A stretch of 37,574 nt of DNA from Peptoniphilus timonensis JC401. GTDB lineage: Bacteria; Bacillota; Clostridia; Tissierellales; Peptoniphilaceae. Shown here piece by piece: positions 1 through 37,574 of this stretch. The stretch's first letter is position 1; the number at the start of each line of letters is the position of its first letter. The notes beneath the pieces are model-generated. The model ran no database searches. It saw only the letters and a list, made by a program, of their open reading frames with translations, and had not been told where the DNA came from. Made by a program: the position numbers and the translations under genes. The stretch lies in NCBI RefSeq assembly GCF_000312025.1, contig NZ_HE978593.1, positions 610,327-647,900 on the forward strand, written 5' to 3'.

Positions 1-1
1 T

Positions 2-790
2 TTTAGATGTGGATTTTTAGGTCTTTTGCACATGGAAATTATTCAAGAAAGACTTGAAAGAGAATTTAATTTAAATATTGTCACTACTGCCCCATCTGTT
101 ATTTATAATGTCATGAAAAAAGATGGAGAAATGATTTCAATTCAAAATCCATCAAATCTTCCTGACCCAACAGAAATTGAATTTATGGAAGAACCTATTG
201 TAAAGGCAGAAATAATGACACCAACAGATTATGTAGGTCAAGTTATGGAACTTTGTCAAAATAGACGTGGTGTATTTAAAGATATGCAATATCTTGAGGA
301 AACAAGAGCTCTTATAACTTATCACATGCCACTTAACGAAGTTATTTATGACTTTTTCGATGCTTTAAAATCAAAAACTCGTGGCTATGCTTCCTATGAC
401 TATGAACTAATTGGATATGAAATTTCTGATCTTGTTAAATTAGATATTTTAATAAATGAAGAGCTTGTTGACGCTTTTTCACTTATTGTCCACGAATCTA
501 ATGCCTACACTCGAGCTAGAAAAGTTTGTGAAAAATTAAAAGATGTAATACCTAGACATCAATTTGCAGTTCCAATTCAAGCAGCAATTGGAAATAAAAT
601 AATTGCCAGAGAAACTATTCGTGCCCTTAGAAAAGACGTACTTGCAAAATGTTATGGTGGAGATATTTCAAGAAAGAGAAAACTTCTTGAAAAGCAAAAG
701 GAAGGAAAGAAGAGAATGCGTACTGTGGGTAGTGTAGAAATTCCACAAGATGCTTTCTTATCTGTATTAAAATACGATGAAGACAAATAA
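2..790 (+). CDS. lepA: Elongation factor 4 (LepA), C-terminal part, cut by window edge
   Basis: LepA is a ribosome-bound translational GTPase that back-translocates or remodels stalled elongation complexes in the cytosol. The frame is open to the left edge: the codons before the first ATG read [13 protein letters not shown], a conserved LepA stretch, so the real start lies outside the window. What remains (about 262 residues) covers the domain III-V region and the LepA-specific C-terminal domain, ending in the basic stretch with [20 protein letters not shown] that is diagnostic of the family. The GTPase domain is not in the window. The stop overlaps the start of hemW by 14 bases, so the two are co-transcribed. 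Family assignment is firm. Confidence 0.97.
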
Positions 791-1916
791 AATTTCAGTT
801 TATATCCATATACCTTTTTGTGAGAGTAGATGTCACTATTGTGACTTCTGCTCTTCTCTTTTAAATGAAGAAAATGTAAAGAAGTATTTTGAATATTTAA
901 AAAAAGAAATAAATTTACAAGAAGAATTTTTAAAAGATAAAATAATTGATACAATTTTTATTGGTGGAGGAACTCCTTCGTCTGTTGATTCAAAGTATAT
1001 AAAAGAAATAATGGAAAAATTATCCAATTTTCAATTTTCTAAAAATATAGAAATAACAATAGAATCAAATCCAAATTCACTTACAAGAGAAAAAGCAGAA
1101 GCTTATTCTTCTTCTGGCATAAATAGGATATCCATTGGTGCCCAATCTTTTAATGATGATATTTTAAAAAGAATTGGAAGGATTCACAAAAAAGACGACA
1201 TTTATAGAGCTATAGAAAACGCAAGATCAGCAGGCTTTTATAATATTAATTTAGATTTAATGCTCGCCCTGCCCGATCAAAAATTTTCTGACATCAAAAA
1301 ATCTCTTGAAGAAATAAAAAAACTTGACCTTCCCCACCTTTCTTATTATTCACTTATTTTAGAAGAAAACACAAAACTATTTCTGGAACATGAAAAATCT
1401 CCTCTTAGCTTCCCTACAGAAGATGAGGACCGCAAAATGTATCACTATGTAGTTTCTGAACTTAAAAAAAATGGATTAAAGCAATATGAAATTTCTAATT
1501 TTGCAAAAAAAGGCTTTGAGTGTCGCCACAATATGACCTATTGGAAATTAAGAGATTATATTTCTTTTGGCTTATCAGCATCATCAAACATTGATAATAA
1601 AAGATATACAAATTATTATTCTTTTAAGGATTATTACAAGGCTCTTGATAGAGGAGAAAATCCCATAGCCTTTTCTGAAAATCTTACAAAAACTGATAGG
1701 ATGAATGAATTTATAATGATGGGACTAAGACTTAATTCTGGTGTAGACCTAATAGAATTCGAAGAAAAATTTGAAGAAAACTTTTTAAAAACTTACGAAA
1801 GAGAAATAGAAAAAAATATTAACTCAAAATTAATTTTATTAGATGGCAACAAGATTAGACTTACTGATATAGGACGCGACCTTTCAAATCAAGTGGAACT
1901 AGACTTCTTTAGATAA
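777..1916 (+). CDS. hemW: HemW, radical SAM heme chaperone (HemN-like)
   Basis: This protein of 379 residues belongs to the HemN/HemW radical SAM family. The 4Fe-4S/SAM motif CESRCHYC is at residues 15-22 (Cys15, Cys19, Cys22), followed by the GGGTPS motif near residue 64. Members of this length lying next to lepA are HemW, which handles heme insertion, rather than true coproporphyrinogen dehydrogenase HemN. HemN is longer and has an extra N-terminal cysteine. Many databases still label such proteins oxygen-independent coproporphyrinogen III oxidase. The start overlaps the end of lepA, so it depends on translational coupling; no strong ribosome-binding site is visible. A rho-independent terminator follows directly. 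Confidence 0.93.
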
Positions 1917-1936
1917 ATTAAAAATTTTAAAAAAAT

Positions 1937-1974
1937 AAGAGGTAGAAAATTATCTACCTCTTTCTCTTTTTATT
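1937..1974 (+). terminator. Rho-independent terminator after hemW
   Basis: A ten-base-pair stem (AGAGGTAGA against TCTACCTCT plus one A-T pair) with a six-base loop is followed by a T-rich tract (TTCTCTTTTTATT). It ends the lepA-hemW unit, which converges on rpsT. Confidence 0.85.
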
Positions 1975-2016
1975 ATAAAAAATAAAAAGAGAAACTTTCC
2001 CGGGAAAATTTCTCTT
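1975..2016 (-). terminator. Rho-independent terminator of rpsT
   Basis: On the minus strand AAGAGAAA pairs with TTTCTCTT. The inner TTTCCC/GGGAAA arms extend the hairpin, and a T-rich tract follows. The stem overlaps the rpsT stop codon. Together with the hemW terminator it forms a compact convergent pair. Confidence 0.8.
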
Positions 2017-2284
2017 AGCCAGCGATTTTGCTGTTTAGCTCCTTAGCTAGTCGACTTATTTTTCTAGAAGCTTGTTTTTTGTGAATAATATTTTTATTAG
2101 CAGCTTTCTTTAACTTTTTATCTGCAACGATAAGAAGTTCTTTTGCATCGTCAATTCTATCTTCTTCAATTGCGATTCTAACATTTTTAACTGCGTTTTT
2201 CATTTCAGTTCTAATTGGCTTGTTGTTTTCAGAATTTCTTTTAGCAACATCAATTCTTTTGATAGCTGATTTAATATTTGCCAT
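2015..2284 (-). CDS. rpsT: 30S ribosomal protein S20
   Basis: S20 is a small basic protein that binds 16S rRNA early in 30S assembly. The 89 residues begin MANIKSAIKRI and keep the S20 pattern of lysine/arginine-rich helices (KQASRKISRLAKELN near the C-terminus). The length is normal for the family. A strong ribosome-binding site (GGGGGTGAAAT) precedes the ATG. Its own promoter lies in the short gap after holA, so it can be transcribed apart from the comEC-holA unit that precedes it on the same strand. Confidence 0.97.
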   Translation of the reverse strand: MANIKSAIKRIDVAKRNSENNKPIRTEMKNAVKNVRIAIEEDRIDDAKELLIVADKKLKKAANKNIIHKKQASRKISRLAKELNSKIAG

Positions 2285-2314
2285 TATTTCACCCCCATAT
2301 TTAACACTTTTGCT

Positions 2315-2343
2315 ATTTTACCATGAAATTTAAATCATTGCAA
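2315..2343 (-). promoter_or_regulatory. Sigma-A type promoter for rpsT
   Basis: The minus strand reads TTGCAA, a 17-base spacer, then TAAAAT, about 30 bases upstream of the rpsT start codon. The -35 element is one arm of the inverted repeat at 2338-2366. Confidence 0.7.
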
Positions 2344-2366
2344 GATATTTTCACCAAGTCTTGCAA
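2338..2366. repeat. Inverted repeat TTGCAAGA/TCTTGCAA between holA and rpsT
   Basis: Perfect eight-base arms are separated by 13 bases, immediately downstream of the holA stop and overlapping the -35 box of rpsT. There is no good T-run on the minus strand. It may be a weak holA terminator or an operator over the rpsT promoter. Confidence 0.5.
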
Positions 2367-2369
2367 AAA

Positions 2370-3383
2370 CTAGAAGTCATTGCAGTATTTTATAATTAAA
2401 GTTTCCATAATAACTTTTTCATCAATAGAAGAAGTTTTGAAAAGTTCGTCAGCTTTTATAAGTTCATCATAAAAATCAATTAAAAATTCTTTAGTAAAAT
2501 TTCTTTCCTTCATTTTTATTTTTTTGTCAAATTCAAATTTTGATACTTCCATCTTGTTCATGATTTCAACTTGACTCATGTTTTTTTCTGATAAAATCTT
2601 ATAGAATAAGAAATTTTTTACCTGCCTAATTATCATAGTAAATATTTTAAGAGAAGCTTCTGATAATTTATAAAGATTGTGAAGTTCTATAATGGCAACT
2701 TCTGTGTTCCTATTCATCATAGCATCCAAAAACCTAAAAATATTTGTGTCTATATTTTCTGTTATAGAACTACTAATATCTTCTCTTGTAATTTTTTTGT
2801 CCTTGGCATGAGATGCAATTTTATCCATTTCTGTTTTAAGATCCAAAAGACTTACATCTTCGTTCTTAGAATTGTAGCCACTTTCTTCAATAAAAAGTGA
2901 AACTTCGCTAGGCTTTATATCTTTTCCCTTCCTTATAAAATAACCCTTAACAAAGTTATTTAAATCAGGCATACTTAACTTGGCAAAGTCCATATCCCTA
3001 TCTTTTTTATGAAACTCTTTATAAAACTTTGTAGTCTTTTTTAAATTTCCAGTGTCCCAAAAAATTAAAATTACAAAATCAGATAGATTATCTAAAAAAT
3101 CATAAAAAGAATCTTTTAAGTCATTTTCACTTAAAAAATCTACAAGGTCACGAACAAGGACAATTTTTTTATCATTCATCACTGGATAAGTCTCACAAGC
3201 AGAAATAATATCCTCTACTTTTGCTTCACTACCCTTAAATTTTGTGTAGTTAAAAGCCTCTGTTCCCTTTACATATTTATTTAATAAATATCCCACAGCA
3301 TTTTCTATTAAATATTTTTCTTTTCCGAAAAATAAATATGCCCCACTGTGATCTTTATCTCTGTAAATCTTTTTGTAATTCAT
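2370..3383 (-). CDS. holA: DNA polymerase III subunit delta (clamp loader)
   Basis: HolA is the wrench subunit of the clamp loader that opens the beta sliding clamp during replication. The 337-residue length is typical. The N-terminus (AYLFFGKEKYLIENAV) matches the family's entry strand. The central part carries the divergent AAA+ fold, and the C-terminal helical collar (IRQVKNFLFYKILSEK) is recognisable. Its start lies inside the 3' end of comEC (29-base overlap), with AGG seven bases ahead of the ATG. The comEC-holA-rpsT order is common in Firmicutes, which supports the assignment. Confidence 0.9.
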   Translation of the reverse strand: MNYKKIYRDKDHSGAYLFFGKEKYLIENAVGYLLNKYVKGTEAFNYTKFKGSEAKVEDIISACETYPVMNDKKIVLVRDLVDFLSENDLKDSFYDFLDNLSDFVILIFWDTGNLKKTTKFYKEFHKKDRDMDFAKLSMPDLNNFVKGYFIRKGKDIKPSEVSLFIEESGYNSKNEDVSLLDLKTEMDKIASHAKDKKITREDISSSITENIDTNIFRFLDAMMNRNTEVAIIELHNLYKLSEASLKIFTMIIRQVKNFLFYKILSEKNMSQVEIMNKMEVSKFEFDKKIKMKERNFTKEFLIDFYDELIKADELFKTSSIDEKVIMETLIIKYCNDF

Positions 3384-5634
3384 AGTTTTTCCTCGCTGTA
3401 AAATATAATAAACTTGTATTTAAAATAATTAAAATCATTTCAAGTTTATAATCTTTATCTCTATTATTTTTTTCAATTTTAAGTCTATCTTTTAAAATCT
3501 TAAAATCCACTTCCCCATCTCTTGAAGTGACATAGTATATGATATCATGATTTTCTAAATTATCTAAACTTTCTTTGTGTGGATGACCATAAGAATTATT
3601 ATAAGCTGCAGAAATTACAGCAAATTTAGGCTGAATATTTTCTAAAAATTCATCACTTGTAGAAGTTTTTGAACCGTGGTGAGCGACTTTTAATAAATCA
3701 ACTTTTGTCTTTATTTCTTTCTCAGTTTCAGCTGATATGTCCCCTGGGAAAAGTGCCTTAAATCCCTTGTGATTTAATAATAAAACCATGGATTTGTTGT
3801 TTTCATCTTCCCTATCTTTATTATCCAGAAGAACTTCTAAACTTGTGTCCTTAAAAAGTTTTAATTTATCTCCTTTTTCAAGCAAAACTAAATTTGAATA
3901 ATCCTTTATATTTTTCAAAATTTCCTTATTCTCAGGTAAGTGGTTTATAAATACATTCTTCACCTTGTAATTTCTTAAAACTTTTTCAAGATTTCCCGCA
4001 TGATCTTCATCAAAGTGAGATATAAAAATCCCATCTATATTTGAAACTCCCCGCCAGTTCAAACTAGGAAATAAATATTTTTCTGCAATATTATTTTTAT
4101 ATCTAGCTCCACCTGTGTCAATTAAATAATTTTTGCCAGCATAAGAAATAATAGCACCATCACCTTGATCAACGTAAAGCTGACTTATTTCAAAGGTATT
4201 TAAATCAATAAATATTCCAAATCCTAAAATAATAAAGGCAAAAAAAGAATATATTTCTATTATTTTTAAATTAAGTTTAATAATTTCATCAAACTTATGT
4301 CTATTAATTATTAAAATAAGAAGTAAGTAATATAGAAAAATATAGTCAAATTTAAAAGCTTTCAGTGATAAAAATATGCTACCCTTTGATATGATTAAAC
4401 TTTCAAGTCCATAACTAGCATTCATTAAAATATTTAAAATTTTTCCAATTATTCCTGAAAAAATTCCAAGACCCATAACAAAAGCAAAAGAGATAATAAT
4501 AGAATAGATTGGAACAATTATTAAGTTGGCAATAAAAACAAATAGTGAAAACCCTGAAAAATAATAATTAATCAGTGGAAAAACAGAAATCAAGACCGAT
4601 AAAGTAACTAAGAAAGACTTTGCTACAAATCCACTACTTGAAAATTTGCTAGAAAGACTTGGATAAACAAATACAAGCCCAAAAATAGCTCCATAGGATA
4701 AGAGTAGTGAAATAGAATAAATAGCCATAGGATTTATAAATAAAATTAAGCTAAGACTTAAAAAGAAAATATCTTTTATCTCTAAATCCCTTTGCAAGTA
4801 GATGTTTCCCTTGTATAAAAAGAAAAACAAAAAGGCACGAACTGCAGAAATCGAAAATCCTATTGCCATTATGTATAAAAATAAAATTACTGTCACACAA
4901 AAATCTGTAATTTTCTTATTCTTGATAGTATTTTTAAAGAAAAACTCTATAAGAAAGGCAATAACTCCAATATGAAGACCAGAAACAGCAAGCAAATGAC
5001 TTATGCCAAGACTATTAAATCTATCTCTTTCAGCTGAATCAACTAAAGATTTATCTCCTAATACTAGAGATTCCAAAAGTCCGGCATTCCTATCATTTAA
5101 ATTTTTATTAAAAAAATATTTTGCCCTATCTTTAAATATATTTGTAAATTTGTAAATACCACTAGCTTCAGAAAGCACTTTATAATTTTTGATTTTACCA
5201 ATTAGATAAATTCCTTGAGACTTATTATTTTTCTCGTAGTCAAAATTCCCCTTATTCATAGCAGGAAGAGCTGGATAAAAATTTCCACTTAATTTGTAGT
5301 AGCTTCCTCTATTTAGTTTTTCATAAACAAGAATTTTTGTCTTAAATTTTTTTGAATTTATCCTATCAGTTTTAATAATAGATTTGTTTTCATAAGCTGA
5401 CACAACTTTTCCACTTATATTCCCATCAAAGGGTTCTAAATCATAATCTCTAAAATTATAATTTAAAATTACAAGAAAAATAAGTAGGGGCAAATATAAA
5501 AATTTTGTCCTATTTTTCTTTGATAAAATGTATAAAATAATAGCTAATATAATAAGTCCATTTAAAAAATAAGACTTTATGTAAATTGAAAGTATAAGTC
5601 CAAAGATTATTCCAGCAAATAAATACATAGACAC
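3355..5634 (-). CDS. comEC: ComEC/Rec2 DNA-uptake channel protein
   Basis: ComEC is the polytopic membrane protein thought to form the channel for single-stranded DNA during transformation. The 759 residues contain the DUF4131-like N-terminal region with two membrane segments, then the Competence domain with many hydrophobic helices (including the motif HLLAVSGLHIG). A C-terminal metallo-beta-lactamase-like domain carries ISHFDEDHAGN, the HxxxDH metal motif, and a later HHGSKTS. The length is normal and all domains are present, so it should be functional. The other competence genes are not in this window. A ribosome-binding site (GAGGGGTG) precedes the ATG, and the upstream gene is divergent with a gap of only about 70 bases. 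Confidence 0.93.
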   Translation of the reverse strand: MSMYLFAGIIFGLILSIYIKSYFLNGLIILAIILYILSKKNRTKFLYLPLLIFLVILNYNFRDYDLEPFDGNISGKVVSAYENKSIIKTDRINSKKFKTKILVYEKLNRGSYYKLSGNFYPALPAMNKGNFDYEKNNKSQGIYLIGKIKNYKVLSEASGIYKFTNIFKDRAKYFFNKNLNDRNAGLLESLVLGDKSLVDSAERDRFNSLGISHLLAVSGLHIGVIAFLIEFFFKNTIKNKKITDFCVTVILFLYIMAIGFSISAVRAFLFFFLYKGNIYLQRDLEIKDIFFLSLSLILFINPMAIYSISLLLSYGAIFGLVFVYPSLSSKFSSSGFVAKSFLVTLSVLISVFPLINYYFSGFSLFVFIANLIIVPIYSIIISFAFVMGLGIFSGIIGKILNILMNASYGLESLIISKGSIFLSLKAFKFDYIFLYYLLLILIINRHKFDEIIKLNLKIIEIYSFFAFIILGFGIFIDLNTFEISQLYVDQGDGAIISYAGKNYLIDTGGARYKNNIAEKYLFPSLNWRGVSNIDGIFISHFDEDHAGNLEKVLRNYKVKNVFINHLPENKEILKNIKDYSNLVLLEKGDKLKLFKDTSLEVLLDNKDREDENNKSMVLLLNHKGFKALFPGDISAETEKEIKTKVDLLKVAHHGSKTSTSDEFLENIQPKFAVISAAYNNSYGHPHKESLDNLENHDIIYYVTSRDGEVDFKILKDRLKIEKNNRDKDYKLEMILIILNTSLLYFTARKNYELQKDLQR

Positions 5635-5642
5635 CCCTCTTT

Positions 5643-5671
5643 ATTATATATCTTTTTAAGGCGATGAACCA
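5643..5671 (-). promoter_or_regulatory. Putative comEC promoter in the comEC/AlaX-like divergent gap
   Basis: On the minus strand a perfect TATAAT is preceded at 17 bases by TGGTTC, a weak -35. On the other strand TATGAT near 5678 could serve the divergent AlaX-like gene, so the two promoters would overlap in this 70-base gap. Confidence 0.45.
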
Positions 5672-5703
5672 TGAAATATGATAATATATTAGAGGAGGTA
5701 ATT

Positions 5704-7313
5704 ATGAATTCAATTTACAAAAATCCTTACAAGAAAAAATATAAATTAGAAATAATTGACAAAATAAATCGAGACGGAATTACTTATGGAAAAGTTGAAG
5801 ATCAACCTTTCTTCCTTGGTAGCGAAAGAGTTGACAAGGATGAAATAAAAATAAATGGTGAAGATCCAATTTTTTTATCAGGAAATAAAAACTATTTTAA
5901 AATTGATGAAATTTCAAAAAGTATAGAAATAGAAATAGCTTGGAAAAATAGATTATTACTTATGCAAGAAAATCTTGGAAATGCTCTTGTTAGGCATTTC
6001 CTTTTAGCAAACACCAATATAGAAATCCTAAACTATAAGGTTCAAAGAAATTCTTCATATATAGATGTTTCTGCAAAAGATTTTAAATTTATGACTGCCA
6101 AAAATATTGAATCTCTAGCAAATTATGCAGTTTTTTCAAATCTAATTATAGAAAATTTTGAAGATCACATTTCCATCGAAAGACTTGCAGACATTCCCTA
6201 TGAAGGTCCTGCCTTGACAAGGACAGGAGAAATTGGCATGATTTTAATTTCTTCTGTTGAAAAGTTAAACTCAATGATTAGACTTACAATTACTTCTGGA
6301 GAAAATGCCTATAAGCTCGCTCGTAATTCTCTAAATACATTGGATAATATGAAGATGTATTTAAATAGTGATAGCATAGATTCTGTTTTTTCTGATCTTA
6401 AAAAATTAAGATCTAATCTAAACTCTTCAAGAAATTTAGGTAAATCCCATGAAGAAGTTAAAGTTTTAGAAAAAAGTATTAAAGAAGACAAAATTAATAA
6501 TTCAACTAAACTTTCAGAATCTTTTAATGATAAAAATTCCAATAAAAAATCTTCAGAAGAAAATAAAATTTCTTTAAATAATTTAGAAAAAGAGAATGTT
6601 CCTGAGAATAAAAATAAAGAGTTAAAAAAAGAAATTGAAGATAATAAATATGATTCTAAAATCTTTCACGAAAAATATAAACTTGAATCTTTTAAGAATC
6701 TAAATAAAAAAATAAAATACCCAAAAAGAAAAAAATAAATTCAAAGAATTATGCAAAAAAAGAAGAAAATTATGATTCTCAATATTTTCACAAAAAGTAC
6801 AAGCTTGAATCTTTTAAAGATTTAAATAAAATGATGGATTCCAAAAAAGAACAAGAAAAACTTGATGATGATAGATCTATGGGAAAAAATAAAAAAAATA
6901 CAAATTCTTTAGATAGCGATAAAACTCATAAAGAAGAGGAAAAATCTCCTATATTTTATCAAGTTGTAGAAAGTTTTAAGGCTTTTGCCACTGAAGTTTC
7001 AGGTTTAAATTATATCTATAAAGTTTTGGAAGATGTAAATTTAAATGAGCTTCGTGAAGTTTCAAATTATATCTTAAAAGATAGAGACTTTATACAAATT
7101 TACGGAATAAAAAATGGAAACAACTCTAAAATATTAATTCTTAGATCTCAAAATTTAAATTTCGACTTAAAGAAAATCTTTGTAAAATTAAAAGAACACT
7201 TCTCTTATTCTGGAACTGGCAATATGTACACATTAGATATAAACTGCCAAGAAAAAGATTTAAAGAGAATTATGGAATCTTTCTTAATTGAAATAAAAAG
7301 AGAAGCAAAATAA
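5704..7313 (+). CDS. Degenerate AlaX-like / DHHA1 protein without zinc ligands (one-base frameshift near 6730)
   Basis: The product is about 536 residues if one base is restored. The start is chosen at 5704 because GAGGAGGT lies just before it. The N-terminal half follows alanyl-tRNA editing proteins: LLMQENLGNALVRHF aligns with the usual LLMQQHTGQHxLSxxF, and a TGEIG motif follows. The zinc ligands are gone: HxxxH has become ENLGNA, and the Cys/His of the CGGTH region is replaced by YEGPALTR. The C-terminal part (from about 6950) resembles a DHHA1 tRNA-binding domain with a weakened glycine-rich motif (SGTGNMYT). A charged linker between them holds two copies of a segment with FHxKYKLESFKxLNK. 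The frame breaks at the A7 run 6729-6735; one more A rejoins both halves. It is probably a tRNA-binding or regulatory relative rather than an active deacylase. Confidence 0.75.
6643..6830 (+). repeat. Two-copy coding repeat in the AlaX-like linker
   Basis: Copies begin at about 6643 and 6765 and share TATGATTCT, then code FHEKYKLESFKNLNKK and FHKKYKLESFKDLNKM. The offset is 122 bases, one short of 41 codons. This independently suggests that one base is missing between the copies. Confidence 0.75.
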
Positions 7314-7335
7314 GCTTAAAATTTAATAAAAAAGA

Positions 7336-7464
7336 GAGACTCGATAAGGAGTCTCCCCACCATTTGACATACAGTCAAAAAATATCTGTTAGAGATTTAC
7401 TCCCCCAACAGATATTATAGAGTCAAAAAAAAGACTGATCCAGATTCATTCTGTTTCAGTCTTT
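7336..7464. other. Cluster of four hairpins, including two minus-strand terminators
   Basis: Stem-loops: GAGACTC/GAGTCTC (7336-7355), TTTGAC/GTCAAA (7363-7379), AATATCTGTT/AACAGATATT (7381-7416), AAAGACTGA/TCAGTCTTT (7430-7464). On the minus strand the last is followed by T8 and clearly terminates the 7470-7996 gene. The first is also followed by a T-rich tract on the minus strand, and the third by T6. On the plus strand the fourth is followed by ATTTTTTAAT and can end the AlaX-like gene. The middle hairpins have G-rich loops on the minus strand. A small RNA between the two terminators is possible but unproven. Confidence 0.6.
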
Positions 7465-7469
7465 ATTTT

Positions 7470-7996
7470 TTAATAATATTTTTCGTTAATATAGTGATCT
7501 ATAATAGATGTCTTCATACCTTCATCAAAAATATTTTCTTCTTGAAGGACTTTCAAAAGCCACTGAGCTTTTGAATGGAAAATAGCCTCTTTCTTATCTT
7601 CTAAAACTATTTCATATAGTTCATTTCTAAGTGTCTTTGATTGACACTTAATAAAATAGGCTTTAGTATTCCTAAAATCCTGAATTTTTAAAATACTAAG
7701 GACAGACTTGTCTTTAAGATGATAGTATTTATTTGTAAGATTCAAATAATAATTGTAGTATTTTGAATGTTTTTTTGTATTTCTTACATCCTTTGATAGG
7801 GCCCTGTAATATTTTGCCATAACATTATAGTATTGGTAATTATACATTCCCTTCTCATAGGAGTCTACTTTTATATAGGGTCTTGCATTTCTAAGAGCAA
7901 AATAATCAAAATTCTTTTGTAAAAATTCCCTTTTTGTCAGGTCTCCATTAGTATATTGCATAATTAGAAAGGACCTGTGTTCAAAAAAATCTTCAA
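7470..7996 (-). CDS. Conserved hypothetical protein, about 175 aa (one-base frameshift at 7983-7989)
   Basis: From the ATG at 7961 the frame gives 163 residues, but it stays open upstream with plausible coding sequence (EHRSFLI before the Met). Adding one T to the T7 run (minus strand, 7983-7989) joins it to a TTG start at 7996 with GGGAG ahead. The N-terminus then becomes MKIFFEHRSFLIMQYTNG. The protein is helical and rich in Tyr, Asn and Lys, with no membrane segment or signal. It resembles a Clostridia-wide family of unknown function; I recall DUF6648, which is unverified. It is the last gene of the minus-strand block and is followed by a strong terminator. Confidence 0.65.
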
Positions 7997-8032
7997 ATAC
8001 TCCCTTTTTTTCTTATACTCCACGAAGCACCA

Positions 8033-8116
8033 TTAAATCACACTAAGAACTATTGGGATTACCATTGCAATTACAAGTAATAAAGCAATAATTCTAACCA
8101 TTGTTTTTCTATCCAC
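8033..8116 (-). CDS. 27-residue single-pass membrane microprotein
   Basis: The translation is MDRKTMVRIIALLLVIAMVI followed by PIVLSVI. It starts at GTG with AAGGTG six bases ahead; this site overlaps the stop codon of the upstream P-loop gene, which suggests coupling. A short basic N-terminus followed by one hydrophobic helix is reminiscent of tiny Firmicute membrane proteins such as Prli42, the stressosome anchor. The resemblance is by pattern only. An internal ATG at 8101 would give 22 residues. The real coding evidence is the good ribosome-binding site, the operon position and the clean hydrophobic pattern. Confidence 0.55.
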   Translation of the reverse strand: MDRKTMVRIIALLLVIAMVIPIVLSVI

Positions 8117-8126
8117 TTATAACACC

Positions 8127-8552
8127 TTATTTACCAGTTACTTCAAGACAATTATCCTTTAAAGTTTCAGGCATGTCTTCTTTTAAATAGTCAACATTTA
8201 TAAAAATTTCTTTATTTTCTGCATCAGGAATTTTAGAAATTTTATTGTAAAGATGTTCTAAATCTTCTATGTTAAGATTAAGAACTTTATAAATTCCATC
8301 TACATATATTTTGTGTAAATCATAATCCATTGCAAGAAGTCCACAGATAAAACCGTAAAAACTTTCAATTGAATTTAGTCTGTATTCTGTTGCATTGATA
8401 AGTCTTACATTATAGTCTAAGCTAAAAATGTGATCATCATCAACTTCTACGAAAGCAATATTTCCATCGCCTTTTTTCATGTCTTCATTTGCGTTGTCAA
8501 TTAACCATCTTGTTTTTCCAGAGCCTTTGCTTCCTAAAATATACTTTATCAT
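8127..8552 (-). CDS. Small P-loop NTPase-like protein of unknown role
   Basis: The 141-residue cytosolic protein has a Walker A motif GSKGSGKT at residues 8-15, preceded by a short hydrophobic strand (MIKYIL). An acidic segment IAFVEVDDDH and a second strand region IYVDGIY could hold the Walker B aspartate. It is too short for a full AAA+ or ABC fold and I do not recognise a named family. The ATG overlaps the stop of the radical SAM gene by four bases and the microprotein follows, so all three are one operon. ATP or GTP binding is likely; the function is unknown. Confidence 0.8.
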   Translation of the reverse strand: MIKYILGSKGSGKTRWLIDNANEDMKKGDGNIAFVEVDDDHIFSLDYNVRLINATEYRLNSIESFYGFICGLLAMDYDLHKIYVDGIYKVLNLNIEDLEHLYNKISKIPDAENKEIFINVDYLKEDMPETLKDNCLEVTGK

Positions 8553-9458
8553 AGTAATTCTCCTTTCAGTAGATCACCTTGAGTGTATCCATTTTCTTGC
8601 ATCTCATTTATAATATCGTCTCTAATTTTCCACCAGGAAGTATTCCAGTTGCAGAAAAGAGAGTCTTCATAAGGTGCTCTTCCTATTATTCTTTCAACTA
8701 TTATATCATCTTTGAGATTTCTTAAAAAGAGTATAACTTTTTTCTTGTAATCTTCTAAAGAAATTGGTTCTATTTCTCCCTTTTCATACATATTACCAAG
8801 AGCTGTTCCCTTTAGGATATAAAGAGCATGAATTTTGACTTCATCAATGCCAAGCACATTTAAAATTTTTGCACATTCTATGATATCTAAATCATCATCC
8901 CATGGTAAGCCAATGATTATGTGAGTGCAAACATTTAAATTTCTTTTTTTTAGTTTTTAAAGCTGCATCAATAAATTCAGCAAGTCTATGTCCCCTATTT
9001 AATTTTTTTAAGCTGTGATAATTAGGAGTTTGGAGTCCAATTTCAAGAGTCACAAAGTAATTCTTACTCAATTCTTCTAAATAATCTAAATGAGCCTTTG
9101 GAAGATAGTCTGGTCTAGTAGAAATGCTAAGACCAACCACATCTTCTATTAAGGATTCTTCAATTACTCTTTTGAAATCATCAAAGGGCATGTAGGTATT
9201 GGTGAAATTTTGAAAATAAGCAATGAATTTCTTTGCCTTATATTTCTTCCTAATGTGGTCCATATTCTTCAGAAGTTGTTCTCTAACAGTGCCTTCACTA
9301 TTTTCAAAACTTCCGCCTTCTTCGCCACAAAAAATGCATCCACCAAATCCACAAGTTCCATCTCTATTTGGACAAGTTAAATCAAGTTTAACTGGAAGCT
9401 TATAGACTTTTTCGCCAAACTTGTCTTTTAAAAAATCCGAATACTTTCTATAAGTCAT
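8549..9458 (-). CDS. YtqA/YhcC-family radical SAM protein (one-base frameshift at 8944-8951)
   Basis: This is a TIGR01212-type radical SAM protein, 302 residues after one base is removed. The cluster motif has Cys29, Cys41 and Cys44 in CPNRDGTCGFGGCIFC, and GLSISTRPDYL and EIGLQTPN follow as in this family. The frame breaks in a T8 run (minus A8). With seven A the protein reads TKKRNLNVCTHIIIGLPWDDD and continues without stops through WNTSWWKIRD to the end. The substrate of the family is not established; homologues are linked to tRNA thiolation or methylthiolation pathways. It starts nine bases after the DUF1292 gene with only a weak ribosome-binding site and overlaps the next gene. Confidence 0.88.
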
Positions 9459-9466
9459 ATAGAAAA

Positions 9467-9802
9467 TTATTCTTCTTCGTCGTCAAAAATTTCTTCGAAA
9501 GTCTTTGAAACTTTTTCAAATCCTTCTTCACTTTCAATTGTATCAAGTTCAACTTCTTCTTCGTTTATTTCCTTGTACTTATAAATAAATACATCTTCGC
9601 CATCTTCTTCATTTTCTGGAAGAAGTGCAATATATTCATTTCCTTCACATTCAAAGATTCCAAGGACTATACATACCATTTCACTATCATCTTCTAATGT
9701 AAGAGTTAGAGTTTGGTATCCTTCTTCGTGATCATGATCGTGTCCACAACCACATTCACAGTTTTCATCGTGTTGGTGTAGGTTTTTTTCTTCGTTATTC
9801 AT
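9467..9802 (-). CDS. DUF1292 protein with His/Cys-rich N-terminus
   Basis: The 111-residue acidic protein has a DUF1292 core (TLTLEDDSEMVCIVLGIFE through EYIALLPE and DVFIYKYKE), a small Firmicute domain of unknown function. Residues 9-28 are an added segment, HQHDENCECGCGHDHDHEEG, with six His and three Cys. This looks like a soft-metal binding site or store. GGAGG lies seven bases before the ATG. It sits between pepD and the radical SAM gene on the same strand. The metal role is inferred from composition only. Confidence 0.85.
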   Translation of the reverse strand: MNNEEKNLHQHDENCECGCGHDHDHEEGYQTLTLTLEDDSEMVCIVLGIFECEGNEYIALLPENEEDGEDVFIYKYKEINEEEVELDTIESEEGFEKVSKTFEEIFDDEEE

Positions 9803-9815
9803 ATTTCCTCCAAAT

Positions 9816-11270
9816 TTATTTTAATTTTTCTAATATTTTTATTAAGAAATCAAATACTCTTTCAGTTGAAGAAATAGAAAGATGTTCGCCAGGTGCGTGA
9901 ACTCCCTTCATATTTGGTCCAATAGAAAGCATATCTATATCCCCTATTGTTTCAACAAAAATTCCACATTCAAGTCCAGCATGAATTGCTTCAAGCTTAA
10001 AATCTTTTCCGCTTACTTCTTTGTAAGCTTCCTTTGCTACTTCTCTTAATGGAGAATTTTCTTTATATTCCCATGCAGGATATTTTGCAATAATTTCTAC
10101 TTCTGCTCCAAAGGTTTTTGCAGCAATTTTATTTACACTTCCTATATATTCCTTGTGAGAAGATACAGAAGATCTTATATTTGAAATGATATTTACACTA
10201 TCTTCTTTATTTTCAATTACCCCAACATTTACAGATGTTTCTACTAATCCGTGAATGTTTTTACTCATTGAAATAACACCATTTGGCAATAAATTTAAAA
10301 GATTAATAATTCTATCTCTCAAATCACTTGTAAAAGCTTTTTCAAAGGACCCTTTGGATTTTTCAAAGTTTATCCTAACATCAGGATCAACTTTTCCAAG
10401 TTCAGTTACAAATTCCGAATTTAATTCTACAATTAAATCTTGAACTTCTTTTATGTCTTCTTCTTTTACAGCAACTAGTGCTCTTGCATATCTTGGAATG
10501 GCATTTGGTTTTGCTCCACCTTCAATTTCAATTAAATCACCATCAACTGTTTGGAACAATCTATAAAGACTTCTTCCCAAGATTTTGACAGCATTTCCAA
10601 GACCAACTTGAATTTCTTGTCCAGAGTGTCCACCTTTTAATCCATTTACAATAACTTCATAAAGATTTTTATCTTTATCAAGTTCTTTATATTCTTTTTT
10701 TAACTTAATGAGGTCTCTTTCTGCTCCTGCACAAGAAATGCATCCAACACCTTCAGTTTCAGAATCAATATTTAATAATCTCTTAGAAGTAACCATTCCC
10801 TTTTCAAGATTTCCAGCACCAGTCATTCCACTTTCTTCATTAACTGTGAAAAGTGCTTCAATCTTTGGATGTTTGTAGTCGCTAGATTCTAAAAGAGCAA
10901 GTGTCATTGCAACAGCAATTCCATTATCTGCACCAAGAGTTGTTTTACGAGCTATTATATAGTCGCCATCTATTTCATATTTTATTGGATCTTTTGAAAA
11001 ATCAATACTACATTCAGGAGTTTTTTCACAAACCATGTCCATGTGACCTTGTAAAATTATACTGTCTACATCTTCATAGCCTTCTGTAGCTTCTTTAACT
11101 ATTACAACGTTACCAATTGCATCAGTTCTATATTCCAAATTGTGATCTTTTGCAAAAGAAACTAAATAATCTCTTATTTTTTCTTCTTCACAAGAACATC
11201 TAGGAATTTTTGTCAATTTATCAAAATAATAAAAAGTTCTATTCTCTAATAAGCTATCTTTTTTTTCCAT
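9816..11270 (-). CDS. pepD: Aminoacyl-histidine dipeptidase (cytosolic M20C)
   Basis: PepD is a zinc metallopeptidase that hydrolyses dipeptides, including Xaa-His, in the cytosol. The 484 residues show the M20C layout: GHMDMV with His76 and Asp78, LGADNGIAVA with the bridging Asp, NEESGMTGA with the catalytic and metal-binding glutamates, DSETEG, and a late IHAGLECG. The central lid/dimerisation domain (GLKGGHSGQEI) is intact. The start has AGGAGGT just upstream. A TATAAT at 11288-11293 (minus) suggests its own promoter, so it probably heads the block running down to 8033. Confidence 0.95.
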   Translation of the reverse strand: MEKKDSLLENRTFYYFDKLTKIPRCSCEEEKIRDYLVSFAKDHNLEYRTDAIGNVVIVKEATEGYEDVDSIILQGHMDMVCEKTPECSIDFSKDPIKYEIDGDYIIARKTTLGADNGIAVAMTLALLESSDYKHPKIEALFTVNEESGMTGAGNLEKGMVTSKRLLNIDSETEGVGCISCAGAERDLIKLKKEYKELDKDKNLYEVIVNGLKGGHSGQEIQVGLGNAVKILGRSLYRLFQTVDGDLIEIEGGAKPNAIPRYARALVAVKEEDIKEVQDLIVELNSEFVTELGKVDPDVRINFEKSKGSFEKAFTSDLRDRIINLLNLLPNGVISMSKNIHGLVETSVNVGVIENKEDSVNIISNIRSSVSSHKEYIGSVNKIAAKTFGAEVEIIAKYPAWEYKENSPLREVAKEAYKEVSGKDFKLEAIHAGLECGIFVETIGDIDMLSIGPNMKGVHAPGEHLSISSTERVFDFLIKILEKLK

Positions 11271-11318
11271 TTAAACCTCCTAGGTCTATTATACATAAGA
11301 ACTAATAATAATTACAGT

Positions 11319-12650
11319 TTAAAAAGTATAATTGTCTCTAAATATTTTCATCATTTTTCCTGTAGTTTGGGCATCAGACTTGTCAATTTCACAAATTACT
11401 GATCTAAATTTATTTAGAGAAGTATCCATTAAAAAGTCTACAGAAGGTTTTTTTCTAAATTCATCAAGCACAAGGGATAATGATTCTATTTCAAAATCAT
11501 CGCACTCTTCTTTAGTAATATTCTTATTTTCACAAACTTGTCTAAGCTCACAGCTATATTCATATCTCACAAAAATAATAAATTCTGTAAAAATCTCACT
11601 ATAAGATTCTTGTGTCATTCTCTTTAAAATTTTAAATAAAACATTCCAATCCAAGTCACGATTTAGAACATTTCCCAAAACTTCTGTCAGTCCTCTTGAA
11701 AAATTGTCATAATATTTAGGATCTTTTTGAAATACTATATATTCTTCAAAGTCCATTTCATTTCCAGAAACAGAATTCACCTTGTTAATTAAATTTATAA
11801 AATTTTCTCCATAACTTAAATCCTTATTTTTAGATGATTTCATAAATAAAAAATCAACAACAATATCTGTTATAATTCTTATATTTATAAAAATACCTAA
11901 TTCTTCGTGGATTTTTGTTGTAAAAACGTCGTGAAGAATTTTTGATAAAAGTTTTTTTAGTTGACTTTCTGCAGAAATAGTCTCAGAAGCATCTTGTTTT
12001 TTTACATGGTCGTACAAAATCATAAGTTGCTTGTCAATCATCTTCAAATTGTCATTGATTGAATTCATTATTTCTCTAAAAAAACCTTCAGTTATAATGT
12101 AATTGTAATTTTTGTAAAGAAGCTTGTGATCAATTTCACCCCAAAATACATTTACAAAAGATTTGATTTGTAGCTCGAAACAGTAAATATAAGACCCTGT
12201 GTCATATTCTCCATCGAGCTTATACATTGTGAAACCATTTGCAAGTGTTTGAGGTTGAGGGTCATCAAGCTTTAGACTAATCTTTTTGTTTTTATTAGAC
12301 TTATAATAACCTCTATCTGATTTTATCGTGAAATCTTCAATTATTTTTTTGTACAAATCTTCTTCATCTTTTATGAAACGACATTCAACTCTAATGCCAA
12401 CTAAATCTTGAATGTAATTAAATCCACTAACAGGATCAGGAAACCTCATGAAAAAATTTCTTCTAATTAGTTTTTCACGAAGAGATTCCTGTGTCTTGAT
12501 TCTAGTGGTAATATTAGTAAGTCTATCATCACCGATAAATAAATCTGTAAAATACTTTTTAAGCTCTTTATTAACTCCCGCTAATTCAATTTTGTGATAA
12601 TCAAAAAGATTCATTACATCATCGATGTAATTAAAAAGCTCAAGTTTCAT
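11319..12650 (-). CDS. Divergent RelA/SpoT-domain nucleotide pyrophosphokinase
   Basis: The 443-residue protein has a RelA/SpoT-type synthetase domain at its N-terminus but no HD hydrolase, TGS or ACT domain. It has RIKTQESLREKLIRR (basic nucleotide-binding residues), QDLVGIRVECRF with the metal aspartate Asp82, and FELQIKSF with Glu159 followed by DHKLLYK. The usual acceptor loop NGYxSxH is instead NGFTMYKLDG, so the canonical His is absent. The C-terminal 230 residues are helical and unrecognised. It could make (p)ppGpp or pyrophosphorylate another nucleotide. It lies seven bases after the parvulin gene with AGGTG ahead, so the two form an operon. Confidence 0.8.
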   Translation of the reverse strand: MKLELFNYIDDVMNLFDYHKIELAGVNKELKKYFTDLFIGDDRLTNITTRIKTQESLREKLIRRNFFMRFPDPVSGFNYIQDLVGIRVECRFIKDEEDLYKKIIEDFTIKSDRGYYKSNKNKKISLKLDDPQPQTLANGFTMYKLDGEYDTGSYIYCFELQIKSFVNVFWGEIDHKLLYKNYNYIITEGFFREIMNSINDNLKMIDKQLMILYDHVKKQDASETISAESQLKKLLSKILHDVFTTKIHEELGIFINIRIITDIVVDFLFMKSSKNKDLSYGENFINLINKVNSVSGNEMDFEEYIVFQKDPKYYDNFSRGLTEVLGNVLNRDLDWNVLFKILKRMTQESYSEIFTEFIIFVRYEYSCELRQVCENKNITKEECDDFEIESLSLVLDEFRKKPSVDFLMDTSLNKFRSVICEIDKSDAQTTGKMMKIFRDNYTF

Positions 12651-12657
12651 AATTCAC

Positions 12658-13407
12658 CTAAATATTCATTTTTACTTCGTATTTATCTTTTAATTCTGTG
12701 ATTTTTTCGTTATAAATTTCTTGTTCTTTTTGTCTTCTCACTTGTGCAGCAATTTTATCTTTTACTTCATCAAAAGAAAGTTTCTTTGCATCATTTTTTT
12801 GATTAATTTTTATAATGTGATAGCCAAATTGAGTCTTAACAGGCTCTGTAATTGTTCCAACTTCATTTTCAAAAACAGCATCTTCAAATTCTTTTACCAT
12901 TTGTCCTTTTGTGAAAGTTCCAAGATTTCCACCTTTTTCCTTTGATGGACAAGTTGAACATTCTTTAGCAAGTTCTTCAAAGTTTTCTCCATTTTGGATT
13001 TTTTCATAAATTTCTCTTGCCTTGTCTTCTTCTTCAACTAATATGTGAGATGCATCTGCAGATTCTGGTTGTATGAAGGCTTCTTTATTTTCTTCATAGA
13101 ATTTTTTTATATCTTCATCAGTAACTTCAGCAGTAGCAAGAAGTTTTCCAAGTGCATAAGTTTTAAGCATGCTTTCCTTAGTTTTTTCTACAACTTGTAA
13201 AAATTCATCATCTTTATCCATGCCCTTTTCCATTGCATCTTCATATAATAAGGCTTGATAAACAAGTTCATTTACTACATCTTTATTTAATTCTTCTCCG
13301 CCAAAATATTGTTTTAATTGTGGATTTAGGGAGTCAATAAATAAGTTGTAGTCAACCCCTGTTATTTTCTTGCCATTTACTTCTGCTAAAATTTTATCTT
13401 TATCCAT
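12658..13407 (-). CDS. Cytosolic parvulin-type peptidyl-prolyl isomerase
   Basis: The 249-residue PrsA/SurA-like foldase catalyses cis-trans isomerisation at proline. A SurA-N-like helical domain (about residues 5-100) is followed by a rotamase domain with ASHILV, GGNLGTF and FGYHIIKI. No signal peptide or lipobox is present, so it differs from exported PrsA and should act in the cytosol. Such soluble versions are common in anaerobic Clostridia. GGAGGT lies six bases before the ATG. It heads an operon with the RelA/SpoT-like gene. Confidence 0.9.
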   Translation of the reverse strand: MDKDKILAEVNGKKITGVDYNLFIDSLNPQLKQYFGGEELNKDVVNELVYQALLYEDAMEKGMDKDDEFLQVVEKTKESMLKTYALGKLLATAEVTDEDIKKFYEENKEAFIQPESADASHILVEEEDKAREIYEKIQNGENFEELAKECSTCPSKEKGGNLGTFTKGQMVKEFEDAVFENEVGTITEPVKTQFGYHIIKINQKNDAKKLSFDEVKDKIAAQVRRQKEQEIYNEKITELKDKYEVKMNI

Positions 13408-13480
13408 TATTACCTCCGTAATTTATCTCGAATAATATCTTTTCTATAAGTATGTTAACATTTGAATATTATTTTTTCAA

Positions 13481-14212
13481 CTAATATGAGCTTTCATATT
13501 TAGCAGATACTCTCGCATAAATTTGTCTTTCATCTCGACTTTTAAAGAAGAAATAAAAATCAAAATTATCCTTGTAAACATCAATTATTATTTCATCATC
13601 TACTATTATTTCTTTCATATAATTTATATTTATTTCACTAAAATTTATATCAGAAAATTTACTTGGCAAGGCCTCATAAATAAGTTCAAGATATACGCTG
13701 TTATTAACATGATCATTAAAATCAATATCTCTTCTAAGAGCTTTATAGTAAAATCTATTTATAGGGTCTAAGTTTTCTGGTTCATTTACCCTTTTTATGT
13801 TTTTAAAAAATTTATTTTCACAAACTCCATATGCATTTGCTATATCTTCTGGAATTCTACTTGCTTTTCTCTTTTCCAAATCAATTAATAAAAATATAGA
13901 TGATGCTTCCAAGATTTTTTCATTACCAGCATAAATTTCAAATTCACGAAAGGCATTTATATTTCTAAAACCACTTGCCCAAGTCTTTACTTTAATTTTT
14001 TCAAAGGATTTTGCTTTTCTAAAAAATCTTATCTTCCACTTATAAATCATCCAAGTATATCCTTTTGAAAGCAAATACTCATTAGATAGTCCACAATCTA
14101 TTGAATGATAATTTGAAGTTTCAATTAAGTATCCAATAATATTATTTGTTGTAAGTTCTCCATCTTTACACAGAAAATCTCTTACAGTATATTCTTTACA
14201 AAAAATGCTCAT
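13481..14212 (-). CDS. Acyl-ACP thioesterase (FatA/FatB-like)
   Basis: This enzyme releases fatty acids from acyl carrier protein. The double hot-dog fold is recognisable from RDFLCKDGELTTNN, the central WxSGF-type segment TWASGFRNINAFREFEIY, and the second-domain motif DFNDHVNNSVYLE, which holds the Asp/Asn/His catalytic set. The start is taken at 14212: GGAGGTAGAT precedes it, whereas the ATG at 14224 is itself part of that ribosome-binding region. The protein is 243 residues, normal for bacterial members. It is divergent from glmS. It may supply free fatty acids or tune acyl chain length. Confidence 0.9.
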   Translation of the reverse strand: MSIFCKEYTVRDFLCKDGELTTNNIIGYLIETSNYHSIDCGLSNEYLLSKGYTWMIYKWKIRFFRKAKSFEKIKVKTWASGFRNINAFREFEIYAGNEKILEASSIFLLIDLEKRKASRIPEDIANAYGVCENKFFKNIKRVNEPENLDPINRFYYKALRRDIDFNDHVNNSVYLELIYEALPSKFSDINFSEININYMKEIIVDDEIIIDVYKDNFDFYFFFKSRDERQIYARVSAKYESSY

Positions 14213-14283
14213 ATCTACCTCCATTACAATTTTAACATAATTCTATATCTAAATTCCTCATATAATCCAAGCTTCTTTATAAG

Positions 14284-14312
14284 TTTACATTAAATAGACA
14301 GTATGATAAAAT
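14284..14312 (+). promoter_or_regulatory. Sigma-A type promoter for glmS
   Basis: TTTACA, 17 bases, TAAAAT. Transcription would begin near 14319, about 20 bases upstream of the ribozyme cleavage site, which fits known glmS leaders. Confidence 0.6.
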
Positions 14313-14338
14313 CAACTGAAAGAGACAAAAATAATCTA

Positions 14339-14462
14339 AGCGCCTGATCCTATTTGGATGACGAGGAATGGAGTTATCGAAAATCGGCGGATGCTCCAAA
14401 GGTTTCACAGCCTAAACATTTTACAAAAAATAAAAGTAATTTTATAACAAAATAAATGTAGT
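14339..14462 (+). ncRNA. glmS ribozyme: glmS ribozyme/riboswitch (glucosamine-6-phosphate)
   Basis: The leader shows the conserved core: AGCGCCTG at 14339-14346, GACGAGG at 14360-14366, then TTATCGAAAATCGGCGGATG followed by CTCC. GCGCC can pair with the GGCG segment as in the pseudoknotted core. Self-cleavage is expected between A14339 and G14340 when glucosamine-6-phosphate binds. This triggers mRNA decay and feedback control of GlmS. A short P3-like AGG/CCT hairpin follows; the distal P3/P4 part is AT-rich and its 3' limit is approximate. Its place 29 bases before the glmS start is as expected. Confidence 0.93.
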
Positions 14463-14491
14463 GAGTCTCTAAAATATTTGGAGGTAGAAAT

Positions 14492-16319
14492 ATGTGCGGA
14501 ATAGTTGGATATATTGGAAAAAATAATGCAACGAAATTAGTACTAGAAGGTCTAAAAAAATTAGAATATAGAGGCTATGACTCTGCTGGACTTTCTTTTA
14601 TAAAAGATAATAAATTAGAAACATTTAAAAAGAAGGGCCGTATAAAGGTCCTAGAAGATTCTTTTGATCAAGATGAATACGCATCAAAGGTTTGTATTGG
14701 TCACACAAGATGGGCAACTCATGGTGAACCTAATGAAATAAATGCTCATCCTCATTTAAGTACAGATAAAAAAATTTCTGTGGTACACAATGGAATTATT
14801 GAAAATTATTTGGAACTTAGAAATCAATTAATAAAAAAAGGACATAAATTCCTTTCACAAACTGATACAGAAGTGATTCCAAATCTTATTTCTGATAATT
14901 ACAATGGAGATATTCTAGAAGCTGTTTTTAAATCAACTGATATTTTATCAGGTGCTTATAGCCTTGGAATCATAGATGAAAATGAAGCAAATAGACTTAT
15001 CGCTGTTAGAAATTCTTCTCCACTTCTTTTTGCAATTTGTGATGACGGATATTTCATAGCCAGTGATATAACTTCTGTTATAGAACACACTGATAAAATA
15101 ATTTATCTTGAAGATGGTGATATTGTCGATATGAGAGAAGATTCTTACACTATTTACGACAAAAATCACAATAAAGTCGAAAGAGAAATTACTAAAGTTG
15201 AAATTTCTGCATCAGATGCATCAAAGGAAGGTTACGATCACTTCTTAATTAAAGAAATTCACGAACAACCTTCTATTTTAAAAGAAGTTATTTCTATTAA
15301 ACACAATGATTATAATATTAATCTTCCAAGCGAAGGAAGTTTATCACTAGAAGAACTTAAAAAAATAGATAAAATTTTTTGTAACAGCTTGTGGAACTGC
15401 TTTCCACGCAGGTGAAGCTGGTAAATATGCCATAGAAAATCTTGCAAAAATCCCTGTAATTTCTGAAATTGCATCTGAATTTAGATATAAAAATATGTTT
15501 TTAGATGACAAGTCCCTTGTAATCTTTGTGTCCCAATCAGGTGAAACAGCTGATACTCTTGCAGCACTAAGAGAAGCAAAATCACTTGGAGCAAAGACTC
15601 TTGCAGTAACAAATGTTGTTGGATCATCTATTTCAAGAGAAGCAGATAAGGTCATATATTGTTATGCTGGACCAGAAATATCTGTAGCATCAACTAAGGC
15701 ATACACAACTCAAGTTATTTCACTTTACTTCTTGGCAATGGATATTGCTCTTAAATTAAATAAAATTTCTCAAGATGAAGTAAAAGATATAATAAAAAAT
15801 ATGGAAAAACTTCCAGACCAAATTGAAGAAATTTTAAAACACAAAGAAGAATTTAAAGAAATTGCAGATTCTATCAAAAATTCAAAGTCAATTTTCTACA
15901 CTGGAAGATCTCTTGACTATATAACTGCAAAAGAAGGCGCCTTAAAGCTAAAGGAAATTTCTTACATTCATACAGAAGCCTTCCCTTCTGGCGAATTAAA
16001 ACATGGATCAATTGCTCTTATAGAAGAAGGTACTCCAGTTATATCAGTTGCTCTTCACAGCAAAATATTAGATAAAACTGTATCTAATAACCAAGAACTA
16101 ATTGCCAGAGGAGCAAAAGTCATTTCTATAGCTCAAGAAGGAAATGAATTCGTAAAAGACTCATCAGATGAGATAATAGAAATTCCGAAGACAATTGATT
16201 TATTGACACCACTTCTTGCAGTAATACCTGAACAAGTAATTGCTTATTACACTTCTGTATTACTTGGAAATGATGTAGACAAACCTAGAAACTTAGCAAA
16301 ATCAGTAACTGTTGAATAA
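14492..16319 (+). CDS. glmS: Glutamine-fructose-6-phosphate aminotransferase (one-base frameshift at 15375-15380)
   Basis: GlmS makes glucosamine-6-phosphate from fructose-6-phosphate and glutamine, the entry to cell-wall amino sugars. The N-terminal glutaminase begins MCGIVGYIG with Cys2 as nucleophile and has GHTRWATHGEP. The C-terminal half has two SIS domains (SQSGETADT; FYTGRSLDY) and ends in NLAKSVTVE. The frame breaks at T6 (15375-15380). With five T it reads KIFVTACGTAFHAGEAGKY and gives exactly 608 residues, a typical GlmS length. As this enzyme is normally essential, a sequencing error is likeliest. Transcription is under the glmS ribozyme and ends at a strong terminator. Confidence 0.96.
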
Positions 16320-16323
16320 ATAA

Positions 16324-16348
16324 AGGCTGCCGATGGGCAGCTTTTTTA
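16324..16348 (+). terminator. Terminator after glmS
   Basis: GCTGCC/GGCAGC stem with a four-base loop, followed by TTTTTT. It is a textbook rho-independent terminator. Confidence 0.95.
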
Positions 16349-16399
16349 GATTTTATTTTTATTTTTTGGGGTATAAAATTTAAAATGGAGTTGAATTAT

Positions 16400-17647
16400 A
16401 TGATTGATTACATATACCTTTTATTAGCCCTTGTGGCAATGTATTTTTCCTATTTATTTACCCTAATTGAGAATGCCTACTTGGCCCTTGGCTCTGTAAA
16501 ACTTTCAAAATTAGAAGACTTAGAAGTAAAGAATATTTCCATTATTAAAAAACTTGTAAAAAAAGAAAATATTTATTCTTCTACATTAATCTTAGATTAT
16601 TTTTCCAACTCACTTGCAATAATTTTTACTAGTATCTTCTTTTATAAGATATTGGGAAATCTCGGCATAGTTCTTGGAGTTTTAATATCCACAATTAGTG
16701 TAATAATTATTGGGGAAAGTTTGCCAAGAAATTTAGGCAAAAAAAATTATGAGGAAATTGTTCCAAAATATGCTAAATTTTTAAATTTTTTTATTGCTTT
16801 TTTGAGACCTTTTTCACTTTTCATAACTTTTTTATCCCAATCGATTATTAAAGTTGTTATAAAAGATAGAGATTACAAAGCACCACTAATAACTGAAGAT
16901 GATTTAATCGATGCTATGGATTTGGGTATGGAAGAAGGAATCATAAATGAAAATGAGTCTAAGATGATTCAAAATGTTATTGATTTTAAGGACAATTATG
17001 CTAAGGACATTATGACTCCGAGAACAGATATTGTTGCTATTGAAATTGATGACTCCTATGAAGACATTATCAAAAAAATTTCTGAATATTCTTATTCCAG
17101 GATGCCAGTTTATGAAGATAATCTAGATAACATTGTTGGAATTTTAAATGTTAAAGATATTTTTCACATGGATAAATCAAAATCACTTGAAGAAAATAAA
17201 AATTTCTTTAAAAAACCTTTCTTTACCTTTGAATATAAACCAACAGGAACACTTTTCTCTGAAATGAGACAAAATAAATTATCTGTTGCCATTGTTACAG
17301 ATGAATATGGCGGAACAGAGGGCATGATAACTTTTGAAGATATTTTCGAAAAAATTGTGGGACAAATTTCTGACGAGTACGACACAGAAGAAGACGAAGA
17401 CATAATAACTGTCGCTCCAGGAAAATATTTAATAGACGCCTCAGTTAACATTGACGAAATAAACCAAAGATTTGGAACAGAACTTGAGTGTCAAGAATTT
17501 GATTCTCTCGGTGGATATATCATCGAAAATATAGATAGGTTTCCAAAATTAAATGAAGTAATAAAAATTGATGATTTAAATTTTACAATTATTAAAAAGA
17601 CAAAGAATAGAATAGAAAAAATACTTGTAGACTTTCCTAAAAAATAA
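16400..17647 (+). CDS. CNNM/CorC (HlyC) family membrane protein with CBS pair
   Basis: The family is linked to divalent cation (Mg2+/Co2+) efflux or homeostasis. About 120 N-terminal residues form the DUF21/CNNM membrane domain (LLLALVAMYFSYLFTLIE, then further hydrophobic helices with GESLPRNLGK). Next come two CBS domains (around DIMTPRTDIVAI to IVGILNVKDIF, and KLSVAIVTDEYGGTEGMIT). A C-terminal CorC/HlyC transporter-associated domain begins near GKYLIDASVNID. Start 16400 is preferred over the in-frame ATG at 16385, because GGAG nine bases upstream serves it. The product is 415 residues, a usual length. It has no clear partner in the window. Confidence 0.92.
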   Translation: MIDYIYLLLALVAMYFSYLFTLIENAYLALGSVKLSKLEDLEVKNISIIKKLVKKENIYSSTLILDYFSNSLAIIFTSIFFYKILGNLGIVLGVLISTISVIIIGESLPRNLGKKNYEEIVPKYAKFLNFFIAFLRPFSLFITFLSQSIIKVVIKDRDYKAPLITEDDLIDAMDLGMEEGIINENESKMIQNVIDFKDNYAKDIMTPRTDIVAIEIDDSYEDIIKKISEYSYSRMPVYEDNLDNIVGILNVKDIFHMDKSKSLEENKNFFKKPFFTFEYKPTGTLFSEMRQNKLSVAIVTDEYGGTEGMITFEDIFEKIVGQISDEYDTEEDEDIITVAPGKYLIDASVNIDEINQRFGTELECQEFDSLGGYIIENIDRFPKLNEVIKIDDLNFTIIKKTKNRIEKILVDFPKK

Positions 17648-17662
17648 ATGCAAGTAAAAAAT

Positions 17663-17694
17663 AAGAGATTCGCCATTGAATCTCTTTTCTTTTT
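17663..17694 (+). terminator. Terminator after the CNNM/CorC gene
   Basis: AAGAGATTC/GAATCTCTT perfect nine-base stem, six-base loop, then TTCTTTTT. Confidence 0.9.
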
Positions 17695-17713
17695 GCCTAT
17701 TTAATTTTAAGGA

Positions 17714-18073
17714 TCAGTTTTCATTTACTTCTACAACTTTAATATTGGAATTTTTCCAACTAGCTCTTTCTCCCAATCTTTCTACAATATCAATTAGAAG
17801 CTCATCTTCTTCAAGTTCTTCTCCCAAAGGAAGTACTCTTGTATCCATATCATGGGAAATCATCTCAACTTCTGGACCTAAATCTTTATGGACAATTACC
17901 CTATTTTTTAAGTTCATTAGCTCGTCATCATCTTCTACTTTTAAGTATCTTCCATCTTTTCTAGTATAGAAAAAAATATCTTGTCCATATTTTTCCCTAT
18001 AATAAATTATGTAAGTCTCACAAGAAAATTGAAAACTTCCAAGTGGACTAATGTCAAAAATTACTTTTTTCAT
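17714..18073 (-). CDS. Hypothetical protein, 119 aa
   Basis: Unrecognised. The product is soluble, with mixed strand/helix character and an acidic C-terminal third (GEELEEDELLIDIVERLGER). There are no cysteines beyond one near the N-terminus, no membrane segment and no signal peptide. AGGTGAGATA lies directly before the ATG and the frame is clean, so it is very likely a real gene. It stands alone on the minus strand after the SLH gene and converges on the CNNM gene. No function can be proposed. Confidence 0.75.
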   Translation of the reverse strand: MKKVIFDISPLGSFQFSCETYIIYYREKYGQDIFFYTRKDGRYLKVEDDDELMNLKNRVIVHKDLGPEVEMISHDMDTRVLPLGEELEEDELLIDIVERLGERASWKNSNIKVVEVNEN

Positions 18074-18146
18074 TATCTCACCTGGAAGTATTATATCATA
18101 AAATCTTGTATTTTATAATTTAATTAAACTTTTTGTAAAAATATTG

Positions 18147-19014
18147 TTAAATATGACGTACTATTGAAGAGATAACTTCTTCCCTCTTCATTTCATTTTT
18201 TAGGATTAAATTTTTTATTTGAATCCAAATTTAAATACTTTGCATTAAGTGCCTTATTTACAGATTCTCTAGCATAATGAGAAATGTTTTTGCCGTCATT
18301 TATAGTCCAATTTTTTCCATTTTCTAATTTAAAAATATTAGAAATAACTACAGCATAATCTTCTCTAGTAATATGTGCCTTTGGAGAAAAAGTTCCATCT
18401 CCCTTTCCCTTCATTATTCCTAGATCATATGCCATATTCACGTACTTGTTATTAGTATCTTTAAAGTGCTTTACTGACCCTTGAGAAGATCTCTTGTACT
18501 TAATCTTATAAGCTTTAACTGCAACTTCTGCAAATTCTTCTCTTGTTATTTGAGCTTTTGTATTGCTAGCAAGATCCTTTGAAAAAAGTTTTAAACTCTC
18601 AGCCTTTAATAAATCCTTATATGCCCAATTGCTGTAATTTCTAAAAATAGGAGCTTTCCCTAAATGAAGTTCATTTGTAAAATTTGAACTTTTATCTTTG
18701 TTGGCAAATCTAAGTCTAAAAGTATATCCACTAGAAGGACCAACTTTAGCGTTTAATTCATTTTGACTAAGAGAAATAAATTTTTTATTATTTTTTTCAA
18801 GTACATTTTTCTTAAATGTTCCCTTATTTTCATTTCCTTCACTTTTAACTTCGATTTCAATTAAATCATTAGCCTTGGCATTTTTAATCTCAAAATTATA
18901 AACTTCATTGTCTTTAACTGCACTTACATTTAAAGGCATAGCAACTTCTTTAGCTGCAAAGACTTCTAATGGCAAAGCAATTAACATTATCATCAATATA
19001 AATATTTTCTTCAT
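18147..19014 (-). CDS. Secreted protein with three S-layer homology domains (one-base frameshift at 18196-18201)
   Basis: A signal peptide (basic MKK, hydrophobic core, likely cleavage after VFA near residue 20) is followed by about 100 residues of unknown, probably beta-rich domain and then SLH repeats. SLH domains bind pyruvylated secondary cell-wall polymers and hold proteins on the surface. SLH1 and SLH2 carry ITREEFAEV and ITREDYAVV. As read, the frame stops inside SLH3 after FNPKK. Removing one A from the A6 run gives FNPKNEMKREEVISSIVRHI and a natural stop, completing SLH3; the protein is then 288 residues. GGTG precedes the ATG. Confidence 0.88.
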
Positions 19015-19121
19015 TTTTCACCTCGAAGACTTATAATACCAAAAAGTCTTGTGAAAATCTTTATTTCATAGATTTTGTAATAAATTTGTAATTTATTTAC
19101 TAATCTGAGAAAGTCTTAAAA

Positions 19122-19673
19122 TTATAATCCCAATAATTTCATCAAATTTGTCTTATCTTTTAAATACTCTTTTTCATCCTTAATTCTTTCTTCCATTTCT
19201 TTTTTTACATTCACTTTTACTTCTTCAGAAAGATTTTTTTCAGCAAAGGGATATACAGTTTGGTTTTCTTTTTTTGCATGGTCCCTTAAAAGTTCAACAT
19301 AAGACATAGCATTTGTTAAAATGTGAAGCTTTGCAAGATCAGAAGAAGACTCTTCGTATAAATTTAAATTATTTTCAAGCTCCATTACATATCCTCTTGC
19401 CATTTGATGCTCAACAAGCATTCCAGACCTAACAACTTTTTCTGCTAGAGGTCCTAGATTTTCAAGCATTGCCTTAAATAAAATATCTTCTTCTTTTTTA
19501 TGATGAAGTCCATCAGCATATTTTCTAATAAATAATATAGCATTTCTAAAAAATTTTATATCAAGATTGCCATCTAAAATTTCTAAACATTTTTCTTCCA
19601 TTTTGTCACAAAAGTTAATAATTTCTCTGTGCTCTTCTTCTAAATAATCTATGGTACTTTTTAAAGAATCCAC
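19122..19673 (-). CDS. Hemerythrin-like (HHE) domain protein
   Basis: The four-helix hemerythrin domain binds a non-heme di-iron site used for O2 or NO sensing, storage or repair. Ligand-bearing segments are visible in order: EEEHREII, HHKKEEDILF, EHQMARGYV and DHAKKENQTVYPF. GTG at 19673 is chosen as start (about 183 residues). GGAAG seven bases upstream serves it, and the TTG at 19688 lies inside the previous gene's end. It is the second gene of an operon behind a Crp/Fnr-type site. The C-terminus (residues about 150-183) is charged and helical. Confidence 0.9.
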   Translation of the reverse strand: MDSLKSTIDYLEEEHREIINFCDKMEEKCLEILDGNLDIKFFRNAILFIRKYADGLHHKKEEDILFKAMLENLGPLAEKVVRSGMLVEHQMARGYVMELENNLNLYEESSSDLAKLHILTNAMSYVELLRDHAKKENQTVYPFAEKNLSEEVKVNVKKEMEERIKDEKEYLKDKTNLMKLLGL

Positions 19674-19677
19674 TATA

Positions 19678-20260
19678 TCACTTCCCAATTACATAATTTT
19701 CGTCTATCTTTTTATATTTTAAATTAGACTTTTCTAAACTTCCAGCTATAAAACTGTCTCTAAGATTCCAGTAAATTTTTGGATCTAGGTATTTTCCCCA
19801 AATTTCTTTGTGGACATCTCTTGCTATATTAAAAATAACTTCATCATCTTCATTTTTTAGAATCATAAGGGCATGATCACAAGGCATGCCATCTAAAAAT
19901 TTTGAACTAATAAAATTAAAGACTTGGCTTGGAGAATTTCCGGCTTCATAAGATTTACCAATTTCATAAAATTTATCTTCTAAATCTTTTATGGTAAAAT
20001 CTTTTAATAAATATAAAACAGTTTTTGCAAGCCTAATTTTCACTTCTCTTAACCCTTTCATCCAGCCATCCGTGAATGTTACTTTCGTCAATTATATCCT
20101 TTAGATCTCCCTTTTCTATTAAAAATTTTGCATCTAATTCTTTTTTTAAACTATTTTTTTCATCTTCATCTAAAAGATTTAATAAATTTTCTAAAATATT
20201 CTCTTGAAACATAATTTTATCGTACATCATATAGTGAATATATCCTAAAAATAAACTCAT
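19678..20260 (-). CDS. Hemerythrin-operon partner of unknown function, about 193 aa (probable one-base frameshift at 20037-20040)
   Basis: Two overlapping frames (20260-20033 and 20091-19678) are better read as one gene. Removing one T from T4 at 20037-20040 (minus A4) turns SEN-stop into SEIRLAKTVLYLLKD and gives 193 residues. The joined protein starts MSLFLGYIHYMMYDKIMFQE and ends with GMPCDHALMI, YWNLRDSFIAGSL and YVIGK. It resembles, from memory, a Clostridial family of about 200 residues found near hemerythrins. The alternative is a separate gene starting at TTG 20091, which does have a weak AAAGGA ahead. The conserved-looking Cys-Asp-His might bind metal. The function is unknown. Confidence 0.65.
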
Positions 20261-20282
20261 CTTATCCCTCTTTTCTATTAAA

Positions 20283-20325
20283 ATTTTAACATTAAATTAC
20301 AAAAAACAATGTGACAAATATCACA
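20283..20325 (-). promoter_or_regulatory. Crp/Fnr-type operator and promoter of the hemerythrin operon
   Basis: TGTGA-CAAATA-TCACA (20310-20325) is a perfect palindrome of the Crp/Fnr superfamily type. On the minus strand TAAAAT (20283-20288) can be the -10 box. A start near 20276 puts the palindrome centre at about -41.5, the classic class II activator position. The candidate regulator (Fnr- or HcpR-like) is not in the window. Confidence 0.7.
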
Positions 20326-20359
20326 CTTTACTTTTATTTAAATTAAAGGCAATAGAAAA

Positions 20360-20394
20360 CCCTCTTAACAAAATCTTGTAAAGAGGGCTTTTTC
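20360..20394. terminator. Hairpin between rpmF and the hemerythrin operon
   Basis: CCCTCTT/AAGAGGG stem extended by ACAA/TTGT. CTTTTT follows on the plus strand and GTTTTCT on the minus strand. It probably insulates the two minus-strand units; the plus-strand polarity is slightly better, though no plus-strand gene precedes it. Confidence 0.7.
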
Positions 20395-20450
20395 AAATTT
20401 ATATAATTAAAAAATACAAAAATAAATTATCTCAAATATTAAAAACAATA

Positions 20451-20472
20451 AAAAAAGCGAGACCTAAGTCTC
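20451..20472 (-). terminator. Terminator of the DUF177-rpmF unit
   Basis: On the minus strand GAGAC-loop-GTCTC is followed by GCTTTTTTTATT, just after the rpmF stop codon. Confidence 0.85.
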
Positions 20473-20478
20473 ACTTTG

Positions 20479-20661
20479 TTATTCAGCTTCTGCAATAATT
20501 TCTTTGCCTGCATAGTGTCCACAAGAAGGACAAACTCTATGAGGTAATTTCATTTCATGGCAGTTAGGACATTCAACTACTGTTGCTTTATTTAATCTAT
20601 AAGAAGATGCTCTTCTCTTGTTTTTTCTTTGTTTTGAAGTTTTTCTCTTAGGTACGGCCAT
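20479..20661 (-). CDS. rpmF: 50S ribosomal protein L32
   Basis: The 60-residue ribosomal protein starts [17 protein letters not shown]. It is the zinc-ribbon form, with CPNC and CPSC pairs holding four cysteines; forms lacking them replace this one under zinc limitation in some species. GAGGAGG precedes the ATG. It lies two bases after the DUF177 gene, the near-universal bacterial arrangement. Confidence 0.97.
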
Positions 20662-20663
20662 TT

Positions 20664-21194
20664 CTACACCTCCTCATCTTTAAATAAATCTAATAACTTC
20701 CCAAATCTTGGGTCCACAACTTCTTCTACTTCTTCTTCCACACAATCACAAGGTCCATCATTTAAATTTTTGCCACAGTGTGGACAAAGTCCCTTGCAAT
20801 CTTCACTACATAAATTTTTTCCATTTATGGAAGTGATAATTTGTGAAAAAACAATTTCTGAAAGGTTTATGGAATCATCTTTAATTTCAAAGTACTCATC
20901 TACAGAATTTTCATCATATAGACTCGGATCTTTAAAATTGTAAGCAATGTAACTTGTCTCTTTTTCTTTTACAAATTCCTTGAGACATCGGTCACAAATC
21001 GCCTTAAATTTGTAGGAAATATTGAGACAAAGTTCTAATTCCCCTGTCAAATCATGAATATATCCACTGTACTCTACAGGATAGATGAGATTGAGATCTT
21101 CTAAATTCAAATCTGTATCATTATCTTCTAGAATACCATCAAAGTCTAATCTGATATCATCAGAAGACAAAAAAGTAAAAAGATCTAATTTCAT
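20664..21194 (-). CDS. DUF177/YceD family protein
   Basis: The DUF177 (YceD/YlbN) family is paired with rpmF across bacteria and is linked to 23S rRNA accumulation in plants and Proteobacteria. The 176-residue protein keeps the central CDRCLKEF and the C-terminal [19 protein letters not shown] zinc-like cysteine cluster, followed by [11 protein letters not shown]. The length is normal. GGTGAG precedes the ATG and a consensus promoter lies about 30 bases further up. Confidence 0.93.
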
Positions 21195-21222
21195 ATACTC
21201 ACCTCAAAAATACATACAAATT

Positions 21223-21251
21223 ATTATAACTTTTAAAATTTAAATTGTCAA
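21223..21251 (-). promoter_or_regulatory. Consensus promoter for DUF177-rpmF
   Basis: The minus strand has TTGACA, 17 bases, TATAAT, a perfect match to both sigma-A hexamers. It lies just after the ackA stop, so this unit is independent of ackA and probably strongly expressed. Confidence 0.88.
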
Positions 21252-21265
21252 TACTATATAGAAAA

Positions 21266-22462
21266 TTATGCTTCAACAAGTTCCTTAGTATCTCTTGCAA
21301 TCATAAGCTCTTCGTTAGTTGGAATAACAAAAACTTTGATAGCAGAATCGTCAGAAGAAATAAGTTTATCTTCTCCTCTTACGTTGTTTCTTTCAGGATC
21401 TAATTTAATTCCTAAAGATTTTAATCCAGCAACTATTGATTCTCTCATTTCAATAGAGTTTTCGCCAACACCAGCTGTAAATACAATTGCATCAACATGA
21501 TCAAGTTCTGTCATGTAAGAACCAATATATCCACGAACTCTCTTTTCAAAGATATCAAGTGCAAGTTTTGCTCTCTTGTTTCCTTCATCTCTTGCTTCTT
21601 CAATGTCTCTGAAGTCACTTGATACTCCAGAAATTCCTAGTACACCTGATTTTTTATTGATAAGAGTGTTAATTTCTTCAGTAGAAAGATTTTCTTTATC
21701 CATAATGAATGGAAGAATAGCTGGGTCTAAATCACCACATCTTGTACCCATTGCAAGTCCTTCAAGTGGTGTGAAGCCCATTGATGTATCAATAGATTTA
21801 CCATTTTCAACTGCACAGATACTTGAACCATTTCCTAGGTGACAAGTGATTAAATTAACATCATTTACATCTTTACCTAGCATTTCTGCTGCCTTATTTG
21901 TAATGTATTTGTGAGAAGTTCCGTGGAAACCAAATCTTCTAATTTTATATTTTTCATAATATTCATATGGAAGAGCATAGATGTAGCTTTCTTCTGGCAT
22001 AGTTTGGTGGAAAGCTGTATCAAAAACTGCAACTTGTTTAACATCTGGAAGAAGTCTTTGACAAGCCTTTATTCCCATAATATTTGGTGGGTTGTGAAGA
22101 GGAGCTATTTCAACATTATCTTCAATTCCCTTTAAAACTTTATCATCAATAATAACGGATTTAGCAAAATCTTCGCCACCGTGTACAACTCTGTGACCTA
22201 CTGCATCAATTTCATCAAGAGATTTTATTGCACCGTATTCTTCATTTGTTAGGGATTCCATTACAAGTTCAAGAGCTCTCTTGTGGTCTTGCATTGGTGT
22301 TTCAATAGTTTTCTTTTCCTTACCTATTGTTTCGTGTTTAATTCTTGAACCTTCAATTCCGATTCTTTCAACTAAACCCTTTGCCATAACATCTTCAGTT
22401 TCCATATCAATAAGTTGATATTTAAGAGAAGATGATCCGCAATTAATAACTAATATCTTCAT
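21266..22462 (-). CDS. ackA: Acetate kinase
   Basis: AckA converts acetyl phosphate and ADP to acetate and ATP, the ATP-yielding step of acetate fermentation. The 398-residue length is typical. The N-terminus [17 protein letters not shown] is the ASKHA phosphate 1 motif. [10 protein letters not shown], the signature [19 protein letters not shown] and FTAGVGENS are all intact. GAGGAGGAAAT precedes the ATG. No pta is next to it here. It is divergent from tmcAL. Confidence 0.97.
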
Positions 22463-22497
22463 ATTTCCTCCTCGTGTTTTTTAAATTTATTAAATAT

Positions 22498-22545
22498 AGT
22501 ATAATAACTAATAATTAGTTTATAACAGTTGTAGCCATTAGTCAA
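22498..22545 (-). promoter_or_regulatory. ackA/tmcAL divergent promoter region with palindrome
   Basis: Minus strand: TTGACT, 17 bases, TAAACT (22517-22545) is the best ackA promoter. Further down, AGTATAAT (22498-22505) reads as TATACT on one strand and TATAAT on the other. A 15-base palindrome AACTAAT-A-ATTAGTT (22506-22520) lies between them and could be an operator. Confidence 0.45.
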
Positions 22546-22563
22546 TAATTGGAGATTTAAAAT

Positions 22564-23706
22564 ATGAAAATTGCTTCTATAATAGCCGAATACAACCCCT
22601 TCCACAAGGGTCACGCTTATCAAATAAATAAAATAAAAAAGGACTATACAGACTTTATTGTCGTCATAATGTCTGGAAATTTTGTCCAAAGGGGCGAACC
22701 TGCTATTATAGATAAATACAAGAGGGCAAAAATAGCAGTGGATAATGGTGCAAGCCTTGTATTAGAATTGCCTTTACTTTATTCTACATCTAATGCAGAA
22801 ATTTTTTCATTAGGGGCAACAAATATTTTAAATTCTATGGGCATAATTGATAGACTTTACTTTGGCAGTGAAGATGACGTGGAAGTCTTAAGAAGTATCC
22901 AAGAAAAAATTGACGAGAACTTTGATGAAGAGAAGTTGAAAAAATACTTGTCAGAAGGCAAGTCCTTTATAAGGTCTCGTGAGCTTGCCATGGACTTCTT
23001 GAGTGATAAAGAAAAAGAAATTTTAAAAAGACCCAACAACATATTAGGACTTGAATACTTAAATAGTCTTGCAAAATTAAATTCAAAAATAGAAGCTCAC
23101 TCAATAAAAAGAAAAAATGTAAATCACGACGATGACTTTTCCCTCGGTGACTTTGCATCAGCATCTCACATAAGAAGACTTGCTTATGAAGGAGAAGATG
23201 TCAGCAAATTTATTCCTGATTATAAATTAGTCCCAGAAAATAATCTAAAAAATTATTTTGACATCTTTAAATACAAGATGATTTCTGAAAAAATAAACTT
23301 CAATGAATATTTTGACTATGAAGAAGGACTTGAAAATAGACTTTTAGAAAATATCGACGCTATAAACTTTGAAGAATTTATAGAAAAAGTTCATTCCAAA
23401 AGACACAGCAGGTCTAGAATTAAAAGACTTGTGATTGAAATTATATTGGATATAAAAAAAGACCTAATAAAAAATTCTTTAAAAGAACCCTACACGAGAG
23501 TCCTTGCTTGCGACAAAAGAGGCATAGAGATTTTTAAAAAATCAGAAAATAAAAATAAAATTTATTCCTTTAAATCTTTTTACGACAAATCAACTGGCAT
23601 CACAAGAGATATGCTGGATAAGGAAATTTTGGCAAGCGATCTTTATAACATAAAATCTGGAAAAATAAAAACAGACTTTACCACTGAAGTCTACAAAAAT
23701 TTATAA
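22564..23706 (+). CDS. tmcAL: tRNA(Met) cytidine acetate ligase TmcAL (YlbM)
   Basis: TmcAL uses acetate and ATP to make N4-acetylcytidine at the wobble base of elongator tRNA-Met. The 380-residue protein has the nucleotidyltransferase motif EYNPFHKGH near residue 10, then VVIMSGNFVQRGEPA and the family's IKRKNVNHDDD and ASHIRRL segments. Its length is normal. GGAG lies about ten bases before the ATG. Its neighbourhood with ackA and DUF177-rpmF is a common Firmicute layout and makes functional sense, since both enzymes handle acetate. Confidence 0.94.
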   Translation: MKIASIIAEYNPFHKGHAYQINKIKKDYTDFIVVIMSGNFVQRGEPAIIDKYKRAKIAVDNGASLVLELPLLYSTSNAEIFSLGATNILNSMGIIDRLYFGSEDDVEVLRSIQEKIDENFDEEKLKKYLSEGKSFIRSRELAMDFLSDKEKEILKRPNNILGLEYLNSLAKLNSKIEAHSIKRKNVNHDDDFSLGDFASASHIRRLAYEGEDVSKFIPDYKLVPENNLKNYFDIFKYKMISEKINFNEYFDYEEGLENRLLENIDAINFEEFIEKVHSKRHSRSRIKRLVIEIILDIKKDLIKNSLKEPYTRVLACDKRGIEIFKKSENKNKIYSFKSFYDKSTGITRDMLDKEILASDLYNIKSGKIKTDFTTEVYKNL

Positions 23707-23741
23707 ACTTTTAAAATCAATTTTTTAATAAAGACATAAAG

Positions 23742-23798
23742 AAACTCTCATCCTAGAAAATCCTAAAATGGAAATCCTAGAATGAGAGTTTTTTTTTA
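23742..23798 (+). terminator. Terminator after tmcAL (possibly two-way)
   Basis: AAACTCTCAT/ATGAGAGTTT arms with an inner CTAG/CTAG pairing are followed by T9 on the plus strand. The T-run touches the stop of the convergent YfjL-like gene, for which the hairpin may also act. Confidence 0.85.
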
Positions 23799-24547
23799 GC
23801 CTTTAGTTTTACTTATTGCTTCTTCATAAATATTTTTAAATTCTTTTATATCCTTATTTCTCACGACTTCTTCTGGAACATCGTAAACTCCAAGAGAATT
23901 TTGCCATGACTCAGCTTCACCATCATGTTTTTTATTTTCCTCTGGGATTAAAATAACAGCGTATTTAGTTACCTTCAAAGAAGTCTTGTCCAAAATTTTT
24001 TGTGAATCGCAAAGAACATCTAAGCACTCTTCAAGATTTGGATTTTTTGAAAAACCAACAACTTCTGCACTCACTTCTTCCTTAAAATTATTAAAATCAA
24101 ATTCTTGATCTAAGACTAGGTCTTCTCTAGGGACATCCTCAACTGTGTTTAAAGAAATATCATAAGGAAAATTATACTTCTTCTGAATAGTAGCCCCATA
24201 TTCCCTTAACTCATCTAACAATCTAATCTTGGTATTAAATAAAATAGAATCGTAAGTATCTTGTTTCAACTTACCAAAGCTATCAAAGCCCAAGATAAAT
24301 TTAGTATCCTTACTTTTTTTGCTGCTAAGCCTTACAGTGTAGTAGCCATCCTTAAAATTATAAAAGGTCTCATCACGCTTTAAGTCCAGATCCTTATAGT
24401 GGGTCTTTATATATTTATCAGCAGACTTTTCCGCTATTAGCCTAGAAATAGGATTTCCAAATATGGCAAAATAAAAAATAAAAAAATTATAGCAAAAACA
24501 ATACCAAGTCCTATAAAAAATTTTTTCAAATTAAATTTCTTCTTCAT
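23796..24547 (-). CDS. YfjL-like single-pass membrane protein (one-base frameshift in 24468-24486)
   Basis: The open frame ending at 23796 has no good start until an out-of-frame ATG at 24547, which has AGGTG ahead and codes MKKKFNLKKFFIGLGIVFAI plus a hydrophobic stretch, an N-terminal membrane anchor. One base is missing within three A-runs (24468-24486). Restoring it joins the anchor to FGNPISRLIAEKSADKYI, giving about 250 residues. The segment after the anchor (NPIS, then YNFKDGYYTVRL) is the style of Bacillus YfjL-like proteins, extracytoplasmic and of unknown function. A TATAAT sits upstream after the neighbour's terminator. Confidence 0.7.
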
Positions 24548-24581
24548 AGTCACCTACTCCAGCTTTTATTTGTGTAGATTA

Positions 24582-24615
24582 TAACACAAAAAAACTCGAG
24601 CTAAGCCCGAGTTTT
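24582..24615 (-). terminator. Terminator of the GmrSD-like gene
   Basis: Minus strand AAAACTCG/CGAGTTTT stem with a nine-base loop, followed by a T-run (TTTTTTTGTG). Confidence 0.85.
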
Positions 24616-24619
24616 AACT

Positions 24620-27176
24620 TTATTTCTTATATTGACTATTAAATTCTCTAAGTCTTGGAACAAATTCCTTATAAAAAGCATCGCTCATTTCTGCGTGGAA
24701 TTTTGCAATTTTTTCCCAATTTGACTTGTCTTTTGAGTTGATATTTTCTATTGCTACTTCAATAGTTGACATTTTATTATCATCTAACCTATTCCAATAA
24801 AGTTTTAAACCTAAACTATTTTCTATGTTTTCTTTATATTTATATAGATAATCGAAAGCAGCCTTATTTGTTTCCTTGTCAGGCTTATTTAATGTCATCA
24901 AAACTTTGGCAGATTTCATATAAAAATAGCAAGAAATATAAAATCCACTAGTCCCAGTAGTTCCTGCGATCCATGAACTCTTTGATCTAGTAACATTCTT
25001 AAAAGTTTCATTATCAATGTTTTCTTCTTTTATTATAGGAATAGCATAGTTCCAATATTCTTCTCTTATATTTTCTGGAGTCCTATCAAAATTATCAGAG
25101 TCTTCAAAATAAAAAATTAAATTATCAGGATCTTCTTCATATAATTCAAAAAGTTTACTTAATATTTTAATTTTTGTATTTGTATTATTATTTGTAGAAA
25201 CAAAAATATTCTCATCTATTTTTTCAAAACTTCGCAAGTCATTAGAAGTTGTAAAGAAATTAAGTCCTAATACATCCCTTGGCTCTTCTCTGACTAAATT
25301 AATTAATTGAGACTTATCTTCTTCATGCAAGATTTTTTATTATAAAAGTAAAGGTTTCTGACCAGTTTCTAAAAGAGGACTCTTCTCCCCTAAAATTAAT
25401 CTTTAAAATTCTCTTTCCCTTCAAGTCGTAATTATCATCAGCTAAAGAAATATATTCTACATCTTCTCTTTGTAATTCAAAATTTGTGCTAGGATACTTC
25501 CAAATCTCATAAACCGCTAAGTCTAGTAAGTCCCTATGCCTTTTTTCAATTTCATCTTCTCCCCAAGAATCTAATAATGCCAAGTCTTGATTCATCCTAA
25601 TTCCACTCTTCTTAAAGCCATGCTTTCCATCCCTCTTTTTCTCAAAAGAAGAATTGCCCATGTCGGAATTGTAACCCGTAATAGTTAGGTTACCCAGCTT
25701 GTGAATCCATTTTTCATGAATTTCTTCTGCATTATCTCCTAATTCTTCAAACCAATCATCATTTAATTTTTGCGGCATAATGTGTTCAATGCTATAAGTC
25801 CCATCATCTAAGTGGTTGTATATGTCCTTAGTCTCAACAGTATTATAGTTTTCAATCTTATTAAAAAGATAATTTTTAAATCTGCCACGCATTAAATAAA
25901 TTTCCTTATTATTTAAATTTTCATAAAATTCCTCATCTTTAGGAAATCTACCAGAATCTCTCTTATTAATTAAGTTATATTTTAATTTTTCAACATAATT
26001 TTCAGTAGTGCCATCATACCTGACAATATCTTTATTTAAATTGAGAAAAATTTTGCTTAAAGCATTACTTGCAACTCCACAAATATTTCTTCTAAATAAA
26101 TAGATTTCAATAGTATTAAAAATTCCAATTAAATCATCAAGACTTAGCATGCTTTCATCATTTAGGCTAAAAACTTCCATAAAGAAAGGTTCTGTTACAC
26201 TTATTTCCATCTTCTTTAAATTAAACATGGAAGAATCTAGGTCTTTATTTTTAAATCCGCTTTCACCATCAAGTAGCTTTTTATAGAATTTAGAGTATTT
26301 AAGCATATCTTCTAGCAAAGTTTCCAAAGATTCGCTATGTCTATTTACATAATCTTTAAACTCAAAATAAACTTTAGACATAGTAGGCATTGAAAAAGTT
26401 TTAATACTCAAGTAATTTCTTACAAAATTATCTATTCTTTTATTAGTAAAATCTTCAATTTTTATCCAATACTTTTCAAAATATTTATTTTGCTTTTCTA
26501 AAGGCAGATTCATGAGAATAAAATTCCTTATCTTATCTCCTTCACTAAGAGCAAGACCCGTTGAATTTAAACTTTCAAATATAAGTTGAGCATCGTCGCC
26601 CTTCTCTAAAGTAATAGAGATAACTTGAAGTCTTTGGATAGCAGAATAAATTTCATCGATAATATGAGAATCCTTTTTTAATCTCTCATAAAAATATTTA
26701 TAATTAATAGTCAAATTTGAATTTTCTATATACTCGTCTTCTTCTCCAAAAATTAAATAATGAAGTGCCTTCCTATCTCTCTTAACAGGGATTAATTTTA
26801 CTTTGTCATCTTCCTTAGCCCACTTGGAAATAATAAATCTTTCCATTATTTGCTCATTTAAATCCACTTCATTAGAATAAGCTTCGCCTTTCTCAACTAA
26901 CTTGGCAATAGCTAAAAGAAGAAGAGTAACAGTAGTAAGCCTCTGTTGCCCATCAATAATATGATATTCAGTAATAGACCCAGCACCCACAACATCAGAA
27001 ACAATACTTCCAAAAAAGTGATTACCTTCCTTATCTTTTGCGAGTCTTAATAAATCATTATAAAGTTGTTTGCAGTTTTCAATCTTCCAATCATATCTTC
27101 TTTGGTAAACAGGAATAATATACCTGTGGTTAGGACCCTCCATGTAAGAATATAATTGGATTCCATCGCCCTTCAT
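24620..27176 (-). CDS. GmrSD-like DUF262/DUF1524 nuclease with DUF4268 tail (one-base frameshift at 25333-25338)
   Basis: The N-terminal DUF262 (ParB-like) domain has IPVYQRRYDW and DGQQRLTT. DUF1524 (HNH) follows with EHIMPQ and HKLGNLTITGYN. The tail, from about 25330 down, looks like DUF4268 (RSKSSWIAG, then FHAEMSDAFYKEFVPRLREF). Single-chain proteins of this kind belong to the GmrSD type IV restriction family, which uses NTP to cut modified phage DNA. The frame stops at 25323 and resumes from a TTG. Removing one T (minus A) from T6 25333-25338 gives FIIKILHEEDKSQL and an 851-residue protein. The frameshift falls inside one domain, so error or inactivation is likelier than two genes. GGAGG precedes the ATG. 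Confidence 0.85.
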
Positions 27177-27314
27177 TAGCTCCTCCAGTTTCTATATTAA
27201 TTACTAATTATATTTTAACATATATAGGAACCTATTCCAGATTCTTTAACAAATTAAAATTTTTTATTTAATGGCTAATAATTTATTCTCTATATTTAAC
27301 TAATTGAATTATTT

Positions 27315-27355
27315 ATACAAATGTTCTAAAATGTAATTAGAGCAAACTTTTGTTT
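27315..27355 (+). promoter_or_regulatory. Possible degenerate SOS (LexA-type) boxes upstream of the Y-family polymerase
   Basis: ATAC-AAAT-GTTC (27315-27326) and AAAC-TTTT-GTTT (27344-27355) each keep six of eight half-site bases of GAAC-N4-GTTC. A TATAAT follows at 27382-27387. The rest of the 280-base gap from 27177 holds only AT-rich sequence and the upstream region of the GmrSD-like gene. Confidence 0.3.
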
Positions 27356-27456
27356 AAATATATATTTGTTTTGTGATTTTTTATAATTTAATGATTTTAA
27401 TTTATATAGTTAAATTATTTTTATATAAAATTTTGGTAATTTCCTCGAGGTGGCTT

Positions 27457-28869
27457 ATGACTTTTATTGATTATTCTTTGGAACCTAAATCTGATATTGC
27501 TTTTGTGGACATCAAGTCTTTTTATGCAAGTGTTGAGTGTGTCACGAGAAATCTCGATCCTCTAACTACTAGTCTTTGTGTTATGAGTAGGTCTAGCAAT
27601 TCTAAGGGTCTTATTCTTGCAAGCTCTCCTCTTTTCAAGAAGATTTTTGGAAAAAGTAATGTGGGAAGGGCAGGTGAGCTTCCCTTTGACATCGAAACTA
27701 GAAAGTTTAGCTTTGAAAAGGCCAGGAGACAAAATATTGAGATTACTAAGGATTATATCGATTTTATTGAGATGTGGGCGAAAAATACTCTTATTGTCCC
27801 TCCAAGGATGGCTCTTTATATTGAAGAAAATTTAAAAATTCAAAAAGTTTTTCAAAATTATGCTCCTAGAGAAGATATCCTTCCCTACTCTATTGATGAG
27901 GGCTTTATTGATTTAACAAAGAGTTTAAATTATTTTGTTCCTGATAAAAATATTTCAAGCCGTGACAAGTTGGACCTAGTTTCTTCAATGATTCAAAAAG
28001 ATATTTGGGAAACAACTGGTCTATATTCCACTGTTGGCATGAGCAATTCTAATCCCCTTCTTGCAAAGCTTGCCCTTGATAATGAGGCTAAAAAAACACG
28101 GACTATGCGTGCAAATTGGTCCTATGAAGATGTGGAATCAAAACTTTGGGCTATTGATGATTTAAGTGATTTTTGGGGAATTGGTTCTAGATTGAAAAAA
28201 AGACTCAACTCTATGTCAATTTATACTGCTCGCGATCTTGCTAATTATGATCCTGATATTCTTAAAAAAGTTTTTGGTGTCATGGGACTTCAACTTTGGT
28301 TTCACGCAAATGGTGTTGATGAGTCCAAGTTATCAAAACCTTATAAACCCAAGTCAAAAGGTCTTGGAAATTCTCAAGTTCTTCCTCGCGACTACGAAAA
28401 TCAAGATGAAATTGAAATTGTCCTTTCTGAAATCGCTGAGCAAGTGGCTATTAGAATTAGAAGGCTAAAGAAAAAGGCTTCTGTCATTTCTATATATGTT
28501 GGTTTTTCTTACACTGAAAATAAGAAGTCTATTCATGCAAAGAGAACTATTAGACCAAGTCAAGCTACTAGGGTTTTGCAAATGGAAGTGCTAAAGCTTT
28601 TTAGGGAAAGATATGATGGGGGTTCTGTGAGAAATCTTGGGGTAACTTATGATAATTTAGTGGATGAATCTTCTACTATTTTTGATTTTTTTGATGATGT
28701 AGAGGCTATTGAAAGGGAAGAAAATCTTGATAGTGCAATTGATGAAATTCGTGACAGATTTGGTTTTACTTCTATTCAAAAGGCTACATCTCTTGTTGAA
28801 GGTTCGAGAGTTATTGAGAGAAGCAAGTTAATTGGTGGTCACTGTGGTGGCATGGATGGTGTTAAATAG
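27457..28869 (+). CDS. Y-family DNA polymerase (UmuC/UvrX-like)
   Basis: This translesion polymerase copies damaged DNA with low fidelity. Catalytic motifs are VDIKSFYASVEC (metal Asp) and YSIDEGFIDLT (metal Asp/Glu). A helix-hairpin-helix thumb (DFWGIGSRLKKRLNSM) and a little-finger domain with TIRPSQATR follow. Start 27457 is chosen for the GAGGTGG three bases before it; the ATG at 27373 has none. The protein is 470 residues. The UmuC-like sequence, the YolD neighbour and the third small gene match the mobile or accessory Firmicute SOS cassettes (UvrX-YolD), not chromosomal DinB. The dense upstream AT tract may carry SOS control. Confidence 0.93.
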   Translation: MTFIDYSLEPKSDIAFVDIKSFYASVECVTRNLDPLTTSLCVMSRSSNSKGLILASSPLFKKIFGKSNVGRAGELPFDIETRKFSFEKARRQNIEITKDYIDFIEMWAKNTLIVPPRMALYIEENLKIQKVFQNYAPREDILPYSIDEGFIDLTKSLNYFVPDKNISSRDKLDLVSSMIQKDIWETTGLYSTVGMSNSNPLLAKLALDNEAKKTRTMRANWSYEDVESKLWAIDDLSDFWGIGSRLKKRLNSMSIYTARDLANYDPDILKKVFGVMGLQLWFHANGVDESKLSKPYKPKSKGLGNSQVLPRDYENQDEIEIVLSEIAEQVAIRIRRLKKKASVISIYVGFSYTENKKSIHAKRTIRPSQATRVLQMEVLKLFRERYDGGSVRNLGVTYDNLVDESSTIFDFFDDVEAIEREENLDSAIDEIRDRFGFTSIQKATSLVEGSRVIERSKLIGGHCGGMDGVK

Positions 28870-28886
28870 TTTTAGGAGGTATTAAT

Positions 28887-29231
28887 ATGGTTGACAGGTC
28901 TTATTTGCCCTTTAAGTCTGCTAGAGAATATATGGATAGAGGCATGGCAAAGTGGATGGGATTTTTTATTTCAGAACACACTTCTGCTCTTCACAAAATG
29001 GGTGATTTTATAGATTTTTCTTCTCAAATGACGCGAGAAGAGCTTATTCTTTTAATAAGTCAGGTCTATGTAAATAATCTTAAAGTTCTCATTTATACTA
29101 AGCTGAGAAAAGATGCTTATTCTGGTAGGATTAAAGAAATTTTTCACGAAAGTATTTATTTAAGTGGCGATGAAGCCCTGAATATTTCTTTTGAGGATAT
29201 TATAAAAATTGTACTTTTGGAGGAATTATAA
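28887..29231 (+). CDS. YolD-like protein
   Basis: The 114-residue protein shows the YolD signature MDRGMAKWMGFFISEHTSAL near residues 17-36. YolD-like proteins are nearly always encoded beside Y-family polymerases in Firmicutes and are proposed to be UmuD-like partners, though the mechanism is unsettled. A strong AGGAGGT precedes the ATG, 17 bases after the polymerase stop. The last base of its stop codon is shared with the next start, so the three genes form an operon. Confidence 0.85.
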   Translation: MVDRSYLPFKSAREYMDRGMAKWMGFFISEHTSALHKMGDFIDFSSQMTREELILLISQVYVNNLKVLIYTKLRKDAYSGRIKEIFHESIYLSGDEALNISFEDIIKIVLLEEL

Positions 29232-29575
29232 TGTGTTTAGAAAGAAACTCTCTTCAGTTTGATTATTTTTCTATTAATTACAAAATTTTCGAGAATGATT
29301 TCTATAAGTTCTCAAATTTAAATGTTCCTTTAATATTTTTAACTTCTGATATTCTCCAACACATGTCCTCCACTGGTCACAATTATTTTAGATTAAATTC
29401 AAAGAATGCAGCAGATAAAAAGAACCACTATTTTATTTTTAATAAAGTTTATATTAATAATAATTTTATTATTCAATTTAAATATTTGGGACATATTTGT
29501 CCTATTGATTTTCATAAAGAATTTTTCATTGAAAACAAGATAAATTATTGCAAAAAAAGAAGCTACATCAAATGA
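29231..29575 (+). CDS. Small conserved protein of the polymerase cassette (DUF5960-like?)
   Basis: The 114-residue protein begins with RNSLQFDYFSINYKIFENDF and continues VPLIFLTSDILQHMSSTG and NYFRLNSKNAADKKNHYF. This resembles a small streptococcal family found beside umuC-like genes, which I recall as DUF5960 but cannot verify. There is no membrane segment. GGAGG lies within the end of the YolD gene. Translation starts at its overlapping ATG and ends inside the following terminator hairpin. It would be a third subunit or regulator of the translesion cassette. Confidence 0.7.
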   Translation: MCLERNSLQFDYFSINYKIFENDFYKFSNLNVPLIFLTSDILQHMSSTGHNYFRLNSKNAADKKNHYFIFNKVYINNNFIIQFKYLGHICPIDFHKEFFIENKINYCKKRSYIK

Positions 29576-29600
29576 TATAGCTTCTTTAAATATTTTAATA
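29556..29600. terminator. Bidirectional terminator between the polymerase cassette and the flavodiiron operon
   Basis: AAAGAAGCTA/TAGCTTCTTT stem with inner ATC/GAT pairing. T-rich sequence follows on the plus strand (TTTAAATATTTTAAT), and an A-run on the plus strand before it gives T7 on the minus strand. Confidence 0.85.
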
Positions 29601-29609
29601 AAAAGTTTA

Positions 29610-30851
29610 TTATTTATCAGCTGATTTTGCTTTAACTTCTCTAATCTTAGCCATTGATTCGATAATAGAATCTGCAAGAGCTTCCATATCGTTTTCGTTA
29701 GCCTTGTTAAGAGCTGAGTTAAGTGTAACTCTTTCTGGAAGTACGTCGAACATCTTAAGATTTTCGTCAATATATTCTTCAATCTTATCGCCAACTGTAC
29801 AAGCCCAAGTACCATTTTCAATGATACCAACAGTTCTGTTTTGAACGTTAAGAGCTTCAAGGTCCATTAAGAAGTTTTTCATTACAGGGTAAATACCTAA
29901 GTTGTAAGTTACAGATGCAATTACAATGTGAGAGTATTTAAATGTGTCTGCAATTAGGTAAGACATGTGAGTGTTACTTACATCGTGAACTACTACATTA
30001 GTCATTCCCTTATCACAAAGTCTTGATGCAAGAGCTTGTGCAGCACGTTCTGTATTTCCATACATTGATGCATAAACAATCATTACGCCTTCTTCTTCTG
30101 GTTCATATCTTGACCATTTGTCATATTTTTCGATGAACCATCCTAGGTTTTCTCTCCAAACTGGTCCGTGAAGTGGACAGATGTATTTAATATCTACAGT
30201 TGCAGCTTTTTTAAGAACATCTTGTACGAATGGACCATATTTTCCTACGATATTTGTTAAATATCTTCTTGCTGGGTCAAGATAATCTCTTTCGAAGTTA
30301 ACTTCGTCAGCAAATAGTTTACCATCAAGTGTACCGAATGTACCAAAAGCGTCAGCTGCGAATAGTACTCCGTCAGTTGTATCGAAACTTACAAGAACTT
30401 CTGGCCAGTGAACCATAGGTGCTTCTAAGAAAATGAATTCGTGCTTACCAAAGGAGATAGTGTCTCCTTCAGCTACAACAATTGATTGTTCGTCGTCTAC
30501 ATGGAAACCATATTGACGCATAAATTCAAAGCCTTGTTCACTTGCTATAACTTTTACATCTGGGTATCTTAAAACAATTTCATCAATAGCAGCAGCGTGG
30601 TCTGGTTCTAAGTGGTGAATTACTAGATAATCTAGGTCTTCTCCATCAAGAACTTCAGATATATTTTCTAAATAATCTTTTACAATTGACCAGTCAACTG
30701 TATCAAATAGTACGTTTTTTTCATCTTTTAGTAAATATGAATTATATGTTACTCCTTCTGGAATAGGAAAAATATTTTCAAATAATTCTAGTCTATGATC
30801 ATTTCCACCAACATAGTAAAGATCATCTGTGACTTTTCTAACAGTATACAT
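29610..30851 (-). CDS. fprA: FprA-type flavodiiron protein (O2/NO reductase)
   Basis: Flavodiiron proteins reduce O2 to water or NO to N2O in anaerobes, usually with electrons from rubredoxin. The 413 residues have a metallo-beta-lactamase-like domain with the full di-iron set (His80, Glu82, Asp84, His85 in HHLEPDHAA; His148; Asp167; His228). A flavodoxin domain beginning IVYASMYGNTERAA (about residue 258) follows. It has no rubredoxin of its own. It follows the acyl-CoA dehydrogenase fusion by 11 bases with AAGGAGG, and that fusion ends in a rubredoxin, which supplies the expected donor. Confidence 0.95.
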   Translation of the reverse strand: MYTVRKVTDDLYYVGGNDHRLELFENIFPIPEGVTYNSYLLKDEKNVLFDTVDWSIVKDYLENISEVLDGEDLDYLVIHHLEPDHAAAIDEIVLRYPDVKVIASEQGFEFMRQYGFHVDDEQSIVVAEGDTISFGKHEFIFLEAPMVHWPEVLVSFDTTDGVLFAADAFGTFGTLDGKLFADEVNFERDYLDPARRYLTNIVGKYGPFVQDVLKKAATVDIKYICPLHGPVWRENLGWFIEKYDKWSRYEPEEEGVMIVYASMYGNTERAAQALASRLCDKGMTNVVVHDVSNTHMSYLIADTFKYSHIVIASVTYNLGIYPVMKNFLMDLEALNVQNRTVGIIENGTWACTVGDKIEEYIDENLKMFDVLPERVTLNSALNKANENDMEALADSIIESMAKIREVKAKSADK

Positions 30852-30862
30852 TATATCCTCCT

Positions 30863-32800
30863 TTATTTTCTATCAGCTGGGAAATCAGCTTCAATAAAGT
30901 TTTGCTTTTCTTCTTGACATTCTGGGCATGTCCAATCATCTGGTAGTCTATCAAAATCTGTACCAGGATCGATTTCGCCTTCTGGATCTCCGAAGTTTGG
31001 ATCATATTCATATCCACAGCCTGGGCATACCATTACTTTGTAGTTAGGAGCTAATTTTCTAGGTTTAGATCTTCTAACTTTCTTCATTGGAGGTGCTGGT
31101 TCTTTTTCACCAGTTCCAAGTGCTTCTGCAAGAAGTGGCATAATTTCGAACATATCTCCAACTATACCATAGTCACAGTTCTTAAATATAGGAGCTCCAG
31201 CATTTTTGTTAATTGCAACAATTGTTGATGCATTTTTAATACCCTTTAAGTGTTGGCTTGCTCCAGAAATACCACATGCTATATATAGGTTACCATTGAA
31301 TTTTTGTCCTGACATACCTACATATCTTTCAAGTGGTACAAGTTTTAATGTTTCTGCAACTGGTCTTGATGAACCTAGTGCAGCACCAGCAGCGTGTGCA
31401 AGTTCTCTTGCCATGTCCATATTTTCTTCTCCGCCGATTCCCTTACCAACTGAAACAACTCTTTCAGCATCGTAAACAGGAGTATCAATATCAATTCCTA
31501 CAGAGAAGTCATATCCATCTTTCTTTAAGTTTTTAACTAATATATCAACAGCTTCTTCAGCTGTATCTGCTTTTATTATTTCTCTTTTTCTGTCTCCAGT
31601 GATAGGACCAGCTTTTTTATCTATAATAGCTGCTCTACCTTTTTTCTTAGGAGCTTTACCAATAAGGTGACTTGCAACTACAACTCTTTGGATTTCAGAA
31701 GTACCTTCATAGATAGTAGTGATCTTAGCATCTCTGAAGAATCTTTCTACATCCATTCCCTTTAGATATCCATTACCACCGTGGATTTGAAGAGCTTCGT
31801 TAACAACCCACATAGCAACTTCAGATGCAACTGTTTTTGCCATTGCAGCTTCCATTGAGTAGTTTTCGTGATTTTGTTTCATTTCAGCAGCTGAATAAAC
31901 CATAAGTCTTGCAGCTCTGATTTTAGTAGCCATATCTGCAATCTTGAAAGCAACAGCTTGTTGTTGTGCTATTGGTCTTCCAAATTGTACTCTTTCTTTT
32001 GCATAAGCAAGTGCAGCTTCATAAGCGCCTTGTGCAATACCTAGAGCTTGAGATGCAATACCAATTCTACCACCATCAAGTGTTTGCATTGCAATTCTAA
32101 ATCCTTGACCTTCTTTACCAAGTAAGTTTTCCTTTGGAACCTTAACATTGTTAAATTGAAGTTCGGCAGTAGTTGAAGATCTAATACCTAATTTGTCATA
32201 GTGATCTCCAAAAGTGAATCCTTCCCATCCTTTTTCTACTATGAAAGCAGAAATTCCGTGAGTACCGATTCCTGGTGTAGTAACTGCATAAACTACATAA
32301 GTGTCAGCAGCTGGAGCGTTAGTAATAAAAATCTTGTTACCATTTAAGATGTAGTAATCTCCATCAAGAACAGCAGTAGTTTCTGTACCACCTGCATCAG
32401 AACCAGCGTTAGGTTCAGTTAATCCAAAAGCACCAAGTTTTTTACCTTGAGCAAGAGGTTTTAAATATTTTTCCTTTTGTTCCTTTGTACCGAAAGCTTG
32501 AATTGGATAAGATCCTAATGAAGTGTGAGCTGATAATACAACACCAACACCTGCATCTACTCTTGATAATTCTTCAACAGCGATTGCGTAAGAAATAACA
32601 TCCTTACCTGCTCCGCCTTCTTCTTCAGGGTATGGAAGTCCCATCCAACCGTTTTCGCCAATCTTTTTAATTATTTCTTCTGGAAATTCATTGTTTTGAT
32701 CAAGTCCAAAAGATAATGGCTTGATTTCTGCTTCTGCAAACTCTCTGATAGCCTTACGAAGGGCTTCATGTTCGTCAGTTGTCTTATACATATTTGACAT
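30863..32800 (-). CDS. Acyl-CoA dehydrogenase - ETF-alpha FAD domain - rubredoxin fusion
   Basis: The 645-residue protein has three parts. Residues 1-382 are an acyl-CoA dehydrogenase of short-chain type (FGLTEPNAGSDAGG, QIHGGNGY, catalytic Glu365 in IYEGTSEIQ). Residues about 398-565 are the C-terminal FAD domain of ETF-alpha (RELAHAAGAALGSSRPVAE, LYIACGISGASQHL, CDYGIVGDMFEI), without ETF-alpha domain I. Residues 587-645 are a rubredoxin with Cys592/Cys595 and Cys625/Cys628. Electrons could pass from the acyl-CoA through two FADs to rubredoxin and then to the flavodiiron protein encoded next. No ETF-beta is nearby. A strong ribosome-binding site and a clear promoter precede it. Confidence 0.95.
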   Translation of the reverse strand: MSNMYKTTDEHEALRKAIREFAEAEIKPLSFGLDQNNEFPEEIIKKIGENGWMGLPYPEEEGGAGKDVISYAIAVEELSRVDAGVGVVLSAHTSLGSYPIQAFGTKEQKEKYLKPLAQGKKLGAFGLTEPNAGSDAGGTETTAVLDGDYYILNGNKIFITNAPAADTYVVYAVTTPGIGTHGISAFIVEKGWEGFTFGDHYDKLGIRSSTTAELQFNNVKVPKENLLGKEGQGFRIAMQTLDGGRIGIASQALGIAQGAYEAALAYAKERVQFGRPIAQQQAVAFKIADMATKIRAARLMVYSAAEMKQNHENYSMEAAMAKTVASEVAMWVVNEALQIHGGNGYLKGMDVERFFRDAKITTIYEGTSEIQRVVVASHLIGKAPKKKGRAAIIDKKAGPITGDRKREIIKADTAEEAVDILVKNLKKDGYDFSVGIDIDTPVYDAERVVSVGKGIGGEENMDMARELAHAAGAALGSSRPVAETLKLVPLERYVGMSGQKFNGNLYIACGISGASQHLKGIKNASTIVAINKNAGAPIFKNCDYGIVGDMFEIMPLLAEALGTGEKEPAPPMKKVRRSKPRKLAPNYKVMVCPGCGYEYDPNFGDPEGEIDPGTDFDRLPDDWTCPECQEEKQNFIEADFPADRK

Positions 32801-32878
32801 ATTTTCCTCCTTTTAAGATTAAAGATAATTAAAGTAATTTATACTTTAATAGTTAAAAACAAAAGATACACCAAGATG

Positions 32879-32902
32879 GTATACAATAATTAAAGTATAC
32901 AA
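32879..32902. repeat. Direct repeat GTATACAA over the acyl-CoA dehydrogenase promoter
   Basis: Two copies of GTATACAA (32879-32886, 32895-32902) have a 16-base period. Each contains the palindrome GTATAC. They cover the -10 box and probable start site of the downstream operon, so a repressor site is plausible. They do not match the Rex consensus as I know it. Confidence 0.5.
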
Positions 32903-32922
32903 CAACTTCTTTAAAGTGTCAA
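32894..32922 (-). promoter_or_regulatory. Consensus promoter of the dehydrogenase-flavodiiron operon
   Basis: Minus strand: perfect TTGACA, 17 bases, TATACT. Transcription should start near 32887, giving a leader of about 87 bases. No plausible riboswitch is seen in that leader. Confidence 0.85.
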
Positions 32923-33038
32923 AACATTTTCACTAAATTTTGAATAAAAATTTAAAAGTTTTTAATTCAAATCTTTTCGTTTTCACTAGTATTCTTATAC
33001 CCCTTTTTATTAATTTTATACTCAATTTAATGTATTAA

Positions 33039-33066
33039 TTGAAAAATACTTTTTTTGTTGTAAAAT
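33039..33066 (+). promoter_or_regulatory. Promoter for nitroreductase-PTS_EIIC_2 unit
   Basis: TTGAAA, 16 bases, TAAAAT, about 40 bases ahead of the chosen start codon. Confidence 0.6.
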
Positions 33067-33107
33067 ATAAAGTTAACAAGAAGAAATTTATAGCAATTGG
33101 AGGAATT

Positions 33108-33690
33108 ATGGATTTAGAAAATTTATTAAAATGGAGAAGATCTTACAGAAAGTTTGACGAAAATAAACTACTTTCTCAAGAAGATATTGATGCTATTTTA
33201 AATTCTATAAAATATGCATCTTGTGCAAATAACAGACAGTATTTGAGATTTATCTCTGTTGAAAAAAGAGATAAAGTATTGGAAATTTTCAATAATAGCA
33301 AATGGGCAGCATCTCTAGCTAATGAAGCAGGTAGACCTAAAGAGGGAGAAAGACCTGTTTATTTTATTGCTGTTTTAAGTGATAATAGAAAAAAAATTAA
33401 GATTTGACGGTGTTGACCAGGGCCTTGTGATTTCAAACCTTACTCTTGCAGCAGCAGAAAGAGGCATAGGATCTTGTATAATTGGAAGTGTAAATGATAA
33501 TAAAATGCGAGAAATTTTATCTTATGATGAAAAATATACTTGTAATCTTGTAGTTGCTTTTGGATACCCAAAAATCAAATCTACTATAGAAGAAATTGAT
33601 ATTTCTCATGACCAATCATATCATCTTGACGACAAGGGGAATTATATTGTTCCCAAATATAAACTAGATGACATTTTAAGGAGAATCTAA
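33108..33690 (+). CDS. Nitroreductase-family FMN protein (one-base frameshift at 33389-33396)
   Basis: A small FMN-dependent nitroreductase-like protein of 193 residues after one base is removed. The start RRSYRKFDENK is the usual FMN phosphate-binding beginning (R-R-S-x-R), ANNRQYLRFI follows, and the second half has AAERGIGSCIIGSV. As read, the frame stops at 33407 after an A8 run; with seven A the sequence continues SDNRKKLRFDGVDQGLV. Start 33108 is preferred: GGAGG lies four bases ahead, and the upstream ATG 33039 falls inside the promoter. The substrate is unknown. The stop TAA overlaps the ATG of the next gene, so the two are translationally coupled. Confidence 0.88.
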
Positions 33691-34718
33691 TGAAAAAAAA
33701 TGAAAATAAAAGTTTAAGTGAACTTATAAAAAGAAAGTCAAAGTTATATTTCATAGATGCTCTTGGAGCTATGGCTTTTGGCCTTTTTGCAACTCTATTA
33801 GTTGGAACAATTTTAAATACTATTGGAAAAAGCTTTGATATTTATTTTTTAACTGATGTCCTTTGGCCTCTGGCTCAAAAGGCAACAGGACCTGCCATTG
33901 CAGTTGCCATTGCAACAGCCATGTCCGCTCCAAGTCTTGTAGTTTATGCTGCTACTGTTGTTGGTATTGCTGGAAATGAACTTGGTGGTCCCATGGGAGT
34001 TTATATAGCCACTATAGTAGCTGTCGAATTTGGAAAACTTGTCAGCAGAAAAACAAAGGTAGATATAATTGTAACACCTGCTGTGACAGTGTTAACTGGT
34101 GTATTTGTCGCAAACTTTGTTGGTCCTTACATAGGAAATTTTATGAATCTTTTGGGAGCAATAATTATAAATGCAACAGATAAAGCTCCTTTCTTCATGG
34201 GAATTATTGTGTCTGTTATAGTTGGAATTGTACTTACACTTCCAATTTCCTCAGCTGCTCTCTCAATGATGCTTTCACTTTCTTCTCTCGCTGGCGGTGC
34301 TGCAACAATTGGTTGTTGCTGTCAGATGGTAGGCTTTGCCGTTATGTCTTATCGAGACAATAAAATCGAAGGTTTAGTAGCTCAAGGACTTGGGACTTCT
34401 ATGCTTCAGATGCCAAATATTGTGAGAAAACCAATAATAATTATTCCACCAATAATTTCATCTGCCATTCTTGGACCTGTTTCTACAATTATTTTTAAAC
34501 TAGAAAACACTCCTCTTGGATCTGGAATGGGTACAAGTGGTCTTGTTGGACAAATCTCAACTTTTGCTGCCATGCCAAATGTGCCCTTTATGAAACTTCT
34601 TGGAATAATTTTACTTATGCATATTATTCTGCCAGCCCTTTTAACATTTGCAATTTATGAAATTTTTTATAGGAAAGGGCTTATCCAAGACGGAGATATG
34701 AAACTTTATTTTAAATAA
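33690..34718 (+). CDS. PTS_EIIC_2 family membrane protein
   Basis: The 342-residue integral membrane protein has about eight to ten hydrophobic helices. It matches the PTS_EIIC_2 family: YFIDALGAMAFGLFATLLVG near the start, GNELGGPMGVYIAT, and later TPLGSGMGTSGLVGQI. Members are often annotated as PTS IIC or membrane regulatory protein. No IIA or IIB component is nearby, so it may carry something by another mechanism or need components elsewhere. The first residues (MKKNENKSLSELIKRKSK) are basic and cytosolic. It is coupled to the nitroreductase gene. Confidence 0.85.
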   Translation: MKKNENKSLSELIKRKSKLYFIDALGAMAFGLFATLLVGTILNTIGKSFDIYFLTDVLWPLAQKATGPAIAVAIATAMSAPSLVVYAATVVGIAGNELGGPMGVYIATIVAVEFGKLVSRKTKVDIIVTPAVTVLTGVFVANFVGPYIGNFMNLLGAIIINATDKAPFFMGIIVSVIVGIVLTLPISSAALSMMLSLSSLAGGAATIGCCCQMVGFAVMSYRDNKIEGLVAQGLGTSMLQMPNIVRKPIIIIPPIISSAILGPVSTIIFKLENTPLGSGMGTSGLVGQISTFAAMPNVPFMKLLGIILLMHIILPALLTFAIYEIFYRKGLIQDGDMKLYFK

Positions 34719-34730
34719 ATTTTAAGATTT

Positions 34731-34756
34731 AGACGGGAAATCCCGTCTATTTTTTT
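34731..34756 (+). terminator. Terminator after the PTS_EIIC_2 gene
   Basis: AGACGGG/CCCGTCT stem, AAAT loop, then ATTTTTTT. Confidence 0.93.
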
Positions 34757-34759
34757 GCA

Positions 34760-34792
34760 ATAAAATAGGCTCATCAAAAAAGATGAACCTAA
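34760..34792 (-). terminator. Terminator of the hemolysin III gene
   Basis: Minus strand AGGTTCATC/GATGAGCCT stem (one G-U pair) with a T6 loop, followed by ATTTTATT. The G-U pair forms only in the minus-strand transcript, which supports that polarity. Confidence 0.7.
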
Positions 34793-34797
34793 AATTT

Positions 34798-35451
34798 TTA
34801 GCCAATATAAATATAAAATGCAACAAAGTGAACTATTGCTGCTGCTAATACAAAGAAATGCCAAATTATGTGATTGTATTTAAATTTCTTTGATTTGTAA
34901 AAATAAGTTCCTGCTGTATAAACAAGACCACCTATTACTAAAAGCAACATAAATTTCCAAGTTGTGTTTGTAACAATGGGTTTAATTAAAAATACAGAAA
35001 GCCAGCCCATAGCAATGTAAATAATAACAGAAATTGTCTTTAACTTGTCGTATTTTTGATAAGTTGCAATTTTAAAAACAGTTCCAAAAATTGCTATTGA
35101 CCATATCAAAATTATAAAAAATAATCTAAATTTTCCCCTTGTAAGTAAGAGTATAATTGGTGTAAAACTTCCAGCTATAAAATAATAAATAGATACGTGG
35201 TCAAAAATTCTAAGAATCTGTTTTGCCTTTTTGTGTTGGATTGCGTGATAAATTGTACTCATTAAAAACATAAATATAAAACAGCCACCATAAATAGAAA
35301 AGGCAACAGTCTTTAAAACATCGCCATCTCTCACGCTTGGAATAATTAACATCAATAAAAAAATAATTCCAAGTAAAACACCAATCCCATGACTAATTGA
35401 ATTAGCTATTTCAATTTTTAAAAAGTCTCTGGACTTTATATTTTCTGCCAT
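34798..35451 (-). CDS. Hemolysin III / YqfA-type seven-helix membrane protein
   Basis: This is a PAQR-like (HlyIII) membrane protein of 217 residues with seven hydrophobic helices. The conserved residues of the family's putative metal site are present: STIYHAIQH after helix 2, FDHVSIYYFIAGSFTP, and HIIWHFFVLAAAIVHF in the last helix. The role in bacteria is unclear; hemolysis is not established for most members and links to membrane fluidity have been proposed. Start 35451 is chosen because AAGGAAG precedes it; the TTG at 35472 lacks a site. It stands alone between terminators. Confidence 0.9.
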   Translation of the reverse strand: MAENIKSRDFLKIEIANSISHGIGVLLGIIFLLMLIIPSVRDGDVLKTVAFSIYGGCFIFMFLMSTIYHAIQHKKAKQILRIFDHVSIYYFIAGSFTPIILLLTRGKFRLFFIILIWSIAIFGTVFKIATYQKYDKLKTISVIIYIAMGWLSVFLIKPIVTNTTWKFMLLLVIGGLVYTAGTYFYKSKKFKYNHIIWHFFVLAAAIVHFVAFYIYIG

Positions 35452-35514
35452 CTCATCACTTCCTTTTGACAATTATATAATCTCAAAATAAAAAGGTAAA
35501 TAAATATCTAATTC

Positions 35515-35540
35515 ATAAAAAAAGATCGGCATAGCCGACC
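35515..35540 (-). terminator. Terminator of the GNAT gene
   Basis: Minus strand GGTCGGC/GCCGATC (one G-U pair), three-base loop, then T7, a few bases after the restored stop at 35545. Confidence 0.88.
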
Positions 35541-35544
35541 TTCT

Positions 35545-35812
35545 TTATGCTCTCACATCATCAAATTCACTTGACTCTAGTTTTTTCGCAACATATGAGC
35601 AAGTTCCTTTAATTTTTTTATTTTTCACGTCTAGCATCTTCAACTAATTCTTTTACAAGTTCACCTGCGAGTCCTTGTCCACCAAATTTTTCTTTCACAA
35701 TAGTGTGTTTGGCATCAATTACATCGCCCTTTTCTTCATATTGTAAGATTCCCTTGTAATTTGTTTGATCCTCACCTATATAATAACAATTTTTACCTTT
35801 TTTAACTTCCAT
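35545..35812 (-). CDS. Small GNAT-like acetyltransferase, YjdJ type (one-base frameshift at 35621-35625)
   Basis: As read the frame stops after 64 residues. Removing one A from the minus-strand A5 run (35621-35625) continues it as ARRENKKIKGTCSYVAKKLE to a stop at 35545, giving 88 residues and running into a terminator. This is the short GNAT_YjdJ-like family (about 90 residues): VDAKHTIV-like strand, then GGQGLAGELVKELVEDAR as the acetyl-CoA binding turn and helix, then TCSYV. The substrate is unknown. AGGAGGT lies before the ATG. The length and the terminator placed just after the restored stop support the correction. Confidence 0.85.
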
Positions 35813-35878
35813 GAATTATAACCTCCTATTTTAAATGCTCTTATTTATATACTACCCATTTAAAATGAAAGTTCACTT

Positions 35879-37574
35879 TTATTTTATTTTTTCTATAATT
35901 CTATACTTAGTATCAAAACCTTCACTTGTTCCTGTGAATGATGAATCATCATTTGAAAGTTCTAACATTGTATCTACAATTTCTTTGAATTCTGGAAGTT
36001 CTTCTGTTTTTCTATCTAGTTCATCGATTCCTTTTTGTTTGAATTCTGCTAATTTTTCTGCAAAAATTCTCATATTGTCATCAATTAAATTTCCACCATC
36101 TTTTAATTTAAAGGCGCCATCATTTAAGTCGATTATTCCATCATCCAATTTTTTAATTCCATCTCTAAGTGGAACCATACCTTCTGTTTTAAGTCTTGGG
36201 AACTCTTTAAAGTCTTGAGATTTATCTCTAAATTCCAAGAGACCATCTGTCAAGTCGCTTGCACCATTCTTTAACTTGCCAGAGTTGGAATCAAGTTCTG
36301 TGATTGCATCTGTAAATTTATTTACAGCTTCTTCACTTTCTCCTGTTCCCTCTCTTAGTTTTGATGAACCGTCTTTTAATTTTCCTGCTGCATCATCAAG
36401 TTTAACAAGTGAGTCAGAAAGTTTCATAAGTTGAGATGTATCAAGTTTTGATGCAGCTTCAGCCATTGCTTTTCCAAGTTCACTATCTATTTGTTTTGCA
36501 CCACTCGCAAGTTCTCTTGTTCCAGCTTGTAATTGTTCAAGTCCACTAGGAAGTTGACTCGCTCCAGCATTTATTTGATTTGAAGCTGCAGCAAGCTGAT
36601 TCATGCCACCCTTTAATTTTTCTAGATCTTCTAGTTGTCCTGACATATTTCCTAATCCTTTTAGAGCTTGAAGTTGTGCTCCAACATTTTTAGCTGATGC
36701 GCCAATTGTTTGTGCATCTGTTCCCAAATCTCCTACACAATCTCCTAAGATTGCTATAGCTTGGTTAATTTGTGGATTATTCTCAACATTTGCTTCTTGT
36801 AACATTTGAATTGCTTGTCCAATATCTCTTGCACTAGCTCCTACTGATCGTGCTCCAGCACCGATATTTTGAAGATCTCCCTCAACATTTATATTTCCTA
36901 GTCCAGAAAGATCTGGAGCCTTCATATTTTGGACTTGTTCATTTAGATTTTGGAAGTTGCTATTGAATTTATCTTGACCTGCCGCAAGCTCTTTAGCTCC
37001 TGCATAAGCCTTACTAGCACCAGCATCAACTTTATCTGCACCAGCTGCAAGTTGTCCTATACCAGCTTTTAATTCTGAAAGTTTCTTTAAAGCTTCTTCC
37101 TTCATTTCGTCAACCTTGCTTAGCTTACTTGAACCTTCTCTTAATTGTACTGTCGCATCCTTTAATTTTCCAAGACCATTGTCAAGTTCAACTGAACCGT
37201 CGTGAAGTTTTCTAGCTCCATCTTTCATTTCCCCAGTTTTTTCATTCATCTTTCCAACTGCGGAAGTGTAATCAGTAATTCCAGAAGTTAATTTGCTTCC
37301 ACCTTCAAACATATCTTGTGCTGCACCTGGAATTGGTTCAACTTTGTCAATTACTTCATCAATTTTATCTTCAAATTCTCCAGATTTATCGTAAAGTTCC
37401 TTTGAACCATCTTTAAGTTTAACAGTTCCGTCGCCTAATTCTGAAATTCCATCATTTAATTCGCCTTGTGCATCAGAAAGTTTTGAAGATGCGTCTACTA
37501 ATTTTTTTGAGTTATCTTCTAGTTCTTTAACACCATCTCTTAGATCATCAATAGTTTTTAAATCAGCATCATTT
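35879..37574 (-). CDS. C-terminal coiled-coil region of a putative MMPL/RND-type or YhgE-like membrane protein, cut by window edge
   Basis: The frame is open from the right edge to a stop at 35879, about 565 residues; the ATG at 37312 is internal. Almost all of it is repeats of the pattern LxxGxxxLxxG (for example KLKDGSSKLREG, QINAGASQLPSGLEQL), which form long helical hairpins. Such regions occur in YhgE/Pip proteins and as extracytoplasmic coiled coils in Firmicute/Actinobacterial MMPL transporters. The ending, ELSNDDSSFTG through FDTKYRIIEKIK with no membrane segment after it, fits the C-terminus of an MMPL-type exporter better. The membrane part would lie outside the window. Confidence 0.65.
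   Translation of the reverse strand, partial: NDADLKTIDDLRDGVKELEDNSKKLVDASSKLSDAQGELNDGISELGDGTVKLKDGSKELYDKSGEFEDKIDEVIDKVEPIPGAAQDMFEGGSKLTSGITDYTSAVGKMNEKTGEMKDGARKLHDGSVELDNGLGKLKDATVQLREGSSKLSKVDEMKEEALKKLSELKAGIGQLAAGADKVDAGASKAYAGAKELAAGQDKFNSNFQNLNEQVQNMKAPDLSGLGNINVEGDLQNIGAGARSVGASARDIGQAIQMLQEANVENNPQINQAIAILGDCVGDLGTDAQTIGASAKNVGAQLQALKGLGNMSGQLEDLEKLKGGMNQLAAASNQINAGASQLPSGLEQLQAGTRELASGAKQIDSELGKAMAEAASKLDTSQLMKLSDSLVKLDDAAGKLKDGSSKLREGTGESEEAVNKFTDAITELDSNSGKLKNGASDLTDGLLEFRDKSQDFKEFPRLKTEGMVPLRDGIKKLDDGIIDLNDGAFKLKDGGNLIDDNMRIFAEKLAEFKQKGIDELDRKTEELPEFKEIVDTMLELSNDDSSFTGTSEGFDTKYRIIEKIK

Follow-up and report, generated by a model that had tools for sequence, protein, structure and literature searches.

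What does an acyl-CoA dehydrogenase do when it is carried on one chain with an ETF-alpha-type FAD domain and a rubredoxin, and is the flavodiiron protein (FDP) encoded directly behind it the partner that receives its electrons? These questions are raised by two genes on the minus strand of the window (the whole stretch of 37,574 nucleotides analysed here, from Peptoniphilus timonensis JC401). The three-domain protein is referred to below as BCR, the name of its closest described counterpart. The features of the locus and of its downstream flank are as follows.

30863..32800, minus strand: BCR-type protein, acyl-CoA dehydrogenase + ETF-alpha FAD domain + rubredoxin (open reading frame, Pfam, invariant residues, 70% identity)
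29610..30851, minus strand: FDP, metallo-beta-lactamase-like ODP and flavodoxin domains only (open reading frame, Pfam, invariant residues, 61% identity)
30852..30862, minus strand: gap of 11 bases between the BCR and FDP genes (raw sequence, reading-frame coordinates)
32894..32922, minus strand: sigma-70-like promoter, TTGACA-17-TATACT (agrees with the consensus at 11 of 12 positions; roughly 95 bases ahead of the BCR gene)
25323-27176, minus strand: open reading frame of 617 aa
27373-28869, plus strand: open reading frame of 498 aa

The BCR gene is an open reading frame that occupies exactly 30863-32800, starts with ATG and encodes 645 aa. The Pfam domains above cut-off are Acyl-CoA_dh_N (8-120), Acyl-CoA_dh_M (124-219) and Acyl-CoA_dh_1 (231-379), followed by ETF_alpha (444-522) and Rubredoxin (590-635). 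This bears out the preliminary description, which had read three redox modules in one polypeptide and had pointed to Glu365 and four rubredoxin cysteines as retained: Glu365 (in an IYEGT motif) and Cys592, Cys595, Cys625 and Cys628 are conserved without exception in an alignment of 12 rows (the window protein plus 11 relatives), and we take the glutamate to be catalytic and the cysteines to be those of the rubredoxin. The best solved structure for the dehydrogenase part by sequence score is 5ol2 chain C (472 bits), presumably the C. difficile Bcd-Etf complex. BCR shares with clostridial Bcd-EtfAB the dehydrogenase domain and the FAD-binding domain of ETF-alpha, but it lacks both ETF-beta and domain I of ETF-alpha and carries a fused rubredoxin instead. 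PF01012 (the ETF family) is absent among the Pfam matches to the BCR chain and present in the host EtfA proteins (both of those scanned) and in EtfB. The combination expected of an electron-bifurcating ETF, ETF-beta plus ETF-alpha domain I with the FAD domain, is therefore not found in BCR, and flavin-based electron bifurcation is not expected of it, in agreement with the earlier judgement that bifurcation was unlikely. The identity of the substrate is less constrained: the best NCBIfam match is acryloyl-CoA reductase at 478/640 bits, below the cut-off of that equivalog, so that sequence does not fix the acyl-CoA, and BCR could act on a short acyl-CoA other than butyryl-CoA.

The FDP gene is the next gene after BCR on the same strand and encodes 413 aa with the Pfam domains ODP and Flavodoxin_1. 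Pfam finds neither a rubredoxin nor a reductase domain on this chain, and the FDP is of the simple (class A) type. Seven residues (H80, E82, D84, H85, H148, D167 and H228) are the same in all 14 aligned FDPs, one from the window and 13 from relatives; by analogy with the family, they are taken to form the putative diiron site. These results agree with the initial reading of the adjoining gene, 11 bases away, as a flavodiiron protein with a full diiron site and no electron donor of its own. The arrangement is operon-like: the gap of 11 bases holds an AGGAGG ribosome-binding-like motif ahead of the FDP start. The promoter listed above is the best of 11 sigma-70-like sites found in 29400-33100, a count that is not significant given a mean of 14.4 in shuffled sequences. 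The divergent gene upstream of BCR (33039-33690, plus strand) belongs to the nitroreductase family and is read in two overlapping frames. Beyond the FDP, the protein of 25323-27176 looks to us like a DUF262/DUF1524-type protein and that of 27373-28869 like a Y-family polymerase.

A pair of this kind has been described in Fusobacterium nucleatum. According to a recent review (PMC12288474, J Bacteriol 2025), BCR of that species joins butyryl-CoA dehydrogenase to the C-terminal part of EtfA and to rubredoxin, is bicistronic with an FDP (FN1423), and was assayed together with it as an alpha4beta4 complex that carries electrons from butyryl-CoA to O2; the review cites Bystrom and Wolthers 2024 as the primary paper. 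The two genes are FN1423-FN1424 (PMC12630350). The pairing had been put forward for the present locus as an open hypothesis, but the proposal of an untested new pathway was set aside because the pairing was already published and named BOOR (butyryl-CoA oxygen oxidoreductase). Sequence comparison clearly assigns the window pair to BOOR, whose chemistry is thus already known. The homology is close and nearly full length on both sides: BCR is identical to that of Fusobacterium vincentii at 448 of 636 positions (70%) and FDP at 249 of 405 (61%), the comparison having been made with the F. vincentii copies rather than with the assayed F. nucleatum FN1423/FN1424. In F. vincentii, as in the window, a three-domain protein lies beside a two-domain FDP in the same gene order. 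The record that supplied this pair (NZ_CP084075.1, L132) is 2.1 Mb long and filed as a plasmid, but is very probably a chromosome.

Some rubredoxin-linked flavodiiron proteins reduce NO, and in principle the main role of the same pair could be to reduce NO with electrons drawn from acyl-CoA. The names of the best matches lean that way: anaerobic nitric oxide reductase flavorubredoxin is the name both of the top solved structures for the FDP (183.6 bits) and of its best-scoring NCBIfam models, and the residues of the putative diiron site are complete. These models, however, match far below their cut-offs (214/635 and 202/711 bits) and rubredoxin:oxygen oxidoreductase (1e5d) is nearly as good (171.6 bits), so the match of the FDP says little on NO versus O2. 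The window pair has an FDP core and a rubredoxin donor in common with the NorV type of flavorubredoxin NO reductase, but its rubredoxin is fused to the dehydrogenase rather than to the FDP, and its proposed electron source is acyl-CoA; the two marks of the NorV type, a score above the family cut-off and a rubredoxin on the FDP chain, are both absent. The homologous F. nucleatum complex, moreover, is described in PMC12288474 as having no NO reductase activity. NO reduction as the main role was rejected on this account and is very improbable, and the branch of the first proposal that ended in "or NO" is disfavoured with it.

Very probably, then, the window pair works as a BOOR and uses acyl-CoA to drive the reduction of O2 through BCR and FDP. 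The dehydrogenase FAD of BCR would oxidise an acyl-CoA of short chain length, most probably butyryl-CoA (yielding crotonyl-CoA), and electrons would pass from this FAD to the ETF-alpha-type FAD and on to the rubredoxin iron. From there they would reach the FMN of the FDP and its diiron site, where O2 would be reduced to water. That the window proteins catalyse the same reaction, on a substrate of this chain length and with this exact order of electron hops, is argued by analogy. The route matches the account given of the homologous F. nucleatum pair in PMC12288474, and the preliminary description had traced it in the same order, from acyl-CoA through the two FADs and rubredoxin to the FDP and O2. 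That description called it oxygen scavenging; removal of O2 fits, but mere scavenging does not, the published view being that BOOR conserves energy because butyryl-CoA, a weak reductant, takes the place of NAD(P)H (PMC12288474).

If the two proteins work together, their genes would be expected to stay together, and the preliminary description had proposed adjacency across genomes as a check. Three samples were compared: 30 loci from 41 genomes of relatives, the best 80 loci of a pattern-based contig scan, and 10 loci from a search of 398 genomes of the phylum. Three-domain proteins are encoded at 23/30, 42/80 and 5/10 of these loci, respectively. An FDP gene follows within 250 bp downstream on the same strand in 68 of the 70 three-domain loci (23/23, 40/42 and 5/5, the set of 42 coming from the best 80), a result in favour of the pairing. 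The window is counted twice in this figure (as L001 and L120), so that distinct places with an FDP number 67 of 69; the partial loci L083 and L092 were excluded, and L024 and L075 mark one place (same contig number, coordinates C93:9013-10683). The control consisted of the 43 loci that encode no protein of either the two-domain or the three-domain type, and no FDP reading frame was found at any of these dehydrogenase-only loci (0 of 6, 33 and 4); the flanks covered were about 1.5 kb long for the first and third sets and as long as 4 kb for the second. Because both architecture and adjacency are conserved, chance is excluded as their explanation. By genome, a full-length three-domain match is present in 23 of the 41 genomes of relatives and in at least 5 of the 398 of the phylum (the host genome being counted in each), the latter a lower bound since no more than three candidates were scored for any one genome of that set.

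Departures from the usual layout were also seen. At L058 the FDP lies farther off, 250-1500 bp downstream of the three-domain gene, and in Allobaculum mucilyticum (L071:3995-5863) a full three-domain protein stands without an FDP in the surrounding 4 kb or so. At L042:2528-3739 a second FDP (39%), in divergent orientation, immediately precedes the BCR-FDP pair, and in the genome of L022 a dehydrogenase gene of 370 aa, 41% identical to the dehydrogenase part of BCR, follows the pair on the same strand (L038:799-1908).

Maximum-likelihood trees of 65 BCRs and 65 FDPs (63 loci, the window and F. vincentii) span Bacillota, Fusobacteriota, Spirochaetota (Brachyspira) and Synergistota. Left out were L071 (no FDP), L062 (truncated FDP), L070, L074 and L084 (frame-split or partial) and duplicates. 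Judged by eye, the two trees have many groups in common, with many inner forks weak. The three-domain gene, with an adjoining FDP, occurs in three Brachyspira records and one Synergistaceae bin (L062, L064, L079 and L048), the FDP of L062 being truncated by the contig end; the Synergistaceae contig may be mis-binned, since it measures only 7.9 kb and clusters with sequences from clostridia. Neither Brachyspira nor Synergistaceae is named in the available portions of the BOOR descriptions known here.

BOOR pairs of gut Clostridia, for example of Roseburia inulinivorans and Faecalibacterium prausnitzii, are reported in PMC13404960 to adjoin a gene for an Rrf2-family regulator. The gene pair is the same as in the window, but a BLAST search with one Rrf2 query found no such regulator gene within 700 bp upstream of the window pair. 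The same search found an Rrf2-like gene within 700 bp upstream at 15 of the 42 three-domain loci drawn from the best 80, at 1 of 23 from the relatives and at 2 of 5 from the phylum search.

The host genome supplies the metabolic setting (1.76 Mb were searched, an estimated 87% of the whole). In a comparison of ribosomal protein L3 with 8 genomes, the host came closest to an Anaerosalibacter genome (60%), with Anaerococcus marasmi at 53%, values that we consider too low for membership of one genus. The host has one BCR and, besides the FDP of the window, a second, unlinked FDP that is 37% identical to it. A Bcd-EtfB-EtfA operon (L031:8756-11739) and an RnfC over the family cut-off (G000:C1:175202-176497) are present. 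A cluster at L032:6333-14515 holds an FAD-linked dehydrogenase, an acyl-CoA dehydrogenase, an EtfB-EtfA pair, further Etf-like frames and LrgAB, and is alike in content to the lct cluster of F. nucleatum as set out in PMC12630350. Bcd-EtfBA, RnfC and an lct-like cluster are thus all found in the host. In F. nucleatum BOOR is described as working alongside bifurcating Bcd-Etf and Rnf, a network that the host may have as well; according to the review on that species, BOOR, Rnf and Bcd-Etf are encoded by many Firmicutes that are obligate anaerobes (PMC12288474). What differs from Fusobacterium is the host lineage, very probably a Tissierellia-type one within the Bacillota, in which BOOR activity is predicted. 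A match to the 3-hydroxyacyl-CoA dehydrogenase family gives little support for a butyrate pathway, because the same family matches in 14 of 14 control genomes. An apparent second BCR fusion, an open frame of 653 aa for the match at G000:C4:35452-36729, was rejected, since the list of reading frames shows a Bcd of 380 aa there, followed by EtfB and EtfA.

This inventory bears on another way of reading the fusion, in which BCR runs in reverse and reduces enoyl-CoA with electrons from reduced rubredoxin or a rubredoxin reductase, the adjoining FDP being supplied from elsewhere. A small free rubredoxin encoded in the host (L033:4997-5158) could feed an FDP, and Bcd enzymes related to BCR act as crotonyl-CoA reductases in fermentation (stated for Bcd-Etf in PMC12288474). 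Such a reductase would, however, duplicate a separate Bcd-EtfBA that the host already has, the conserved pairing described above (counted in part among the best 80 loci) speaks for a joint role, and the homologous complex is described as running from butyryl-CoA to O2 (PMC12288474). The reverse direction is very improbable, and oxidation of acyl-CoA coupled to O2 reduction is the reading kept here.

The FDP partner is not strictly co-inherited with BCR. In three loci of the same genus (L008, L009 and L010), BCR is 96-97% identical to that of the window, whereas FDP is only 74% identical. At the DNA level, identity in these loci is 88-98% in BCR, 67-78% in the N-terminal part of FDP and 81-86% in its C-terminal part; through the same bins it is 81-98% in L003, L005 and L011. 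The fall in L008-L010 comes at the boundary between the two genes. The three loci fall inside the window group in the BCR tree and outside it, with starred support, in the FDP tree. Recombination in the FDP gene of L008-L010 would be the simplest reading of this pattern, which faster divergence might also produce. Strict co-inheritance is thus contradicted by an FDP that has strongly diverged in three congeners in which BCR has not.

The rubredoxin, too, is variable. A rubredoxin-less form with two domains (dehydrogenase and ETF-alpha FAD) exists among the loci examined, at the following places.

L024/L034:9007-10689: two-domain protein, adjoining an FDP
L035:5467-7173: two-domain protein, no FDP reading frame in the locus
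L036:6795-8462: two-domain protein, no FDP reading frame in the locus
L037:3975-5663: two-domain protein, in tandem ahead of a full BCR-FDP pair
L081:3974-5677 (Anaerococcus marasmi): two-domain protein, near a divergent FDP (41%)
L085:3986-5572: two-domain protein, no FDP reading frame in the locus
L125:1501-3183: two-domain protein, no FDP reading frame in the locus

The genomes of L081 and L085 also have a full three-domain match elsewhere. In a tree of hand-picked rows (24 three-domain proteins, from whose ends 72 or 75 residues were cut, 7 two-domain proteins and 7 Bcd), the two-domain form is not one clade: there are 6 label changes, at least 4 of them forced by starred branches, and two rows are long branches. 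Rubredoxin has therefore probably been lost or gained more than once. Tentatively, and with some reserve, the BCR-FDP system may be modular: the diiron part of FDP would have been swapped by recombination in the three congeners with BCR nearly unchanged, rubredoxin-less BCRs stand beside an FDP elsewhere, and the hand-over of electrons would then be independent of tight co-evolution and might bypass the fused rubredoxin in some lineages.

BOOR is a recently described way for anaerobes to gain energetically from exposure to O2, and the window pair would extend it, with no claim to a first report, to another host lineage. Comparison of genomes shows that the two genes stay together as a unit across Bacillota and Fusobacteriota, in Brachyspira and in one Synergistaceae bin. 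The diverged FDPs and the rubredoxin-less variants within this range offer natural test cases for how rubredoxin docks to flavodiiron proteins.
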